From contig JADFQA010000001.1 of NCBI GenBank assembly GCA_022562055.1, positions 1-64,000 on the forward strand: a stretch of 64,000 nt of DNA, written 5' to 3'. The position numbers were made by a program, and so were the translations under genes. Position 1 is the stretch's first letter; every line of letters starts with the position of its first letter. The notes below the pieces were generated by a model. That model worked only from the letters and a program-made list of their open reading frames with translations, was not told the DNA's origin and made no database searches. Positions 1-64,000 of the stretch are shown here, one piece after another. Origin of the DNA: Acidobacteriota bacterium. GTDB taxonomy: Bacteria > Actinomycetota > Acidimicrobiia > Spongiisociales > UBA5794.

Positions 1-145
1 GTTCTTCGTGGGGTACTGGCCCCCTGGGTGGGGTGACGTAGAGTGGTGGGGGGGTGAGGTGGTGGGCGAGGGTGTCGAGGCGTTGGGCGATCTGGTCGAG
101 GGCGGCGAGTATCGTGCGTTTCCATGCGGCGGGGTAGTGGGTCAT
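1..145 (-). CDS. Small unknown protein, partial at window edge
   Basis: The reading frame starts with ATG at 145 and stays open to the left edge, so 48 codons are visible. Its start overlaps the stop of the SWIM gene by four bases (ATGA), the same coupling seen between the other genes of this minus-strand operon; that is the main reason to call it real. The visible protein begins MTHYPAAWKRTILAALDQIA, a likely amphipathic helix, and becomes proline-rich. I recognise no family. It is the seventh visible gene of the integrated element's early operon. Confidence 0.5.
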   Translation of the reverse strand, partial: MTHYPAAWKRTILAALDQIAQRLDTLAHHLTPPPLYVTPPRGPVPHEE

Positions 146-375
146 TTTGTCTCCGTTCGGGTGGTGAGGGTGACGGTTTGTAGGGCAGTGATGTGGGAGC
201 AGGTACGGGTGCGGGCGGGGCAATCGCAGTGCCAGCCCGACGGGTCGCATCCGACTTTGTAGGTTCCGTGGTCGCCGATGATGGTGGCGGCGATGGTGTC
301 GACGGTGAGGGAACGCACTGTGAGGTGTCCGGTGGCGAGTAGCCGCTTGGCCTTGCTCTCGGTGGTTTCAGTCAT
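142..375 (-). CDS. Small SWIM-type zinc finger protein
   Basis: A 77-residue protein. The second half carries the SWIM pattern CxC...CxH: HCDCPARTRTCSH, at about residues 49-61. SWIM fingers bind zinc and usually mediate DNA or protein contacts; small stand-alone versions are common in actinobacterial phages and integrative elements. The start ATG at 375 overlaps the stop of the upstream ATPase gene by four bases, so translation is probably coupled. The partner or target cannot be read from the sequence. Confidence 0.7.
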   Translation of the reverse strand: MTETTESKAKRLLATGHLTVRSLTVDTIAATIIGDHGTYKVGCDPSGWHCDCPARTRTCSHITALQTVTLTTRTETK

Positions 376-1691
376 TGGGACCCCCCGGGGGTGGTGGGGG
401 TGGCTGTGCCCGGGTGGGGTTCGGTGACGATCTCAGCATCGAAAACTGTGGCGATTTCCTCGCCGCTGAGAAGCGGATCATCACCACGAACTTGCGCACC
501 CTTGGGCGAACTTGCGCACCCATTATGTGTGAGCAACTTCGTGGCTTCGTGATCAAGTTCGGCGACGAGCCGCCAGGACCAGCCACCCTTCATTCCATCT
601 TTTGACGACTCAATGCGCCCCTCCCGGCGAAGCTCGGAACGGGCGCGGACGGCGGTTCCCTCCGACACTCCCTCCGCTTTGACGAGGCGAACGAGGGCGG
701 TCCACCGTTCGTCCGATTGACTTAGGGCGTCGACGATGACTTCGCGGGCGATGTCCCTCTCGCTCCGGTCGGCGTCGGGTTCGGCGTCGGTGAGGAGGTC
801 ACTTGCCTGCGCGGTTGTCTCACCCAGCCACACGAACCCCGAGGTGTTGATGTCGCCACCCGCGCGATCTTGGATGGTTCGACTCTCGATCTCGAACTTG
901 AGGGCACGAGCGAGCCTGGAGAGGTTCGATTTAACATGCACTAGGTACCGCACTGGCGAGTTGTCGTCGTCGGGGTCGGCAGCGAACAGCAAAACTGATC
1001 TAGCGGCGTTGCCGAACGCAACACTTCCGCCGAGGCGGGTTAAGGGGTTCGTTGAGGCTGATTTGTTGAGGTGTGACACTCCGAGTACTGCTACGCCGGT
1101 TGCTTCCGCGAGGGCGTGCAGCGGGCCGAGTGCCCTTCGCACCGAGTGGTCGCGGTGCGAGTCAAGGGTGGACGAGAGATGCGCGACCAGGGGATCAAGG
1201 ACGAGCATCTCCGCCGACTCGGCTTCGATCGCTGTTTCGAGCTCGGCGAGGTCGTCCGGCAGCGTGATCCCGTTCTCGAAACCAGCTTCGACGACCGAAA
1301 CGAAGTGTATAAGATCGAGGTCGGCTCCGGCTGCGATGAGCCTGGGTACCAAAGTGTGTGATCTCGAATCTTCGACGGTCGCGAAGATCACTGCTGCCGG
1401 GGATCGGCCAAGCTGGCCGCGCGAAACTCTCGCCGCGATTTCACACACCAAGCTCGTTTTGCCGAGTCCACCCGTCCCGATGAGCAGCGTGATCGCTTGT
1501 AACGGGATTCTGCCGTCCCAAAGCCACACAGGGGTTTCGGGCGGGATTGCCGATGCCGAGACCAGCCGTAGCCCGTCCCGCTGTTCCGGGACCGCACCAA
1601 CGGCGGCCTGTTGCGCCTGGTACCGGCTTTCGGCGTCGTCGAGGTACGCGACGGTTTCTGCACCCGTCAAGTACCGGGGTTTATCGTTCAC
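372..1691 (-). CDS. AAA-family ATPase, RepA/KaiC-like, of integrated element
   Basis: A 439-residue P-loop ATPase, probably the replication or DNA-handling ATPase of the element. Walker A is IGTGGLGKTS at about residues 71-80, and a Walker B-like strand, EMLVLDPL, has its acid at about 166. This matches the RecA/KaiC-type AAA_25 proteins next to replication genes in actinobacterial plasmids and phages. The C-terminal third (about 330-400) looks like a winged helix, with a run of small residues then ELRREGRIE. I chose GTG at 1691 because the 49-aa gene upstream ends at 1681, giving an 11-base overlap in line with the rest of the operon. A longer frame opens at 1772 but would overlap that gene by 92 bases. 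ATPase fold is fairly sure; replication role is inferred. Confidence 0.75.
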   Translation of the reverse strand: MNDKPRYLTGAETVAYLDDAESRYQAQQAAVGAVPEQRDGLRLVSASAIPPETPVWLWDGRIPLQAITLLIGTGGLGKTSLVCEIAARVSRGQLGRSPAAVIFATVEDSRSHTLVPRLIAAGADLDLIHFVSVVEAGFENGITLPDDLAELETAIEAESAEMLVLDPLVAHLSSTLDSHRDHSVRRALGPLHALAEATGVAVLGVSHLNKSASTNPLTRLGGSVAFGNAARSVLLFAADPDDDNSPVRYLVHVKSNLSRLARALKFEIESRTIQDRAGGDINTSGFVWLGETTAQASDLLTDAEPDADRSERDIAREVIVDALSQSDERWTALVRLVKAEGVSEGTAVRARSELRREGRIESSKDGMKGGWSWRLVAELDHEATKLLTHNGCASSPKGAQVRGDDPLLSGEEIATVFDAEIVTEPHPGTATPTTPGGSQ

Positions 1692-1830
1692 TGTTAACCC
1701 GTCCCTCGTGCAGTCTCCGCCAAGCGGCTTTGCGCCGGAGGACGATCTCACTACACGACTCGCAACGCCCAACAGCGCACATACAGCGGCCCGAGTGTGC
1801 GGTCCTCTTGCGGCGGGGTCGGCGACTCAT
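1681..1830 (-). CDS. 49-aa basic Cys-rich protein
   Basis: A small frame of 49 codons. The protein is very basic at the start (SRRPRRKR) and has a cluster of five cysteines at about residues 18-29 (CMCAVGRCESC), suggesting a zinc-binding knuckle. The start ATG at 1830 overlaps the stop of the 27-aa frame by four bases, and its stop lies inside the start region of the ATPase gene. These overlaps are the support for coding. I recognise no family. Confidence 0.5.
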   Translation of the reverse strand: MSRRPRRKRTAHSGRCMCAVGRCESCSEIVLRRKAAWRRLHEGRVNSER

Positions 1831-1910
1831 GCGTCGGTTCTGGCGCTGCTGCGTCCCCGCCCTGGAGGCACCGGACCGCCGAACACCAACTGCGTGTCGG
1901 TAGGTTGCAT
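1827..1910 (-). CDS. 27-aa peptide, linker frame of coupled operon
   Basis: A very short frame that begins MQPTDTQLVFGGPVPPG. Its ATG shares one base with the stop of the excisionase-like gene (TGATG at 1908-1912) and its TGA overlaps the next ATG (1827-1830). It therefore fills exactly the gap between two genes and may act mainly as a translational relay. No homology can be claimed for so short a peptide. Confidence 0.35.
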   Translation of the reverse strand: MQPTDTQLVFGGPVPPGRGRSSARTDA

Positions 1911-2107
1911 CAGGTTGCCGCTCTTCGGTGCTTCTCATCGACGCCGAGCACGGCGAGCAACGGCGCTCGGGGAATGAGCAGCCGCCGACCGACACGCAGC
2001 ACGACAACACCCGCGAGTTCTCCGTCGCGGCGGGCGAGCTGATAGGCAGTGTTGCGGCTCACGCCGAGGAGTTCCGCAGCCTCGGGAATGGTCAGGGTCG
2101 CGTTCAT
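1910..2107 (-). CDS. Excisionase/MerR-type helix-turn-helix protein
   Basis: A 65-residue DNA-binding protein. After the start comes TIPEAAELLGVSRNTAYQLA, the winged-HTH signature of the excisionase (HTH_17) family, then a wing with VLRVGRRLLIP. Such proteins direct integrase toward excision or act as small regulators in actinobacterial integrative elements. I used the ATG at 2107, not a longer frame to 2188, because it overlaps the XRE gene stop by four bases (ATGA) and begins directly before the conserved domain. It is the second gene of the element's minus-strand operon. Confidence 0.8.
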   Translation of the reverse strand: MNATLTIPEAAELLGVSRNTAYQLARRDGELAGVVVLRVGRRLLIPRAPLLAVLGVDEKHRRAAT

Positions 2108-2331
2108 CGGGCGCCTGCGATGTCTTCGAGGAGCTTGGCGTAATCTCGGGCGTGGCGGGGTCTGGGGACTCGTGCCCCGTTCTCCCACCGCAGGACCGTG
2201 GATTGTGAAACGTCGAGCACCATGGCGACGTCACGGAGTGACAGCCCGGCGGAACGTCGGATAGTTGCACCGGCGGCGCGGATCAGGGTCCGTGCTCGGA
2301 TCGTCTCAACCAGGTTTCGTGTTGCGTTCAT
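2104..2331 (-). CDS. XRE-family helix-turn-helix repressor-like protein
   Basis: A 75-residue protein with one HTH_3/XRE domain at about residues 25-65: LSLRDVAMVLDVSQSTVLRWENG, where the WENG turn is diagnostic. It is the first gene of the minus-strand operon and faces the divergent DNA-binding protein/integrase operon, so it is the best candidate for the element's switch protein. No ribosome binding site is visible, but a promoter (TTGACG, 17 bases, CAAGGT) ends six bases before the ATG, suggesting a leaderless transcript. The dyads at 2361-2376 and 2397-2438 are possible operators. Confidence 0.8.
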   Translation of the reverse strand: MNATRNLVETIRARTLIRAAGATIRRSAGLSLRDVAMVLDVSQSTVLRWENGARVPRPRHARDYAKLLEDIAGAR

Positions 2332-2337
2332 GGCAAC

Positions 2338-2366
2338 ACCTTGGCGTACCGGGAACCCTACGTCAA
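2338..2366 (-). promoter_or_regulatory. Candidate leaderless promoter of the XRE operon
   Basis: Read on the minus strand: -35 TTGACG (2366-2361), 17-base spacer, -10 CAAGGT (2343-2338), then six bases to the ATG at 2331. The -35 lies in an imperfect dyad, CGTCAAGACCTTAACG (2361-2376, 12 of 16 positions symmetric), which could be an autoregulatory operator. Confidence 0.45.
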
Positions 2367-2396
2367 GACCTTAACGTATGCCTTTATCCGGTCAGA

Positions 2397-2438
2397 GAAT
2401 CGGGAACCTTCATAGTGTTGCCAAAACATTCCCGATTC
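2397..2438. promoter_or_regulatory. Candidate operator: 10-bp perfect inverted repeat
   Basis: GAATCGGGAA (2397-2406) and TTCCCGATTC (2429-2438) are perfect inverted copies separated by 22 bases, in the divergent region of the element. The right arm lies inside the spacer of the plus-strand promoter, so a protein bound there would block RNA polymerase. The XRE or excisionase-like protein is the obvious candidate binder. Confidence 0.55.
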
Positions 2439-2446
2439 GGTAGGGT
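2418..2446 (+). promoter_or_regulatory. Candidate leaderless promoter of the integrase operon
   Basis: -35 TTGCCA (2418-2423), 17-base spacer, -10 TAGGGT (2441-2446), then seven bases to the ATG at 2454. Transcription would start at or next to the A of the start codon. The same TAGGGT with six bases to the ATG recurs at 8869. Confidence 0.5.
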
Positions 2447-2453
2447 GGGGGCT

Positions 2454-3053
2454 ATGACGACATTGCCGACGCAACATGCATTCGGGTGGCCCGATCCGTT
2501 CACAGGGCCGTGGATGCTCACCGTCCACACTGCCGCAGTAAACGGGCGTATGGAGTGTGTCGGCCTGAGCGTGATGGCGTATGCCGACTCTGGCGACCTT
2601 CCGATGGGCAACGTCCCTGGCTCGGATGCGATCGTCAACGGAGAGGACACTGTGAACCGGGTCGAGCCGGTACGAACGTCAACGCTGCGAAGTATCCCCC
2701 TCGGCGATCTGATGTCGAAGATCACCCAAGAAGCCATCGACAAGGGACCGGCCCGGATCGAGAGGGTTCAGTGGTCGGATTACGAGGAGGAGCGCCTCGA
2801 AGCTGCGAAGGCGTCCACAGCCGGGCGAGGTGGTCGCAAAGGCCACAGCCCGGAACACTACGCCGAGGTAGCCCGGGTGTACAGCGCCGCGTGGGCTCAG
2901 GGCGGCTATCCGACAAAGGCTGTCGCCGAGAAGTGGATCGTGGCGAAGCCGACAGCGGCGAAGTGGGTTTCACGGGCGCGGACCCTGGGCCTACTCGAAC
3001 CGACATCTAAGGGGCGAGCAGGCGGCATCCCCACCCAAGGAGACGACGAATGA
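2454..3053 (+). CDS. Element DNA-binding protein upstream of integrase
   Basis: A 199-residue protein of unknown exact role. The N-terminal 110 residues show no motif I recognise. A segment near residue 125 is rich in G, R and K. The C-terminal part (about 135-185) looks like a helix-turn-helix: VAEKWIVAKPTAAKWVSRAR, typical of proteins that bind repeats near the integrase gene. Its stop overlaps the integrase start by four bases (ATGA, 3050-3053), so the two are cotranslated. I chose ATG at 2454 because the promoter at 2418-2446 leads directly into it; a longer frame from 2265 would run back over the divergent XRE gene. Confidence 0.6.
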   Translation: MTTLPTQHAFGWPDPFTGPWMLTVHTAAVNGRMECVGLSVMAYADSGDLPMGNVPGSDAIVNGEDTVNRVEPVRTSTLRSIPLGDLMSKITQEAIDKGPARIERVQWSDYEEERLEAAKASTAGRGGRKGHSPEHYAEVARVYSAAWAQGGYPTKAVAEKWIVAKPTAAKWVSRARTLGLLEPTSKGRAGGIPTQGDDE

Positions 3054-4231
3054 GCGAACGCAGACCTAAAGGCACAGGGAACATCCGCGAACGCGGGGGT
3101 CGCTTCCAGGCCACCTACTCATACATGGACGCGACGGGCAGACGCCGACTGAGATCGGAGACGTTCGACACCAAGACCGAAGCCCGTGCATGGTTGACTG
3201 CCCGGCTCGCCGAGGTAGCTACAGGCCGCGTCTCTGATCCCGGTACTTTAACCGTCGGAGAGTATCTACAGGATTGGCTCGGCTCGTTGGGCATGGCTCA
3301 GCTCGAAGCGGCGACCGTATCGTGGTATCGGTCCGCGGTGATCCGCCACATCATCCCGGCGTTGGGCGGTGTGAAGCTGTCGAAGCTGTCGGCGATCCAG
3401 GTCGAGGCGTTCCTGGCGGAGAAGGCGGAGAACGGTCGTCTCGACGGTAAGGGAGGTCTGGGACCCGTGAGCGTGCGGCGGCTGCATGTGACGTTGCGTA
3501 AGGCGCTGGCTGCGGCTGTGCGTAAGGGCATGTTGGCCACCAACCCCGTCGACCTGGCCGACAAACCGAAGATACCGCCTGTCGACGTGACAGAAAGCTG
3601 CTGGACGCCGGAGCACATGACGGCGTTCCTCGAAGCAACCAAGGCCGACCGGCTAGCTCCGCTGTGGCGGACCGCGTGCATGACCGGCCTTCGACGTTCC
3701 GAGCTTTGCGGGTTGCAGTGGCCGGACATCGATCTCGATGCCGGTGTTCTGTCGGTGAAACGGGCGATGGTGCAGGTGGACGGCAAGCCGATTCTGAAAG
3801 GCCCGAAGTCTGCGTCGTCGCGCCGGGCTGTGGACTTCGACGCTGGAACGGTGGCGGTGCTGAGACGGTGGAAGGTGAGCCAGCTCGAGGAGCGTCTGCT
3901 GGCTGGGACCGCGTGGGAGCAAGGCGATTGGGTGTTCACCAACGAGATCGGGGCACCGTGGCGACCGGATTCGCTCACCAAGACGTTCCTGAAGACTGCC
4001 AGGGCGACAGAGCTTCCACGAACCGATGTCAGGGGCTTGCGTCATGCTCACGCCACCGCGATGCTCCGTGCCGGTGTGCATCCCAAGGTTGTTCAGGAGC
4101 GTCTCGGACACTCGTCGATCGCGGTGACGATGGACATCTACAGCTCGGTGCTGCCGGGGATGCAGCGCGAAGCCATCGACCGGCTTGCCTCGATGATGGA
4201 GCCTGGACGCGGCCCGATAGATGGCGGATAG
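3050..4231 (+). CDS. Tyrosine site-specific integrase
   Basis: A 393-residue phage-type tyrosine recombinase that would integrate and excise the element. The N-terminal arm-binding domain (about 1-60, RERGGRFQATYSY) is followed by a SAM-like core-binding domain (about 65-150) and the catalytic domain (about 180-380). The visible catalytic residues are the first Arg in TGLRRSEL (about 213), the His/Arg box GLRHAHATAML (about 328), LGHSSIAVT and the nucleophile Tyr in MDIYSSV (about 365). It looks complete. It lies next to a tRNA/tmRNA-like 3' fragment at 4297-4340, the expected place for the attachment site. Confidence 0.93.
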   Translation: MSERRPKGTGNIRERGGRFQATYSYMDATGRRRLRSETFDTKTEARAWLTARLAEVATGRVSDPGTLTVGEYLQDWLGSLGMAQLEAATVSWYRSAVIRHIIPALGGVKLSKLSAIQVEAFLAEKAENGRLDGKGGLGPVSVRRLHVTLRKALAAAVRKGMLATNPVDLADKPKIPPVDVTESCWTPEHMTAFLEATKADRLAPLWRTACMTGLRRSELCGLQWPDIDLDAGVLSVKRAMVQVDGKPILKGPKSASSRRAVDFDAGTVAVLRRWKVSQLEERLLAGTAWEQGDWVFTNEIGAPWRPDSLTKTFLKTARATELPRTDVRGLRHAHATAMLRAGVHPKVVQERLGHSSIAVTMDIYSSVLPGMQREAIDRLASMMEPGRGPIDGG

Positions 4232-4267
4232 ATGGCGCGAGCGGTAGGCGCGCACCGAGGAAGAGAC

Positions 4268-4294
4268 AGAAACCCCCGCTATGCAAGGGTTTCT
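4268..4294. terminator. Hairpin after integrase, possible terminator or att arm
   Basis: AGAAACCC (4268-4275) and GGGTTTCT (4287-4294) form an 8-bp stem with an 11-base loop, between the integrase stop and the tRNA-like fragment. There is no clear T-tract, so it could be a terminator or part of the attachment region. Confidence 0.4.
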
Positions 4295-4296
4295 GG

Positions 4297-4340
4297 GGTG
4301 GAGCTGAAGGGATTCGAACCCTTGACCCCTTGACGGACTG
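4297..4340 (-). other. 3' fragment of tRNA-Ala or tmRNA, candidate att site
   Basis: Read on the minus strand: a perfect T arm AAGGGTTCGAATCCCTT, then the acceptor strand CAGCTCC, discriminator A and CC. A 3' strand CAGCTCC pairs with GGGGCTG through the G3:U70 wobble, the mark of tRNA-Ala and of tmRNA. The bases 5' of the T arm do not give a D arm or a GGGGCTG strand within tRNA distance, so only the 3' part is present. Actinobacterial elements commonly integrate at such ends, so this is probably the attachment core. The overlapping CTGTTAA on the plus strand resembles a tRNA-Asn anticodon loop, but no further tRNA-Asn structure is there. Confidence 0.5.
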
Positions 4341-4436
4341 TTAAGCCGTGTGTCGTGGGGTCCTCTGTCCTGTTCCAGTGTCTGCTGGGACTCATGGTGG
4401 CGCACGGGCTAAAGTCGTCATCGAGGGAGTAGATCC

Positions 4437-5639
4437 GTGCAGATCGACATTCACCAGGCGATACAGCAGCAAACCGAGCTGATGCAGCAGGTGAGCAGGT
4501 TCGTACATTCTCATCCTGAGCTTGGTTACGAAGAGTATCAGTGCTCCGATTACCTGGTGGGCGTTCTTGAGCAGTTGGGCCTGGATGTCATACGACCGGT
4601 GGCTGGCATCCGTACTGCCTTTCGGTCCACTCTCAAGGGCACAACCAAGGATGGACCGCGTGTGGGGCTAGTGATGCTCTACGATGCGGTTCCCGCCGTG
4701 GGTGAAGACGGCGCCTATATTCCCAATCACTCGTGCGGGCACAACGTGATCTCCGGGGCTGTTGTGGGTGCGGTGGCAGCATTGAGTCAAGGTCCCCGCC
4801 GCGGAGAACTGACAGTGATAGGTATGTCTGGAGACGAGATCGGTGCGCCGATGGTCGCTCAGCACGGCGGGAGTAAGGCTCTGACCGCGGCGGTAGGCGA
4901 ATGGGATGAGTTTGACGCAGTCCTATACGCGCATCCGGAGTTCAACAACACGGTATCTCATGTCTCGCGCTGGATGGAGCGTTACCGCCTGTCGTTGCAT
5001 CACCCTCGGGGCTTCAAACAGCGTGGCGAATTGCAAGGTTCCGTGCCGTGGGCGGTGCAGGCGTTGCTACAGGTGGTGCGTTCGATGGAGGAGTCTGACA
5101 CCCAAGAATTCGTGATGGTTAAGGATCTCTGGATGAACGGCGACGTTGAGGCCGATTGCAAGGTCAACGCGCAGATGCAGGTCTTGCTGTTCGGACTGAC
5201 TCAGGCGGATGTCACCCAGCGGGCAACTCGGCTGAGACAAGCGGTTGAGGCAGTTGGTGATGGTGCACAGATTGTCGTTGAGTTGGAACAGATCGGAGAT
5301 CCGTATATGGGTGTGAACCCTAACCCAACCCTCACCTCTGTGGTGCATCAGGCCATGAGAGATTCGGGCCTCGAGGTGTTGTTTGACCCGGAACCGCTTC
5401 CGTTCGCCACCGATTTTGGCAACATCAGCTATCGCGCGCCGAGCGTGCTCATCGGAACTGGGCGAGAAGGTGGCTGGCAGTTTCATGGCAGTGAGGGAGA
5501 TAGAGAATTCAGCAGTTCAGATGGGAATCGAGTGATGATGGCAACAGCCGAAGTCCTAGCTCGGGCCACTATGCGTCTGTGGGAGGAGCCCGAACTGGTT
5601 GGCCGGGCACGAACGGAATTCGACGAAAGGCTTCGGTAA
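4437..5639 (+). CDS. M20-family amidohydrolase (AbgB/ACY1L2-like)
   Basis: A 400-residue zinc amidohydrolase of the M20D branch, which cleaves N-acyl amino acids or aminobenzoyl-glutamate type amides in the cytoplasm. Visible motifs are HSHPELGYEE near residue 24, the metal-ligand region YDAVP (about 83), NHSCGHN (about 100), GDEIGAP (about 134), where the family usually has EE, YAHPEF and a C-terminal metal-ligand region near FHGSEGD. Start is GTG at 4437, with GAGGGAG 9 bases upstream. It begins just outside the integrated element. The codon choice is a little more AT-rich than the housekeeping genes. The substrate cannot be predicted. Confidence 0.8.
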   Translation: MQIDIHQAIQQQTELMQQVSRFVHSHPELGYEEYQCSDYLVGVLEQLGLDVIRPVAGIRTAFRSTLKGTTKDGPRVGLVMLYDAVPAVGEDGAYIPNHSCGHNVISGAVVGAVAALSQGPRRGELTVIGMSGDEIGAPMVAQHGGSKALTAAVGEWDEFDAVLYAHPEFNNTVSHVSRWMERYRLSLHHPRGFKQRGELQGSVPWAVQALLQVVRSMEESDTQEFVMVKDLWMNGDVEADCKVNAQMQVLLFGLTQADVTQRATRLRQAVEAVGDGAQIVVELEQIGDPYMGVNPNPTLTSVVHQAMRDSGLEVLFDPEPLPFATDFGNISYRAPSVLIGTGREGGWQFHGSEGDREFSSSDGNRVMMATAEVLARATMRLWEEPELVGRARTEFDERLR

Positions 5640-6248
5640 TGGGCCGTGGTGGCACCGGATGGGTGTGGGAACGGCCGAATCGCAATGGCGCAACGAAGGA
5701 CGATATGCCCATAGTGGGAGCGTGGGATGGGGCCTTCCTCCGCCCGTTGTCAAGGTGATGTTTATGGTCGAGTAATCGTTGTGCTGCGTGCATCGGCTAA
5801 TCGAACTCGGCAGGGATTTGAGGTCGTGGGCGGTATGGGAATGTCGAGGTCTCGTGCCGGAATTGTCTGCTGGGTTTGGACGGGTGCAATACCTCTCCGG
5901 TCACTCCCGTCAAGTCGAGCAATGTTGCAGCGGAGAGGCCGCCGCGGCACGATCAGCCAACTCATGGACTGAGTTCGAAGACGTCGAAATATGCGGCCGA
6001 AGGCTGCGGCTTGCGTTAGTGACCGCCATTCTGATGCGAAGGGGCCGCATCTCTCTCAAAACCCCGCCTGGAGGGTGCCATGTTCTCCCGCCGGCGCTGC
6101 ACGCGCCGACACACGCGTCGTCTACGACGTCACCGCTGAGGAGTGCGTCGCTGTCGGAGTCGAACTCACGTCCGCCCGGGACCTTCGGGATTCCGCGTCG
6201 GACGCGCGGTCGAGATGCACGTTGTCGCCGATCTGTGAAATCAACAGC
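5640..6248. other. Gene-poor stretch, possible gene remnants
   Basis: No convincing gene. A plus-strand frame at about 6101-6190 reads like a piece of real protein (TRVVYDVTAEECVAVGVEL) but lacks a start, a ribosome site and any recognised domain, and is closed soon after. This is best seen as decayed accessory DNA between the amidohydrolase and the small minus-strand genes. Confidence 0.4.
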
Positions 6249-6613
6249 TCATGATTCGGCTCCCGAGATCTCGATAGACGCATGAATCGTGAACTTGTCG
6301 TGCTCCAGCTTGATCCAGTGTTTGCCTGCGAGCCACGTTTCAGCGTGCTTTGACTCGGAGAGGAGCTCCAGGAACCGTAACAGTTCGCCAGCGAAGCCCT
6401 TCCAGTATGCGGTCTTGAACGATGCCGGGTCCGGGACTCCAACAGGTCGCCGGGTGCGAACGGTTCGTAGTCGATGACCGACGCCCCCGTGCGGTGAATC
6501 ACCACCGAGCATTCACCGGCGTTGAACCTTTCAACAAGGCCGTCGTCCTTCTCAAGTTCAGCGACCAGCGCCATCAATTGTCTGCCAATTTCCATGCGTG
6601 CTTCGTTCGGCAT
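6249..6613 (-). pseudogene. Unknown small protein, frameshifted
   Basis: The frame begins MPNEARMEIGRQLMALVAEL at 6613 and reads well to IDYEPFAPGD. A second frame, entered one base off near 6440, continues naturally with PVGVPDPASFKTAYWKGF and ends SIEISGAES at 6249. Restoring one C after GAC would join them into about 121 residues. So there is a one-base deletion, or a sequencing error, in an otherwise plausible gene. The ATG shares a base with the stop of the zinc-finger gene upstream (TAATG at 6611-6615), which supports a real two-gene operon. I recognise no family; the protein looks soluble and mixed alpha/beta. Confidence 0.55.
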
Positions 6614-6861
6614 TATGGGGTCCTTTCGTTGTCAAGCCGGAAGAAAAGGCGTCGCCACTTTTCGATTTCGTCGGCGAGGTCGGGGCGACCCAGCCGCCGC
6701 CACTGCTCGGCTAAATCTTCCAACAACCCCCGCCGATGCGAGGGAGCCATCCCCTCGGCCCGCCGCCGGCACTGTGTCGAGCACCAGCGGCGGGGCCGGC
6801 CCCGACCCGAATACACCGGCAACGGCGAACGGCACGACGGGTTCCAACATTCAATTGCCAC
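6613..6861 (-). CDS. 82-aa zinc-finger-like small protein
   Basis: A small protein with CWNPSC near the start and WCSTQCRRRAEG at about residues 26-37, a CxxxxC...CxxxC arrangement that resembles the zinc knuckle of FCS/CGNR-type proteins of actinobacterial elements. The rest is a helical, charged tail (EDLAEQWRRLGRPDLADEIE). Start is GTG at 6861, preceded by TTGGGAG at a suitable distance. The stop overlaps the next gene start by one base. It may be a remnant of a second element. Confidence 0.55.
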   Translation of the reverse strand: MAIECWNPSCRSPLPVYSGRGRPRRWCSTQCRRRAEGMAPSHRRGLLEDLAEQWRRLGRPDLADEIEKWRRLFFRLDNERTP

Positions 6862-7010
6862 GCAGAGTTACTCCCAAAAAGAATGTGCAACCCGTACACA
6901 CAAAAGGGTGGGGCGGATGGTCGTGTGGGGTAGGTCATGGGCTGGCTCCTTTTTTTTGTCGGGTTGCGATCGTGACGCGGCGTAGGGCGGTGAGGTGGCT
7001 GCATCGACGG

Positions 7011-7061
7011 GTGAACCGGTCCGGGTTTTCCGGAGGCTCCGATAAACCCGGACGGGTTCAC
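7011..7061. repeat. 18-bp near-perfect inverted repeat (hairpin)
   Basis: The arm GTGAACCGGTCCGGGTTT (7011-7028) is repeated in inverse form at 7044-7061 with one mismatch, around a 15-base loop that itself contains CGGAG/CTCCG. This is the strongest hairpin outside the 17.7 kb terminator. There is no T-tract on either side, so it may be an operator, a recombination site or a rho-independent stop of unusual form. It lies between the small minus-strand operon and the luciferase-like gene. Confidence 0.6.
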
Positions 7062-7210
7062 TTCCGGAAAACAGTGAAGACGTTAGGGAGTCGTTCGTGG
7101 GTGTCCTCCCGGATCCACCGCAGTCGGTTTGTGGCGGGTCCCGTCGGTATTGGCGAGGATCGACCTACGGTGCAGTACCGTCTCCGGTGTTCGTCGTGTA
7201 CGCTCGTTGG

Positions 7211-8125
7211 ATGCGGATCGGCATTATCGCTCAACTTCACGGTCGTCCCGGAGGCGTACTCGAACCGTCGTGGGAGTCGATCAGACGACTCGCGGCAGTC
7301 GCAGAGCGTGTCGGATTCGACATGTTCGCATTCGAGGATGTCCTCATGTATCGCTCTGATGAAGCGACTGAGGGGTGTTGGGAGTCGATGACGATCGCAG
7401 GTGCGCTCGCCGCATCAACAAGCCGAATTCGGTTCGGCCAGTCGGTGATCAACGCTCCGTATCGGTCACCGGCGATGACCGCGAGTATGGCGACCACGCT
7501 TGATGAGGTGTCGGATGGTCGGTATGTGTTGGGGATTGGTGCGGGGAACTCTCCCACGTCGGACTACGAAGGCTTCGGATTTCCAACTGATCGGCGGTAC
7601 TCGCGGTTCGCTGAGAGCATCGAAGTGATTCACACGCTGCTGAGAACTGGCGCGGTCGATTACGACGGCGACTTCCATTTCGCGAAACGGGCCGAACTCG
7701 TTCTCCGGGGACCGTCACCAACTGGCCCGCCGATCAACATTGCAGCTAAGGGACCCAAGATGCTGCGGCTTGTCGCCCGCTATGCGGACGCCTGGAACTG
7801 GTGGGGATGGGACGAGGCGGTCGATGAAATCATCGGAAGCATGACCGGAATTGTCGCCGAATTGGACCGGGCCTGTGTCGAGGTCGGCAGAGACAGCACC
7901 GAGATCGAGCGGACCTTCGACCTGTACTCGGTCGTTCCACCTGGGTTCACATCTGACGGTTCCGCGATGTCACAGCCGGTGTCCGGCTCAGCCGAAGAGA
8001 TCGCCGAGACACTCCTTAGCCTCCGCGCTCTTGGAATCGACGAGGTTCGCTGCGATCTGACCGACAAGACCGAAGCTGGCGTCGAAGCGATGGCGCCGGT
8101 CGTCGAAGCCCTCCACAACGCCTGA
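7211..8125 (+). CDS. LLM-class flavin/F420-dependent oxidoreductase
   Basis: A 304-residue luciferase-like monooxygenase-fold protein (TIM barrel using FMN or F420). It begins MRIGIIAQLHG, then has the usual pattern: search region with VAERVGFDMFAFED, STSRIRFGQSV, TLDEVSDGRYVLGIGAGN (about 96-113) and YADAWNWWGW (about 195). Actinobacteria contain many F420-using members, but the cofactor and substrate are not readable here. I used the ATG at 7211, not the frame opening at 7097, because homology starts there. The hexamer TACGCT ends six bases before it, so the mRNA may be leaderless. Confidence 0.85.
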   Translation: MRIGIIAQLHGRPGGVLEPSWESIRRLAAVAERVGFDMFAFEDVLMYRSDEATEGCWESMTIAGALAASTSRIRFGQSVINAPYRSPAMTASMATTLDEVSDGRYVLGIGAGNSPTSDYEGFGFPTDRRYSRFAESIEVIHTLLRTGAVDYDGDFHFAKRAELVLRGPSPTGPPINIAAKGPKMLRLVARYADAWNWWGWDEAVDEIIGSMTGIVAELDRACVEVGRDSTEIERTFDLYSVVPPGFTSDGSAMSQPVSGSAEEIAETLLSLRALGIDEVRCDLTDKTEAGVEAMAPVVEALHNA

Positions 8126-8880
8126 ACTCGCATCACGCCTGCGCATTTCGACGAACCCGTTCACGGTGTCGATCTCGGCAGACCGCCCTTGTGTTGGGTT
8201 CTGTGGGCATGGGTTCGGGATCCCACCGCGTCCACGTGATCTCGGGGAACATCGAGCGCCGGAGCCAAACGACGAGATGCCAGAAGGTGCCTCACCGAGG
8301 ATTTTACCGACCTTGGCTATGTTTCACGGATAGACGAGACAGCGTTCAGAGAGCCATGTAGGTCAGGAGGCGACTGGTCTCGATGGTCTTGCGCGACTGT
8401 CGGGACTCGCTTTGAGCCTCGAGTCATGCGACGTCTTACACCGGACAGGAACTTCTTGAGACGGACCGTGTCTCCGGCAACGAGTCCTGCTGGTGTCGGA
8501 GGTTCGGCGCCAAGCGATTCAACGGGGAGTAGTCGTTCGCGAACGAGGCGACTTCGCGGCCTTCGGTCTCGGGCGCGCCTGTGCATCTGAACGTTTGCAC
8601 TATCTGAATGTAAAGGGGATGCCTGTTTTCATGTCAACTCTCAGTCGTCTTTATCGATAGCCGATTCGCAGACGGGGTGCGTCACGATGCTGGCGGCTCG
8701 TGAGTTGGGGTGTCGCGTCAAGAGCTGTACTACCTGCATCAGAGCGAGCGACGCTAAAGGTGGCGGGTTCCATGCGGCCATGAACTGTGGCCCGAGGTCG
8801 TTAGCCTGTTCCAGTGAGCGGGAACCCAGGTGTCGAGTCAATCGGAGAATCGGGCACCGATTCGGATGTAGGGTGTTCGC
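8126..8880. other. Gene-poor 755-base stretch
   Basis: I see no gene I can support. A minus-strand frame at 8317-8586 (89 codons) has no ribosome site and a composition rich in R and P that looks like chance. A plus-strand scrap near 8700-8755 reads VGVSRQELYYLHQSERR before a stop and could be the tail of a lost gene. No tRNA or clear hairpin was found. Confidence 0.4.
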
Positions 8881-9396
8881 ATGAACGAGCCGAGTCGTGG
8901 CCGCCCCGTTGTACCTGATGGCCACGGAGTTCCCGATTCCGATGCCGGTATCCTCGAATGGTCTGCCGTCGAGGACCGTCTGCGTGTGTCGTTGCACTGT
9001 TGGCTCGCGACCACTCGTCCCAACGGCAAACCTCATGTGGTCCCTTGCGGGGGCGTCTGGCTCGAAAGGCGGTTCTGGTACGACGGCGCTCCGGACACAG
9101 TTCACGTCAACAACCTGAACAGCGACCCGTCTTGTGTCCTTCATCTTGAGGACGGTAGGCAGGCTGTGATCGTCGAGGGCCGGTCGGAGGCAGCTGCCCC
9201 TCCGGGAATCGACTTCGGAGATCGATTGTCAGGGGCGATGTCTGCCAAGTACGGCGACCACGGGTATGCGCCGGGTCCCGGCAGTTGGGATGGACCAGAT
9301 AGTGGTGGTCTGCGTGTTCTTACTCCGGTCAAAGCTATGGCGTGGCTTGATTTCCCCACCGACATGACGAGATTCAGGTTCCCGCCGCGCCCTTGA
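8881..9396 (+). CDS. Pyridoxamine 5'-phosphate oxidase-fold protein
   Basis: A 171-residue split-barrel flavin-binding protein. The core is HCWLATTRPNGKPHVVPCGG (about 39-58), then WYDGAPDTVHVNNLNSDPSC, VIVEG and a tail ending DFPTDMTRFRF, the usual layout of F420- or FMN-binding PNPOx-like proteins of actinobacteria. It is unlikely to be the true PdxH; more likely a reductase or F420-binding protein, inferred from the family and from the luciferase-like gene nearby. The ATG at 8881 follows TAGGGT by six bases, so it is probably leaderless. Complete. Confidence 0.8.
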   Translation: MNEPSRGRPVVPDGHGVPDSDAGILEWSAVEDRLRVSLHCWLATTRPNGKPHVVPCGGVWLERRFWYDGAPDTVHVNNLNSDPSCVLHLEDGRQAVIVEGRSEAAAPPGIDFGDRLSGAMSAKYGDHGYAPGPGSWDGPDSGGLRVLTPVKAMAWLDFPTDMTRFRFPPRP

Positions 9397-9555
9397 CCAA
9401 CAAACCCGTGCGCACTCACGCCAGAGGATCGGGCGGCCTACGCCACGCTAAAGCTGGAGCTTGCTGAACAACACCGGAATGCCCGGCTTGCATACACCGA
9501 TGCCAAGACACAATTCGTGCTCTCCGCTCTTGACATGGCCCGTCGATCCCAGTGA
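9397..9555 (+). pseudogene. C-terminal remnant of GrpB/UPF0157 nucleotidyltransferase-like gene
   Basis: Directly after the stop of the PNPOx-like gene, the same frame stays open and reads LTPEDRAAYATLKLELAEQH and then ARLAYTDAKTQFVL, before a TGA at 9553. This matches the conserved C-terminal end of GrpB-family proteins (the pattern AAYAxLKxxLA...YxxAKxxFV). The 120 or so residues that should precede it, including the catalytic part, are missing. It has no start codon. It is a deletion remnant. Confidence 0.65.
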
Positions 9556-9636
9556 GCAGCAACTAGGAATAGCGTCGCTGCTCGCAGTGGCGGTTCGGTC
9601 TCGGTAGGGCCTACCGGCGATGTATGGTGTGGAGGT

Positions 9637-10560
9637 ATGTCGAAGCGAACCAAACGGTTTCAACAGGTGGTTGCGATCGTGCACGAACACATGGCTGACG
9701 GCTCGACGGTTGAGGAGTCGGTTTTGGTTCACCCAGCCCGCGGCGGGGAGCCACAGGAAGTCGACGTGCTCATCACCGCAACAGCAGCGGGCCGCGGGGT
9801 CACCATCGGTGTGGAGGCATGCGACCGCAAGCGACGGGCAGACGTTGCATGGGTCGAAGAGATGAAGGCGAAACACGACGACCTGCACACGGACAAGCTG
9901 GTGCTGTTCTCCGCCTCGGGCTTTGCAAAGGGAGCAATTGCGAGGGCTGCCAAACACGGGATAGTCACAGTCGGTGCCGACCCCCTGTCGGACGAAGACC
10001 TCGAAGGGCTCATCCTTCTGGGTCTTCAGAGCATGTGGCCGAAGCGTGTGAGTTTGGTACCCGAGAGTGCAAAGGTGTGGGTGCGTCTCCCCGACGCAAC
10101 GCAGGGCCGAGTGAAGGCAACCGGGGGGTTGCTGCTCTACTTCGAAGACGGGTCAGATTTTGGGTTCACGCTCAAGGAGGCCGCGTTTGCGAAGCTTCGC
10201 GCTCAGTGGGACGAGATTATCGACCACATCGGTTTGCGTGAGATTGTCGAGTCGCACGAGACAGAGTTTGTCCTTGATTGGCAACCGTTCACCGTAATCG
10301 TCGACGACGTTGAACGCCGGCTACACGTACGTGACGACAATGTGGACCCGGTCGAGTTCTATCCCATAGAGCGTGTCGAGCTCACGGGAAGCGCGGCCAT
10401 TGAGGTTGAAGAAGCATCACGTACCCGCATGCGGTTGGGCGAGTCGCAGGTCACCCACGATGATCCACCTGCGACTGGCGGGCGTGGAATTCTCGTGGCG
10501 TCGGAGTGGCGTGGCAACGAACGCGTGACGTTGCAGCTTCTTCCCGCCGCAACCGAGTAA
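9637..10560 (+). CDS. PD-(D/E)XK nuclease-like protein
   Basis: A 307-residue protein with an N-terminal restriction-endonuclease-like fold (about 1-130). VEESVLVHP, then QEVDVLITA gives the catalytic Asp, followed by VTIGVEACDRKRR, where the usual ExK is ExC, and FSASGFAKGAIARAAKHGI, a motif shared with Mrr-type and other solitary nucleases. The C-terminal half (about 140-305) is beta-rich and unrecognised. No methyltransferase or other restriction partner is nearby, so it is a stand-alone gene. The ExC change may mean lost or altered catalysis. ATG at 9637 has GGAGG directly upstream and TATGGT before that. Confidence 0.6.
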   Translation: MSKRTKRFQQVVAIVHEHMADGSTVEESVLVHPARGGEPQEVDVLITATAAGRGVTIGVEACDRKRRADVAWVEEMKAKHDDLHTDKLVLFSASGFAKGAIARAAKHGIVTVGADPLSDEDLEGLILLGLQSMWPKRVSLVPESAKVWVRLPDATQGRVKATGGLLLYFEDGSDFGFTLKEAAFAKLRAQWDEIIDHIGLREIVESHETEFVLDWQPFTVIVDDVERRLHVRDDNVDPVEFYPIERVELTGSAAIEVEEASRTRMRLGESQVTHDDPPATGGRGILVASEWRGNERVTLQLLPAATE

Positions 10561-10573
10561 GCGCTCGCGGGCC

Positions 10574-11878
10574 CTACCAGTACTCCTCATAGTGGATGTT
10601 GCCGGCAACGCCGCGCCGGTCAAGCGTGAAGCCGCGTGCAATGAGGACTTCGACGGCGCCTTTGGTTGACGGGAACTCTGGTGTGTCCCCATCCCACTCG
10701 GGTAGACCGATCATTGCTGGATTGCCACAGAGGAAGACGTGGGTGTTTTCGGGGTCCAGCGGCCCGCCAAGGGCTTCGTCCAAGCCACCGGACTCAATGA
10801 GATCCTGGATGTATACCTTATTGCCTTCGTTCTCCGGTTCGCGGGTCGTCACAGCCAGGTAGTGGTAGTTGTTGAACCGCTCCATGAGCCTGCGGTGGGT
10901 ATCGAGGTAAGCGAGATCGCGTAAATACCGAGACGTACACACCGACACGATCTGGCCGAGGTGGCCATCGCGCAGAAGGTCGAGCACCATAGCGTTGTGC
11001 GGTGCCTCGCCGGTGCCGGTAGCGAGCAAGACGACGTTGTTCTCGTGGCTGGTGAGTTTGTCCAGCCGGTAGCGGCCCGCCATCTTGCGCCCTAGGAAGA
11101 TCCGGTCGCCGACGTCCTTGACGAACAGCCTCGGAGTCAGGATCGCCGACGTCTCCCGCGAGTCCTTTTCGACCAGTACGACGTAGAACTCGAGCGACCC
11201 GTCCGATGTCGGTGACAGAAGCTCCCCGTTGGCCGCAAGGATTGAACTGCTTATCGAATAGGAGCGCCGGGCAAGCTTCGCGATCTGCTCGTCGGCGAGA
11301 TCTTCTTGTCGATCATCGATACGTGGTTCCCAGAAGCCGAGACCGAGCGTTGCATACTGGCCCGCGCTATATGATGGGAGGTCGCCGTCTGGGGTCACCG
11401 CGATGATCCAGAGACCGTCTTGCACGCGTTTGATTGAAGTGATCGTGGCGTTGTAGTTGGCGGATCGCAGAGATTCAATTTGGGAGAGTCCAAGACCGGT
11501 GCCGGTCGACCGATCCGCGGGTGTCTCGGTTACCGTCATCTCGTGGCCCTCCCCTTCGACAGGTATAGGCTCGTGTGCTGGTTGGTCATCCCAGTACACA
11601 AACAATGTCTCGAGAACGCTGGCGACGTTGGCCAGCGATGACGTGTCCCACACCTCACCCCGTTTCACTACGACAGTGTTTGACTGGGCAGAGACATGGT
11701 TGATTGCCGAATCGACATCGAAAATCCGGTTTGCGAGCATGGACGCAGGAGTGCCATCCGGGCGGGTCTCGTTCCGCGATGCGAACGTTTCGCCGTCCTG
11801 CGACGTTAGGTTGCGATCACCAATGAGGACGGCGATGTTGCCGATCCGCCTCGTTGTGACGGCGATTCGCTGTCCCAT
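10574..11878 (-). CDS. Nfu_N domain fused to ferredoxin-NADP reductase
   Basis: A 434-residue two-domain protein. Residues 1 to about 100 match the Nfu N-terminal domain (pattern SPLAxxLFxIxGVxxVFxGxxFITVTK...W), here as TPASMLANRIFDVDSAINHV, then TVVVKRGEVWD. The Fe-S-binding CxxC domain of Nfu is absent. After a linker, residues 140-434 form a bacterial ferredoxin/flavodoxin-NADP reductase: FAD motif RRSYSIS (about 203), NADP motif ATGTGEAPH (about 288), FLCGNP and the aromatic end HYEEYW. It would pass electrons between NADPH and ferredoxin, and the Nfu_N part may dock it to Fe-S assembly partners (inference). RBS GGAGG lies upstream of the ATG. It is 26 bases downstream of the stress-protein gene, probably one operon. 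Confidence 0.8.
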   Translation of the reverse strand: MGQRIAVTTRRIGNIAVLIGDRNLTSQDGETFASRNETRPDGTPASMLANRIFDVDSAINHVSAQSNTVVVKRGEVWDTSSLANVASVLETLFVYWDDQPAHEPIPVEGEGHEMTVTETPADRSTGTGLGLSQIESLRSANYNATITSIKRVQDGLWIIAVTPDGDLPSYSAGQYATLGLGFWEPRIDDRQEDLADEQIAKLARRSYSISSSILAANGELLSPTSDGSLEFYVVLVEKDSRETSAILTPRLFVKDVGDRIFLGRKMAGRYRLDKLTSHENNVVLLATGTGEAPHNAMVLDLLRDGHLGQIVSVCTSRYLRDLAYLDTHRRLMERFNNYHYLAVTTREPENEGNKVYIQDLIESGGLDEALGGPLDPENTHVFLCGNPAMIGLPEWDGDTPEFPSTKGAVEVLIARGFTLDRRGVAGNIHYEEYW

Positions 11879-11904
11879 TTGATCCTCCTAAGGCCTGATA
11901 GTTC

Positions 11905-12342
11905 TCAGCTCTCGTTCTGCTGCTGCGGTGCGGCGACGTGCGTTACTGGAATATCAACTGCTCTTTCGATTCGGCTCACCGCGTCCATTCGCAGCCAACG
12001 AGATATCCCGGCCGGAAATGTCGACACGATAAGCCCGGCATAATTCGGGTTCGCGCTCATCTCCTGGGTCACCGCCAAAACTGGATGCGGGTCGCATGTT
12101 CGAACATCCTCCAACACAATGCCCGAATCTCGGAAATGTGCCCGAGCTCGTGTCGCGGTCTCCTCTGCGACAGCGGCAGCGACGTCTGTAGTGACCATCC
12201 CCAAGTGCGCGAGAGGGGTCGCGGGTACGAGAAGTATGAACGCTGCGTGGTCATCGTTCTTGGCGATGTCGCGCATCGCTGCCAGCAGTTCGGGACTCTC
12301 TGCCGTCTGATGTGCGATTACGAGATACCGGGCCAGGATCAT
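11905..12342 (-). CDS. Universal-stress-protein-like protein
   Basis: A 145-residue protein with an alpha/beta nucleotide-binding pattern: ARYLVIAHQTAESPELLAAM at the start, FILLVPATP, a helix rich in Ala/Glu and Arg (about 50-75), then YAGLIVSTFPAGISRWLRMD, where USP-family proteins have the glycine-rich phosphate loop, and a last strand IPVTHV. The family call is by pattern and moderate. ATG at 12342 is preceded immediately by GGGAGG, too close to be ideal, so the true start may differ by a few codons. It is the first gene of an operon with the Nfu_N-reductase fusion and diverges from the cysteine synthase-rhodanese gene. Confidence 0.6.
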   Translation of the reverse strand: MILARYLVIAHQTAESPELLAAMRDIAKNDDHAAFILLVPATPLAHLGMVTTDVAAAVAEETATRARAHFRDSGIVLEDVRTCDPHPVLAVTQEMSANPNYAGLIVSTFPAGISRWLRMDAVSRIERAVDIPVTHVAAPQQQNES

Positions 12343-12555
12343 CCTCCCTGATAGGTAGCCAGACCGTACCCGGATGAGGGCCACAATGGCAACAAGCAAC
12401 TGCCGTAAGCCACAGTCGGTGTTGCAGTCTGCCCGTTTCGGAGGCCGACACCCGGCGTCTCACGCACCGATTGCGGCGCATTTGGCGAAATCGCATCGGC
12501 ATACAATGAGCGCACCACAACGTTAGGCACCGACGTGATTGACCATTCTCTTCGC

Positions 12556-13875
12556 ATGTACGACTCGATTCTCGAATTGCTGCCGGACGTGGACAATCCA
12601 ACCCCGCTAGTCCGAATCAACCGTGTCACACCGTTCAAGCACACTCGTGTATACGCAAAGCTTGAGTGGTACAACCCGTTCGGAGCCGTTAAGGATCGCG
12701 TTGCGGCCAACCTCATCGAAGAGGCGGAGGACGATGACGTGATTCTTGCGGCGCAAAAACTTGTCGAGGCGACGTCGGGTAACACCGGTCTCGGTCTTGC
12801 GATGATCGCAAACGCTCGCGGGTATTCTCTAACGACGCCTATATCAACACAAGTTCCCTTGGAGAAGCGGACGATGCTGCGGGTGTTTGGCGCCGACGTC
12901 ATCGAGCTTGATGACGACCTGTGCCCCGCACCGGGAGCACCCGAAGGTGCGATCGCCAAGGCGACCGAACTTGATGCGTTGCCAGAGTTTCACATGCTCA
13001 ACCAGTATGTGAATATTTCGAACCCCAACGCCCACTACAAAACCACCGGACCGGAAATCTGGCGTCAGACAGGTGGTCAGATAACGCACTTCGTGGCAAG
13101 CCTCGGTACTTGCGGCACAATTTCTGGCACGGGGAGATTCTTGAAAGAACAGGACGCCGATGTGCAGGTTCTTGCAGTTCATCCCAACGAAGGGCACGAC
13201 ATCCCCGGTGTTCGCAGCATCCGTCAGCTCCCGCAGACCAAGTTCTTTCAGCCTGACGAGTACGATGGAATGGTCGAGATTCAAAATCAGGCCGCATTCG
13301 ACCTTTGCCTGCGGCTGAACCGAGAGGAAAGCATCACTGCGGGGCCGAGTTCGGGGTTGGCGCTCGCCGGAGCATTCGAACTTGTGCCGGACGAGCCAGG
13401 CAACCTTGTGGTGGTGGTGTTTCCGGACAGCATCTTCAAATACGCGTCTTCTGTCGTGCGGCATCTCCCGGGACTCGGTTCGGTTCCGGCGCCGACGAAG
13501 GGGAAACAGGAAATCCTGCTTGAAGGAATGATCGAGAACACGCGGGCAAACATAAATCTCACGATCAGCGTCGACGCAGCCAGCGATCTCATGCGTGATG
13601 AGCAACCGTTCCTCCTGGACGTGCGTGAGACAGCGCCCTACGGCACCTCGCACGTACCAGAGGCTGTCAACATTCCACTCCACGATCTGTCGGACAGAAG
13701 GTCAGAATTGCCTGCCGACAAAGACGCACCGGTCCTCACGATTTGCGAGCGTGGCAATATCTCACTGCCGGCGGTCCTCTTTCTCACTAGTCTTGGATAC
13801 ACCGACGTTCGTAGTATCGACGGGGGCACACAAGCCTGGCGGGAACAAGGATTGGCCACAACGCAGTCATTATGA
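12556..13875 (+). CDS. Cysteine synthase-like PLP enzyme fused to rhodanese
   Basis: A 439-residue fusion. The N-terminal part (about 1-320) is a fold-type II PLP enzyme of the cysteine synthase/cystathionine beta-synthase group: PTPLVRINR, the PLP lysine in NPFGAVKDR, the substrate loop EATSGNTG and the phosphate loop GTCGTISGTG. The C-terminal part (about 335-435) is a rhodanese domain with LLDVRE and an active-site loop ICERGNIS carrying the sulfur-accepting Cys. It would make cysteine or handle sulfane sulfur in the cytoplasm. Start could be GTG at 12535 or ATG at 12556; I prefer ATG because YDSILE is where family members begin. A -10 hexamer TACAAT lies at 12502-12507. The stop overlaps the next gene by four bases. 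Confidence 0.82.
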   Translation: MYDSILELLPDVDNPTPLVRINRVTPFKHTRVYAKLEWYNPFGAVKDRVAANLIEEAEDDDVILAAQKLVEATSGNTGLGLAMIANARGYSLTTPISTQVPLEKRTMLRVFGADVIELDDDLCPAPGAPEGAIAKATELDALPEFHMLNQYVNISNPNAHYKTTGPEIWRQTGGQITHFVASLGTCGTISGTGRFLKEQDADVQVLAVHPNEGHDIPGVRSIRQLPQTKFFQPDEYDGMVEIQNQAAFDLCLRLNREESITAGPSSGLALAGAFELVPDEPGNLVVVVFPDSIFKYASSVVRHLPGLGSVPAPTKGKQEILLEGMIENTRANINLTISVDAASDLMRDEQPFLLDVRETAPYGTSHVPEAVNIPLHDLSDRRSELPADKDAPVLTICERGNISLPAVLFLTSLGYTDVRSIDGGTQAWREQGLATTQSL

Positions 13876-14483
13876 CTAAAACGACCCTGGCATACGTTCT
13901 CATTGGTGTTGGCGTTGTTATGGTCCTGTTCGGAATAGCTGACGCCCTCGGCGCCGACGACGATGCAGCAAACTCGGCTGCGGTTGCGACGTCGGCACCG
14001 GCAGCGACGGAGGCGACGTTAGCTCTGGCCACCACCACCACTCTCCCTGCCACTTCGACCAGCCCGGTCGGATCGTCGACAACACAGACTTCGACAACAA
14101 CCGAGCCACCGACAACCACATCTATAACGACCGCGCCTACCGAGACGGTTGAAGAGTTTGTCATCGCTTTCGCCGCCGCGATTGCGTCGGGTGATGTCGA
14201 CTTCCTAGTCAACCGTCTCCATCCAGCAGTTGTTGGTGGGTTTGGCCCCGCGTTGTGTCGGACGTGGATCGAGACGGAGATTCTCGAACTCCTCGACTAC
14301 CAGGTGACCGGACCCACGGTTGGTCCGCACGCCCAGACGTTCACGACACCGGCAGGCACCGGAACGATCGAGGAAGCGTTCTCGGTTCCTGTCAACTTTG
14401 TCTTCCAGGGACAAAAGTTCGACGCCGAAGGCGATTTCGCACTCGTCGACGGCGAGATGCGGTGGATGGGTCAATGTCGATGA
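13872..14483 (+). CDS. Membrane-anchored protein with Thr/Pro linker and NTF2-like domain
   Basis: A 203-residue protein. One N-terminal membrane segment (about 5-25, YVLIGVGVVMVLFGIADAL) is followed by a Thr/Ser/Pro/Ala-rich stretch (about 38-90), typical of an extracellular linker in actinobacteria, then a small folded domain starting VEEFVIAFAAAIASGDVDFL, which looks like an NTF2/SnoaL-type fold with two cysteines (FGPALCRTW and the final QCR) that could pair. It would sit outside the cell, tethered to the membrane. It overlaps the cysteine synthase-rhodanese gene by four bases, so it is cotranslated with it; the link between the two is not obvious. Confidence 0.7.
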   Translation: MTKTTLAYVLIGVGVVMVLFGIADALGADDDAANSAAVATSAPAATEATLALATTTTLPATSTSPVGSSTTQTSTTTEPPTTTSITTAPTETVEEFVIAFAAAIASGDVDFLVNRLHPAVVGGFGPALCRTWIETEILELLDYQVTGPTVGPHAQTFTTPAGTGTIEEAFSVPVNFVFQGQKFDAEGDFALVDGEMRWMGQCR

Positions 14484-14522
14484 TCTGGTTGCAGACACCG
14501 CGTGCCGATCAGCCCTACGGTC

Positions 14523-15337
14523 TCAGTACACCTCGGGAATAAAGGTCTGCTCCGAGATCGGTGGACGGATGTAGCCCGAATCTTTCTGCCGCGGCGGCAG
14601 ATCGACCGGACCGAGCGTGAGATCCTCATACGGGATCATCGAAAGTAGGTGGCTGATGCAGTTGAGCCGGGCGCGTTTCTTGTCTTCGGCATTCACTACG
14701 AACCAGGGGCTTGTTTGATATCCGTGTGATCGAACATGACGTCTTTTGCCCGAGAGAACTCGACTCAATGGGCGCGAGACTGAAGGTCCATTTCGCTTAG
14801 CTTCCACCGCTTTGTCGTGTCATCGATGCGCCCGAGGAATCTCCTTTCCTGCTCCTCGTCGCTCACTGAAAACCAATACTTGATCAAGATGATGCCGCTA
14901 CGAACCAGCATTCGCTCAAACTCAGGACACGACCGGAGGAACTCCTTGTACTCGTCATCTGTACAGAACCCCATCACGGGCTCGACCAGGGCTCGGTTGT
15001 ACCATGACCGATCAAACAGGACCAGTTCGCCTGCCGCCGGCAAGTAGTTCACGTACCGCTGGAACCACCACTGGGTCTTCTCGCGCTCGGTTGGTGTGCC
15101 GAGAGCTTCTACACGGCAGACACGGGGATTGAGACGTTCGGTGATGCGCTTGATCACCCCTCCCTTGCCGGCAGCGTCCCGCCCTTCGAAAATCACGACG
15201 ACCCTGAGGCCTTCGCCCTTTACGTAACTCTGGAGCTTTACGAGTTCGACCTGGAGGCGGTTCAGTTCCTTCTCGTAGAATTTCTTGCTGAGCTTGTTCT
15301 TCGTGGGTCTTCCCGCCGGTCGCGGTGTGCCACTCAT
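14523..15337 (-). pseudogene. ppk2: Polyphosphate kinase 2, broken by stop and frameshift
   Basis: The first 191 or so codons from ATG 15337 read as a normal class I PPK2: Walker A FEGRDAAGKGG, RVEALGTPTEREKTQWWFQR, Walker B LVLFDRSWYNR and the lid/arginine region RRFLGRIDDTTKRWKLSEMD. At 14767-14765 a TGA stands where the family has Trp (SRxHW). The frame goes on with VEFSRAKDVMFDHTDIKQAP until a one-base loss near 14706 shifts it. The rest (WFVVNAEDKKRARLN ... IPYEDL) is in another frame down to 14523. Two lesions within 60 bases mean a dead gene unless both are sequencing errors. The intact enzyme would move phosphate between polyphosphate and nucleotides. Confidence 0.85.
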
Positions 15338-15413
15338 GACTGCAACCGTACACCGATCTCGCCTCGACACGCGGGACGCGGTTCCCGATTCTGGGGGTCA
15401 CCGACCTGGTGCG

Positions 15414-16646
15414 TCACGACCGGGGCCGTGAGAAGACCTCTGCATCCGGGAATGCACCAACGTACGCAAACCAGAACGTACTGCGCGACGGCAGCGGTAT
15501 GAGTGTGGTCCCGACCAAAGGACCCGACAGGGCTCGACCGAACACGTTCCATGTAGAACCGGTCTGATCGTCGACAAAATCGGATCCGCTTCCGCTGAAA
15601 GTCAATTCCGTACCGTCTTCGAGGACCGCAGAGAACACAGCTCCCGTGGTGCCATCACCAGTAGTGAAGAGCACGGTCGCGACACCACCCACGATGTCCG
15701 AGGTTGCAGCAAGCCCGAGGAACTCGATGGGGTACGCCCGGGCGACACCTCCCAACTCGACACCGATCACAAGAGTTGCCGGTGTGAGGCGGGGATCCTG
15801 CCCCGCCTCACCGACAGGGAAGATGAAAAAGCCGTTATCGATGTTCTCTGCGTACCCGACGAATGGGTCACGCGTGTATCTCTCGGGGACCGGCCCGACA
15901 TCGCGGGTCATAATCAGGGTGTCGGGGTACTCGAGCGCCCACTCTGACCACGTCGTAGTGACTGAAGGCAGCGAGGTCAGACGACTCCCGGTTAAGGTCC
16001 CGACGATTGATTCGCCAGCGACCTGCCACCAATAGCTGCCCGTCTCTCTATCGACCATAACGAGGTCCGATTCGTAGAGCGCGCTGGTGTTGGAGAACGT
16101 CAAGGTGTTCCCGTCGACCCTGCGATCGTATACGACTCCGCTGAAGCACAGGGGGCAGTAGCTGATGAGGATGGGTACCCCGTTGAACTCATCGTTGACG
16201 ATTTCATGAAAGTTGAGAATCTTGATCGGGTACGCATACGCCTGTTTTTCGGTTACGAACCCGATGACGAGGTCGTCATCGGCCAGCCAATCGCCAGCAG
16301 TGACATCGCCGTACGGAGGGTTATCTATAGGCCTGATGGCGTCAAAGAGTCGTCGACGGACTTCGAGAGTCGACCGTGAGAGCTGTACCGAACCGCCGTC
16401 GAAGGTGTCGAAGTAGACGTCTTCGAGCGGCACGGAGTGGAGCGATTGGTCGACGTCGGGGATGCCCGGCTTCACGTCGAGTATCGCGGGTGAAACCTCT
16501 GACGCGTCCGGTGGTTCGTTGTCGGGCAGGACCGGCGTTGTCGGGGCAACGGTAGGCACCGAAGTTGTCGGTGGCGCGGTTGATGCGGCACACGCGCCAA
16601 CGGTCAGGGCGAATGCGGCAAGAGATGCGTTTCGTCGGAGATTCAC
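15414..16646 (-). CDS. DUF3179 lipoprotein
   Basis: A 410-residue exported protein. The start is followed by NLRRNASLAAFALTVGAC, a signal peptide with lipobox VGAC (Cys about 18), then a Thr/Pro-rich linker to about residue 50. The rest is the DUF3179 domain: KAYAYPIKILNFHEIVND-like region, the Cys motif SYCPLCFSGVVYDR (about 165), TGSYWWQ and a repeat of the same fold near GVARAYPIEF. Family members are surface proteins of unknown function found in actinobacteria, halophiles and marine bacteria; the CPLC pair may bind metal or act in redox. I chose GTG at 16646 because the signal peptide begins there. Confidence 0.82.
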   Translation of the reverse strand: MNLRRNASLAAFALTVGACAASTAPPTTSVPTVAPTTPVLPDNEPPDASEVSPAILDVKPGIPDVDQSLHSVPLEDVYFDTFDGGSVQLSRSTLEVRRRLFDAIRPIDNPPYGDVTAGDWLADDDLVIGFVTEKQAYAYPIKILNFHEIVNDEFNGVPILISYCPLCFSGVVYDRRVDGNTLTFSNTSALYESDLVMVDRETGSYWWQVAGESIVGTLTGSRLTSLPSVTTTWSEWALEYPDTLIMTRDVGPVPERYTRDPFVGYAENIDNGFFIFPVGEAGQDPRLTPATLVIGVELGGVARAYPIEFLGLAATSDIVGGVATVLFTTGDGTTGAVFSAVLEDGTELTFSGSGSDFVDDQTGSTWNVFGRALSGPLVGTTLIPLPSRSTFWFAYVGAFPDAEVFSRPRS

Positions 16647-16807
16647 GTCGTTATCAACCGGGACTCGGAGGAAATGTTTCCGCGCGAAAGCGCGACGGCA
16701 GGAACACAATCAATTCCGTGGACGTTGTTTGTCGCGTGCAACCTACCGATTCCTCCGACCTTGGCGGAACATCCGCCAGATACCCGTTGCCGGGTGGCCG
16801 CGTCGCG

Positions 16808-17644
16808 GTGGCAACGAGTAGAGAACTTCCCCGCGCCGCGTGGGTTGCGTCCCGGCTCCTCGGTGCGTCCGCGTATCGTCTGATTGCGGCGGGTCGCCGA
16901 CCAGACTGCGCTGTATTGCATCGTAGGGAGAAGGCGTGGGCTCGCAAGGCGGTATCAGGTCTGGGAATCGACCTGTCCATTCGAGGACTCGAGCACATCG
17001 ATCCTGACGAACGCTATGTGATCGTTTCGCTACATGAGGGGTTCGTTGACGCAGTGGCTCTGATGCACCTACCGCTCAATCTGTCTTGGATGGTGCGTGA
17101 CGAGCTCAAGGAGTGGCGAACGCTTGGCCGCTATCTCGATGCCACGGACCAAGTGGTCATCCAGCCCGAGAACGTCAACTCGCGTGACATGCTTGGCGCA
17201 ACGGTGGATACGTTCGCCCGCGGCGACAATCTGGTTGTATTTCCGCAGGGGTCTATCTTGGGAATCGAGGTTGCGTTCTGTCGCGGCGCTGGGTGGCTTG
17301 CCGAGAAGACAGGACGTCCCATCTTGCCGATAGTTCTGACGGGAAGTCACCGCGTCTGGGAATATCCGTTTTCGCGTCTCGTGAGGTTTGGCCAATCGAT
17401 CGAAATGGAAGTCCTCAAGCCGATCCGCCCGGAAGATGCTGAAGATGCGATGGATAGCGTGCAACAAGAAATGAAGCAGATCGCCTTGTCCAGGCAGCGG
17501 GTTCCGCCGCGGCGCTACGTACCGGCGCGTGATGGCTTTTGGGACGGGTACCGCTTTGACATCGACCCGTCGTTCCCGGAGGTGGCAGCGGAGGTCGCGG
17601 CACACCGGGCGATCGGCAGCGCGTCGGACTCGCGAACTCGGTAG
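16808..17644 (+). CDS. PlsC-type 1-acyl-glycerophosphate acyltransferase
   Basis: About 278 residues. Motif I HEGFVD (HX4D, near residue 77), motif III-like VVFPQGSI (FPEGTR in most members) and LPIVLTGSHRVWEYPF place it among the PlsC/LPLAT lipid acyltransferases, which acylate glycerophosphate lipids at the membrane. The C-terminal tail after about 220 is charged and variable. The start is uncertain: the frame is open from 16565, but that would overlap the divergent DUF3179 gene. GTG at 16734 or 16808 are both possible and I took 16808. The frame ends 76 bases before a strong hairpin terminator. Confidence 0.75.
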   Translation: MATSRELPRAAWVASRLLGASAYRLIAAGRRPDCAVLHRREKAWARKAVSGLGIDLSIRGLEHIDPDERYVIVSLHEGFVDAVALMHLPLNLSWMVRDELKEWRTLGRYLDATDQVVIQPENVNSRDMLGATVDTFARGDNLVVFPQGSILGIEVAFCRGAGWLAEKTGRPILPIVLTGSHRVWEYPFSRLVRFGQSIEMEVLKPIRPEDAEDAMDSVQQEMKQIALSRQRVPPRRYVPARDGFWDGYRFDIDPSFPEVAAEVAAHRAIGSASDSRTR

Positions 17645-17720
17645 TCACTCCGCAGTTCTATCAGGTGCGGTCGTTGGGAGATCCCTCCATGCAGTGCGAA
17701 GACGCATTGAGCACGGACGA

Positions 17721-17756
17721 AAAGAGGACCCTCACCGGTAGGCGAGGGTCCTCTTT
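17721..17756. terminator. Bidirectional intrinsic terminator
   Basis: AAAGAGGACCCTC (17721-17733) and GAGGGTCCTCTTT (17744-17756) form a perfect 13-bp stem with a 10-base loop. A-rich and T-rich ends on the two sides suit termination of both convergent genes, the acyltransferase (plus) and the RRM protein (minus). Confidence 0.85.
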
Positions 17757-17842
17757 CGACATTGTTGACACAGAATCGACTGAACGCCCGGTTTGTGTTT
17801 TTCCGGTGAAGTGTTCTGCGTCCGTTTAACGGAAGCCCTAGC

Positions 17843-18097
17843 TCAGCGGGCGCGTTCCTTGGCAATGTTCACGGTGAGATCGCGGCCGTCAATGTTCGTC
17901 CCGTTAAGTCCGTTGATAGCTGCGGTTGCCTCGTCGGACGAACCCATTTCGACAAAACCAAAACCACGGGACCGACCGGTGTCGCGGTCAGAAATGACCT
18001 GGGCCTTACGAACCTCGCCGTACTCACTGAAGAGTCGTTCGAGATCGTCTGAGTTCGTGCTGAACGTGAGATTTCCCACGTAGAGATTGCTGGACAT
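17843..18097 (-). CDS. RRM-type RNA-binding protein
   Basis: An 84-residue single RNA-recognition-motif protein. RNP2 is LYVGNL (residues 5-10) and RNP1 is RSRGFGFVEM (about 43-52), with the final strand GRDLTVNIA. Small bacterial RRM proteins bind single-stranded RNA and are often induced by cold. Start ATG at 18097 has AGAAGGAG upstream. The 230 bases before it contain no gene but hold a small hairpin (CCCGA/TCGGG, 18142-18158), so a long, possibly regulatory 5' leader is likely. A strong terminator follows at 17721-17756. Confidence 0.9.
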   Translation of the reverse strand: MSSNLYVGNLTFSTNSDDLERLFSEYGEVRKAQVISDRDTGRSRGFGFVEMGSSDEATAAINGLNGTNIDGRDLTVNIAKERAR

Positions 18098-18327
18098 GTA
18101 TGCTCCTTCTGAGCGTCGAACCGTCGAGGCATGACACCCCGCCCGAACTGCAGTCGGGGGTTGGTAACAAAGCACCTACGAGAACCAGCAAATCGTGCGT
18201 TAGCTCCGCCGGACGGAACGAGGGAAGGAGCAGACGTTGTGCGCATCAGGCGCACCCTGTACTCGGAGTGTAGCGTTACATCGAGGGACCGCAGCGGATT
18301 TTGTATCCAGCGGCTCAACCCTGACGA

Positions 18328-18780
18328 TCAGTGAAAAACCAGCGTGCCCTTTGGGTATCCGGCGACGGCAACGGACATAGCTCGGCCGCCGGCGTTTGTC
18401 TTGCGATGCGGACGGACGGGAAGGAGCCCTTCCACGGTCTTCATCTCCACGCTGCCTTCGCCGACCTTGAGAAGCGTAGACAGGATATTGCAGATTTCTG
18501 CGTAGTTCTCCACGAGCGTGTCAGACAGCATTCCGGTCGAGACCGCCCCCTCTGCAGTCTCGGGAGGGATTCCAGTCATAGCCGCACCGAGGCTTGCGAT
18601 AGCCGCGAGGTCAGCGACGATGGAAACGCAAACGGTCTTGTCTGGACCGATGTAGTCCACGGAGATGGTCGCCGTTCCGCCTTCCATGGACAAGGTTGGC
18701 AGCACCTTGACGTCGATGCCGTAGAGGTTCGCCAGCATTTCCGCGAGCGCATCGGCGTCGGGGAGCGTCGCCGCCGGCAT
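18328..18780 (-). CDS. CheX-like protein, second copy
   Basis: A 150-residue protein that resembles the CheC/CheX phosphatase fold: strand KVLPTLSMEGGTATISVDY, small-residue helix ADLAAIASLGAAMTGI, and a helix SDTLVENYAEICNILST where CheX proteins have the (E/D)xxxEIxN catalytic helix; here ENYAEICN keeps Glu and Asn. The CheX call is tentative. Its ATG shares one base with the stop of the next CheX-like gene upstream (TAATG), so both come from one transcript with the truncated CheY gene. No CheA or receptor gene is near; the pair may serve a pilus or a non-chemotactic phosphorelay. Confidence 0.5.
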   Translation of the reverse strand: MPAATLPDADALAEMLANLYGIDVKVLPTLSMEGGTATISVDYIGPDKTVCVSIVADLAAIASLGAAMTGIPPETAEGAVSTGMLSDTLVENYAEICNILSTLLKVGEGSVEMKTVEGLLPVRPHRKTNAGGRAMSVAVAGYPKGTLVFH

Positions 18781-19280
18781 TAGACCACCAGCTCTGCTGT
18801 CGTTCGTGAGCCGCGAACTACGAGCAACTCAACCTCAACGTCGTCGATCTTTACGGGCACCGCAACAGAATGCGATCCGCGCGGCGTGACGATCCGACGC
18901 TCGACGACGACGGGAAGCCCGAGCGTGGCGTGCGGATCCCACTCTTGGATGCCTTGCTCAAGAATTCCGCCGACGATGTTGATAGTTTCGCCCATTGCGT
19001 CAGAAATCATTTCGCTCGACAGGTTCGCCGGATCTTCGTACAGCCCTTCCCCCGCCAAGTTTGCGCAACCGTCACGCGTTGAGGAGAGGGCGAGATGGAT
19101 GCTTTCGTCGTTGCACTTGAGATGAACCAACGCCGCCCACGCATGACCGTTGTCCAGCGTTGGCGGCCGGGGATCACTGGCTGTGACAACTCCGCTTGCA
19201 AGCAGGCCAACCGCTGTCTGTTCGAGTGCCGCAACGGCTTGGGTGGCCCACTCTTGCGGGGTGTGTGGCTGTGTGTTCAT
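18780..19280 (-). CDS. CheX-like protein, first copy
   Basis: A 166-residue protein with the CheX layout: N-terminal helix EWATQAVAALEQTA, strand pair AALVHLKCNDESIHLALSS, then the helix SSEMISDAMGETINIVGGIL, which fits the CheX active helix (ELxNxIxG), then VVVERRIVTPRGSHSVAVPV. CheX removes phosphate from CheY. Its start overlaps the stop of a CheY-like frame by four bases (ATGA, 19277-19280), supporting a CheY-CheX partnership, although that CheY has lost its start. Confidence in fold is moderate. Confidence 0.6.
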   Translation of the reverse strand: MNTQPHTPQEWATQAVAALEQTAVGLLASGVVTASDPRPPTLDNGHAWAALVHLKCNDESIHLALSSTRDGCANLAGEGLYEDPANLSSEMISDAMGETINIVGGILEQGIQEWDPHATLGLPVVVERRIVTPRGSHSVAVPVKIDDVEVELLVVRGSRTTAELVV

Positions 19281-19639
19281 GAGAAGATCGGAGCCAGCGC
19301 GGCGCGAAACGTGTCTGGAGTGAATGGCTTGGTCAACATAACTTTTGCTCCAGCTCCCTGGGCGGCTTCGATCATTTCGGCCCTTGACCGAGAGCTCACA
19401 ACGCCGATCGGGATGCCCATGTCTTCGGAGTTCATAGCCTCCCTGAGTTCGAGGCCGGACGTTTCGGGCATGTTCCAGTCGGTGAGGACCAGGTCAATCT
19501 CTTCGTTGCGTAGGATTTCGAGTGCGGTGATTCCGCTGTCGGCTTCTAGGACGTTGTTGCCTTCGAATCCAGCCTGCCTGAGGTCGGTCGGGAGGGTGCG
19601 ATCAAAGTTGAAGTACTGTGCCCTCAGAACAAGAGGAGA
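19277..19639 (-). pseudogene. CheY-like receiver, 5' truncated
   Basis: The frame reads RQAGFEGNNVLEADSG, ALEILRNEEIDLVLTDWNMP (phospho-acceptor Asp in TDWNMP) and ends with AKVMLTKPFTPDTFRAAL, so beta-2 to the last helix of a response-regulator receiver are present. The first strand with the paired acidic residues is missing, and no ATG, GTG or TTG exists in frame upstream of the internal ATG at 19471; the frame closes at 19640, where the upstream region of the thiolase gene begins. The gene has been cut at its 5' end by the event that placed the thiolase here. A short 64-residue product from 19471 would lack half of the fold. Confidence 0.75.
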
Positions 19640-19643
19640 TCAC

Positions 19644-20831
19644 ATGCAAACCGCCGTCATCGTTTCAAGCAAACGCACCGCGCTGGGGAAGTCGTACCGT
19701 GGTTCGTTCAACATGACACGGCCAGATGATCTCGCCGCCCATGCCATCCGAGCCGCCCTAGATGCGGTCCCAGAAATCGAGGACACCGACATAGAAGACG
19801 TGATCATCGGTTGTGGGCTTCCCGAGGGCCCCGCCGGTCACAACGTTGGGCGCATTGCGACGTTGCGCGCCGGCTTACCGTCGAGCGTGCCCGGAGTAAC
19901 CGTGAACCGCTTCTGCTCGTCGGGTTTGCAGGCTATTGCAATGGCGGCGCAGCGCATCCAGTCGGGCGAGATCGACATAGCCATCGGCGGCGGCACGGAG
20001 TCGATCTCTTTGGTCCAAAACGACAACCTGAGGGTTGCCGACCTCCAAAACCGACCACTTCTTGAGATATGGCCCGCTGCATACATGAGCATGGGGGAGA
20101 CCGCCGAGGTCGTCGCCCGACGTTATGGAATTAGTAGAGAGTCTCAAGACACATATGCCTCGATGTCGCAAGCCAGAGTGGCGGACGGGCAAGAGAAGGG
20201 TTACTTCGACGAATGCATAACGCCGATGACGGTCACTCGAACGGTCAAGCTTGAGGACGGTTCGTACGGCACCCAGGATGGCTACGTTGTGGATCGTGAT
20301 GAATGTAACCGTCCGGGTACGACGGTCGAAGGTCTCAACGGCCTCAAACCGGTGTTCGCCGAAGACGGGTCGGTAACGGCCGGCAACTCTTCACAGTTCT
20401 CGGATGCGGCCTCCGCAACGGTTGTCATGTCGGGATCACGCGCCTCAGAACTCGGTATCGACGTGCTCGGAACGTTCCGCGGATTTCAGGTCGCCGGGGT
20501 CGACCCCGACGAAATGGGGATCGGCCCGGTGTTTGCAGTCCCCAAGCTCTTGGCGAAAGCGGGCCTAACGCTCGACGACATCGATATCGTCGAGCTCAAT
20601 GAAGCGTTTGCTTCACAGGTGCTGTATTGCCAACGCACCCTCGGCATCTCTGACGACAAACTCAACCCTCTCGGCGGATCCATCTCGATAGGCCACCCAT
20701 ACGGGATGACGGGGTCACGCATGGTCGGGCAGTTGCTCCGCCACCTCAAACGTACCGGCGGCCGGTATGGGATCGTCACGATGTGCGTTGGGGGCGGGAT
20801 GGGGGCGGCAGGACTTTTCGAAGTCGCTTAG
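19644..20831 (+). CDS. Acetyl-CoA C-acyltransferase (thiolase)
   Basis: A complete 395-residue thiolase II-family enzyme. It begins AVIVSSKRTALGKSYRGSF. The nucleophile Cys lies in VNRFCSSGLQAIAMA (about 91), GGGTESIS follows, and the C-terminal catalytic pair is in SISIGHPYGMTG (His) and TMCVGGGMGAAGLFE (Cys). It condenses or cleaves acyl-CoA in beta-oxidation or related pathways; a single gene without fadB nearby gives no more detail. A good ribosome site (GAGGAG) precedes the ATG. It is bounded on the left by a truncated cheY and on the right by an IS element and a truncated P450 gene, so this segment probably arrived or was rearranged recently. Confidence 0.9.
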   Translation: MQTAVIVSSKRTALGKSYRGSFNMTRPDDLAAHAIRAALDAVPEIEDTDIEDVIIGCGLPEGPAGHNVGRIATLRAGLPSSVPGVTVNRFCSSGLQAIAMAAQRIQSGEIDIAIGGGTESISLVQNDNLRVADLQNRPLLEIWPAAYMSMGETAEVVARRYGISRESQDTYASMSQARVADGQEKGYFDECITPMTVTRTVKLEDGSYGTQDGYVVDRDECNRPGTTVEGLNGLKPVFAEDGSVTAGNSSQFSDAASATVVMSGSRASELGIDVLGTFRGFQVAGVDPDEMGIGPVFAVPKLLAKAGLTLDDIDIVELNEAFASQVLYCQRTLGISDDKLNPLGGSISIGHPYGMTGSRMVGQLLRHLKRTGGRYGIVTMCVGGGMGAAGLFEVA

Positions 20832-20883
20832 CGTCCACCCAATCGATCGGTAGCGGGGTATGAATCGATGTCGAGGCACACTA

Positions 20884-22021
20884 GTGGTTCGTCGTTGAAA
20901 TAGTAACTACGCGTATGATGTGGCATGGTTTACATCATGAAGGTGACTGTTGAGGAACGGTGCGAGTTGGAACGACTTGCCGTTCTGAGGCGGAGCCGTA
21001 TCGGAAGGTGGATCAGGCCCGTGCGCTGCTGATGTTGGCGGACGGGGTGTCGATTCGGGCAACGGCCCGCGAGTTGGGGACTTGGCCCAAAACGGTGATG
21101 CGTTGGCGCGACAAGTTCAAAGATGGTGGTGTTGAGTCTGTGGGTACGATCGCCCATGGCCGGGGCCGCAAGTCGTGGCTGGCAGAGGGTACGGTGGCAG
21201 AGGTGGTGCGGGTCACTCAACGCGAGTTGCCTTGTGACGGTTCAACGCATTGGTCGACACGTACCTTGGCGAAGCGGTTCGGGATTGGCAAGGACACGGT
21301 GGCGAGGATCTGGCGGGACCACAATCTCAAGCCGTGGAAGGTTGAGACGTTCAAGATCTCGAACGATCCGCGTTTCGAGGAGAAACTTGTTGATGTTGTA
21401 GGTCTGTACATGAACCCGCCGGAGCGTGCAGTGGTGTTCAGCTTTGACGAGAAAACCCAGTACCAGGCATTGGATCGGACCCAGCCGAGTCTGCCTATGA
21501 CGACGGGCCGGGCCGGGACGATGACCCATGACTACAAACGCAACGGCACCACTGACCTGTTTGCAGCAATGAACGTTGCTACTGGTGAAGTCATCTACGA
21601 CACCAAGGCGCGCCACAGCGCCAAAGAGGTGTTGGCGTTCTTCAAGTTCATCGACGCTCAGGTGCCGCGTGATCTCGACATTCATGTCGTGCTGGACAAT
21701 CTGTCAGCACACAAGGCGTCGCTCGTGGCCGACTGGCTTGCCCGCCCCAGGCAGACACGGTGGCATCTGCATTTCACGCCAACATCGTCATCATGGCTCA
21801 ACCTTGTCGAGTGCTGGTTCAGCCTGCTCACGACATGGCGGCTCAAACGTGGTGTGCTCACCAGCGTTGACGCCCTCACCGAAGCGATCGGACTCTGGAC
21901 ACAACACTGGAACAACAACCCCCAGCCGTTCATCTGGAAGAAAACCGCCGACGACATCATCACCAAAGTCAAAAGAGGAAGAGCCACACTCACCGCGGTC
22001 ACCAATTCCGCGACGGACCAC
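20884..22021 (+). mobile_element. IS630-family insertion sequence
   Basis: The element is flanked by TA on both sides (20882-20883 and 22022-22023), the target duplication of IS630/mariner elements. The left end GTGGTTCGTCGTTGAAAT and the inverse of the right end, GTGGTCCGTCGCGGAATT, match at 14 of 18 positions. It holds one transposase gene. The right end abuts in-frame P450 coding sequence whose 5' part is absent on the other side, so the insertion was followed or accompanied by a deletion. Confidence 0.85.
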
Positions 22022-22024
22022 TAG
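20937..22024 (+). CDS. IS630-family transposase, N-terminal frameshift
   Basis: About 350 residues of DDE transposase: N-terminal HTH (RARELGTWPKTVMRWRDKF), second HTH (TLAKRFGIGKDTVARIW), and the catalytic acids in FSFDEKTQYQ, VVLDNLSAHKA and WLNLVECWFS. The natural start is ATG at 20937, giving KVTVEERCELERLA, but after this the frame must shift by one base near 20985 to reach RSEAEPYRKVDQARALLML. An uninterrupted frame opens only at GTG 20960 with a different first dozen residues. So the copy may be inactive or use frameshifting. The stop TAG is made by the TA target duplication plus the next flanking G. Confidence 0.8.
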
Positions 22025-22026
22025 CA

Positions 22027-22860
22027 CCGCTCGTCGAAAAGGGGTCGATGAACCTGTTGAGCGAGTTCGCGCAGCCGTACTTGATCGGTCTCATTGCGTC
22101 GCTACTCGGTGTACCGGCGAGCGATGGGCCACAGCTCGTTGCCTGGTCGCACGCGATGGTCAAGATGTACGAACTCACGAACTCTGAGCGCCAAGCACGC
22201 GCAGCATCAGAAGCCGCGGCACACTTCGACGCCTACATCACCTTACTGGTGCGAGACAGAGTTCGAAATCCTCAGCAAGACCTTCTGTCCGCTCTGGCGC
22301 ATACGGAGACGGAAGGCGAAAAACTGACAGAACGGGAACTCGTATCCACCTGCATTGTGTTGCTCAACGCGGGACATGAAGCAACTGTGAACACATTGGG
22401 GAACGGCATCGTGGCGCTGATGAAGCACCGTGGAGAATGGGAAAAGGTGGTGTCGGGTGCGGTCCCGCCGAACGTCGCGGTCGAGGAGATGTTGCGTTGG
22501 GACTCGCCGTTGCAGCTCTTCGAGCGGTGGGTATTGGAGGACGGAGTCGAGGTAGCAAGCGCGACTCTGAACAGGGGAGACAAGGTCGGGTTCCTTTTCG
22601 GTTCGGCGAATCGCGATCCGCGGCAGTTTGAGGCTCCGGACAAATTCATTGTGGATCGTGGAGACACGCGACACGTCGGCTTTGGTGCGGGAATCCATCA
22701 ATGCCTCGGAGCACCGCTCGCCCGTCTTGAGCTTGAGATCGGGCTGGAGGCGGTCGTGGGGCACTTTCCCGACATGGAACTTGCGGAACAACCACGGCGG
22801 CATCAGACATTTGTGTTGCGAGGTTACGAAGGGGTGACATTACGTAGCAACGGTCCGTGA
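22027..22860 (+). pseudogene. Cytochrome P450, 5' part lost at IS border
   Basis: The C-terminal two thirds of a bacterial class I P450. It is in frame from the IS border (PLVEKGSMNLLSEFAQPY). Seen are the I-helix LLNAGHEATVN, the K-helix EEMLRW (ExxR) and the heme loop HVGFGAGIHQCLGAPLARLE with the Cys ligand. Around 130-150 N-terminal codons are missing, and the bases left of the IS do not contain them. An ATG at 22048 would allow a 270-residue product, but without helices A to E it should not fold as a P450. Read as a dead remnant after IS-linked deletion. Confidence 0.85.
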
Positions 22861-22962
22861 TAGATGGTGTCACGGGAATCACCCCATACGGGTAGTGTTG
22901 GGCAAAGCCTCGCTGATCCACCCATCGACCACTGACCTGCCATCTCTCAAAAGGCCCTCTGA

Positions 22963-24165
22963 GTGCAAGCTTCAGGCTCACAAACCCTAATTCTCATCGC
23001 CGCGGCAGCCTTTGTGATCCCGCTGATCGGGGCACGTGTACGTCTCCCAGCGGTGGTTCTCGAAATGTCATTTGGGTTACTCATCGGACCGGTGCTGCAG
23101 ATTGTCGGCGAGGAACCCGAACTTATCCAGCAACTCGGAGAGATCGGCTTCTTGCTGCTGATGTTTCTCTCTGGATTCGAGATCGATCTTGGGGCCATCG
23201 AACGTCAGGGCCCGCGGTTGGTGTTTTGGGCCGTCGGTGTCTTTGTGGTGACTCTCGTGACTGCGTTCATTGTCGGAAGAACTCTTGGATTCGATGATCC
23301 GATATTCGCCATGCTGTTACTTGCCCCAACGTCAGTGGGGATCGTTGTGCCGACCCTTCGAGAAACCGGTCACGGTCCGTCGAAACTAGGGCAAGCGATT
23401 CTGCTCGCGGCATTGGTGGCCGACCTGTTCACTCTCATCGGCCTCACGACCTGGGCGTTGATTCGCCAGCAGGGCGCGGGTGTCGAGCTGCTGTTTATCC
23501 CGGCGTTTTTCACCATCGCCGCGATTTCTCTACTCATCCTCAAGCGAGCAGCGTGGTGGTACCCCGAGAAGTTTGAACGCCTATTTGGCGACCATGATCC
23601 TGCCGAGATGGGGATTCGGGCATCCCTCGCGTTCATGCTCGTTTTTGTCGGTCTGGCGGGTGCGTTTGGGATTGAAGCGATTCTCGGCGCATTCCTCGCT
23701 GGAGCCGTGTTCGCAATGGTCTTTCGCGAGAGGGGAGCGTTAGATAACAAGCTTTTCGGGTTCTCCTACGGGTTCCTCATCCCCATCTTCTTCATCAACG
23801 TTGGGATAGAATTTGATCTTGACGCGATGAGCGAGCCAGGCGTTTGGGGAAATACACTCAAGCTGGTTGGTGCGTCGCTTGCTGTAAAGATGGCGGCTTC
23901 GACGATTTTGTTCTTTCGCGGCTTCACCGTTCGTGAAGTGCTTTCTACAGGGTTTCTCCTGTGGCCAAAAATTAGCTTGCTGATCGCTATTGAGGAAGTG
24001 GGCCGAGAGCTCGGAATCATTGACCCCGGCGAATCCGCGGGAATCATTTTGCTGGCAGCCCTTTCCGCCGCGATCTCCCCGATTCTGTTCAGGGCGGTTG
24101 CGCCCAAAGTCAGAGACGGCGAGACTCCTTCGGCGTCTCCACCGCGAGATCGGTATACGACATGA
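22963..24165 (+). CDS. Cation:proton antiporter, CPA2/KefB type
   Basis: A 400-residue membrane protein with about 11-12 hydrophobic segments, starting LILIAAAAFVIPLIGARVRLP. It has the CPA2 layout: LPAVVLEMSFGLLIGP, a discontinuous helix region LLMFLSGFEIDLGAIE, APTSVGIVVPTLRE, and FGIEAILGAFLAGAVFA. No RCK/TrkA_N domain follows, so it is a Na+/H+ or K+/H+ exchanger core without a nucleotide gate. Start GTG at 22963. Its stop overlaps the hutH start by four bases, so it is cotranslated with histidine ammonia-lyase, an unusual pairing. It could help with ion or pH balance during histidine use, but this is inference. Confidence 0.82.
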   Translation: MQASGSQTLILIAAAAFVIPLIGARVRLPAVVLEMSFGLLIGPVLQIVGEEPELIQQLGEIGFLLLMFLSGFEIDLGAIERQGPRLVFWAVGVFVVTLVTAFIVGRTLGFDDPIFAMLLLAPTSVGIVVPTLRETGHGPSKLGQAILLAALVADLFTLIGLTTWALIRQQGAGVELLFIPAFFTIAAISLLILKRAAWWYPEKFERLFGDHDPAEMGIRASLAFMLVFVGLAGAFGIEAILGAFLAGAVFAMVFRERGALDNKLFGFSYGFLIPIFFINVGIEFDLDAMSEPGVWGNTLKLVGASLAVKMAASTILFFRGFTVREVLSTGFLLWPKISLLIAIEEVGRELGIIDPGESAGIILLAALSAAISPILFRAVAPKVRDGETPSASPPRDRYTT

Positions 24166-25712
24166 TCCAACCCGCACCACGCCCCACCGTCCTCCTCACC
24201 AGTGCCGGAACAACGTCTGGCGACGTGTTGGCGGTGGCGAGAGGCAACGCAACCGTCGAGCTGACGGACGACGCTGTTAAGGCGATCAAGCAATCTCGCG
24301 AGCGGGTTGAAGCAATGGTCGATGGTGGTGAACCGGTGTACGGCATTTCTACAGGATTTGGCGCTCTTGCTCACACGCTCATACCCGAAGATCAGCGCGG
24401 TGCTCTGCAGCGATCCCTGATCCTTTCGCACTCTGCTGGAATGGGAAAGCCTGTTGAGCGTGAGGTAGTCAGGGCGATGATGTTTCTGCGTGCTCGCACG
24501 TTGGCCCGTGGATACTCCGGAGTAAGTCTCAAAGTTGTCGAGCAGATCGTCGTGTTGCTCAACAACGACATCCATCCTGTGGTCCCCGAGTATGGCTCGC
24601 TCGGAGCATCTGGTGATCTGGCCCCGCTAGCGCACGCGGCCGCGGTTCTGATTGGAGAGGGACTGGTTCACACCGAAAACGGCACTGAGACAGGTGCCGC
24701 TGCGCTCGCAAGAATCGGCCGCAAGCCCGTCGTACTCGGCGTCAAAGACGGCCTTGCTCTGATTAACGGGACCGACGGCATTCTTGGCATGCTCGTGATG
24801 GCAATTGCCGATACCGAGAACCTTCTGAAAACTGCAGAGATCGCCGCGGCGATGACGGTTGAAGCCATTCTCGGCACGACCCGCCCATTTGCTCCCGAGC
24901 TACAGCGTTTGAGGCCTCAAGTGGGGCAAGCTGATTCAGCAGCGAATCTGCTGACAATTCTTGCGGGATCACCCATCGTGAAATCGCACCGATACAACGA
25001 CCCACGGGTGCAAGACGCCTATTCGGTGAGATGTGCCCCGCAGGTCATTGGTGCGGCCCGCGACACGCTCGCCTTTGTCAGATCCACGGCGGAGTACGAG
25101 ATGGCATCTGCCATTGACAACCCAGTGGTGCTTACAGATGGCACCATCGAATCGTGCGGAAATTTCCACGCTGCGCCACTTGCATATGCCTGTGATTTCC
25201 TGGCGATTGTGCTCACCGACGTTTCGGCGATCGGGGAGCGGCGAATCGATCGGATGCTCGACGTTGCCAGATCTGAGGGGTTACCCGCGTTTTTAGCCTC
25301 CAACGCCGGCGTCAACTCTGGACTCATGATCGCCCACTACACAGCAGCCGCGATCGTCGCGACCAACAGGAGGCTTGCGGTTCCTGCCTCCACGGACACC
25401 CTGCCGACCTCCGCCAGCCAAGAGGATCATGTGTCGATGGGATGGGGCGCCGCCCGTAAGTTGCGACTTGTCATTGACAATGTTGCACGCGTCATAGCTG
25501 TGGAACTAATCGCGGCAAGTCATGCCATCGACTTCCGCAAACCACTCGAACCAGCGTCGGCGACCAGGGCTGTCGTTGAACTCATCCGCATGGTCGTCCC
25601 TCCGGCTGGCGACGACCGCTTCCTCGCCCCCGAACTCGAGGCTGTGGAAAAGTTGGTTTCGTCTGGCGAGATTGTCGCTGCTGCGGAGTCGGTGACCGGT
25701 CCGCTTCTATGA
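24162..25712 (+). CDS. hutH: Histidine ammonia-lyase
   Basis: A 516-residue HAL/PAL-family enzyme that converts histidine to urocanate and ammonia in the cytoplasm, the first step of the Hut pathway. The MIO cofactor triad Ala-Ser-Gly lies in GSLGASGDLAPLAH (about residue 148), with the active-site Tyr in PVYGISTGFG (about 60) and the C-terminal SQEDHVSMGWGAA. Length is normal. ATG overlaps the antiporter stop (ATGA). hutU lies convergent 25 bases away, and hutF and hutI complete most of the pathway. Confidence 0.95.
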   Translation: MIQPAPRPTVLLTSAGTTSGDVLAVARGNATVELTDDAVKAIKQSRERVEAMVDGGEPVYGISTGFGALAHTLIPEDQRGALQRSLILSHSAGMGKPVEREVVRAMMFLRARTLARGYSGVSLKVVEQIVVLLNNDIHPVVPEYGSLGASGDLAPLAHAAAVLIGEGLVHTENGTETGAAALARIGRKPVVLGVKDGLALINGTDGILGMLVMAIADTENLLKTAEIAAAMTVEAILGTTRPFAPELQRLRPQVGQADSAANLLTILAGSPIVKSHRYNDPRVQDAYSVRCAPQVIGAARDTLAFVRSTAEYEMASAIDNPVVLTDGTIESCGNFHAAPLAYACDFLAIVLTDVSAIGERRIDRMLDVARSEGLPAFLASNAGVNSGLMIAHYTAAAIVATNRRLAVPASTDTLPTSASQEDHVSMGWGAARKLRLVIDNVARVIAVELIAASHAIDFRKPLEPASATRAVVELIRMVVPPAGDDRFLAPELEAVEKLVSSGEIVAAAESVTGPLL

Positions 25713-25737
25713 CGGACCTACCAATTCTCGCAGCGGG

Positions 25738-27420
25738 TTAGCGATCGAGGTCGATTCCCGCGAGGTTCAGCCCCTTTGCCCGCGCCGTGTCCTTGGCGAT
25801 TTGGTAACCGGCGTCGGCGTGACGCATGACCCCGGTTGCGGGGTCGTTCCACAGCACGCGTTCGAGCCGGGAGGCAGCAGCGTCCGTGCCGTCGGCGACG
25901 ATGACCTGGCCAGAGTGCATTGAATATCCCATGCCAACTCCGCCGCCGTGGTGGAACGACACCCACGTCGCCCCGCTGGCCGTATTCAACAGAGCGTTGA
26001 GTAGCGGCCAGTCCGCAACAGCGTCTGAGCCGTCAAGCATTGACTCTGTCTCGCGGTTCGGGCTGGCGACGGATCCGGCATCGAGATGGTCTCTGCCGAT
26101 GACGATCGGCGCGGCAAGCTCTCCAGAGCGGACCATATCGTTGAAAGCAAGACCAAGTCTGTGCCGGTCACCGAGTCCCACCCAGCAGATGCGTGCGGGA
26201 AGTCCTTGCACCGGGATACGCTCGTGCGCCATGTCTAACCAATTGTGGAGGTGCGGATCGTCGGGTATGAGTTCTTTCACCTTGGCGTCGGTCCGCGCGA
26301 TGTCGCGCGGATCGCCCGAAAGCGCTACCCAACGAAAGGGTCCGATGCCACGGCAGAACAACGGGCGGATGATCGCGGGCACAAAACCAGGAAAATCGAA
26401 AGCATTTTCGACTCCGGCGTTGAATGCTTCTTGGCGGATGTTGTTGCCATAGTCAATTGTTGGTACACCTTCGTGGTGCCACTCAAGCATGGCTCGGACG
26501 TGTACCGCGATCGAGTTGCGGGCGTCGTGGATGACCTTCTCGGGGTTGGCAATTGTCTCTTCGCGCCAATCCGCCAGCGACCACCCTATTGGGAGGTAGC
26601 CGCGTAATGGGTCGTGAGCTGACGTCTGATCGGTGACGATGTCCGGTGAAACGCCTTGGTCCCTGAGTTGCGGCAAGATCTCGGCAGCGTTGCCAACAAG
26701 AGCGACAGATGTTGGACTCGCGGATTTACAAGCGTCGCTGATCCAGCGCAGCGCCTCGGCAACGTTCGCGGTCGCCTTGTCGATGTACTGAGCGCGCAGC
26801 CTTACGTCGATGCGATTCTCGTCACATTCGATAACGAGCATCGAGAAGCCGGCCATCGTGGCCGCAAGCGGCTGGGCGCCGCCCATGCCGCCAAGACCAG
26901 CCGTTAATATCCACTTGCCCGATGGATCCCCCGAGAAGTGCTGGCGAGCGAGTTCCATGAAGGTCTCATAGGTGCCCTGGATGATGCCTTGGGAGCCAAT
27001 GTAAATCCAGCTTCCAGCTGTCATTTGCCCGTACATCATGAGCCCCGCTCGGTCGAGTTCGTTGAAGTGTTCCCACGTTGCCCAATGGGGGACAAGATTC
27101 GAGTTCGCAATCAGCACCCGTGGCGCATCGACGTGAGTCCTGAAAACACCTACAGGTTTTCCGGATTGCACGAGCAAGGTCTCGTCGTCCTCAAGCTCTC
27201 TAAGCGCTTCAAGAATCGCGTCGAAGTCTTGCCAGGTCCGGGCTGCACGGCCGATCCCACCGTACACAACCAAGTCTTCTGGACGTTCGGCAACTGCCGG
27301 GTCAAGATTGTTCTGGAGCATGCGGAACGGCGCCTCGGTCAGCCAACTCTTACAGGTGAGTTGAGTGCCGGTAGGGGCAAATACCACACGCTCCGGGTCG
27401 TGTCTGTTATCAGAACTCAT
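25738..27420 (-). CDS. hutU: Urocanate hydratase
   Basis: A 560-residue urocanase, the second Hut enzyme: urocanate plus water to imidazolonepropionate, with NAD+ as electrophile. Typical segments are [53 protein letters not shown], the NAD-binding [19 protein letters not shown] and the C-terminal [22 protein letters not shown]. Length fits. It is read toward hutH and away from hutF, across a 183-base region with tandem repeats. No clear ribosome site precedes the ATG. Confidence 0.95.
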
Positions 27421-27524
27421 AGTGCGTTGCTAGTCGGGTCAATCATTGCGCAGGCCTCGATCATGGTGCGGTGGTTGTCATGGCGTCTCAGGCGTCATCG
27501 TCGGCACCAGTATTGTGAGCCAGT

Positions 27525-27586
27525 CAGCGGCGTGCAACCGAACAACCAGCGGCGTGCAACCGAACAACCAGCGGCGTGCAACCGAA
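27525..27586. repeat. 22-bp tandem repeat in the hutU-hutF divergent region
   Basis: CAGCGGCGTGCAACCGAACAAC occurs twice in tandem (27525-27546, 27547-27568) followed by 18 bases of a third copy (27569-27586). The last copy ends 17 bases before the hutF GTG. A spacing of 22 bases is two helical turns, which would place bound regulator dimers on one DNA face, so a Hut regulator site is likely. Too few copies and no unique spacers for a CRISPR. Confidence 0.75.
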
Positions 27587-27603
27587 TCTGAGAGGAAGAT
27601 GAC

Positions 27604-28980
27604 GTGTCAAATGTGGAGGAGAGGGAGCCCGCAGATGTAGCTTCGAGCGCTGCACAGGTCCACACGTTGTGGGTTGAAGCGGCGTGGTTGGGGTCTCTCG
27701 TCGAAAACGTCCGATTCAAGATTCAAGGTGATCGAATCGTCGAGATCCAACGCGGTGTTTTGCGTACCGGCGGCGAACTCCAGCTCAGGGGGCTGGCGAT
27801 ACCGGGGCTGATAAACGCCCATTCTCATGCATTCCACAGGCTGCTGCGCGCCACATCGAACGTTGGCCAGAGTTCGTTCTGGGATTGGCAGCGAGAAATG
27901 TACCGCGTCGCGGCGAAACTTACGCCCGACAACTACCGTCAGCTTGCGACCGCGGTGTTTACCGAGATGGTGCTGGCCGGGATCACCACGGTTGGGGAGT
28001 TCCACTACATCCATCACCAGCCAGATGGGACACCGTATGTGGACAGCAACGCCATGGGGTCGGCCATTGTCGCCGCCGCTGGCGACGTCGGGATCCGCTT
28101 GACGCTGATCGACGCGTGTTACCTGAGGGGTTGGTTTGACAAGGAGGTGTCGGGCGCACAGCGGCGCTTTAGCGATGGTTCGGTCGACAAGTGGCTGACT
28201 CGTGTTGACCGTCTGCAAGACGGCGCCTTGATCCGCCACGCGGTTGGCGCACACAGCGTCCGGTCGGTAGCACCTGGCGACATCGCGCGTATTGTGAACT
28301 ATGCCAGAGATCGTGCAATGCCGATCCACGCACATGTGTCCGAGCAGCCCGTAGAGAACGAGGCTTGCCTGGAACACACGGGTCTGACACCGATTGGGGT
28401 TTTCGACCAAGCTGGGGCGCTAGCTGCGCGGTTCACCGCGGTGCATGCGACCCACGCAAGCCCGCAGGACATAACGTTGCTGGGTCAAGCGGGAGCGATC
28501 GTGTGCTTTTGCCCGACGACGGAGCGCGACCTTGCGGACGGCATCGGACCATCTGGCATGCTGACGGACGCCGGTGCAACCCTTGCTCTTGGATCGGACA
28601 GCCATGCGGTTATCGATTTATTCATCGAGATGCGCCTCGTGGAACTCCACCAACGCCTTGCGAGTTCAAGGCGCGGCACACACCAGGGCGCGCACTTGAT
28701 CGACATGGGGACTGTTCACGGTGCGAAGAGCCTCGGTTGGGACGACGCCGGATCGCTCACGGTGGGAGGCCTTGCCGACATAACCATCGTTTCTCGCGAT
28801 ACGGTCCGGACCGTTGCGAGCCGCTCAGGTGCGCTCGAGATGCTGGTGTTTTCCGCCACAGCCGCGGACGTCACCGACACCATCGTCGGCGGGAGGAGAG
28901 TCGTCGACGAGGGCCGGCACCACCGTTACGGAGACGGAGTACAAACATTGCTCCAAGCTCAGCTCTTGTTTGCGGAGTAG
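27604..28980 (+). CDS. hutF: Formimidoylglutamate deiminase
   Basis: A 458-residue amidohydrolase-superfamily enzyme, HutF type: converts N-formimidoyl-glutamate to N-formyl-glutamate plus ammonia. Metal and active residues are visible in GLINAHSHAFHRLLR (HxH, about 71), GEFHYIHHQ, HAHVSEQPVENEAC, VHATHAS and LALGSDSHAVID. HutF belongs to the five-step Hut route, which ends with N-formylglutamate deformylase (HutG); no hutG is in the window. Start GTG at 27604 with GAGAGGAAG upstream and the 22-bp repeats just before. The 3' end overlaps the convergent hutI by 22 bases. Confidence 0.9.
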   Translation: MSNVEEREPADVASSAAQVHTLWVEAAWLGSLVENVRFKIQGDRIVEIQRGVLRTGGELQLRGLAIPGLINAHSHAFHRLLRATSNVGQSSFWDWQREMYRVAAKLTPDNYRQLATAVFTEMVLAGITTVGEFHYIHHQPDGTPYVDSNAMGSAIVAAAGDVGIRLTLIDACYLRGWFDKEVSGAQRRFSDGSVDKWLTRVDRLQDGALIRHAVGAHSVRSVAPGDIARIVNYARDRAMPIHAHVSEQPVENEACLEHTGLTPIGVFDQAGALAARFTAVHATHASPQDITLLGQAGAIVCFCPTTERDLADGIGPSGMLTDAGATLALGSDSHAVIDLFIEMRLVELHQRLASSRRGTHQGAHLIDMGTVHGAKSLGWDDAGSLTVGGLADITIVSRDTVRTVASRSGALEMLVFSATAADVTDTIVGGRRVVDEGRHHRYGDGVQTLLQAQLLFAE

Positions 28981-30254
28981 ACCAGCCGTCCATCCTTCAC
29001 GACGTGGCGCGTGTGCGACGAACCGAACCGATGTATCACCATCTCGTGGTTCGGCACGTCCCATACGACGAGATCGGCGCGTCTCCCGATAGCGATCGTG
29101 CCTCTATCGTCACCGAGGCCGAGTGCGTGTGCGGCGTTTGCGGTTGCCATCGACCAGACCTGCGAATATGAGAGTCTGAACAATCGCATTGCGAGCTGCA
29201 TCACGAGTTGCATCGACAAACAAGGGGATGAGCCTGGGTTGTAATCAGTCGAGAGCGCCAGGGCAACACCGCCGTCGAGCATGGCGTGGACCCGTTCTGC
29301 GAGCCCGGCTTTTGTCGGCGCCGTCGCCTTCCCGCCCTCTACTCCAGGGAGAACTTCTAACGAGTGCAGGGCGACCGTTGGCAGCACGACACCGACTGTG
29401 CCCGCTCTAGCCAACGCGTCGATCCCTGCATCTGATATGCGGTCAAGATGGTCGGCGGACACGGCGCCAAGTTCGGCTGCCAGAGCCGAAGCACCGATAT
29501 TCCCCGTCTGGTCGGCGTGGAGGCGAATCTTGAAGCCGTGCTCGATTGCAGCCAGTCCTATCTCTCGCGTTTCGGCGACGGTGAAACCAGCGGGATCACA
29601 GAACACGTCGCACCAGTCGGCGAGTTGTCTGGCCTGCGCCAGGGTATCAATCACACTGCGCACATATGTATCGCGTGGTGTGTTAACCGGGGCAACATGA
29701 GCTCCGAGATAGGTGCGCTCGATGGATATCGGGTGGTTCAGCTCTCCGAGTAGACGCAGAATACGCAGTTCCTCGTCTGGGCTTGAGCCGTAGCCACTTT
29801 TCGCTTCGACGGTGGTGGTACCAAGCGACAGCATGTCATCGAGATCGGCTAGTGCCCTCGTTCGAAGAGTTTCGAGACTGGCGCGCTGCGTCATTTCGAT
29901 CGTGTATTCGACGCCACTCTGAAGCCTGTCTACGGTCGCATCGTTGTTCCCTGTGACGATCGCCTCGTACTCCGTGTGCCGCGAACCACCATGGATAAGA
30001 TGTGTGTGCGGATCGATTAGACCTGTCGACACAACGCTGTTGGATGCGTCGACGAATATCGTCGGATCAAAGTGCGCAGCGATTTCTTTGGTCGGTCCGA
30101 TAGCGATGACACGACCATCAGCCACCGCCACCGAAGTATCCAGCATGACAGCAAGTTCGCTGAGAGTGCCGCCGCACAGCGGGGCGCTGCGTGTCGGAGC
30201 TGAAATGACTTCCGCAGCACCGACCAGGACAAGGTCGCAGGGCGTGGCTGGCAT
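28959..30254 (-). CDS. hutI: Imidazolonepropionase
   Basis: A 431-residue amidohydrolase that opens imidazolonepropionate to formimidoyl-glutamate, the third Hut step. Metal ligands are seen in LIDPHTHLIHGGSR (HxH, about 80), LGAHVAP, KIRLHADQ and LALSTDYNPGSSP; EAKSGYGSSP is the substrate region of the family. Normal length. It converges on hutF with a 22-base overlap of the coding ends, so antisense effects between the two mRNAs are possible. Confidence 0.94.
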   Translation of the reverse strand: MPATPCDLVLVGAAEVISAPTRSAPLCGGTLSELAVMLDTSVAVADGRVIAIGPTKEIAAHFDPTIFVDASNSVVSTGLIDPHTHLIHGGSRHTEYEAIVTGNNDATVDRLQSGVEYTIEMTQRASLETLRTRALADLDDMLSLGTTTVEAKSGYGSSPDEELRILRLLGELNHPISIERTYLGAHVAPVNTPRDTYVRSVIDTLAQARQLADWCDVFCDPAGFTVAETREIGLAAIEHGFKIRLHADQTGNIGASALAAELGAVSADHLDRISDAGIDALARAGTVGVVLPTVALHSLEVLPGVEGGKATAPTKAGLAERVHAMLDGGVALALSTDYNPGSSPCLSMQLVMQLAMRLFRLSYSQVWSMATANAAHALGLGDDRGTIAIGRRADLVVWDVPNHEMVIHRFGSSHTRHVVKDGRLVYSANKS

Positions 30255-30329
30255 GAAGGTCCCGTCGGTCGGAGAAGCGTCAGACTAGTAATTCGACCAG
30301 TGATCGGTACTCCGTCAGACGAAGCACTT

Positions 30330-30515
30330 TCAGGGCCGCCACACTCCGGGGTCGTTGAGTGGCTCGAAGTTCGCCGAAGTCTCGCTCCCGACGAATGTGA
30401 TCGCCGCGATGGCCACAATGGCGATAAGCCCCATGAGAAGGGCGTACTCGATCAGACTCGCGCCCCGCTCGTTCCTCATTGTAAGTAACTGCAAACGAAC
30501 TACCAGCCTGATCAT
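30330..30515 (-). CDS. Flp-type pilin, small
   Basis: A 61-residue type IVb (Flp/Fap) pilin precursor. After a short basic leader comes GASLIEYALLMGLIAIVAIA: a prepilin-peptidase site at Gly-Ala with the conserved Glu five residues in, running into one hydrophobic helix. ATG at 30515 has a consensus ribosome site (AGGAGG). No tad/cpa assembly genes are in the window, so this is an orphan structural gene here. A pseudopilin operon of another type lies at 53.2 kb. Confidence 0.85.
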   Translation of the reverse strand: MIRLVVRLQLLTMRNERGASLIEYALLMGLIAIVAIAAITFVGSETSANFEPLNDPGVWRP

Positions 30516-30653
30516 GGTGTGCCTCCTGGTCCCTCCCTAGTGACCTTTCGATCGGACCGACTTCTTGGGTGTGTTCAGAACAATGTATCGGACGCCCTGT
30601 CGTTCGGCAATAGGTCGCTAGTCCCAATGAAAAAATGGTTCGATAAGCAACGG

Positions 30654-30683
30654 TTGACTACTCACAGTGGCGTCATGTATGCT
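30654..30683 (+). promoter_or_regulatory. Candidate housekeeping promoter of DivIVA-like gene
   Basis: -35 TTGACT (30654-30659), 18-base spacer, -10 TATGCT (30678-30683), giving a leader of roughly 30 bases before the GTG at 30720. It is the best match to a sigma-70-type promoter in the window. Confidence 0.6.
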
Positions 30684-30719
30684 AAGAGTGAGATCGGGAA
30701 GTGTTTGAGAGGTGCGAAC

Positions 30720-31385
30720 GTGTCCGAAGTCACCGCAAAATCGTTGAAAAATCAGTCCTTCGAGCTGGTGCGCCGCGGTTTCGATCCGGCGGCGGTGACT
30801 GAATTTCTGGCGTTGGCGGCCAAAGAGTTCACGGCCCAGAAACGGCAAATTACCGAGCTCAAAAAGGTTAGCGGCAGGATTGACCAGATGCAGGCCAAGG
30901 AGGATGCACTGCGCACTGCGGTGCTCGCCGCCGGCAAGGCTCGTGATGGCGTTCTCGCCGCAGCCGAAGAGCAGGCTGGTCGCATCGTCGGAGATGCTAG
31001 GAAATCCGCCTTCAGAATGCTTAACGAGGCACGCACGAGTTCGGATGACCTACTCCGGCAAACACGCGCGGAAAAGGACGATCTTGCGTTACAGGTGGAC
31101 CAACTTCGCAGCGTTGTACGCCAAACCATGTCCTTGCTCAAGGGCATGGCGGCGGGAGCGCTTGGCGATCTGACACAAGCAGAACGGATGCTCGAAGCAG
31201 CACATGAAACGCCCGCTGTGGAAGACGAGATCGCCGTCGATATTGTTGACGCCGAAAAGGAACCCGCTCCGTCCGCCGATGAGCTTGTCGATCAGATGAC
31301 CAAAATGATGGATGGCTCATCGGATGCAACCACGCTCCCGGATGCGGTCGACAAGCTGCTGGCCTTGCTTCGTAGCGTCGGTTAG
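30720..31385 (+). CDS. DivIVA-like coiled-coil protein
   Basis: A 221-residue protein. Its N-terminus FELVRRGFDPAAVTEFLALA matches the DivIVA membrane-binding signature (F...RGYDxxEVDxFL). A long coiled coil follows (about 45-160), rich in Ala, Glu, Lys and Gln, with EEQAGRIVGDARKSA like the ATP-synthase-b or DivIVA repeats, then an acidic tail. DivIVA/Wag31 proteins sit at curved membrane and guide polar growth or division; this is a shorter relative with its own promoter. Start GTG at 30720, preceded by GAGAGG. The exact role is unknown. Confidence 0.7.
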   Translation: MSEVTAKSLKNQSFELVRRGFDPAAVTEFLALAAKEFTAQKRQITELKKVSGRIDQMQAKEDALRTAVLAAGKARDGVLAAAEEQAGRIVGDARKSAFRMLNEARTSSDDLLRQTRAEKDDLALQVDQLRSVVRQTMSLLKGMAAGALGDLTQAERMLEAAHETPAVEDEIAVDIVDAEKEPAPSADELVDQMTKMMDGSSDATTLPDAVDKLLALLRSVG

Positions 31386-31409
31386 CAGAACCGGGCGAGG
31401 TGCCAGGGA

Positions 31410-32369
31410 CTACGAGGTTGGTTGTGCCACCAGGTGTCGGCTAAGAATCGACCAGACTTCCGGTCGGGCTAGTTCCCTGTCCATGGCGTTCAGTGTTGTA
31501 AGAAACGCCGGAACCGCGTTCTTGACCGCCATCGGGTTGGGGCGGGTGACGTTCATCACGTCATCGTCGGGGCGCAGGATCAAGACATCGGTGGCCGGCC
31601 ACGTCTGGTGGATCTTGTCCAGTTCCGCGTCGAGTGCCGCTCTTCCCACCCGATCGAACATCGACTCGTAAAAACGAGCGCCCCGGCGCTTATGGGGAGA
31701 GGCCAGGGGTGCAATGACTATGACAAGGTCGAGCGGCTCAGGGTGTGCGAGGAGCAGATCCGCGCTGGTCCCGGACGCAACACCGCCGTCTGCGTACCAC
31801 CGCGTTCCGATCTTGACGGGGTCAAAGATCAGTGGGACGGCACTCGATGCCGCAACCGCGTCTTTGATCGAGACTTTTGGTTGGGCTGTCGTCCCGAAGG
31901 GCGCTCGCTCGTGGCGCTCAAGGTCGTACGCGACTATGACTGTCGGCATCTCGGGCCACCCGTCGGCGGCGTCACCTATCGAGTCTTCGACCCATTCGAC
32001 AAGCCCGTCAGTGCGATACAGCCCTGGGCTTCCGAGTACGGCGGAGAGGTTGGGCCTGCGTCGTAACGCCGGGAGCAGGCCAGAGCTCACCCATCGGCCA
32101 AAACCCTTGGGACGAGTTCGTTGGTAGACTTTTGATCGCAGCCGCTCCGTCATCGCGTCCTGGGTGCGGGAGTCCCCAACAAACGTGGATATGTCGAGCT
32201 GCCCGTGGCGGATCATGGCGGCAACGAAGGCGCCGCAGGACGTGCCTACGATCACGTCGGCGGTTTTTGGGTCCCATCCCGTTGCCATCTCCAACGCAAG
32301 CAGCGTACCGAAATGGAACGAAGCGCCGGTGACACCACCGCCGCCGAGTACAAGACCTACTGAAACCAT
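31410..32369 (-). CDS. Patatin-like phospholipase
   Basis: A 319-residue serine hydrolase of the patatin/RssA group. Oxyanion loop GLVLGGGGVTGASFHFG (residues 5-21), nucleophile elbow GTSCG (GxSxG, about 42-46) and catalytic Asp in WYADGGVASG (DGG, about 195). Such enzymes remove acyl groups from phospholipids at the membrane. The ATG at 32369 follows TAGGCT by six bases, suggesting a leaderless mRNA that diverges from mshD. It converges with the DivIVA-like gene, 24 bases apart. Confidence 0.88.
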   Translation of the reverse strand: MVSVGLVLGGGGVTGASFHFGTLLALEMATGWDPKTADVIVGTSCGAFVAAMIRHGQLDISTFVGDSRTQDAMTERLRSKVYQRTRPKGFGRWVSSGLLPALRRRPNLSAVLGSPGLYRTDGLVEWVEDSIGDAADGWPEMPTVIVAYDLERHERAPFGTTAQPKVSIKDAVAASSAVPLIFDPVKIGTRWYADGGVASGTSADLLLAHPEPLDLVIVIAPLASPHKRRGARFYESMFDRVGRAALDAELDKIHQTWPATDVLILRPDDDVMNVTRPNPMAVKNAVPAFLTTLNAMDRELARPEVWSILSRHLVAQPTS

Positions 32370-32433
32370 CCGATAAGCCTAAGCGGATGTCGTTGTGTTG
32401 GAGTCGATTCTCATTACAACAAGGCCGGCTCTC

Positions 32434-32461
32434 TTGATTCGGTTGCGGATCCGCGTACTAT
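32434..32461 (+). promoter_or_regulatory. Candidate leaderless promoter of mshD
   Basis: -35 TTGATT (32434-32439), 16-base spacer, -10 TACTAT (32456-32461), then seven bases to the ATG at 32469. No ribosome site is present, so transcription probably starts at the ATG. Confidence 0.55.
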
Positions 32462-32468
32462 TCGCAGG

Positions 32469-33335
32469 ATGTCTCTTGTGTTCACCAGAGTTGAATTCCC
32501 CAGCGGCCGCAGAGTGATGGAGTTCCTCGCCGCCCAGCAGTCGGTCGTCTCACGGCCGGTGTTGTCGGAGTACAAGGCGGTCCGGGTTGGCTCCCAAGCG
32601 GTCCGCGAATGGGTCGCGACCGACAGTGAGGATTTGGTTGCGTACCTGCAGATCGTTGAACACGGCCCCAGAAGTTACGCAATCGAAGTGGTGTGCCAAG
32701 ACGACAGGTACGTCGTTGTTCCACAACTCCTCAGCGCAGCCACCGCTGACCTGGATGGGTCGGTGCAGGTGTGGGCGCGGACCGCTCCAATGATGGCAGC
32801 GGTCGAGAATTCGGGAGGCGTGTTAGAGCGAACGCTCCTCGAAATGCAGACCAAACTGCCGATTCCAACATCGGTCTTGATGCCAACTGGCTTCTCAATT
32901 CGGCCGTTCGACACGTCGCGACACTCGGAGGCGCTTCGGAGGGTCAACAATCGTGCGTTCGAGGGGCATCGCGAAGCCGGTGGTCTCACCGCAAAAGCGC
33001 TTCAAAAGATGTTTTCGCTTCCGTGGTTTCGTGAGGGAGATGTGATTGTGGCATGGATGAACGAAAAGCTTGCCGGGTTCTGTTGGACGAAATGCGAGAA
33101 CGCCGGCGTCGGAGAGATCTACATTGTCTGTGTCGATCCAGGATTCGCCTCCCGTGGACTTGGAAGAGCCTTGGTCGTCTCCGGGTTTGCTCATTTGCAT
33201 GACACGTACGGTGTGTCCATCGGGAGCCTATGGACCGATGCCGGAAACCGGGCGGCGGTTGAGCTATACAAATCTCTTGGTCTCGTTACCTCGTCCGAGA
33301 ATCACGCTTACGGTTTGGAGCTGGTAGCGACCTGA
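32469..33335 (+). CDS. mshD: Mycothiol synthase (acetyltransferase)
   Basis: A 288-residue double GNAT protein. The N-terminal half is degenerate; the C-terminal half has the MshD signature VNNRAFEGHREAGGLTA, PWFREGDVIVAW, AGFCWTK, GEIYIVCVDPGFASRGLGRA (acetyl-CoA loop) and TDAGNRAAVELYKSLG. MshD adds the acetyl group to Cys-GlcN-Ins, the last step of mycothiol synthesis, the main low-molecular thiol of actinobacteria. Length fits. This gene is one of the best lineage markers in the window. Confidence 0.88.
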   Translation: MSLVFTRVEFPSGRRVMEFLAAQQSVVSRPVLSEYKAVRVGSQAVREWVATDSEDLVAYLQIVEHGPRSYAIEVVCQDDRYVVVPQLLSAATADLDGSVQVWARTAPMMAAVENSGGVLERTLLEMQTKLPIPTSVLMPTGFSIRPFDTSRHSEALRRVNNRAFEGHREAGGLTAKALQKMFSLPWFREGDVIVAWMNEKLAGFCWTKCENAGVGEIYIVCVDPGFASRGLGRALVVSGFAHLHDTYGVSIGSLWTDAGNRAAVELYKSLGLVTSSENHAYGLELVAT

Positions 33336-33359
33336 GGAGACATCGGTTTCAAAACGACG

Positions 33360-33566
33360 TCAGCCGAAGCGCTGCCCGCAGGTGTTGCAGGAAATGTCGG
33401 TCTCACCTGTCGTTGCTCGGCACCATGGGCAAGGGAGGTCGGTTGATGGCCGACCGGGACCAACAGGTCCAGCGCGGTTAGCTGGACCACGAATGACCCG
33501 AGGTCGGCGTGTCACAGCTGCGATCCCGCTTGCTACAAACGCACCTGCAATGAGAGTCTCTACCAC
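33360..33566 (-). CDS. Small membrane protein with zinc ribbon
   Basis: A 68-residue protein. The first part (about 4-20, LIAGAFVASGIAAVTRR) is a short hydrophobic segment followed by basic residues. The C-terminus has CPWCRATTGETDISCNTCG, a CxxC...CxxC zinc ribbon. Similar tiny proteins are common in actinobacteria and have no assigned function. It lies between mshD (convergent) and the APH-like kinase on the same strand. Confidence 0.6.
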   Translation of the reverse strand: MVETLIAGAFVASGIAAVTRRPRVIRGPANRAGPVGPGRPSTDLPCPWCRATTGETDISCNTCGQRFG

Positions 33567-33644
33567 GCTGGCGTTCCCTTTCTATCTTGTTAGAACACTA
33601 GGCGAAACGAGGCTGTTTTTGAGTATTTCCCAAGCAGCGCCGGA

Positions 33645-34502
33645 CTAGGCCGCAGTAGCGCCGATAACCGCCCGTTGAAGTTCTGCCACGAGATTCTCAT
33701 ATGCAGCGGGTACCGCGTGCTGCATAGACTCGGCCTCAAACACGAGAGCCATTCCGGCGTGGTAGACGATCCACCGGTCCAGGGCAGGATCGCGCATCGT
33801 GGTCCCATACCCTTCCATAAATGCTGCGGCGGCTACCGGTCCGGGGCTTGACCCGATCCGCCACGCAGCCTTGGAAATGTCCCACTCCGGTGGTGCGAGC
33901 GTCGCCCATTGCCAGTTGATCAGGGTCACCGAACCGTCGTCGTCAACAAGGAAATTCTCCGGTGAGGGGTCGGTGTGCGAAGCCCGCGGTTCGCTCGCCA
34001 CCGGCGGCGGGACCGCGGCTGCGGCACTCAACAGCTCGGTCGACAAGCCGGTCTTCCTTCGATACCGTTCAAGTCGGCGAAATGTAGAGCGGAAATCCAC
34101 CTCGACCCATTCCTGGTCGATGCCGCGGGACAAGTTGGATAGATTGGCCGGTGTAGTGTCGTGGATCGTGCGCATGATTTCGCCGGCCTTACGCGCCAGA
34201 CCGGGGTTCTCGGGGAGGGTTGCAAGATTCCACTTGCCGGCATCTTCAAGGATGGCCCAGTGAGTGTCCTCCTCAATGCCGCGTGTCAACACGCGGGCAA
34301 CACCTGCGCAGCACGCAAGCGCCTCGAGAGCGTGCGCCTCGCGGCGGTCCCGCGCCGGGGTGCCATAGACCTTAAGAATCCGTGAGCCTGACTCGTCGAA
34401 AACTCTGTACACCTGGTTTCTTCCGGGACGGTGCTCGCCGAGTGTCAACCTTTGATATCTTGCCCCGTTTGCCACGATTTCCGCGACTTTGTCTGCATCC
34501 AC
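33645..34502 (-). CDS. Aminoglycoside-phosphotransferase-fold kinase
   Basis: A 285-residue APH/choline-kinase-fold protein: nucleotide lysine in SRILKVYG, catalytic loop HTDPSPENFLVDDDG (HxDxxxxN, about 185) and LINWQWATLAPPEWDIS. In most members the strand before the last motif carries Asp (IDWE); here it is Asn (INWQ), which may weaken metal binding, although the later EWD could serve. It may phosphorylate a small metabolite or be a degraded kinase. It diverges from thrS, with about 110 bases between. Confidence 0.75.
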   Translation of the reverse strand: MDADKVAEIVANGARYQRLTLGEHRPGRNQVYRVFDESGSRILKVYGTPARDRREAHALEALACCAGVARVLTRGIEEDTHWAILEDAGKWNLATLPENPGLARKAGEIMRTIHDTTPANLSNLSRGIDQEWVEVDFRSTFRRLERYRRKTGLSTELLSAAAAVPPPVASEPRASHTDPSPENFLVDDDGSVTLINWQWATLAPPEWDISKAAWRIGSSPGPVAAAAFMEGYGTTMRDPALDRWIVYHAGMALVFEAESMQHAVPAAYENLVAELQRAVIGATAA

Positions 34503-34611
34503 CCACGTGTCCTATCGTTACCCAACTTCATTGTCGCACATGGTGCAACCAAGCGGCGCGATCGCATCCCACAAATGCGCATTATCGTACGGCCGCGACA
34601 CACAAAGGAAG

Positions 34612-36549
34612 ATGCTTGTGCCCGTTCTATTGACCTACCCAGATGGCTCCGCCCACGAGTTTGCTGACGGCACAACGGGGCACGACGTAGCAGCCACCAT
34701 CGGATCCCGTCTCGCGAAGGCAGCCCTTGCGGTGAAGATTGACGACGTTGCCTACGATCTGCACCGCGTCATCGAATCAGACGGCGCGTTCGAGGTGATC
34801 ACCGCCGAGTCCGAGGATGGCCGCTTCATTCTCAGACATTCAAGCGCCCACGTGCTAGCTCAGGCGGTTCTCGACCTCCACGATGGTGCAACGTTTGCGA
34901 TCGGACCTCCGATCACCGACGGGTTCTACTACGACTTCAACATCGGTCGATCGTTCACACCGGAGGATCTCGATGCGCTCGAATCCAGAATGGATGAGAT
35001 CATCGGGGAGAATCAGCCGTTTGAGCGCGATGTGCTGTCCATTGCGGACGCACTTCACATGTTCAAGGATCATCAATACAAAGTTGAGATCATCGAAGGG
35101 GTTGATGAAGCCCAGGGTGCCGGCGACGATCACGTTTCAATCTATCGGAACCTTTCGTTTGTGGATCTGTGTCGCGGCCCCCATGTGCCGACGACCGGGT
35201 ACATAAAGGCCAAGAAGTTACTTCGATCCGCCGGTGCGTATTGGCGCGGCGACGAAAAGCGTGACCAACTTCAACGTATTTACGGGACCGCGTGGGAGTC
35301 TACGAAGGAACTGGAGGCTTACCTCCATCGTGTCGAAGAGGCGAAACGTCGCGACCACCGCAAGCTAGGGGCGGAACTCGATCTCTTTTCCTTTCCGGCA
35401 AGGCTGGGGCCGGGTCTCGCGGTGTGGCATCCAAAGGGCGCTGTAATCCGCAAGGAGATTGAAGACTATTCACGTCGTACCCACCTGGCAGGGGGGTACG
35501 ACATGGTTTTCACGCCGCATGTGGCGAAGGCGGAACTGTGGGAGACGTCGGGACATTTGGAGTTCTACGCCGATGGTATGTACCCACCTATGCATTTGGA
35601 CGGAGAGACTGAGTACCGCCTCAAACCGATGAACTGCCCCTTCCACATCATGATCTACGATTCGAAAGGCAGGAGCTATCGCGATCTTCCCATGCGTCTT
35701 TTCGAACTTGGCACGGTGTATAGGTACGAGCGTTCTGGGGTAGTGCACGGACTGCTTCGTGCTCGTGGATTTACCCAAGACGACAGCCACATCTTTTGCA
35801 CTGAAGATCAACTCGACGGTGAGCTTGCGTCCCTGCTGGCGTTTGTGCTTTCGGTCCTTCGCGACTTCGGCTTTGAGGATTTCGAGGCCGATCTGTCGAC
35901 ACTCCCTGAGAAATGGGTCGGTGAGGCAGACCTTTGGAAAAAGGCTGAGGAGTCGCTCGGCGACGCACTTCGCACGGCGAATCTCGATTTTACGATGGCT
36001 GACGGCGAAGGGGCGTTCTACGGTCCCAAGATCGATATCCATATCCGAGACGCCATCGGTCGACGTTGGCAGTTGTCCACTATCCAGCTTGATTTCGCGC
36101 AGCCGATCAATTTCGATCTTGGTTATACCTCTGCCCAGAACACGCGAACGCGCCCGGTCATGATCCATCGGGCGTTGTTCGGTTCGATCGAGCGATTCAT
36201 TGCGATACTCATCGAGCACTATGCCGGCGCCTTGCCTGGCTGGTTGTCGCCGGTGCAGGCCACCATCATTCCTGTGGCAGATCGCCACGACGATTACGCG
36301 AATGAGGTTGCGGGCACACTGCGGGCTGCCGGGTTGCGAGTCGAAGTGGATGTTGCCAGCGACACCGTCGGAGAGAAGATCAGACGGGCGGTTACCCAAA
36401 AACATCCCGCAGTAATCGTGGTCGGCGACTACGATGTCGACAACGGCACAACCGGTCTGCGTCTTCGCGGTGCTGACCGCGAGGAACGCGGCGTACCGGT
36501 CGTCGATGTCGTTACCGCGGTTAGCGAACTGTGTGCGGCGCCAAGGTAG
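34612..36549 (+). CDS. thrS: Threonyl-tRNA synthetase
   Basis: A complete 645-residue class II synthetase that charges tRNA-Thr. TGS domain (about 1-60), editing domain with HSSAHVLAQAV (about 77) and DLCRGPHVP, catalytic core with MNCPFH (zinc Cys about 342), YRYERSGVVHGLLRARGFTQ, FYGPKIDIHI and QLDFAQP, then the anticodon domain from about 540. Start ATG 34612 with AAAGGAAG upstream; the frame is open further but homology starts here. I see no T-box in the short region before it. It heads the conserved thrS-pgsA-pimA block. Confidence 0.97.
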   Translation: MLVPVLLTYPDGSAHEFADGTTGHDVAATIGSRLAKAALAVKIDDVAYDLHRVIESDGAFEVITAESEDGRFILRHSSAHVLAQAVLDLHDGATFAIGPPITDGFYYDFNIGRSFTPEDLDALESRMDEIIGENQPFERDVLSIADALHMFKDHQYKVEIIEGVDEAQGAGDDHVSIYRNLSFVDLCRGPHVPTTGYIKAKKLLRSAGAYWRGDEKRDQLQRIYGTAWESTKELEAYLHRVEEAKRRDHRKLGAELDLFSFPARLGPGLAVWHPKGAVIRKEIEDYSRRTHLAGGYDMVFTPHVAKAELWETSGHLEFYADGMYPPMHLDGETEYRLKPMNCPFHIMIYDSKGRSYRDLPMRLFELGTVYRYERSGVVHGLLRARGFTQDDSHIFCTEDQLDGELASLLAFVLSVLRDFGFEDFEADLSTLPEKWVGEADLWKKAEESLGDALRTANLDFTMADGEGAFYGPKIDIHIRDAIGRRWQLSTIQLDFAQPINFDLGYTSAQNTRTRPVMIHRALFGSIERFIAILIEHYAGALPGWLSPVQATIIPVADRHDDYANEVAGTLRAAGLRVEVDVASDTVGEKIRRAVTQKHPAVIVVGDYDVDNGTTGLRLRGADREERGVPVVDVVTAVSELCAAPR

Positions 36550-36629
36550 TTCGGTGTCGATTCCATCACCGACAGTGAACTCGCTCGGGGTATTAGTGTT
36601 TGCACTACGAGAGAGTGAGAACGCGGCAC

Positions 36630-37124
36630 ATGACGAGTAGGAGAGGAATCGAGATCGACCCGGCAATAGCCGAGGCTGCTGAAATTCCAGACGATCTCAA
36701 CGCAAACGTCGACGCCGTCTACAGGGTTCCGAACACCGACCGACGTAAATGGGCGGGCGCTGTGTACCTGGTGGCTGCCGGTGTTGTGGCCATCACCATT
36801 TCGCAAGGGTTGCCAGACGGTATGTGGTTGATCGCCGGGCTGTTTATTCTCATTGGAGTCCATCACATATCTTCGGGTTGGGACCTCAAGGTCCGTGAAG
36901 GTGAGGCTCTTGAAGTCGCCAACAAAGTTGTCGGTTTCGGTGTCGGCCATGCGTCCGCGCAGCTCACATTCCGCGGCCTGCGCTCGCGACCTATCTGGAA
37001 CGTTCTGGTGTTCTCAGCCGACGAACCTCCGACCATGCGAGCCTTGGTTCGGATCGATGCACTCACCGCCGAGGTGATCGAAGACTATTCAGAGCCGGTC
37101 CCCGAAGGCGAGCTAACCGACTAG
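36630..37124 (+). CDS. Membrane protein with two transmembrane helices, unknown
   Basis: About 164 residues. A polar N-terminus (to about 40) is followed by two hydrophobic segments (AGAVYLVAAGVVAITIS and MWLIAGLFILIGVHHISSG) and a soluble C-terminal domain of about 85 residues with NVLVFSADEPPTMRALVRID, which looks like a beta-rich small domain. No family recognised. ATG at 36630 is chosen; a TTG at 36600 would add ten residues. It lies between thrS and the convergent citrate synthase gene. Confidence 0.6.
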   Translation: MTSRRGIEIDPAIAEAAEIPDDLNANVDAVYRVPNTDRRKWAGAVYLVAAGVVAITISQGLPDGMWLIAGLFILIGVHHISSGWDLKVREGEALEVANKVVGFGVGHASAQLTFRGLRSRPIWNVLVFSADEPPTMRALVRIDALTAEVIEDYSEPVPEGELTD

Positions 37125-37157
37125 GTCGGTAGCGGCTAGTCGTCGCTGTCTTGCTGC

Positions 37158-38453
37158 CTAACCCCGCTGCTCGCGAGGCACAAAGTCGAGGCGTGGCGGT
37201 CCCGTGTAGATCTGGCGTGGCCGAGAAATACGCGTCTTGGGGTCCTCCGACATTTCTTTCCAGTTCGCAATCCATCCCGGCAGCCGGCCGAGAGCAAACA
37301 AGACCGTGAACATGCGTGGTGGAAAACCCAACGCGCGAAATATGATTCCCGAGTAGAAATCTACGTTTGGGTAGAGCTTGCGCTCGATGAAGTAGTCATC
37401 CTCAAGCGCCGCTTTCTCGAGCTGCTTAGCTATTTCCAGAAGAGGGTCGTTGCCTGCAACTTTGGCGAGCACGTCGTCGGCGAACCCTTTCAGAATGATG
37501 GCTCGGGGATCGTAGTTCTTGTAGACACGATGGCCGAAGCCCATCAATCGGAAGGGGTCGTCTTTGTCTTTCGCTCGCGCTATGTATGACTCGGTCGTCG
37601 CATCGGGGTCTGTATGAATCTGTTCGAGCATGTCGACCACAGCCTGATTTGCGCCTCCGTGCAGAGGTCCCCATAGGGCGTTCATACCTGCGGCGACCGA
37701 GGCGAACAGGTTTGCTTGGCTCGATCCAACAAAACGAACGGTGGCGGTTGAGCAGTTCTGGCCATGGTCGGCGTGGAGAATAAGGAGCACATTGAGTGCC
37801 TTGACGACAACAGGGTCTATCTCAGCGGGTCGCACGGGGAGGCCAAACATCATGCCGAGAAAGTTCTCAACGTATGTCAGCGAATTGTCGGGGTACATGT
37901 AGGGCTGGCCGATTGACTTCTTGTACGCCCATGCCGCGATAGTTGGCATTTTTGCAATGAGTCGGATCGCCGACTCGTGGACTGCTGCGGGATCTGACGG
38001 GTTGTGATATTCCTCGTAGAACGTCGAGATGGCGTTGGTCGCGGACGACAGGATGGCCATGGGATGTGCGCTGCGAGGGAAGGCGTCGAAGAACGGTTTC
38101 ATTTCCTCGTTGAGGAGAGTGTGGACTTGGATTTTGTCGGTCCACTCAGCTAATTCCGCTGTGTTGGGGAGGGATCCTTCGAGCAGCAAATACGCTACCT
38201 CGAGGAACGTGCAGTTGAGGGCAAGGTCTTCAATGGAATATCCTCGATGGCGAAGGGTGCCGTTAGCACCGTCGATAAATGTCAGCGCAGAGGTTGTGCC
38301 TGCAGTGTTTGCGAACCCAGGGTCGAAGGTGACCACCCCGTGTTCAGCGCGCAGCGACCGGATGTCGATCGCAACTTTTCCGATCACGGGGGTTATCACG
38401 TCGAGGGTAATATCTTTGTCGTGTATCTGTAAATGTGCGGTTGAGTCGGTCAC
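37158..38453 (-). CDS. gltA: Citrate synthase
   Basis: A 431-residue type II (hexameric-like) citrate synthase, which joins oxaloacetate and acetyl-CoA at the head of the TCA cycle. Catalytic His residues lie in LHADHGQNCSTATVR and GFGHRVYKNYDPR, and the catalytic Asp in KLYPNVDFYSG. The ends are normal (TAHLQIHDKD at the start, VPREQRG at the end). GTG at 38453 is chosen because AGGAG lies 13 bases upstream and homology begins there; the frame is open to 38750. It is read against its neighbours and is an extra gene inside the usual thrS-pgsA block. Confidence 0.95.
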   Translation of the reverse strand: MTDSTAHLQIHDKDITLDVITPVIGKVAIDIRSLRAEHGVVTFDPGFANTAGTTSALTFIDGANGTLRHRGYSIEDLALNCTFLEVAYLLLEGSLPNTAELAEWTDKIQVHTLLNEEMKPFFDAFPRSAHPMAILSSATNAISTFYEEYHNPSDPAAVHESAIRLIAKMPTIAAWAYKKSIGQPYMYPDNSLTYVENFLGMMFGLPVRPAEIDPVVVKALNVLLILHADHGQNCSTATVRFVGSSQANLFASVAAGMNALWGPLHGGANQAVVDMLEQIHTDPDATTESYIARAKDKDDPFRLMGFGHRVYKNYDPRAIILKGFADDVLAKVAGNDPLLEIAKQLEKAALEDDYFIERKLYPNVDFYSGIIFRALGFPPRMFTVLFALGRLPGWIANWKEMSEDPKTRISRPRQIYTGPPRLDFVPREQRG

Positions 38454-38577
38454 GACGTGACACGCTCCTATCAAAGTCTGTAACGTTTCTGTGGTCCCCG
38501 AAGTCGTCCGAATCATAGTGACGGGACTCGATGGTCGATTCTGCGCTATCTTGTCGGGCCGAACGAGGAGTTCATAA

Positions 38578-39171
38578 GTGCTCGATCTCAAAGGTCGCAG
38601 TCGAGTTGCACCGCTGCTTGATCCGATAGCAAAGGCGCTGTCGTGGGCGAAACTTACGCCGACGGCGGTGACCGTCGCCGGACTCCTCGCTTCTATCGGC
38701 GGTGCAATACTCGTTGCAAGACAGGACTGGACGATCGGAGCGGTAATCATTGCGGTGGGGACGTTTCTTGATGCCCTCGACGGACCGCTAGCGCGTCTTC
38801 AGGGGACTGCGTCGACCAAGGGTGCGTTTATTGACACGATGTCTGACCGTTTTGGCGAGCTTGCGGTGTGGGCTGGTCTGATCTTTTCTTTGAGGACCAA
38901 CGACCTTGCACTCATGTTGGCGGTCTTTTCTCTCGGCTTTTCACTCCTCATCCCGTACGTTCGAGCGAAGGCGGAGAGTTGGGATGCCGAGGGGCGCGGC
39001 GGCTGGATGGGGCGTGCCGAACGTATGATTCTTCTCGTCGGTGGGATTTTTGCTGCCGGATTCGACCTTGATGTCGACGTAATGCTCCCGATGTTGTGGA
39101 TCATGATGGTTTTGACCGGGGTCACCGTTGGCCAACGGATTCGTAACACTTGGGCTCAGCTCCCCGAATGA
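38578..39171 (+). CDS. pgsA: Phosphatidylinositol phosphate synthase (CDP-alcohol transferase)
   Basis: A 197-residue membrane enzyme with about six helices. The CDP-alcohol phosphotransferase signature DGxxAR(8)Gx3Dx3D is complete: DGPLARLQGTASTKGAF then IDTMSDR (about 66-92). In actinobacteria this position codes for PIP synthase, which links CDP-diacylglycerol and inositol phosphate to give the base lipid for mannosides. Start GTG at 38578. It overlaps the acyltransferase gene by four bases, which overlaps the mannosyltransferase gene by four bases: a tight three-gene PIM operon. Confidence 0.88.
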   Translation: MLDLKGRSRVAPLLDPIAKALSWAKLTPTAVTVAGLLASIGGAILVARQDWTIGAVIIAVGTFLDALDGPLARLQGTASTKGAFIDTMSDRFGELAVWAGLIFSLRTNDLALMLAVFSLGFSLLIPYVRAKAESWDAEGRGGWMGRAERMILLVGGIFAAGFDLDVDVMLPMLWIMMVLTGVTVGQRIRNTWAQLPE

Positions 39172-40055
39172 GGGATTGGCTGGGTTACGCCGTCTACCGA
39201 ACTCTCTCCGGCGCCTTCGGACTGTTGCCGGCGCCAGTGATGCGCCGCGTCGGTTCTGGCATTGGTCGGTTGTCGTCCTACTTCTTGAAAGAACGAAAAC
39301 GTCTCATCGGCCGGCACCTCCAACGCGCCATCGGCGAACCTCCGTCACAGCGACTTATTCGCGATTCCTTTGCCAGCTATGGTCGGTACTGGGCTGAGGT
39401 CTTTTGGATCCGCCCAAGACGGAAAGCCTCGTTCGTGGCGGGCACCGAAGTTATCGGCATGGAACACGTTCTTGCTGCGGTGGCCGGTGGCAACGGCCTC
39501 ATCATGGGTGTTGTCCACTCGGGTAACTGGGAAGCCGCGGGAAGTGTGGCCGAGTCGGTGGGGCTACGGACACTAGCTGTGGCCGAGGGTCTCAAGAACG
39601 AGAGAATCGTTGAGTGGTTCAAATGGTGTCGCGAGTCGATGGGGATTGAGATCGTAGTCGCCCGTAAGGGGTCGGCTGCTACCAGAAATCTCCTGGCGAA
39701 ACTTAAGTCCGGCGGCATGATCGCGTTGGTGTCTGATCGTGTGACCGGACCCAAAGGTGTGCCGGTGCGATTTTTCGGTGAGATGACAACGATTCCCGCG
39801 GGTCCCGCGGCGTTGGCGGACAAGACCGGGGCCGCACTGCTCCCAGTTGGGTGTTTCTTCAACGATGGGCCCGGGCACACGATCGTGGTGAGTGCGCCCA
39901 TTGAGATACCATCCAATGTGAAAGACAAGACGGAGCGGGTTGCACTCATCGCGCAACGACTGGCCACGGCGTATGAAGATCTGATCCGGCGTCGACCGCA
40001 GGATTGGCACATATTTATGGAGAACTGGCCGAGCGATGCTGCGGACCGCACATGA
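39168..40055 (+). CDS. Phosphatidylinositol mannoside acyltransferase (PatA-like)
   Basis: A 295-residue member of the HtrB/LpxL/PatA acyltransferase family. The HX4E catalytic motif is HSGNWE (about 115), followed by NLLAKLKSGGMIALVSDRV and the RFFGEMTTIPAGPAALA segment with the conserved FFG.....P.GPA. It transfers an acyl chain to the mannose of PIM on the cytoplasmic membrane face. ATG at 39168 overlaps the pgsA stop (ATGA); a frame open from 39150 is not needed. Role assigned by family plus position between pgsA and pimA. Confidence 0.85.
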   Translation: MRDWLGYAVYRTLSGAFGLLPAPVMRRVGSGIGRLSSYFLKERKRLIGRHLQRAIGEPPSQRLIRDSFASYGRYWAEVFWIRPRRKASFVAGTEVIGMEHVLAAVAGGNGLIMGVVHSGNWEAAGSVAESVGLRTLAVAEGLKNERIVEWFKWCRESMGIEIVVARKGSAATRNLLAKLKSGGMIALVSDRVTGPKGVPVRFFGEMTTIPAGPAALADKTGAALLPVGCFFNDGPGHTIVVSAPIEIPSNVKDKTERVALIAQRLATAYEDLIRRRPQDWHIFMENWPSDAADRT

Positions 40056-41092
40056 AGATAGCCCTGGTGTCACCCTATGACATGGGCAAACGTGGTGGGG
40101 TCCAGGACCAGGTAGCCGTATTGGCGCGTTGGTTCAACGACGAAGGCCACGAGGCTTGTACGGTCGGTCCCGGAAACCCAACAGCAGACATGGGTATTGC
40201 CGATCACCGCAGTACCGGTGGTTCGCGGTCATTGTCACTCAACGGCTCCAAGGTGCCCATGTCTCTAGGGCGACACGCAAAGGATCTCACGCTTGAAGCA
40301 ATCTCTGACGCGGATGTTGTACACGTGCACGAACCATTTGTACCCCGAGTCGCGACCGCAGCCCTTGTCGGGGCGGTACAACCCGTCGTCGCGACATTTC
40401 ACGCCGACCCGGCACAGTGGACTCGCCGTTTGTATTCGGTGGGTTCGTACCTGGCAAGGCGGGTCATATCAAATGCGAAAATCGTAACAACCGTGAGCCC
40501 GGTGTCCGCGTCAGCGATTGCTGGTTTCACGGACTACGAAATCATCCCAAACGCCATCGAAACAGGATTCGCCACGAGCACCAAGACCCGATCGCAGGTG
40601 ATGTTCCTCGGTCGATCGGATCGCCGCAAGGGGCTGCACGTCCTTCTGGAGGCCTGGCCGAAAGTGCATGCTGCGCACCCCGAGGCGACCTTGATCATCA
40701 ACTCTGACAGCGGCCAGACGCTTGATGGCGTTCGATACGTCGGTCGTCTCTCGGAAGCTGAAAAGCGGACCCTGTACCTGCAGAGCGACATCTTCTGTGC
40801 ACCGAACACAGGCGGTGAGTCTTTCGGTGTCGTGGTGGCCGATGCGCTGGCGGCGGGTTGCGCAGTAGTTGCCTCAGCGATTCCAGCGTTTGTCCACGTC
40901 GCCGGCGAAGCGGGGATCTTTGTCGCCCCAGGCGATGTGACGTCGCTGGCCGATGGGCTCGTTCGAGTCTTGGGCGACGACCGACTAAAGCGAGCCAAGC
41001 AGGTCGCCGGCCCAATCAGGGCGGCCGAGTTTTCAGTCGTCCGTGTCGGAAACGCCTATCTGGACGTCTACAGACTGGCCCTGAGTATCTAG
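40052..41092 (+). CDS. pimA: Phosphatidylinositol alpha-mannosyltransferase (PimA-like)
   Basis: A 346-residue GT-B glycosyltransferase of family GT4. N-terminal loop KIALVSPYDMGKRGGVQDQV, acceptor-side DVVHVHEPFVPRVA and TFHADPAQWTR, then the donor domain FLGRSDRRKGLHVLLEAWP and GGESFGVVVADALAAGCAVVAS (EX7E-type motif). It adds the first mannose to PI from GDP-mannose. Last gene of the PIM operon, ATG overlapping the PatA-like stop by four bases. Confidence 0.87.
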   Translation: MKIALVSPYDMGKRGGVQDQVAVLARWFNDEGHEACTVGPGNPTADMGIADHRSTGGSRSLSLNGSKVPMSLGRHAKDLTLEAISDADVVHVHEPFVPRVATAALVGAVQPVVATFHADPAQWTRRLYSVGSYLARRVISNAKIVTTVSPVSASAIAGFTDYEIIPNAIETGFATSTKTRSQVMFLGRSDRRKGLHVLLEAWPKVHAAHPEATLIINSDSGQTLDGVRYVGRLSEAEKRTLYLQSDIFCAPNTGGESFGVVVADALAAGCAVVASAIPAFVHVAGEAGIFVAPGDVTSLADGLVRVLGDDRLKRAKQVAGPIRAAEFSVVRVGNAYLDVYRLALSI

Positions 41093-41160
41093 CCGGCGTT
41101 CCAGGTTGGTGCGGTTTCAAGTAGTCTGTTGAGGTCAACACTTCTGGAAGGAGACCGACT

Positions 41161-42054
41161 GTGGGCACCTCATCTGTAGAGCGCGGCACCAACACCGTAA
41201 AACGTGGTTTGGCGGAAATGCTGAAAGGCGGTGTCATCATGGACGTCGTCAATGCGGAGCAGGCAAAACTCGCGGAGGCCGCGGGAGCAGTTGCCGTGAT
41301 GGCTCTCGAACGCGTGCCAGCCGATATTAGGGCCGCGGGGGGAGTGGCCAGAATGGCCGATCCGACGATCACTGAGCAGATCGTTGCCGCCGTCGAGATT
41401 CCGGTCATGGCAAAATCTCGAATCGGCCACTTCGTTGAGGCGCAAGTGCTGATGACTCTTGGTGTCGACTACATCGACGAGAGTGAGGTTCTTTCTCCGG
41501 TTGATGAGTTCCACATTGATAAATGGGCTTACGACATTCCGTTTGTTTGCGGCGCTAAGAATCTTGGAGAGGCTTTGCGGCGAATTGGCGAAGGCGCGGC
41601 AATGATCCGCACCAAAGGTGAACCCGGCACGGGTGACGTGATCGAAGCGGTAAGACACATGCGCACCATGACGTCGCAGATTCGAGTCCTCACCGTCCTC
41701 GGTCCTGATGAGATTATGAATGCAGCAAAAGACTTGGCGGCGCCGTACGACCTGGTGAAGGAAGTCGCCGAAACAGGAAGGCTACCGGTAGTCAACTTCG
41801 CGGCGGGTGGCATTGCCACACCGTCTGACGCAGCATTGATGATGCAGCTCGGATGCGACGGCGTGTTTGTCGGTTCGGGCATCTTTAAATCGGGGGACCC
41901 GGAAGCTCGGGCGCGTGCGATCGTGGAGGCAACCACGTTCTACAACGATGCCGAAAAGATCGCCAAGGTGTCCCGTAACCTCGGCGAAGCCATGGTCGGT
42001 ATCAACATCGAGACCTTGAATCCACAAGAGCTCATGCAACATCGGGTGCCTTGA
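41161..42054 (+). CDS. pdxS: Pyridoxal 5'-phosphate synthase, PdxS subunit
   Basis: A 297-residue TIM-barrel synthase of the DXP-independent vitamin B6 route, using ribose 5-phosphate, glyceraldehyde 3-phosphate and ammonia from PdxT. Very conserved segments: [41 protein letters not shown], the active lysine in [14 protein letters not shown], and [19 protein letters not shown]. Start GTG at 41161 with GGAAGGAG upstream. PdxT follows 70 bases later. Confidence 0.97.
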
Positions 42055-42124
42055 TGTCCCCAGCCGTGATCGAAGCTAACTCGGCTAATGATCGGCCGGT
42101 GCGCAACCACGGAAGCATATTGGC

Positions 42125-42733
42125 ATGATCGTCGTCGGGGCGTTAGCTCTCCAAGGCGACTTCCGGGAACACCTTCACATGGTGTCAAAATTGGGTGTCG
42201 AAGCCGTTGAGGTAAGAACGCCCCAAGAACTGGCTAGCGTCGATTGTCTCATTATCCCCGGCGGCGAATCAACCGCGATTGGGAAGTTGGCCTCCCGTTA
42301 CGGAATGATCGAACCACTGCAACGCCGTATTCGCGCTGGGATGCCGGTACTTGGTACCTGTGCGGGGATGATATTTCTGGGTACGGCGACGACCGGGAAA
42401 CCGCAACCGCAGCTGGGTGTTCTCGACGTCACGGTCGAGCGGAACGCGTTCGGTCGGCAACGTGATTCGTTTGAGGCCATGCTGGATGTCAAGGGTCTTG
42501 ACGAACCGATGGCGGCGGTGTTCATCCGTGCCCCCTGGATCCACGAGATTGGCGACGATGTCGACGTGCTCGCAACGGTTTTCCATGCTGGCAGTGGGCG
42601 CGAATACCCCGTGTTTGTTCGGCGTGCGAATGTGATGGCCATATCATTCCATCCCGAGTTGACTAACGATGTGCGAGTTCACGAGATGCTGCTTGCACTT
42701 GTGGACGAAAGACCAATCGGCGAGGATGTGTAG
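42125..42733 (+). CDS. pdxT: Pyridoxal 5'-phosphate synthase, PdxT glutaminase subunit
   Basis: A 202-residue class I glutamine amidotransferase. LIIPGGESTAIGKL (about 40-53), nucleophile Cys in LGTCAGMIFLG (about 79) and the His-Glu pair in SFHPELTND (about 176). It supplies ammonia to PdxS. The yebC start codon follows its stop without a gap, so the genes are cotranscribed. Confidence 0.96.
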   Translation: MIVVGALALQGDFREHLHMVSKLGVEAVEVRTPQELASVDCLIIPGGESTAIGKLASRYGMIEPLQRRIRAGMPVLGTCAGMIFLGTATTGKPQPQLGVLDVTVERNAFGRQRDSFEAMLDVKGLDEPMAAVFIRAPWIHEIGDDVDVLATVFHAGSGREYPVFVRRANVMAISFHPELTNDVRVHEMLLALVDERPIGEDV

Positions 42734-43471
42734 ATGTCTGGGCATTCCAAATGGGCAAACATTAAGCACCGCAAAGGTCGTCAGGACGCTAAACGCGGCA
42801 AGCTGTTCGCCAAGTTGTGCCGCGCGGTAGAGGCCGCGGCTCGCAATGGCGGTAGTGATTTGAGCGCCAACCCCGCGCTCGTGACAGCGGTTCAGAAGGC
42901 GAAAGACAACTCAGTCCCCAAAGACAACATCGAGCGGGCAATTTCCCGCGGAGCAGGTGAGGTTGACGGCGCCGCGTACGAAGAAGTCTGGTACGAAGGT
43001 TACGCCTCAGGAGGTGTCGCGGTCTACGTGCATGTGCTTACCGACAATCGCAATAGGAGTTCATCCGACGTACGTTCCGCCTTCAGCAAGAACGGCGGAA
43101 GTCTCGGGGAGCCTGGTTCGGTTGCCTATCTGTTTGAGCAGAAGGGCATGATTGTGGCAGTAGGTGATGAGGACACCATTTTGATGGCGGCGCTTGAAGG
43201 CGGGGCCGACGACGTTGCGGAGAGTGGCGAGGGTTTCGAGATAGTCACGGACGTCGGGGATCTCGGCGCGGTGCGCGCAGCGCTCGAAGACGCCGACGTG
43301 ACGATTGAACAGGCCGAGGTTACGCAACTGCCCACGATCTCGGTGGAGCTTGGTCCGCAGGAGGCGACTTCGGTGTTGCGGCTGATCGATGCACTCGACG
43401 ATCTTGATGATGTGCAGGACGTTTACGCCAACTTTGAGATCTCCGAAGAGGTGTTGGCCGAGCTGAGCTGA
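42734..43471 (+). CDS. yebC: YebC/PmpR-family protein
   Basis: A 245-residue protein, normal length. It begins with the family mark SGHSKWANIKHRKGRQDAKR and has SVPKDNIERAI and SDVRSAFSKNGGSL. The family includes transcription regulators and, from more recent work, translation factors that relieve ribosome stalling at proline runs. The start codon directly abuts the pdxT stop. It leads into ruvCAB, as in many bacteria. Confidence 0.95.
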   Translation: MSGHSKWANIKHRKGRQDAKRGKLFAKLCRAVEAAARNGGSDLSANPALVTAVQKAKDNSVPKDNIERAISRGAGEVDGAAYEEVWYEGYASGGVAVYVHVLTDNRNRSSSDVRSAFSKNGGSLGEPGSVAYLFEQKGMIVAVGDEDTILMAALEGGADDVAESGEGFEIVTDVGDLGAVRAALEDADVTIEQAEVTQLPTISVELGPQEATSVLRLIDALDDLDDVQDVYANFEISEEVLAELS

Positions 43472-43525
43472 CGGCCCCTCGGAGACGTTGAGTGTCCGCG
43501 CCGTCTGCTGTAGTGTGGGGAACAC

Positions 43526-44023
43526 ATGTTCGTACTTGGTATCGACCCCGGGCTTTCAACGACAGGCTACGGCCTTGTGGAGGTCGTGCGTGGTGTTATG
43601 GCCGTTGTTGTCGCGGGAGTGATCCGCACGGACCCCGCTATGCGTATCGAGAATCGTCTTTGCGAGCTTGAGAGCGACCTAACCGAACTGATCGGTGAGC
43701 ACCAGATTGATGAGGCAGCGCTCGAGACGGTGTTTGTGAACCGCAACCGCACGACTGCAATGGGTGTGCTGCGGGCATCGGGTGTTGCGTTGATGGTCCT
43801 GGGGCACCACGGCATACAGGTCACGGAGTACACCCCTACCCAAGTCAAGGCCTCGCTTTCGGGGTATGGCGGTGCCGACAAACTACAGATGCAGCGGATG
43901 GTGCAGATTCGCCTGAAGCTCTCGACCCTGCCAACACCCGCCGACACGGCGGATGCTCTCGCTATTGCGATGTGTCACGCGCAATCGTTGCGGATGAACC
44001 GCGCCGTGGAGCACGCACCATGA
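43526..44023 (+). CDS. ruvC: Holliday junction endonuclease RuvC
   Basis: A 165-residue RNase H-fold resolvase that cuts Holliday junctions in the RuvABC complex. The acidic active site is seen in LGIDPGLSTTGYG (Asp 6), LETVFVNRNRTTAMG (Glu about 70) and the C-terminal pair in TPADTADALAIAMCH (Asp). A hexamer TAGTGT lies nine bases before the ATG and no ribosome site is evident, so the leader is very short. It overlaps ruvA by four bases (ATGA). Confidence 0.95.
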   Translation: MFVLGIDPGLSTTGYGLVEVVRGVMAVVVAGVIRTDPAMRIENRLCELESDLTELIGEHQIDEAALETVFVNRNRTTAMGVLRASGVALMVLGHHGIQVTEYTPTQVKASLSGYGGADKLQMQRMVQIRLKLSTLPTPADTADALAIAMCHAQSLRMNRAVEHAP

Positions 44024-44592
44024 TTGCGCGACTGCGAGGGACGATTGTGCATAAAGACTTTGACCGTGTGCTTGTTGACGTCGGTGGCATCGGCTACGAA
44101 ATCATCATCCCGTCGCGAGCACACGCCGACCTGCCTCCGGTTGGGTCAGAAGCGGTTCTCCATACGCATACCTATGTGCGTGAGGATCAGCTTGCCTTGT
44201 TCGGATTTACCACGGCGGATCAGCGAGACGTCTTCCGGATTCTTATCGGTGTATCTGGGATAGGACCGAAGGTCGGGATAGCGATTCTTGCCACCCTTGA
44301 CGTCGACAGCCTGCGCCGCGCGGTGCTCACCGACGACGTCGACACGTTGACCACCGTGCCCGGCATCGGCAAACGCTCCGCGCAGAAAATTCTCCTCGAG
44401 CTGAAACCCAAGATGGATCTGCCAGACCTCGAAACTCTGTCGCCGACGTCCGTACTTGGCGAGGTCCGTGACGCCCTCGCGGGCCTTGGTTATCAACCCG
44501 CGGAGATTCGTGGTGTTGTTGCGGGTCTGCCGGACAGCGAAAGCGTGGAGAGCCTTCTCAAGGCGGCACTGCAACGTTTGGGAGGGGCCTAG
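44020..44592 (+). CDS. ruvA: Holliday junction branch migration protein RuvA
   Basis: A 190-residue protein: OB-fold (about 1-62, beginning [20 protein letters not shown]), two helix-hairpin-helix motifs ([15 protein letters not shown] and [17 protein letters not shown]) and domain III (about 140-190), which contacts RuvB. RuvA holds the junction in a square-planar form and loads RuvB. ATG at 44020 overlaps the ruvC stop; ruvB begins two bases after the ruvA stop. Confidence 0.95.
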
Positions 44593-44594
44593 AC

Positions 44595-45650
44595 GTGCGT
44601 GAAGAGGGCATTCTTTCGTCAGAGTCACTACCACCCGAAGCTGAGGTCGAGGCGTCGCTGAGACCGAGGACCTTAGACGAGTTTGTTGGCCAGGAAGGGC
44701 TCAAGGAACGACTCCGCATCCTGATCGAGGCCGCCCAGGCGCGTGACGAGAGCGTTGACCACTTGCTGTTTTCGGGGCCTCCGGGCCTAGGGAAAACCTC
44801 ACTGGCGGCGATCATCGCGCGCGAGATGGGTGCCCAGCTACGGGCGACATCGGGGCCTGCAATCGAACGACCAGGCGACCTAGCAGCCGTCATCACCAAC
44901 CTCGACCGCGGTGACGTTTTGTTTATCGATGAAGTCCACCGTCTTCCACGGCCTGTGGAAGAAGTGTTGTACTCAGCCATGGAGGACTTCCAACTAGATA
45001 TCGTTGTCGGCAAGGGGCCGGCGGCCCGGTCGATTCGGTTGGATGTCCCACGCTTCACCCTCATTGGGGCCACGACACGCGTCGGTCGCGTGTCGTCGCC
45101 GTTGCGTGATCGTTTCGGCTATGTCGCCCGCCTCGACTACTACGACAGCGCGTCGCTGGCCCAAATCGTGCGGCGGGCTGCATCGATTCTTGATGTCGAC
45201 ATCGACGACGAAGGCGCGGAACTCATCGCCGGTCGGAGTAGGGGCACCCCTCGGATTTCGAACAGGCTGCTGCGGCGAGTTCGAGACTTTGCCACTGTTA
45301 GAGCAGACGGGCACATAGACGCCAAGATCGCTGACACGGCGCTCGGTGTTTTCGAGGTTGACTCCGAAGGCCTCGACAAGGTCGACCGCTTCGTCCTTCG
45401 GGCGCTCATAGAAAAGTTTGACGGAGGTCCGGTGGGGCTGACGACACTCGCTATTGCCGTTGGTGAAGATCCTGAGACGGTAGAGGACGCGTATGAGCCG
45501 TTCCTGCTTCAAATGGGGATGCTCAAACGCACCGCCCGTGGGCGGGTCGCGACGCCGCGGGCGTACCGGCATCTGGGCATAAGCCCTCCCGACGTCGCCG
45601 CCACGCCAGAGAGCGACCAGCCGTCTCTGCTTGACGCTGAGGATGTTTGA
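44595..45650 (+). CDS. ruvB: Holliday junction helicase RuvB
   Basis: A 351-residue AAA+ motor. It begins with [19 protein letters not shown]; Walker [10 protein letters not shown] (about 60), Walker [11 protein letters not shown], sensor 1 LIGATTR, arginine-finger segment PLRDRFG, sensor 2 [12 protein letters not shown] and a winged helix with the conserved [11 protein letters not shown]. It drives branch migration with RuvA. Start GTG at 44595. Confidence 0.97.
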
Positions 45651-45659
45651 TCGCGGTTC

Positions 45660-46676
45660 ATGCAAGCAAGTGACTTCTCTTACATGCTTCCGGCCGGCTC
45701 GATTGCGCAGAAAGCGATCGAACCTCGTGACTCGGCGCGGCTGTTGGTCACGTCCACGATGGCTGGTCACGACTTTACGGATCTCCCGCAGCTACTCGAA
45801 CCTGGGGACCTATTAGTCGTCAACCACACTAAGGTGCGCGCCGCAAGGCTATCGGCCGTGCGTATTGCCACGGGCGGTGCTGTTGAGGTGCTTCTGGTCA
45901 AGCGGGTCGACGCACTCAGGTGGGAGGCGCTGTTCCGTCCCGCACGCCGAATGCGTAAGGGCTTGATGTTGGAGGCAGGTTGCCTCTCCATTGAATTACT
46001 CACCGACCCCGTGCGCGGTGTCGGGACCGTTGCAGTGGACGCGCCGGGAGACGTCGAAGGTGCAATAGCGCTAGTTGGTCAACTTCCGCTGCCGCCGTAC
46101 TTTCACGGATCTCTCGAGCGTGACGATCGATACCAAACCATGTTCGCAAAATGGGTGGGCTCTGCTGCCGCTCCGACCGCCGCCCTGCACTTCACACCTC
46201 GTGTAGTGTCTGATCTTGCGGAGCGCGGCGTGCGAATCGAGCCTGTCGAACTTGCCATCGGCCTCGATACCTTTAGGCCGATGGCTGACGGTTCGGTTGC
46301 TGCGCACAAGATTCACTGTGAGGCATTCCATGTGCCGTCTGAGACCGCACGAGCGATAGCGTCGACGGTGCAAGCCGGTGGCCGTGTGATAGCTGTAGGC
46401 ACCACCGTTGTCCGTACACTTGAGACCGCTGCCGAGTCGCGAGGCGTGGTGCGTGTGGGTGCGGGTGAAAGCGATCTATTCATCACTCCCGGGTTTCGAC
46501 CGCTGATTGTCGACGCAATGATCACGAACTTCCATGCACCACAGACCACCCTCATCGTGATGATCGCTGCTCTTTTGGGCGAGAGATGGAGGACTGTGTA
46601 CGACTACGCGCTGGCCGATCGTTATCGATTTCTGTCGTTCGGGGACGCCATGTTTATAGATCAGTTCGCGTGTTAA
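45660..46676 (+). CDS. queA: S-adenosylmethionine:tRNA ribosyltransferase-isomerase
   Basis: A 338-residue QueA. It begins DFSYMLPAGSIAQKAIEPRDSARLLV; LLVVNHTKVRAARL, LPLPPYFHG, RYQTMFAKWVGSAAAPTAALHFTP and ITNFHAPQTTLIVMIAAL are all family signatures. It makes epoxyqueuosine in the wobble position of tRNAs after Tgt has put preQ1 in place. The tgt gene overlaps its 3' end by seven bases. queG/queH and the preQ1 synthesis genes are not in the window, so the cell may make preQ1 elsewhere or salvage it. Confidence 0.95.
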   Translation: MQASDFSYMLPAGSIAQKAIEPRDSARLLVTSTMAGHDFTDLPQLLEPGDLLVVNHTKVRAARLSAVRIATGGAVEVLLVKRVDALRWEALFRPARRMRKGLMLEAGCLSIELLTDPVRGVGTVAVDAPGDVEGAIALVGQLPLPPYFHGSLERDDRYQTMFAKWVGSAAAPTAALHFTPRVVSDLAERGVRIEPVELAIGLDTFRPMADGSVAAHKIHCEAFHVPSETARAIASTVQAGGRVIAVGTTVVRTLETAAESRGVVRVGAGESDLFITPGFRPLIVDAMITNFHAPQTTLIVMIAALLGERWRTVYDYALADRYRFLSFGDAMFIDQFAC

Positions 46677-47800
46677 ATCCGGCGATCTGGCAGTTGTCGA
46701 GCATGAATGGCGACGCACGGGCCGGTGTTCTGAGCATCCTCCACGGTGACGTCCCAACACCAGCGTTCATGCCTGTCGGCACTCGCGCCACGGTGAGAGG
46801 GTTGGATAGCGACGATTTGGCTGCCTGCGGGGCGGACATGCTGCTTGCAAACACTTACCACCTGATGCTTCGGCCGGGCGAGAAAGTCGTGAAAGGGTTG
46901 GGGAAGCTGCACAAGTTTGCAGCATGGGACCGGCCGATCCTGACCGATTCGGGCGGATTCCAGATGTTCTCGTTGGCCTCAGAGGTCACGGAAGATGGTG
47001 TCGCGTTCCGCTCGTCATATGACGGCACTCCGGTGATGCTCACACCCGAGAGGGCGATGTCGGTACAAGAAGATCTTGGTGCTGATGTTGCAATGGTGCT
47101 TGACGTGCTGGTCGGGCTACCCGCGAGTCGCGAGGACATTGCGGCTGCGGTAGAACGAACCTTGAGGTGGTCGGAACGGGCATTAGCGGCCAAACGTAAC
47201 GAGGATCAGGCGCTGTTCGGCATAGTGCAGGGAGGTGTCGACCCGGCGCTGCGTCAACTGTCCGCTAGGGGCACCGCGAATCTCGGAGTTGCAGGTTTCG
47301 GGATTGGAGGGCTGTCCGTAGGCGAAACGCCAAACGAGCGAAACATCGCACTTGAGGCGGCGTTTGCAGAGCTCCCAGTCAATAAGGTCCGTTATGTGAT
47401 GGGACTCGGCGACACTGAGGGCCTACTCGACGCCATCGAGCGTGGTGCAGATCTGTTCGACTGTGTGCTGCCAACCCGTTTGGCCCGTCACGGAAAAGTT
47501 CTGAGTCGCGGCGGCGACTACTCGGTGAAGCGCAGCGAGTGGATCTCTGAGGACGCGCCGCTTATGGAGGGGTGCGAGTGTTATGCGTGTCGCACCTATT
47601 GCGTTGGTTACATCAGGCATATGTTCAACACTCGGGAGTTTCTTGGACAGCGCCTCACGACTCTTCACAACCTCACATACACGTTGACCCTGGTGGCGGA
47701 CGCTCGCGAGGCGATCCTCGCCGATCGGTTCAGCGCCTTCGCGGCCGATGTGAAACAGCGCCGGCTCGGTGACTTTCAACAGAACGCAGGGGTCAACTAA
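46670..47800 (+). CDS. tgt: tRNA-guanine transglycosylase
   Basis: A 376-residue bacterial TGT that swaps wobble guanine for preQ1 in Asp, Asn, His and Tyr tRNAs. TPAFMPVGTRATVRGL, substrate loop DSGGFQMFSL (catalytic-site Asp), GIVQGG, GFGIGGLSVGE, LPTRLARHGK (nucleophile Asp lies upstream in FDCVLPTR), and the zinc site CECYACRTYC...H (about 300-330). I chose GTG at 46670, which gives the usual N-terminal length; the frame is open from 46586 but that lies inside queA. Confidence 0.95.
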   Translation: MLNPAIWQLSSMNGDARAGVLSILHGDVPTPAFMPVGTRATVRGLDSDDLAACGADMLLANTYHLMLRPGEKVVKGLGKLHKFAAWDRPILTDSGGFQMFSLASEVTEDGVAFRSSYDGTPVMLTPERAMSVQEDLGADVAMVLDVLVGLPASREDIAAAVERTLRWSERALAAKRNEDQALFGIVQGGVDPALRQLSARGTANLGVAGFGIGGLSVGETPNERNIALEAAFAELPVNKVRYVMGLGDTEGLLDAIERGADLFDCVLPTRLARHGKVLSRGGDYSVKRSEWISEDAPLMEGCECYACRTYCVGYIRHMFNTREFLGQRLTTLHNLTYTLTLVADAREAILADRFSAFAADVKQRRLGDFQQNAGVN

Positions 47801-47858
47801 CCTATGGCATCCCAACGTTTCGCACGCTGGGGTTCCATGTAGAAATGTTGGAGGACAA

Positions 47859-48179
47859 GTGTTGCCTGTTGTGATGCAGATACTCGCTCAAAGTGGGAGT
47901 AGCGATTCGGGCGCAACGTTTTTGGGGTTGCTGCCGCTGGTCGTCATCGGCGGTTTGTTTTACGTCATGATGATTCGTCCACAAAAGCGCCGCGCGCGTG
48001 CCTCGCAAGCGCTGCGCGATTCCGTTTCCGTTGGTGACGAGATCCGTACCGTCGGTGGGATCCTCGGCCGCATTGTCGATGTCGACGATGAAGAGATCGG
48101 CCTCGAGGTGGCTCCCGGCTTGACGATCCGGCTGACTCGGAGGGCTATCGGCGAACGGCTCGACGGTAGCGACGAATGA
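47859..48179 (+). CDS. yajC: Preprotein translocase subunit YajC
   Basis: A 106-residue membrane protein: one helix (FLGLLPLVVIGGLFYVMMIRP, about 17-37) with the typical end RPQKRRA, then a small cytoplasmic domain (VGDEIRTVGGILGRIVDVDD). YajC binds SecDF in the holotranslocon. Starts possible at GTG 47859 or TTG 47862, both close to GGAGG at 47850. It overlaps secD by four bases (ATGA at 48176). Confidence 0.9.
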   Translation: MLPVVMQILAQSGSSDSGATFLGLLPLVVIGGLFYVMMIRPQKRRARASQALRDSVSVGDEIRTVGGILGRIVDVDDEEIGLEVAPGLTIRLTRRAIGERLDGSDE

Positions 48180-49681
48180 CTCGAAATCTTTTCATGAGAG
48201 CCGCAGCTATGGCTGTGTTTTCGTGGGTGCTCGTCGGCGGGTTGATCGCTACGGGACACACGCCCAAACTTGGGCTCGATCTCCGTGGTGGGTTCGCTGT
48301 CGTTCTCCAAGCACCCGAAGGCACCGACAAAGAAGTCATGGACAAGGCCGTCGAGATCATGCGCAAACGAATCGAAGGACTTGGCGGCGTGCAGGAACCC
48401 GAGATTTCGGTTCAGGGGGCAACCTCAATCCTCGTGCAACTGCCGGGTGTTGAGGATCGCGAACGCGCTCTTGAGGCTGTCGGCACAACCGGAACACTCT
48501 CATTTCGGCCGGTACTCGCCCGCGGATTTGTGAGTCCTGCATTCCAGGACGGTACCTTGCCGTTGCCCGACTCGTTGAGCGACAGCACGACAACGGCCGC
48601 GCCTGACGCGGCAGCTACGGTACCGGACAACCTTGATCCAGAAACTGGGTTGACGATTTCAGACGATCCGGATCAGACGTCGTATTTGCAAGGGGACGAT
48701 GGTTTTGTCTATCAGGTCGGACCCGCGTTTCTGACCGGTGCGGACATCACGGGTGCGACACCGTCGTTCGGCCAACACACCGGCGGGCGTTGGGTTGTCG
48801 TTCCACGATTCACCTCCGAGGGCGCGCAGAAATTTGAAGACGGGACAGCGGCCCTGACGCTCTTCGCGCCGAACGATCCACGTCGCGCAATGGCCATCGT
48901 CGTCGATGGTCTGGTGACATCGGCGCCAACGATCGATAGCCGACTGCAACCGGGTGAGTTTCTTTCGGCTTCGGGCGTGCAGATCACCATTGGAGCTGTC
49001 GAAGACGCCCAGACCGAGGCGCAAGATCTTGCGTCGCTGCTTCGCTACGGTGCACTTCCCACCGAACTCGAACGTCAGCGCGTAGAGTCCGTGTCAGCAA
49101 GCCTCGGCTCGGATTCGCTCCGCGCCGGACTCATTGCGGGCATCGGTGGTCTGCTGTTCGTGGCCGGCGCACTCATCGCGTACTACCGGGTGCTCGGGTT
49201 GGTTGCGGTTATTGGCCTAACGATCTTCGGATCGTTGCTGGTCACCCTCCTGATCCTCATGGGGATAGTCCAGGGAACCACACTTACGCTGGCGGGGGTA
49301 ACCGGAATTATCGTGTCTGTGGGGATAACGGCGGATTCGTACATCGTGTTTTTTGAGAGGATCAAGGAAGAACATCGCAAGGGCAAACCGCTGCGCCCCT
49401 CGGTGGATTTCGGATTTGAACGCGCATTCTCGACCATCATAAAGGGCGATACTGTGACGTTTATGGGTTCCATCCTGCTGTGGTTGCTCGCTATCGGGCC
49501 GGTAAAGGGCTTTGCAATCACACTCGGCATAGCAACAGTTGTCGACGTGGTTGTCGCGTACTACTTCACCCGACCCGCGGTGATGTTTCTGGTTCGATCA
49601 CGCCTCGGTGAGGGTGGTGCGTTCAGCATCCGCGGTGCCACCGGCAGAACAAACGACGAGTCCGAGGGGGTCACTGCGTGA
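48176..49681 (+). CDS. secD: Protein translocase subunit SecD
   Basis: A 501-residue RND-type membrane protein that uses the proton gradient to pull exported proteins from the Sec channel. First membrane helix at about 8-27, then LGLDLRGGFAVVLQ (D1 motif), a large extracytoplasmic domain (about 40-310) including an acidic/Thr-rich insert near 125-170, ATTRY-region counterpart LFAPNDPRRAMAIVVDG, and five further helices from about 320. The insert is typical of actinobacterial SecD. It overlaps yajC and secF by four bases each. Confidence 0.94.
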   Translation: MTRNLFMRAAAMAVFSWVLVGGLIATGHTPKLGLDLRGGFAVVLQAPEGTDKEVMDKAVEIMRKRIEGLGGVQEPEISVQGATSILVQLPGVEDRERALEAVGTTGTLSFRPVLARGFVSPAFQDGTLPLPDSLSDSTTTAAPDAAATVPDNLDPETGLTISDDPDQTSYLQGDDGFVYQVGPAFLTGADITGATPSFGQHTGGRWVVVPRFTSEGAQKFEDGTAALTLFAPNDPRRAMAIVVDGLVTSAPTIDSRLQPGEFLSASGVQITIGAVEDAQTEAQDLASLLRYGALPTELERQRVESVSASLGSDSLRAGLIAGIGGLLFVAGALIAYYRVLGLVAVIGLTIFGSLLVTLLILMGIVQGTTLTLAGVTGIIVSVGITADSYIVFFERIKEEHRKGKPLRPSVDFGFERAFSTIIKGDTVTFMGSILLWLLAIGPVKGFAITLGIATVVDVVVAYYFTRPAVMFLVRSRLGEGGAFSIRGATGRTNDESEGVTA

Positions 49682-50718
49682 ATGTATTTCGTCAGCTCTA
49701 CCGTGGCGAGACTTCGTTTGACTTCATCTCAACCACGAAGAGAGTCTTCATAGTTTCCGGGATTCTGTTCACGGTGGTTCTCGGATCACTGTTGTTCCGC
49801 GGGTTTGAGGGCAGTGTCGACTTCACCGGGGGCGTGGTCATCGACGCACAAAACCGCGCAAACGCCGACATCACCGCGGTGCGCGACGCGCTGGGTGATA
49901 TCGGCATATCGGATGCTCGGGTGCAGTTCACCGATTCGGGAACGGTTCTCATCCAGACGGAGGCGCTCGGCAATGCCGACCAGGACGCTTTGGTGCAGGC
50001 GGTCGCGGCCGTCGCCGGGGTGGAGGCGGCGGAGACAAATCTCAATGCGGTGGGACCAACATTCGGTGCGGAGATCGCTCGAAGCGCGGTGAAGGCGTTG
50101 GTGATCTTTTTGATCGTCGTCGCGTTGTACATCTCTTGGCGATTCGAGTGGAAAATGGCTCTGGCGAGTCTTGTGGCGTTGTTCCACGACCTCGCCGTCA
50201 CTGTGGGTGTGTACAGCCTCCTCGGCATCGTGGTAACCCCCGCAACCGTTATTGCGATCCTGACGATTCTCGGGTACTCGCTGTACGACACAGTGGTGGT
50301 ATTTGACAAGTTACGCGAGAACATTGAGGAAATCGGTACGCGCAGCAGCTTTGCGGAGATTGCGAACCTTTCGATGAACCAGGTCCTCATGCGGTCCATC
50401 AACACTTCGATGACATCGCTTGTCCCGGTTGGGTCGCTGTTGGTTGTCGGGTCATTCCTGCTCGGTGCGGCGACGCTTCGCGACTTTGCCCTTGCGCTCT
50501 TCATCGGGATCGTTGCAGGCACCTACTCGTCGATCTTCATTGCGACTCCTCTACTTACGATCTGGAAACAGAGGGAACCGGAGTGGAGTCGTGTTGCGAA
50601 TCGCACGGAAGGTGTTGCGGTGGCGACGGCTCCTGAGGTGATGGTGAAGGCAGCGCCGAAAAAAGCGGCATCTACGGCGCCAGCGAGGGCACCAAAGAGC
50701 CGCAAGAAGCGCCGGTAG
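49678..50718 (+). CDS. secF: Protein translocase subunit SecF
   Basis: A 346-residue partner of SecD with six membrane helices. FRGFEGSVDFTGGVVIDAQN is the SecF D1 motif; YISWRFEWKMALASLVALFHDLAVT and ILGYSLYDTVVVFDKLREN are conserved helices with the functional Asp residues. The C-terminal tail is Ala/Lys-rich and basic (about 310-346). Start GTG at 49678 overlaps the secD stop by four bases. Confidence 0.95.
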   Translation: MNVFRQLYRGETSFDFISTTKRVFIVSGILFTVVLGSLLFRGFEGSVDFTGGVVIDAQNRANADITAVRDALGDIGISDARVQFTDSGTVLIQTEALGNADQDALVQAVAAVAGVEAAETNLNAVGPTFGAEIARSAVKALVIFLIVVALYISWRFEWKMALASLVALFHDLAVTVGVYSLLGIVVTPATVIAILTILGYSLYDTVVVFDKLRENIEEIGTRSSFAEIANLSMNQVLMRSINTSMTSLVPVGSLLVVGSFLLGAATLRDFALALFIGIVAGTYSSIFIATPLLTIWKQREPEWSRVANRTEGVAVATAPEVMVKAAPKKAASTAPARAPKSRKKRR

Positions 50719-50828
50719 ACTAGGACTCCACATCACAAGCGCGTGCGCAAGGCGAAGACCGCCGCGAACGTTGCACCGAGCGGCAACCTCGTAAAGGTCC
50801 TTGCGGGCTTTTGGAAGGAACGTCAGAA

Positions 50829-53039
50829 GTGGTCATTGAGACATCCGAAATTGGGCGCACTCCGCGCGAGATCTTCGAGTCGGTAACCGACCTATTCTGT
50901 CAACGCCACGGCGACGGTTCGTATCCGGAAATGCTCGAACGGGCGTTTACCGTCGCAGTCGCAGCCCACGAGGGCCAGTTTCGGCGCACCGGCGAAGACT
51001 ACGTCACGCACCCTCTGCAGGTGGCTGAAATCCTTGCGGACTTCGGGATGGACAGCGAGACGCTTGTCGCCGCATTCCTACACGATGTTTTGGAAGACAC
51101 CGATGTCACGCTGGCTGACGTCACAAAGGAGTTCGGCGGTACGGTTGCGGCGCTCGTCGATGGTGTGACCAAGCTCGACAGGATCAAGTTTTCATCAAGG
51201 GAGGAGCAGCAGGCCGCGACGATCCGCAAGATGGCAATTGCCATGTCGGATGACATTCGGGTTCTCATCATCAAACTCGCCGACCGCTTGCACAACGTAC
51301 GAACCCTCAGTTCGCTGCCGATGGAAAAACAGCTGAGGGTTGCCCGCGAAACGCTGGATGTGTACGCGCCGCTTGCCAGCCGACTTGGGGTTCAAGAGGT
51401 CAAACATGAGATGGAAGAGCGATGTTTTGCGACGCTTTATCCCAAACGCATGGCCGAACTGGAGGACTTGGTTCGTCGACGTGCACCAAAACGCGAACAA
51501 CACATCGAGGATGTTATTGGCGAGCTCACAGCTGCGCTCGACGCAGCCGGACTCGAAGCCGAGATAACGGGTCGTCCGAAGCACCTCTACTCGATTTACC
51601 GCAAGATGGTCAACTCTGGACTTGAGTTTGACGACATTCACGATCTGATCGGCGTACGGGTCCGGGTGACCGACACAAGAGACTGTTATGCGGTGTTGGG
51701 TCTCGTCCACACCATGTGGCGACCTATCGCCGGTCGTTTCAAGGACTACATCGCCACCCCCAAGTTCAACCTCTATCAGTCGTTGCACACGACCGTCGTT
51801 GGCCCAGACGGCAAGGCCCTTGAGGTGCAGATCAGAACTCACGAGATGCACTACATGGCCGAGTACGGGATTGCTGCGCATTGGCGCTATAAGGAGGGTC
51901 CTAGCGCGGCAGCGGATGAATTTGTAGCCGACCTTAGATCCCTCCAGGAAGAGTCGAGCGACCCCGAGGAGTTTCTTGCAAATCTCAAGCTCGATCTCTA
52001 CCAGGACGAGGTATTTGCGATCACGCCAGCGGGAAAGGTGCTCACTTTGCCAAAAGGGGCAACACCCGTCGATTTCGCATATCTCGTGCACACCGATGTC
52101 GGCCACACCTGTGTGGGCGCCAAGGTGAATGGGAGGCTCGTACCGCTGGCAACTGAGCTTGAGTCGGGCGACATTGTTGAAGTGCTCACATCGAAAGCGC
52201 AAGACGCACATCCCAGTCGAGACTGGTTGGAGTTTGTAAAGTCGTCGCGCGCGGCGGCGAAAATACGTAACTGGTACACAAAGGAACGCCGTGGCGCGGC
52301 TTTGCAAGACGGGAAGGACTTCGTAGCTAGGGCGATCCGGCGTGAGGGCCTCGGCTTGTCGCAAAAGGGCAGGGAGCACTTGCTCACCGAAATCGCCACG
52401 GACCTTGGGTACGACGACCGCCTTTCCATGTTCGTCGCAGTGGGGGAGAATCGGCTAAGTGCGCAAACAGTCAGTAACCGGCTGGTGAGACTGCTTGGCG
52501 CTGACGGGGGACTCCTCGAAGCTGACGAGTCCGAGGATCTGCTCTCTCCGCCGGTACAGCGTAAAGCTCGGCGTCCCGAGCGTGCGATCATCGTCGACGG
52601 CATGGACGACCTGCTAGTACGGATCGCCCGATGTTGCGCCCCGGTGCCGGGCGACGAAATCATCGGTTTCGTGACCGTCGGACGGGGCGTATCGGTGCAC
52701 CGCGCCGACTGTGCGAATGTCGAAGCTCTCGGTGAACGTTCCGAACGTATCATCGATGTGTCGTGGGCGCCCCAACAGACCGGCTCATTCTTCGTGTGGG
52801 TGCAGGTGGAGGCGCTCGACCGTCCATGGCTGCTACGAGACGTCACATCGGTGTTGTCTTCTTTGGGGGCGAACATCCAGGCTTCGTCGTCCGCGACCGG
52901 GCGTGATCGTATCGCGATTCTGCGTTATGAAATCGAGCTCAGCGATGCCATGGCGCTCGCCGGAATCGTGACTGAGTTGGCCGCGATCGACGGTGTTTTT
53001 GATGCCTACCGGTTGGTTCCTCAGACCGGGGGAAACTAG
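50829..53039 (+). CDS. rel: Bifunctional (p)ppGpp synthetase/hydrolase Rel
   Basis: A 736-residue RelA/SpoT homolog. Hydrolase HD domain with HPLQVAEIL and FLHDVLEDTDVT (HD pair about 85, intact), synthetase domain with IHDLIGVRVRVTD, FKDYIATPKFNLYQSLHTTV and EVQIRTHEMHYMAEYGIAAHW, then TGS (about 395-455, AYLVHTDVGH), the ZFD/Cys region RCCAPVPGDEIIGFVT and a C-terminal ACT domain (about 655-736). Both active sites look intact, so it should both make and break (p)ppGpp. Start GTG at 50829 with GGAAGGAA upstream; TTG at 50811 is an alternative. Confidence 0.95.
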   Translation: MVIETSEIGRTPREIFESVTDLFCQRHGDGSYPEMLERAFTVAVAAHEGQFRRTGEDYVTHPLQVAEILADFGMDSETLVAAFLHDVLEDTDVTLADVTKEFGGTVAALVDGVTKLDRIKFSSREEQQAATIRKMAIAMSDDIRVLIIKLADRLHNVRTLSSLPMEKQLRVARETLDVYAPLASRLGVQEVKHEMEERCFATLYPKRMAELEDLVRRRAPKREQHIEDVIGELTAALDAAGLEAEITGRPKHLYSIYRKMVNSGLEFDDIHDLIGVRVRVTDTRDCYAVLGLVHTMWRPIAGRFKDYIATPKFNLYQSLHTTVVGPDGKALEVQIRTHEMHYMAEYGIAAHWRYKEGPSAAADEFVADLRSLQEESSDPEEFLANLKLDLYQDEVFAITPAGKVLTLPKGATPVDFAYLVHTDVGHTCVGAKVNGRLVPLATELESGDIVEVLTSKAQDAHPSRDWLEFVKSSRAAAKIRNWYTKERRGAALQDGKDFVARAIRREGLGLSQKGREHLLTEIATDLGYDDRLSMFVAVGENRLSAQTVSNRLVRLLGADGGLLEADESEDLLSPPVQRKARRPERAIIVDGMDDLLVRIARCCAPVPGDEIIGFVTVGRGVSVHRADCANVEALGERSERIIDVSWAPQQTGSFFVWVQVEALDRPWLLRDVTSVLSSLGANIQASSSATGRDRIAILRYEIELSDAMALAGIVTELAAIDGVFDAYRLVPQTGGN

Positions 53040-53145
53040 GACCCGAGCCGTGCTTCACCACGGTCTGCGGTAACGGCATTCGTACCGGCAACGATGTTTC
53101 GCTCCGACTCAGATCTTGCGGGCTACGTCGGCCAGTAGTCATGTC

Positions 53146-53232
53146 ATGCAGCGGAATTTAGTGCCCGAGAACATGGCCTCAGAACTCAAGAAACCGCCCA
53201 AGAATGCCGACAAATTGGGATGGCAACACTGA
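53146..53232 (+). CDS. 28-codon leader frame before pseudopilin operon
   Basis: A short frame MQRNLVPENMASELKKPPKN that ends with TGA at 53232, 12 bases inside the first pseudopilin gene and in another frame. Ribosomes ending here would lie directly over the pilin ATG at 53220, which itself has no good ribosome site, so translational coupling is possible. Coding is not proven. Confidence 0.3.
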   Translation: MQRNLVPENMASELKKPPKNADKLGWQH

Positions 53233-54797
53233 GGGACCGGCTGGTGGTCCGCATGCAACGCGCCGAGGGCGGTTTCTCCATCATCGAATCGATGATGGCG
53301 GCGACAATTCTGCTGATCGCCATCGTGCTCACGGTAACGCCTCTGGCGGTCTCCATGCGGGCGATCGACCGGGCCAAAGACACAACGATCGCTGAGAACA
53401 TCGCCCAGGCCCGCATCGAAGAGGTCCGCTCTCTGCGGTACAACGATGTTGGCAATGTCGGCTTCGAACCCAACGGAATAATCTCTCGGACCGTGACCCA
53501 GACAGTGTCGGGTCGCGACTTCACCGTCCTAACTACGGTTGAGTACGCCGGCAGCCTGACCGGTCTCAACGTGGTTGCCCAGGGCGGTGACGGCGTGCAG
53601 GGTTTCTACGACATTGGTGTTAACTACAAGTCTGTCGTCGTTACTGTCTCCCCTGTCGTCGGTTCGGCAAAGCCCGTGACAATGGAGACGATCATCTCTC
53701 CTCCGACGATCGCCGCTCAAGAACAAATCGCGGTAGTTCAGGTGGATGTCGTCCTCCACGAGCCTTATGACTCCTACGGCGATGCCGCGCCGACACTGCA
53801 GATTGTGGGCGCGAAAACCTACGTTTCAGCGAACGCGACGTTGTCTCAGTATTTTGTCGAGGTCGATTTCGGAACTTATAACATCGAGCTATTTTCGGGA
53901 TCTGACTGGCTAATCGACCCGGTATCAGTCTCATCCGGTGCAACGAGCGTCGATGCAGTCGGGGGTTGGAACGCGAGACGCACAATACAGCTGTACCAGC
54001 CAGCGTCTCTAGCAATGACGATCACCGATAAGGCTACCGGTTCGCCGATCGCGGACGCGGTCTTGACGGTAGAAGATCTGTCGTCAGGTTGGACTACCAC
54101 AGGGGTAGCTGGGGAGTATGACTTCTCAAATCTTGTCCCAGATCGGTATCGAGTAACGGCAGCGGCGGGGGGGTATGCGCCGGCCTTCGTCGAGATTGAT
54201 GTTCCCGGGTCCGGAGGGGCCAGTAGCGTTGCAGGCACCCTTGAGTTGGAGGTGCCGCCGTACGACACCGTGAACTACACCTTTACCGTGAGCTACGGCG
54301 GACAGTCCGACTACGTCATCAATGGTGCGGAGGTGACTGTTACGCACCCGACGTTGGGTTCCTGGGTCGGACATACAGATGAAACTGGGAATGTCACGCT
54401 CAATATCCCCGCGAACATGTCAAGCCTCGTAGCCACTGCAACAACGACTTGGGGCCACGGTAGCGTCGTATGGCGCTTCAGATCGACGCCTAGCGCGGAG
54501 AGCCGGGAACTCAAGTTGACAAAACCGCTTTCCACTGATCGATTCCGGTTACGCTATGGCCCAATAGGACCGAACGGATTTTACGAGTATCGAGTTGGGG
54601 GCACCGCCGGCACATGGATCCGAATACCGGCTAACTCCTTCGGCAATGTCTCGTTCATGGTCGTCGAAAGCTATGGGCTGCTCGTCGAGGTGACCGCATA
54701 CTGCGGTGTCACGGACTATCCCGCGTCACCGCTAAGCACGGCAAGCACGACGCTGAATAACAGAAACAAGACGTGGAGTGTGTCCTCGTCATGCTGA
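53220..54797 (+). CDS. Pseudopilin-like protein with Ig/CarboxypepD_reg-like domains
   Basis: A 525-residue protein with a type IV prepilin start: basic leader, cleavage at GG before FSIIESMMAATILLIAIV (Glu at +5), then a long extracellular part. At about 260-345 the sequence SLAMTITDKATGSPIADAVL and VPDRYRVTAAAGGYAP is a carboxypeptidase-regulatory-like beta-sandwich, and about 350-430 looks like another. So this is a large, surface-exposed minor pilin, possibly an adhesin tip. It is the first of three prepilin-like genes in one operon. Assembly ATPase and prepilin peptidase genes are outside the window. Confidence 0.75.
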   Translation: MATLRDRLVVRMQRAEGGFSIIESMMAATILLIAIVLTVTPLAVSMRAIDRAKDTTIAENIAQARIEEVRSLRYNDVGNVGFEPNGIISRTVTQTVSGRDFTVLTTVEYAGSLTGLNVVAQGGDGVQGFYDIGVNYKSVVVTVSPVVGSAKPVTMETIISPPTIAAQEQIAVVQVDVVLHEPYDSYGDAAPTLQIVGAKTYVSANATLSQYFVEVDFGTYNIELFSGSDWLIDPVSVSSGATSVDAVGGWNARRTIQLYQPASLAMTITDKATGSPIADAVLTVEDLSSGWTTTGVAGEYDFSNLVPDRYRVTAAAGGYAPAFVEIDVPGSGGASSVAGTLELEVPPYDTVNYTFTVSYGGQSDYVINGAEVTVTHPTLGSWVGHTDETGNVTLNIPANMSSLVATATTTWGHGSVVWRFRSTPSAESRELKLTKPLSTDRFRLRYGPIGPNGFYEYRVGGTAGTWIRIPANSFGNVSFMVVESYGLLVEVTAYCGVTDYPASPLSTASTTLNNRNKTWSVSSSC

Positions 54798-55462
54798 TGC
54801 CATCAACAGCCCGCCGGTTGCATGGTGAACGTGGCACGACGCTCACCGAGGTGCTGGTCGCCTCGATGTTGACAGTCATGATCGCGGCCGTGTTCCTGAC
54901 CCTGTTTTCTGCCTTCTCGCGGAATGTGCAAGTTGAACAGCAGCGCGCTGAAGCGCTACGCGACATTCGGCCGGTTATCGCCCAGATGTTGGTCGAACTG
55001 CGCCAAGCCGTCGATGTTGATAATGATGGAGCGATCATTGCAAGCCTTGATTCCTCATGGGGCGGGTTGGATGTTGTCTTTCATTCGGACCGACGTGACG
55101 ACATGGCGGGTCCGGAGAAGTACCACTACTACATTGCCAATTGCAGCGGCGGGTTGTGTGACCTCATGCATGAAACCACGCCCGCAGACGCCGGCTCGGG
55201 GCCGAACTGGACGTATGTGATCGGTCCGTCAATTACCCGCGTGTTGGTGACAAACGTCGTCGCCTCCGGGAACCCATTGTTTGAAGGCATTTCGTGGGCT
55301 ACTGGGTCAGAAGTGGTGACGACGTCATGCGATGCGACGGCGCGGTGTGTCTTCGAAGTTGTCAAGATCGATCTAAGGATCGATCCTGATCCGAACAACG
55401 CGACACTCCCCGAAGTACAGATTCTCGAAGCTGTGAGGTTGCGTAATGGTCAGCGTACTTAG
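54791..55462 (+). CDS. Pseudopilin (PilW/PilV-like)
   Basis: A 223-residue prepilin-like protein: leader ending HGERG, then TTLTEVLVASMLTVMIAAVF (Glu at +5) and a soluble region with four cysteines in two close pairs (CSGGLC and CDATARC), which may form loops. ATG at 54791 overlaps the upstream stop by seven bases; its own 3' end overlaps the next gene by 17 bases. It is probably a minor pilin that forms the tip complex with its two neighbours. Confidence 0.75.
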   Translation: MLMPSTARRLHGERGTTLTEVLVASMLTVMIAAVFLTLFSAFSRNVQVEQQRAEALRDIRPVIAQMLVELRQAVDVDNDGAIIASLDSSWGGLDVVFHSDRRDDMAGPEKYHYYIANCSGGLCDLMHETTPADAGSGPNWTYVIGPSITRVLVTNVVASGNPLFEGISWATGSEVVTTSCDATARCVFEVVKIDLRIDPDPNNATLPEVQILEAVRLRNGQRT

Positions 55463-57056
55463 GATGCGGAGGTTGCACAACGAGGAAAACGGCGTCGCTA
55501 TGGCGACCGTGATTATGGGCATGCTTGCGATCACCCTGATGACCGTGATGATCCAGTCCCTGGCAAGTTCTCAACTCAGCCAGGCGGACTATTTTCAGCG
55601 TGAGGACACGGTCCTCGCCGGGACAGAGGCGATGCTTGAACGATACGCCACCAAACTTTCTATTAATCCGCTGTACTACCAGCGTTACGTCGACGAGGCA
55701 GAGGCGCCTCGGAAATGTGTCGATCAGAACTCCTCCGGGTACAACACGATCGTGGAGCCGGGGAACACCTGGATCAGGGATTGCACCACATGGGACTATA
55801 TCGAAACGACGAACTTCTATACCCACCCCCTGTTAACGGGTGGCGCCGGTCCCGCTGACGATATTGCAGTATTGCTGAGGGTGTCGCCGCCATCGGACGG
55901 AAAGGCGGTGGAGGTGACGGTCGTCGGACGACAGGCTGGTTTTCTCAACCCGAGAGTCGTCACAGCCGAGATTCGCCCGACGTCAGTCTCCGAGTTTGTC
56001 CGTATGGTCGAGAACGATCTTCGTTACGGCAGTGGAGCCAAGACGTTCGGCAAGGTTTACGTTGGTGGCAATGTCGGGTACCGGACCGGCGGCGAAGCAC
56101 ATGCCGATGTGTTCGCCGAGGGTTCGATCGGGTTCTACTCGGGTGGCAGGTGGTACGGACCGCCTACTTGGGAGAACGGTGCCGAGGGATACGACTCGAG
56201 TGGAAGCTACAACTCTGCTGGGGAGCTGATTACCGACTACTACCCCGATCCGATCGATTTTGACAGATTCTGGGATGATCTCGACTTGCTCGTACTCGAA
56301 GCATGCGAGGGGGGAGGTGTGTGCCTCGATCCTGCCGTGGATTCGCGAATCCCAAGCAACGTGGCTGCATATCTCATAGAAACCGTCAACGTGTCCGGGC
56401 AGCCCACCAAACTCAAAGTTTCGTATGCGACAAGCGGGCCGAGCGCCGACTACTGCGATGGTGACGAATCAGGGTGGACGAAATACTCCCAGAACGGCAC
56501 CTGGAACTACCTCGACACCTTCGACGTGCCAACGAACGGTGCGGTGTGGGCGAACCAGCACATCGTGATCGGTCGCAAAAGTTCCTCGCCTTTTGTCATG
56601 AGCGGCATCGTGTCGTTTTACGCTGGCACGGCGTCGAGTCGGCGAAACATCATTGTGGGATCAGACGTGTTATATGTTGATGGACTCAACGGTACCGACA
56701 TGGTGGGCTTGATCGGTTCGGACGCGGTGTGGATCAATGGCAACGGTATTGGAAACGATAGGGTTTTCAATCTGTATGCCGCGATCCTCAACCAGAACGG
56801 CCAGCTCATGACCTCGACAAGTTGTGCCGGTTCCCCGATGAACGGGCCCAATAGCGTTCTCAATATGTACGGCTCGAACGCATCACTCGGTACCGGGAAT
56901 ATGTCGTGCTGCTTTACTTTCCGCAACTACAATTTCGATGAACGCCTTGCTTGGATTCGCCCACCGTTCTTCCCACTGCTCAGCGACGCGTGGCGCTACA
57001 CCAACTGGCGGGAGACCGCCACGCCATGCTGGGCTAAGCCCGCTGGCTGCTCTTAA
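55446..57056 (+). CDS. PilX-like minor pilin/adhesin
   Basis: A 536-residue protein. A charged leader (RRLHNEENG) precedes VAMATVIMGMLAITLMTVMIQSL, a hydrophobic helix like those of PilX-type proteins, which lack a strict Glu+5. The extracellular part is rich in G, S, N, Y and W, contains many cysteines and has a repeat-like region with GKVYVGGNVGY and HADVFAEGSIGFYSGG that resembles polymer-forming/bactofilin-like beta-helix turns. Third gene of the pseudopilin operon, coupled by overlap to the second. Function in attachment is inferred. Confidence 0.65.
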   Translation: MVSVLRMRRLHNEENGVAMATVIMGMLAITLMTVMIQSLASSQLSQADYFQREDTVLAGTEAMLERYATKLSINPLYYQRYVDEAEAPRKCVDQNSSGYNTIVEPGNTWIRDCTTWDYIETTNFYTHPLLTGGAGPADDIAVLLRVSPPSDGKAVEVTVVGRQAGFLNPRVVTAEIRPTSVSEFVRMVENDLRYGSGAKTFGKVYVGGNVGYRTGGEAHADVFAEGSIGFYSGGRWYGPPTWENGAEGYDSSGSYNSAGELITDYYPDPIDFDRFWDDLDLLVLEACEGGGVCLDPAVDSRIPSNVAAYLIETVNVSGQPTKLKVSYATSGPSADYCDGDESGWTKYSQNGTWNYLDTFDVPTNGAVWANQHIVIGRKSSSPFVMSGIVSFYAGTASSRRNIIVGSDVLYVDGLNGTDMVGLIGSDAVWINGNGIGNDRVFNLYAAILNQNGQLMTSTSCAGSPMNGPNSVLNMYGSNASLGTGNMSCCFTFRNYNFDERLAWIRPPFFPLLSDAWRYTNWRETATPCWAKPAGCS

Positions 57057-57108
57057 CACTAGTGACCTTGATAGCGCGACGAACGGGAGGTGGGGTAGTC
57101 TCTCGTGC

Positions 57109-57780
57109 ATGAGTTTGGTCGTTGAAGGGCGGTCCCTGTGGATCGCCCAAACTAATTGTTATGTGATCGCTCGTGACCGCGGCGGTCCCGGCATTGTCGT
57201 TGACGCCCCACCGGACGTCGAGCAGATGGGGGAGCTTCTCGCGGACCTCGATATCACGCCCGTGGCACTGCTCGTAACCCACGGCCACATTGATCATGCG
57301 GGCGGGTCCGGCGGGTTCGCGGCGCGGAATCCTGGTGTCATCACCTATCTTCATCCCGATGACGAATTCCTGTATCGCGACCCGGCGACTATGTTGCGAC
57401 GCCTTATGGGAACGATCCTGAACGCTGAGGAAATCAATCGTGAGTTCGGCGCTCCTGCCCAACTCGCCGAACTTTCGCATGATCAGCACCTCGAGATTGC
57501 GGGGATCGACATCCAAGTGCTGCACACGCCCGGTCACACCCCGGGACACTGCTGTTTCTTGATACCTTCTGAGGGATTGCTGTTCAGCGGCGATCAGTTG
57601 TTTGCGGGGTCTGTCGGTCGGACTGACCTACCTGGTGGCAACACCGAGCTGCTCTTTGAGTCGATGCGTGCTAGCATCCTGCCGCTCGACGACGACATCG
57701 AAGTCTTGCCAGGACACGGACCGGCCACAACTATTGGCTACGAGCGGCATACCAACCCGTTCCTCCAGGAGCTTTCGTAG
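57109..57780 (+). CDS. Metallo-beta-lactamase-fold hydrolase (glyoxalase II-like)
   Basis: A 223-residue MBL-fold protein. Metal motif THGHIDHAGG (HxHxDH, about 60), third His in HTPGHTPGHCCF, Asp in LFSGDQLFAG and last His in PGHGPATTIGYE. It is like the glyoxalase II-type protein found before hisS in mycobacteria. Hexamer TAGTCT ends seven bases before the ATG and no ribosome site is seen, so it may be leaderless. The stop shares one base with the hisS GTG (TAGTG). Confidence 0.88.
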   Translation: MSLVVEGRSLWIAQTNCYVIARDRGGPGIVVDAPPDVEQMGELLADLDITPVALLVTHGHIDHAGGSGGFAARNPGVITYLHPDDEFLYRDPATMLRRLMGTILNAEEINREFGAPAQLAELSHDQHLEIAGIDIQVLHTPGHTPGHCCFLIPSEGLLFSGDQLFAGSVGRTDLPGGNTELLFESMRASILPLDDDIEVLPGHGPATTIGYERHTNPFLQELS

Positions 57781-59009
57781 TGGATATCAGGGCCCCCAAG
57801 GGAACCGACGACATCCTCCCCCCGCAGTCGCGGATATGGAGTCACGCCATGGCGGTGTTTGAAGACATGTCACGGCGTTACGGTTACGGCATGGTGTTCA
57901 CGCCAATGTTTGAGCGAACCGAACTCTTTGAACGTGGGGTCGGAGCCGACACCGATGTTGTCGAAAAGCAAATGTACACGTTCGCTGATCGAAAAGGGCG
58001 CTCGTTGACACTGCGCCCCGAAGCAACCGCATCCGTGGTGCGTGCGGTGCTCGAGTCGGGCCGGGCCGGCGTGTTCAAGGGTGCGTATTCGGGGCCCATG
58101 TTTCGCTATGAACGCCCTCAGAGGGGGAGACGCCGACAATTCTGGCAACTCGGGGTCGAATATCTCGGTGAACCAAGCCCTCTTGCTGATGTAGAGGTCA
58201 TCGAAGTCGGATATCGGTTCTTGGAGAAGATGGCGGTACCGGACGTTGAAGTACAGCTGAACTCCGTAGGGGATCCTGGGGACCGCGTTGAGTACCGCAC
58301 CGAATTGCAATCCTGGTTGCGCGAACGCGAGGAGCAGCTTTCGCCGGAATCACGAAGGCGGATAGATACCAACCCCCTGCGAGTTCTCGATTTGAAAGCA
58401 GATCGCGACACCACTGCTCACGCTCCGACACCAGTTGACCATCTAGGAACCGCGGCGGCTGAACACTTCGCCGCGGTCAAACTAGGGCTTGAAAACGTTG
58501 GCATTCCATATGTGATCGCCCCGCGCCTGGTCCGCGGCCTCGATTACTACAACCGGACAGTTTTCGAATATGTGCCCCGCCAGTACGGTGCTGCCCAGAG
58601 CGCGGTCGGGGGTGGGGGACGGTACGACGGTCTCGCCGAGACTCTTGGAGGTAAGCCGATGTACGGCGTTGGGCTAGCAATGGGTCTGGATCGGATTCTC
58701 CTCGCTGGCGGAGATATCGATCTTGGGCCGGAGCTGGATGCATATGTCGTGGTGGCAGATCGCACGCTACAAGCTCGGGCCGTGTCGCTCGTCGGGGAAC
58801 TCCGGTTGGACGGTCTCAGTATCGACATGGATCTCGGCGATTCGAGCGTGACGGCGCAGTTCCGCGCCGCCGACAGAAGGAACGCCGACGTTGCCATCGT
58901 GGTGGGGCCCGAGTGGGCCGACGGTGAGGTTGTCATTCGCGACCTCACCTCGGGCGTGCAAGACAATATTCGCGTTGAGGAGATTGCTCCATGGCTACAC
59001 AAGCGATGA
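57780..59009 (+). CDS. hisS: Histidyl-tRNA synthetase
   Basis: A 409-residue class II synthetase. APKGTDDILP at the start, LRPEATASVVRAVL, GPMFRYERPQRGRRRQFWQL (motif 2), the HisA loop RGLDYYNRTVFEY, GGGGRYDGLAETLGG, then an anticodon domain (about 320-409). Start GTG at 57780. Its end overlaps aspS, so hydrolase, hisS and aspS form one operon. Confidence 0.96.
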   Translation: MDIRAPKGTDDILPPQSRIWSHAMAVFEDMSRRYGYGMVFTPMFERTELFERGVGADTDVVEKQMYTFADRKGRSLTLRPEATASVVRAVLESGRAGVFKGAYSGPMFRYERPQRGRRRQFWQLGVEYLGEPSPLADVEVIEVGYRFLEKMAVPDVEVQLNSVGDPGDRVEYRTELQSWLREREEQLSPESRRRIDTNPLRVLDLKADRDTTAHAPTPVDHLGTAAAEHFAAVKLGLENVGIPYVIAPRLVRGLDYYNRTVFEYVPRQYGAAQSAVGGGGRYDGLAETLGGKPMYGVGLAMGLDRILLAGGDIDLGPELDAYVVVADRTLQARAVSLVGELRLDGLSIDMDLGDSSVTAQFRAADRRNADVAIVVGPEWADGEVVIRDLTSGVQDNIRVEEIAPWLHKR

Positions 59010-60772
59010 AGGACACTATGGCCGGGACACTCCGCGCCGGCGATATCGGACGCACGGTGCGGATCGCCGGATGGGTCGGCAGTCGGCGCGACCACGGGGG
59101 AGTGGTGTTCATTGATCTGCGAGACACAAGCGGCATTGTCCAGGTGGTCCTCAACCCAGAGCACAGCCCGGCACCACAAGATGTGGTGCATGCACTGAGA
59201 TCTGAGTACTGCATCGCTATTGAAGGCACCGTGCAGGCGCGTCCGTCGGGGACTGCAAACGCCGATTTGCCAACGGGTGATGTCGATGTCGTGGCGACAT
59301 CTCTAACGATTCTGAACCCGTCCGATCCTCTCCCTTTTCAAATCAATGATCGGGTCGAGGTTGAGGAAGTAAAGCGACTGGAGTTCCGGTATCTGGACCT
59401 TCGTCGCACACGAATGGCCAACAATCTGCGTGCCCGATCCCGGGCAGTGCAAGCAATGCGCAGAGTCCTTTGTGAGAAAGACTTTCTTGAGGTGGAAACG
59501 CCGACGCTCATTGCTTCAACACCCGAAGGTGCTCGCGACATGCTCGTCCCTTCTCGCATGCGACCGGGGCACTTTTACGCGCTTCCCCAGTCGCCGCAGC
59601 TTTTCAAGCAGATGTTGATGGTTGCGGGCGTCGAGCGGTACTACCAGATCGCCCGTTGTTACCGAGACGAGGACCTGCGCGCCGACCGCCAGCTTGAGTT
59701 CACGCAGCTCGACCTTGAAGGGTCGTTCTGGACACAGGAAGACGTCCTCGACACTCTCGAAGACATCGTGTGTGAGGTGGTCGGAGACGTACGAGGCACG
59801 GAGTTACCTCGGCCGTTTGTACGAATGACATACGCCGAAGCGATGCGCCGGTTTGGCACTGACAAGCCCGACACGCGTTTCGCAATGGAGATTGCCGATC
59901 TGACCGACACATTTGCCGACACCGATTTCAAGGCGTTTTCCGGGGTTCTCGAAAGTGGCGGTGTTATTTCAGGGATCAACGTAGGAAAACTCGGGCTCGC
60001 GCGATCAGGACTCGACGCTCAGGTTGACCGGGCCATCGAGCTTGGAGCCAAGGGGCTGGTATGGATGGTCGTTCAAGAAGACGGCACGCTGCGTTCGCCG
60101 ATCGCTAAGTTCCTCACCGATTCCGAAGTGGAAACAATCAAGGTAAGGCTGGACGTCTCATCCGGTGATGTGCTGCTGCTCGTGGCCGATGCCGCTGGCG
60201 TAGTCAGGAAGGTACTCGGGCAGTTGCGACTCGACCACGGCAGACCGCAAGACCACGCCGATCTCGAATTCCTGTTCATCGTAGACTTCCCAGCGTTCGA
60301 GAAGACCGACGACGGCGGTTTCGCCCCCGTTCACCACCCGTTCACTGCACCTCACTCGGTGCAGGAGATGCGGGACCACCCAGAAACTGCGTTATCGCAC
60401 GGGTACGACTTGGTGTTGAACGGTTCCGAACTTGGGTCTGGCAGCGTGCGTATCCACAACGCGGAAGTCCAAGAGCAGGTGTTCGACGTGCTGGGAATCT
60501 CAAAACAAGACGCCGACGAGCGTTTTGGGTGGTTCGTCAGGGCCCTGCGTTTTGGTGCGCCGCCACATGCCGGTTTTGCGATCGGGGTCGACCGACTGGT
60601 GTCCATCCTCCAAAACGAGCCGAACATTCGCGAGGTCATCCCATTCCCGAAGACGCAATCCGGCGGTGATCCACTAACCGGGGCACCCTCGAAAGTTGAT
60701 CCTGCCCAGCTCGACGAGCTGGGCATTCAGGTGTCGCCCGACGTTATCAAGGAGTGGGCCGACCCTACGTAA
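58991..60772 (+). CDS. aspS: Aspartyl-tRNA synthetase, probably non-discriminating
   Basis: A 593-residue bacterial-type AspRS: OB-fold anticodon domain (about 20-120), class II core with motif 2 RCYRDEDLRADRQLEFTQLD, the bacterial GAD insertion (about 290-410) and motif 3 GVDRLVSIL. In the anticodon domain the segment SRRDHGGVVFIDLRD has His where discriminating enzymes usually have Leu, a residue linked to charging both tRNA-Asp and tRNA-Asn; that would need GatCAB. ATG at 58991 has GAGGAG upstream; an ATGA overlap start at 59006 is an alternative. Confidence 0.93.
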   Translation: MATQAMKDTMAGTLRAGDIGRTVRIAGWVGSRRDHGGVVFIDLRDTSGIVQVVLNPEHSPAPQDVVHALRSEYCIAIEGTVQARPSGTANADLPTGDVDVVATSLTILNPSDPLPFQINDRVEVEEVKRLEFRYLDLRRTRMANNLRARSRAVQAMRRVLCEKDFLEVETPTLIASTPEGARDMLVPSRMRPGHFYALPQSPQLFKQMLMVAGVERYYQIARCYRDEDLRADRQLEFTQLDLEGSFWTQEDVLDTLEDIVCEVVGDVRGTELPRPFVRMTYAEAMRRFGTDKPDTRFAMEIADLTDTFADTDFKAFSGVLESGGVISGINVGKLGLARSGLDAQVDRAIELGAKGLVWMVVQEDGTLRSPIAKFLTDSEVETIKVRLDVSSGDVLLLVADAAGVVRKVLGQLRLDHGRPQDHADLEFLFIVDFPAFEKTDDGGFAPVHHPFTAPHSVQEMRDHPETALSHGYDLVLNGSELGSGSVRIHNAEVQEQVFDVLGISKQDADERFGWFVRALRFGAPPHAGFAIGVDRLVSILQNEPNIREVIPFPKTQSGGDPLTGAPSKVDPAQLDELGIQVSPDVIKEWADPT

Positions 60773-60865
60773 GTCATGACGGTCACCCTCAGTGGTGAAG
60801 AACCTCTGGACCAGTAGTTATCCGCAGTCTATTATGTAGTGGCTGGCATAGTTTTGGAGGGCAGC

Positions 60866-61066
60866 GTGGCAGTTGCAGGTTTGTGGGACGATGTCGATGA
60901 GGTTGCAAGGCATCGATCAGTGTTTGGTTTGACGTGTCCGATATGCAGTAGCCCGTTGACGGCTGTAGATCTGGTCGGAGGCTCATCTCGCACAGTCGCC
61001 GGTTACGAGCTGTCGTGTCCCCAGGGGCACAGCCACGTTGTCGAGGTCACAACCCCCCCGGCGTAG
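60866..61066 (+). CDS. Small zinc-ribbon-like protein
   Basis: A 66-residue protein with CPICSSPLTAVDL and, 25 residues later, ELSCPQGHSHVVEV, a CxxC...C(x3)H-type zinc site. GTG at 60866 has GGAGG six bases upstream; a longer frame from 60839 is less likely. It lies between aspS and rarA. No family recognised. Confidence 0.55.
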   Translation: MAVAGLWDDVDEVARHRSVFGLTCPICSSPLTAVDLVGGSSRTVAGYELSCPQGHSHVVEVTTPPA

Positions 61067-61125
61067 ACCTCCGCCGAACCATCGACGGCGCGAGCACGGA
61101 TGTGCGTTCGGCTAGTGTCCGTACA

Positions 61126-62466
61126 ATGGACCTGTTTGCCGAGCAGCGCGACGAGCGGCGGTTTCTCGCGGCGCCACTTGCGGCTCGGATGAGGCCGAGG
61201 TCTCTCGAGGACGTTGTCGGCCAGCGGCACTTGCTCGGCGCTGACGCGTCGTTTCGCGCAATCGTGACCTCCGGCCAGCCGGTCTCCATGATTCTGTGGG
61301 GTCCTCCGGGCACAGGCAAGACAACCCTTGCAAGGCTGGTCGCAAAATATTCTGATGCCCGTTTTGTGCAGCTCTCTGCGACATCTGCCGGTGTCAAGGA
61401 CGTTCGTGAGACGCTTTTCACGGCTCAACAACGGATCGACGACGATCAGGGGCGGACGGTGTTGTTCATCGATGAGATTCACCGATTTTCAAAAGCGCAG
61501 CAGGACGCATTACTGCCTGGTGTCGAAGACGGCACGGTGACACTCATCGGCGCAACCACTGAGAACCCGTTTTTTGAGGTAAACGCACCTTTGATATCAA
61601 GGGCGACCCTGTTTCAGACCGAACCACTGACTCCCGGGGAGGTAGGCGAACTCCTCGACAGGGCGGTTGCAGACACAACAAGAGGCCTCGGCGGTACCGT
61701 AAACCTCACCACGGAAGCACGAGATACGTTGGCTGAACGTGTCGGCGGGGATGCCCGCCTCGCTCTCACAACGCTGGACGTTGCCGCCAAGATCGCCACG
61801 CTCCGCAATAGCGATATTGACGACGAAGTCGTCACGGAAGCCCTCCAGAGACGTGTCGTGCGCTACGACAAAGGCGGAGATCGTCACTACGACATTATCT
61901 CCGCATTCATCAAGAGTCTCCGCGGCTCCGACCCTGATGCCGCGATGTTCTGGCTGAAAACCATGATTTCGGGTGGCGAAGATCCTAAGTTCATTGCCCG
62001 ACGGCTCGTCGTGTTTGCCAGTGAAGACATCGGTCTTGCCGACAGCCGCGCGTTGACAGTAGCTGTGGATTGTTTTGCGGCAGTTGAACGTGTTGGATAT
62101 CCCGAATGTGAGTTTGCGCTGGCACACGCAACACTGTTTCTTGCGTTAGCGCCAAAATCGAACTCGGTGAAAACAGCAATGAGTTCGGCAGCGCGACTTG
62201 TGGAGTCGACACCCATTGCAGAGGTACCGCTGCATCTGCGTAATGCTGCGGTTGCTGGACTCGCTGATATCGGTCATGGTGTCGGATACATTTACCCTCC
62301 CACCGAGCAAGGCAGCGTCGTAAAACAGGCGTACCTGCCCGAAACGATCGTGGATGCCATCGTGTATCGCCCCCGCAAACAGGGTGCCGAGCTGCATCAT
62401 GCCGACCGGTTGTCACAGATTGACGAGATTCTCGGCAAGGCGCCGCGACAAAACGCAGAGGAGTAA
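61126..62466 (+). CDS. rarA: Replication-associated recombination protein A
   Basis: A 446-residue AAA+ clamp-loader-like ATPase (RarA/MgsA/WRNIP1 family) that acts at stalled forks. It begins with LAARMRPRSLEDVVGQRHLLG; Walker A GPPGTGKTTLARL (about 60), Walker B VLFIDEIHRFSKAQQD, sensor 1 LIGATTENP, then HYDIISAFIKSLRGSDPDAAMFWLKTMI, the family's own C-terminal part, and the tetramerisation domain. TAGTGT ends seven bases before the ATG, another probable leaderless start. Confidence 0.95.
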   Translation: MDLFAEQRDERRFLAAPLAARMRPRSLEDVVGQRHLLGADASFRAIVTSGQPVSMILWGPPGTGKTTLARLVAKYSDARFVQLSATSAGVKDVRETLFTAQQRIDDDQGRTVLFIDEIHRFSKAQQDALLPGVEDGTVTLIGATTENPFFEVNAPLISRATLFQTEPLTPGEVGELLDRAVADTTRGLGGTVNLTTEARDTLAERVGGDARLALTTLDVAAKIATLRNSDIDDEVVTEALQRRVVRYDKGGDRHYDIISAFIKSLRGSDPDAAMFWLKTMISGGEDPKFIARRLVVFASEDIGLADSRALTVAVDCFAAVERVGYPECEFALAHATLFLALAPKSNSVKTAMSSAARLVESTPIAEVPLHLRNAAVAGLADIGHGVGYIYPPTEQGSVVKQAYLPETIVDAIVYRPRKQGAELHHADRLSQIDEILGKAPRQNAEE

Positions 62467-62526
62467 TAGGCGAGCGCAGTGAGAAAGTCGGTCCTGCGCT
62501 AGTGAACGGGTAGTACATTGAACACC

Positions 62527-62727
62527 ATGTTCGTTCGACTCAGATGGTTCACGCTTGGCGCAGCCGCAACGGTGGCAGGCGGCATCATCGGCGCGGCAAA
62601 GCTGAAGCGTGCTCGCCAGAGCCTCACCGCGCACAATGCCGCCAGACTGGGGGCGCGCGGCGTTGCCGGAATTATCGAACGTGTGGCGGATTCGGTTACC
62701 CCTTCAGAACATGGTCCACGCCGGTAG
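62527..62727 (+). CDS. Small membrane-anchored protein between rarA and alaS
   Basis: A 66-residue protein: one hydrophobic N-terminal segment (LRWFTLGAAATVAGGIIGAA), a basic patch and a helical tail (GARGVAGIIERVADSV). A small membrane protein in this place, directly before alaS, is seen in many actinobacteria; its function is unknown. ATG at 62527; a TTG at 62518 is possible. Confidence 0.6.
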   Translation: MFVRLRWFTLGAAATVAGGIIGAAKLKRARQSLTAHNAARLGARGVAGIIERVADSVTPSEHGPRR

Positions 62728-62770
62728 CGGGATCTCGACTCGCTTAATTCACCGACTAATCTCCGCACCC

Positions 62771-64000
62771 ATGCAGATACAGCAGATTCGCACCACATTT
62801 CTCGAATTCTTCGAGCAGCGCGGCCATACGGTGGTGCCGTCAGCGTCGCTCATTCCCATTGACCCGTCGCTGCTGCTCACAGTGGCAGGCATGGTGCCAT
62901 TCAAGCCATATTTGCTCGGCGAAGAGCCGGCCCCTTATCCCCGCGCAACGTCCGTGCAAAAATGTATCCGCACAGGAGACATCGACATTGTCGGAACCAC
63001 GGCCAGACACATGACGTTTTTCGAGATGCTTGGCAGTTTCTCGTTTGGGGACTACTTCAAAGAGGAGGCGTGCGCCTACGCCTACGCCCTGATGACGGAG
63101 GGATTCGGGTTCGACCCGCAGCGTTTGTGGTACACCGTTCACGAGACGGACGACGAAGCCGCCGAGATTTGGATCGACCACGTCGGCGTCCCGGCCGAAC
63201 GTGTGCAGCGTGGAGGAAACGACAACTTTTGGCAGATGGGTGTCGCCGGCCCGTGTGGCCTGGCGTCAGAGATCTTCTATGACAGAGGCGAGCGATACGG
63301 CCACGACGGAGGGGCGATTGGAGGGGACGAAGATCGTTTCGTCGAAATCTGGAATCTTGTGTTTATGGCGTACGTACAAGACGTCCCGTACCACATAATC
63401 GGTGAACTCCCCTCGAAGAACATTGATACTGGTGCCGGACTCGAGCGCATCGCAATGGCGCTCCAGGGCACTGAGACACTGTTCGAGACAGACGAGGTTC
63501 GCCGGATCATCGCGGCAGCCGAGACCGCAACGGGCGCGACATTTGGTGACAGCAACACTACGGACGTCAGCCTGAAGATCCTTGCTGATCACGGTCGTGC
63601 GGTAACACACCTCATCAACGACAAGGTCGTACCGTCAAATGAGGGGCGGGGGTACATTCTGCGCAGGCTGCTGAGGAGGGCGGTGAGACACGGCTACAAG
63701 CTCGGATCTTCAAACCTGATCATTCCGGAGATGGTGGAAGCGACGATCGATGTTATGGGCGATGCCTACGCGTCGCTTGTCGAGAACCGTGATTCGATTC
63801 TTACTTTGGCCGAGCGCGAAGAAGTGCAATTTCGCAAGACTCTCGAAGCGGGGAACCAACTGCTCGAGGCCGAGCTCAGCGCGATAGCGGCGGCCACGGC
63901 CAACCACGAAACAGACACCTCCGATACAGTCGCGTTCTCAGGGGGGACGGCTTTCAAATTGCACGACACGTTCGGGTTCCCGGTCGAGCTAACAGAAGAG
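62771..64000 (+). CDS. alaS: Alanyl-tRNA synthetase, partial
   Basis: The first 410 codons of alaS; the frame is open at the right edge. Class II core: IRTTFLEFFEQRGHTVVPS, SVQKCIRTGDIDIVG, HMTFFEMLGSFSFGDYFKEE, DNFWQMGVAGPCGLASEIFYD (ATP/Ala site), NLVFMAY and LPSKNIDTGAGLERIAM, then GRGYILRRLLRRAVRHG. The editing and C-Ala domains lie beyond the window. It charges tRNA-Ala and tmRNA. Confidence 0.97.
   Translation, partial: MQIQQIRTTFLEFFEQRGHTVVPSASLIPIDPSLLLTVAGMVPFKPYLLGEEPAPYPRATSVQKCIRTGDIDIVGTTARHMTFFEMLGSFSFGDYFKEEACAYAYALMTEGFGFDPQRLWYTVHETDDEAAEIWIDHVGVPAERVQRGGNDNFWQMGVAGPCGLASEIFYDRGERYGHDGGAIGGDEDRFVEIWNLVFMAYVQDVPYHIIGELPSKNIDTGAGLERIAMALQGTETLFETDEVRRIIAAAETATGATFGDSNTTDVSLKILADHGRAVTHLINDKVVPSNEGRGYILRRLLRRAVRHGYKLGSSNLIIPEMVEATIDVMGDAYASLVENRDSILTLAEREEVQFRKTLEAGNQLLEAELSAIAAATANHETDTSDTVAFSGGTAFKLHDTFGFPVELTEE

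Follow-up and report, generated by a model that had tools for sequence, protein, structure and literature searches.

In the Gram-positive PICIs, the integrase gene and a regulator are read in one direction and xis diverges from them together with the replication genes, and the origin is located immediately 3' to rep, where two iteron sets flank an AT-rich region (PMC6092414). Bacteriophage lambda carries four iterons inside gene O (PMC4488673), and mycobacteriophage RepA prophages have likewise been suggested to carry their origin in repA or beside it (PMC7157519). Outside the model phages, the origins of small integrative elements and of AAA_25 replicons are mostly unmapped. The locus described here is found at the start of the window, that is, the whole stretch of 64,000 nucleotides that was analysed, whose position 1 is base 1 of the assembly contig C1. 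It comprises a cassette of seven overlapping genes read leftward from position 2331 and a divergent operon with a tyrosine integrase. We read the cassette, with a probability of roughly 62%, as the early operon for excision and replication of a small integrative element, in which the 3' end of the ATPase gene holds the origin. Literature searches returned no paper on this gene set.

As in PICIs of the SaPI type, int and its neighbour gene run one way in the window, while xis and a replication gene diverge from them; the regulator role of the neighbour is suggested by its position, the one basis for it. Two inverted repeat sets are likewise present near the 3' end of the replication gene, although an AT-rich spacer is not evident. 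Unlike in PICIs, the coding frame itself contains the repeats, the operon encodes small Cys-rich and SWIM proteins, no homologue of a SaPI-type pri or rep was identified, and the replication gene is of the AAA_25 type without a primase domain; the likeness is one of gene layout and repeats. With lambda O the locus shares four short repeats within the coding frame of a replication gene. However, O is an initiator and the window protein an ATPase, and the lambda repeats are direct and mid-gene, whereas those of the window are two plus two inverted, near the 3' end.

The AAA_25/RepA-type plasmid helicases and the phage primase-helicases have in common with the window protein the PF13481 domain and a C-terminal region, and AAA_25 helicases beside HTH/AlpA-type and integrase genes, as here, are found on a Ruegeria megaplasmid and in G319, another genome of the class. 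Unlike these relatives, at about 30% identity, the window protein has no primase domain, and three divergent types occur in one cassette family. Actinobacterial integrative and conjugative elements (AICE) of the pSAM2 type also place their integrase, Xis and replication genes next to a tRNA-like site, but the visible part of the window element is without a conjugation gene and its replication protein is not tied to RepSA, RepAM or Prim-Pol. No FtsK/TraB-type translocase was found in window positions 1-4330, and the element runs on past the contig end.

Two divergent operons beside a tRNA-like fragment

The leftward operon, entirely on the minus strand, opens with an HTH_3/XRE repressor-like protein of 75 aa (2104-2331; PF01381 E 3e-10, PF13560 E 1e-9), followed by an excisionase, xis, of the HTH_17/MerR type with 65 aa (1910-2107; PF12728 E 1e-11; TIGR01764 'excise' at 36.2 bits, cut-off 28.8). 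Next are a 27-codon frame (1827-1910) and a basic four-cysteine protein of 49 aa, probably a zinc knuckle, with the pattern RC-x-C-x4-C-x2-C ... RRKxAWRR (1681-1830); neither product had a match in the family libraries searched. The following gene encodes a 439-aa AAA_25 ATPase of the hexameric-helicase type (372-1691; PF13481 E 3e-28, 99.4 bits against a gathering cut-off of 27), which also matches PHROGs primase/helicase families and has as relatives phage primase/helicases and the AAA ATPases of small plasmids. Family searches detected no primase domain in it, and a winged helix is proposed for its C-terminal region, which ends in GGWSWRL. A PDB sequence search with this protein gave weak RadA-type matches at best, and a structure model computed without an alignment was unusable (pLDDT 37). 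The operon continues with a SWIM-type protein of 77 aa, CxCx6CxH (142-375), and a last gene (2-145). The window SWIM-type protein itself has no Pfam SWIM match; its homologues on contigs C39 and C67 fall just short of the PF04434 cut-off (19.6), the best score being 19.4 for C67, and the CxCxnCxH motif is conserved in three copies.

All six junctions leftward of 2331 were verified as overlaps, as had been described from the letters alone: ATGA at 2104-2107, TGATG at 1908-1912, ATGA at 1827-1830, an 11-base overlap of the Cys-rich and ATPase genes at 1681-1691 (GTGAACGATAA), and ATGA at 372-375 and at 142-145. Four-base overlaps are frequent elsewhere in the window, the ORF table giving them at 13872-13875, 24162-24165, 39168-39171, 40052-40055, 48176-48179 and 49678-49681, so the coupling style as such is ordinary here. 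The chain at this locus nevertheless exceeds chance, since three sister cassettes in the same genome overlap at nearly every junction. Because contig C1 starts at window position 1, it includes only the first 48 codons of the seventh gene and lacks the other end of the element; the first 145 bases of the window gave no join to another contig of the assembly. The excision junction, the full size and any cargo thus lie outside the contig.

Between the operons, the putative divergent promoter/operator region (2332-2453) has inverted repeats at 2397-2406/2429-2438 (10/10) and 2331-2339/2415-2423 (9/9), and no sigma-70-like promoter was found in it. The rightward operon, on the plus strand, consists of a 199-aa protein without a family above cut-off (2454-3053), for which a regulator function is suggested by position as noted above, and a tyrosine integrase of 393 aa (3050-4231; PF00589 E 1e-22, PHROG integrase E 8e-76), the two genes overlapping by ATGA. 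At this locus a site-specific recombinase and an excisionase are adjacent. Beyond the integrase, on the minus strand, stands the 3' half of a tRNA-Ala-like sequence (4298-4334; 2 mismatches in 29 bases against an intact tRNA-Ala(GGC)), a probable attachment-site remnant. Its exact partner is absent from the assembly, where the other end of the element is missing. The 3' end of this half faces the integrase and no 5' half is seen on the far side, an orientation unusual for a simple tRNA insertion; tandem elements or rearrangement may account for it. Insertion in the tmRNA gene was ruled out, as the 3' end is unlike that of the genome's own ssrA.

Sister cassettes and the fate of the small frames

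By searching the genome with its own ATPase, integrase and Cys-rich protein, three sister cassettes were located on contigs C22, C39 and C67, along with an ATPase relic on C46. On C22 (L014), xis (261-491), the Cys-rich gene (122-271) and an ATPase gene starting at 132 are followed by the contig end, and the regulator side shows a gene at 602-1024, an integrase at 1021-2253 and a tRNA-Leu. On C39 (L016), xis (3168-3371), the Cys-rich gene (3034-3171), the ATPase gene (1787-3037), a DUF2399/TOPRIM-like gene (827-1732), the SWIM gene and the last gene (61 aa) are present, and the integrase (3997-5055) adjoins a tRNA 3' half. The C67 cassette (L040), in which every junction overlaps, comprises an HTH_3 gene (5213-5449), xis (5022-5213), the Cys-rich gene (4873-5022), the ATPase gene (3537-4883), an acidic ORF, the SWIM gene and the last gene (75 aa). 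Common to all sisters are xis, a four-cysteine protein of 45-49 aa and the AAA_25 ATPase, while SWIM and the last gene were found again wherever the sister contig extends far enough. Three of the four cassettes (C1, C22 and C67) have an identical 11-base overlap of the Cys-rich and ATPase genes, which further sets the chain apart from chance.

The gene set is less rigid than the first-pass annotation had supposed. Gene order and near-universal overlaps are indeed retained in the sisters, but the proposed fixed stoichiometry of seven genes is not supported: none of the three sisters has the 27-codon frame, the HTH_3 gene is missing from C22 and C39 (2/4 cassettes carry it), C39 has the inserted TOPRIM-like gene and C67 the acidic ORF, and the ATPases differ. 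As those of C1, C39 and C67 show an identity of only about 26%, and this along part of the protein, the helicase appears to be an exchangeable part, swapped between divergent types.

The two small frames fared differently. The absence of both from relatives had been named as evidence against the chain, and it is borne out for the 27-codon frame and contradicted for the 49-codon frame, which is kept under purifying selection in the sisters. The three same-genome homologues of the Cys-rich protein are 53-73% identical to the window copy, with all four cysteines invariant across the four copies and dN/dS at 0.11-0.31 in 6/6 pairs; by these measures of conservation it is a real gene. This putative zinc-knuckle protein provides an example of a micro-gene overlooked by annotation and kept by selection. 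The SWIM gene is also under purifying selection (dN/dS 0.18-0.22). The 27-codon frame was discarded as a conserved gene, as it has no counterpart in the three sisters, where xis adjoins the Cys-rich gene directly. Its end (ARTDA*) resembles that of the C39 xis (TKTDA*), both finishing in the same ATGA, and this likeness suggests that the frame is a probable scar of recombination between elements with different xis genes.

Several smaller observations concern the same genome. The TOPRIM-like protein of C39 (827-1732, minus strand) has 301 aa, lies between the ATPase and SWIM genes and is weakly JetD-like in PADLOC; between it and the ATPase gene (1738-1759) is a perfect 22-bp palindrome, ATTTTCCTTCCGGAAGGAAAAT, beside a repeated CCCCCAATTTT. 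On C46 (L015, 88-480, minus strand), an SLH-like repeat gene has the 3' relic of an ATPase gene fused into it in the opposite orientation. A SWIM gene fragment on C38 (L084, G000:C38:98-226), in a contig region with a stop, is a possible fifth cassette remnant. The integrase of C28 (L017 262-2124, G000:C28) is 41% identical to that of the window, with a co-directional gene before it, and possibly marks a further element cut by the contig end. Behind the C67 cassette (L040 1808-2685, minus strand), a truncated tyrosine recombinase and a small coiled-coil-type ORF are followed by a gene that by eye is transposase-like, as if a mobile element had inserted there.

An inverted repeat array inside the ATPase gene

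The window ATPase gene contains, 113-190 bases before its stop, a dyad repeat array (487-561, minus strand) of four units at an exact 20-bp pitch, a candidate origin with initiator-binding iterons. The units are CGAACTTGATCACG and CGAAGTTGCTCACA, then the inverted GGGTGCGCAAGTTCG twice (507-521 and 487-501). The C46 relic retains the same four-unit array with the last two units jointly altered to GGGTGGTCAAGTTC, so that two neighbouring repeats differ between the elements and are identical within each. The array of C39 and C67 is of another kind, two mirror sets of GGTAAC hexamers, located within a shared 98-bp block that is 94% identical in otherwise dissimilar ATPase genes (~26%). Three other genomes of the class (G017, G319 and G202) have arrays of their own at the corresponding place. 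The array was first spotted by eye, and the tests on C1, C39, C46, C67, G017 and G319 are therefore post hoc; G202 was read after the idea had formed.

In the C1 array region, 25 7-mer pairs were counted against a null mean of 6.9 (0/100 shuffles), and its inverted-repeat score of 11 was exceeded in 0/40 dinucleotide shuffles. Scores of 12.5-29.5 were obtained for C46, C39, G017, G319 and G202 (0/40 each) and a score of 10 for C67 (1/40), and earlier stretches of the same genes showed an excess of inverted repeats in 0/6 testable genes. When whole genes were shuffled by synonymous codons, C1, C39 and C46 remained above chance (0/30 each) and G017 was borderline (1/30), with the C67 array not above chance (7/30). 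The 11 plasmid and phage relatives examined at greater distance gave a mixed result: in 3 both measures exceeded the shuffles, in 4 the inverted repeat alone did (one resembling a terminator, two having the same sequence), and in 4 neither did. The array rule is thus not universal for AAA_25. No strongly AT-rich stretch is seen next to the window array.

The array might instead be an mRNA hairpin or an operator-type binding site through which expression of the SWIM genes downstream is adjusted, with no origin involved, a reading which is unlikely but still plausible. Folded as RNA, the arrays score well (z -3.5 for C39, -2.6 for C1), the final genes of the operon begin just downstream of them, and C39 and C67 have in common both the array and a 77%-identical SWIM region. 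However, the arrays lack a T-run or terminator, the units of C1 and C46 recur at exactly 20 bp (two helix turns), which, with the concerted change of two of them, fits protein-bound iterons, and in G319 and G202 the arrays stand at the AAA_25 3' end with different downstream genes. For the origin reading, the binder is itself a question raised by the sisters: as C39 and C67 share the array and not the ATPase type, it may be another protein, such as the shared SWIM protein; alternatively, the 3' block of the two may have been moved by recombination.

Possible activity, proposed course and relatives

The cassettes could also be decaying prophage or phage-satellite remnants, inactive now and conserved through past selection only. 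The ATPase fragment of C46 fused to an unrelated gene and the SWIM fragment of C38 are what this would predict, as are the IS-like genes beside C39 and C67 and the terminase-like genes adjoining the related ATPase or primase-helicase in G017 and G202. Such a state is nonetheless improbable for C1, C39 and C67, whose visible genes are all open, with dN/dS well below 1 and the coupling intact. An anti-phage or toxin-antitoxin unit, to which one operon with a small regulator, zinc proteins and an ATPase would be suited, was rejected as highly improbable, given that the PADLOC matches (an HTH of MADS and the JetD-like DUF2399 protein of C39) are weak and cover no more than generic HTH or TOPRIM domains, that Xis and the integrase are adjacent and that the ATPase matches replication families.

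The first-pass annotation saw in the locus a replication/excision module belonging to an integrative element of actinobacterial type, and this view is well supported by the HTH_3 protein, Xis, the replication relatives of the AAA_25 ATPase, the divergent tyrosine integrase, the tRNA-like fragment and the sister copies. The sequence itself establishes what Int, Xis and the ATPase domain are, the sister cassettes, the repeat arrays, and that the Cys-rich and SWIM genes are kept by purifying selection; we infer excision, replication, an origin function, zinc binding and binding of the array by the ATPase, in the following course. Control of two divergent operons, the rightward with regulator and integrase and the leftward with xis, Cys-rich, ATPase and SWIM genes, would probably lie with the HTH_3 protein and with operator dyads in the interval 2331-2454; translation of the leftward operon is presumably coupled through the overlapping start and stop codons. 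Upon derepression, the element would be excised by Int and Xis. As a hexameric helicase of the RecA type, the AAA_25 ATPase could then bind the array at 487-561 in its own gene via its C-terminal region and open or load there, such that the excised circle would replicate ahead of re-integration or transfer. Accessory DNA-binding roles, perhaps in loading or regulation, would fall to the zinc-knuckle and SWIM proteins.

More tentatively, and as something quite possible rather than probable, the cassettes can be seen as a so far undescribed family of small integrative elements that occur in several copies in a genome, with a conserved frame of xis, four-Cys and SWIM genes, exchangeable AAA_25 helicases and an origin made of an inverted iteron array in the helicase 3' end, where protein tail and DNA target would diversify together. 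The in-gene repeat array is the part that deserves a laboratory test. If true, a 3' inverted-repeat rule for helicase genes would be cheaply testable across genomes and would yield ready-made minimal replicons.

Sampling the class and the phylum for relatives, with 375-396 genomes per sample, we found convincing homologues of the Cys-rich protein in this genome only, ATPase relatives in a handful of other genomes and SWIM relatives in three. Cys-rich matches in six other genomes of the phylum were rejected, as none stood in an element context and several were out of frame or contained stops. Pattern scans of genome contigs and viral contigs retrieved no relatives. The distant ATPase relatives in G017 and G319 (34-43% identity) are without both small frames and retain the xis-ATPase overlap, and G319 represents a minimal element, with xis overlapping the ATPase gene, then the integrase. 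The set of relatives looks actinobacterial. As a separate observation, the primase gene of Microbacterium phage OneinaGillian (L092 2936-3206) has a pronounced array of repeats close to the 3' end, with 54 7-mer pairs against a null mean of 9.
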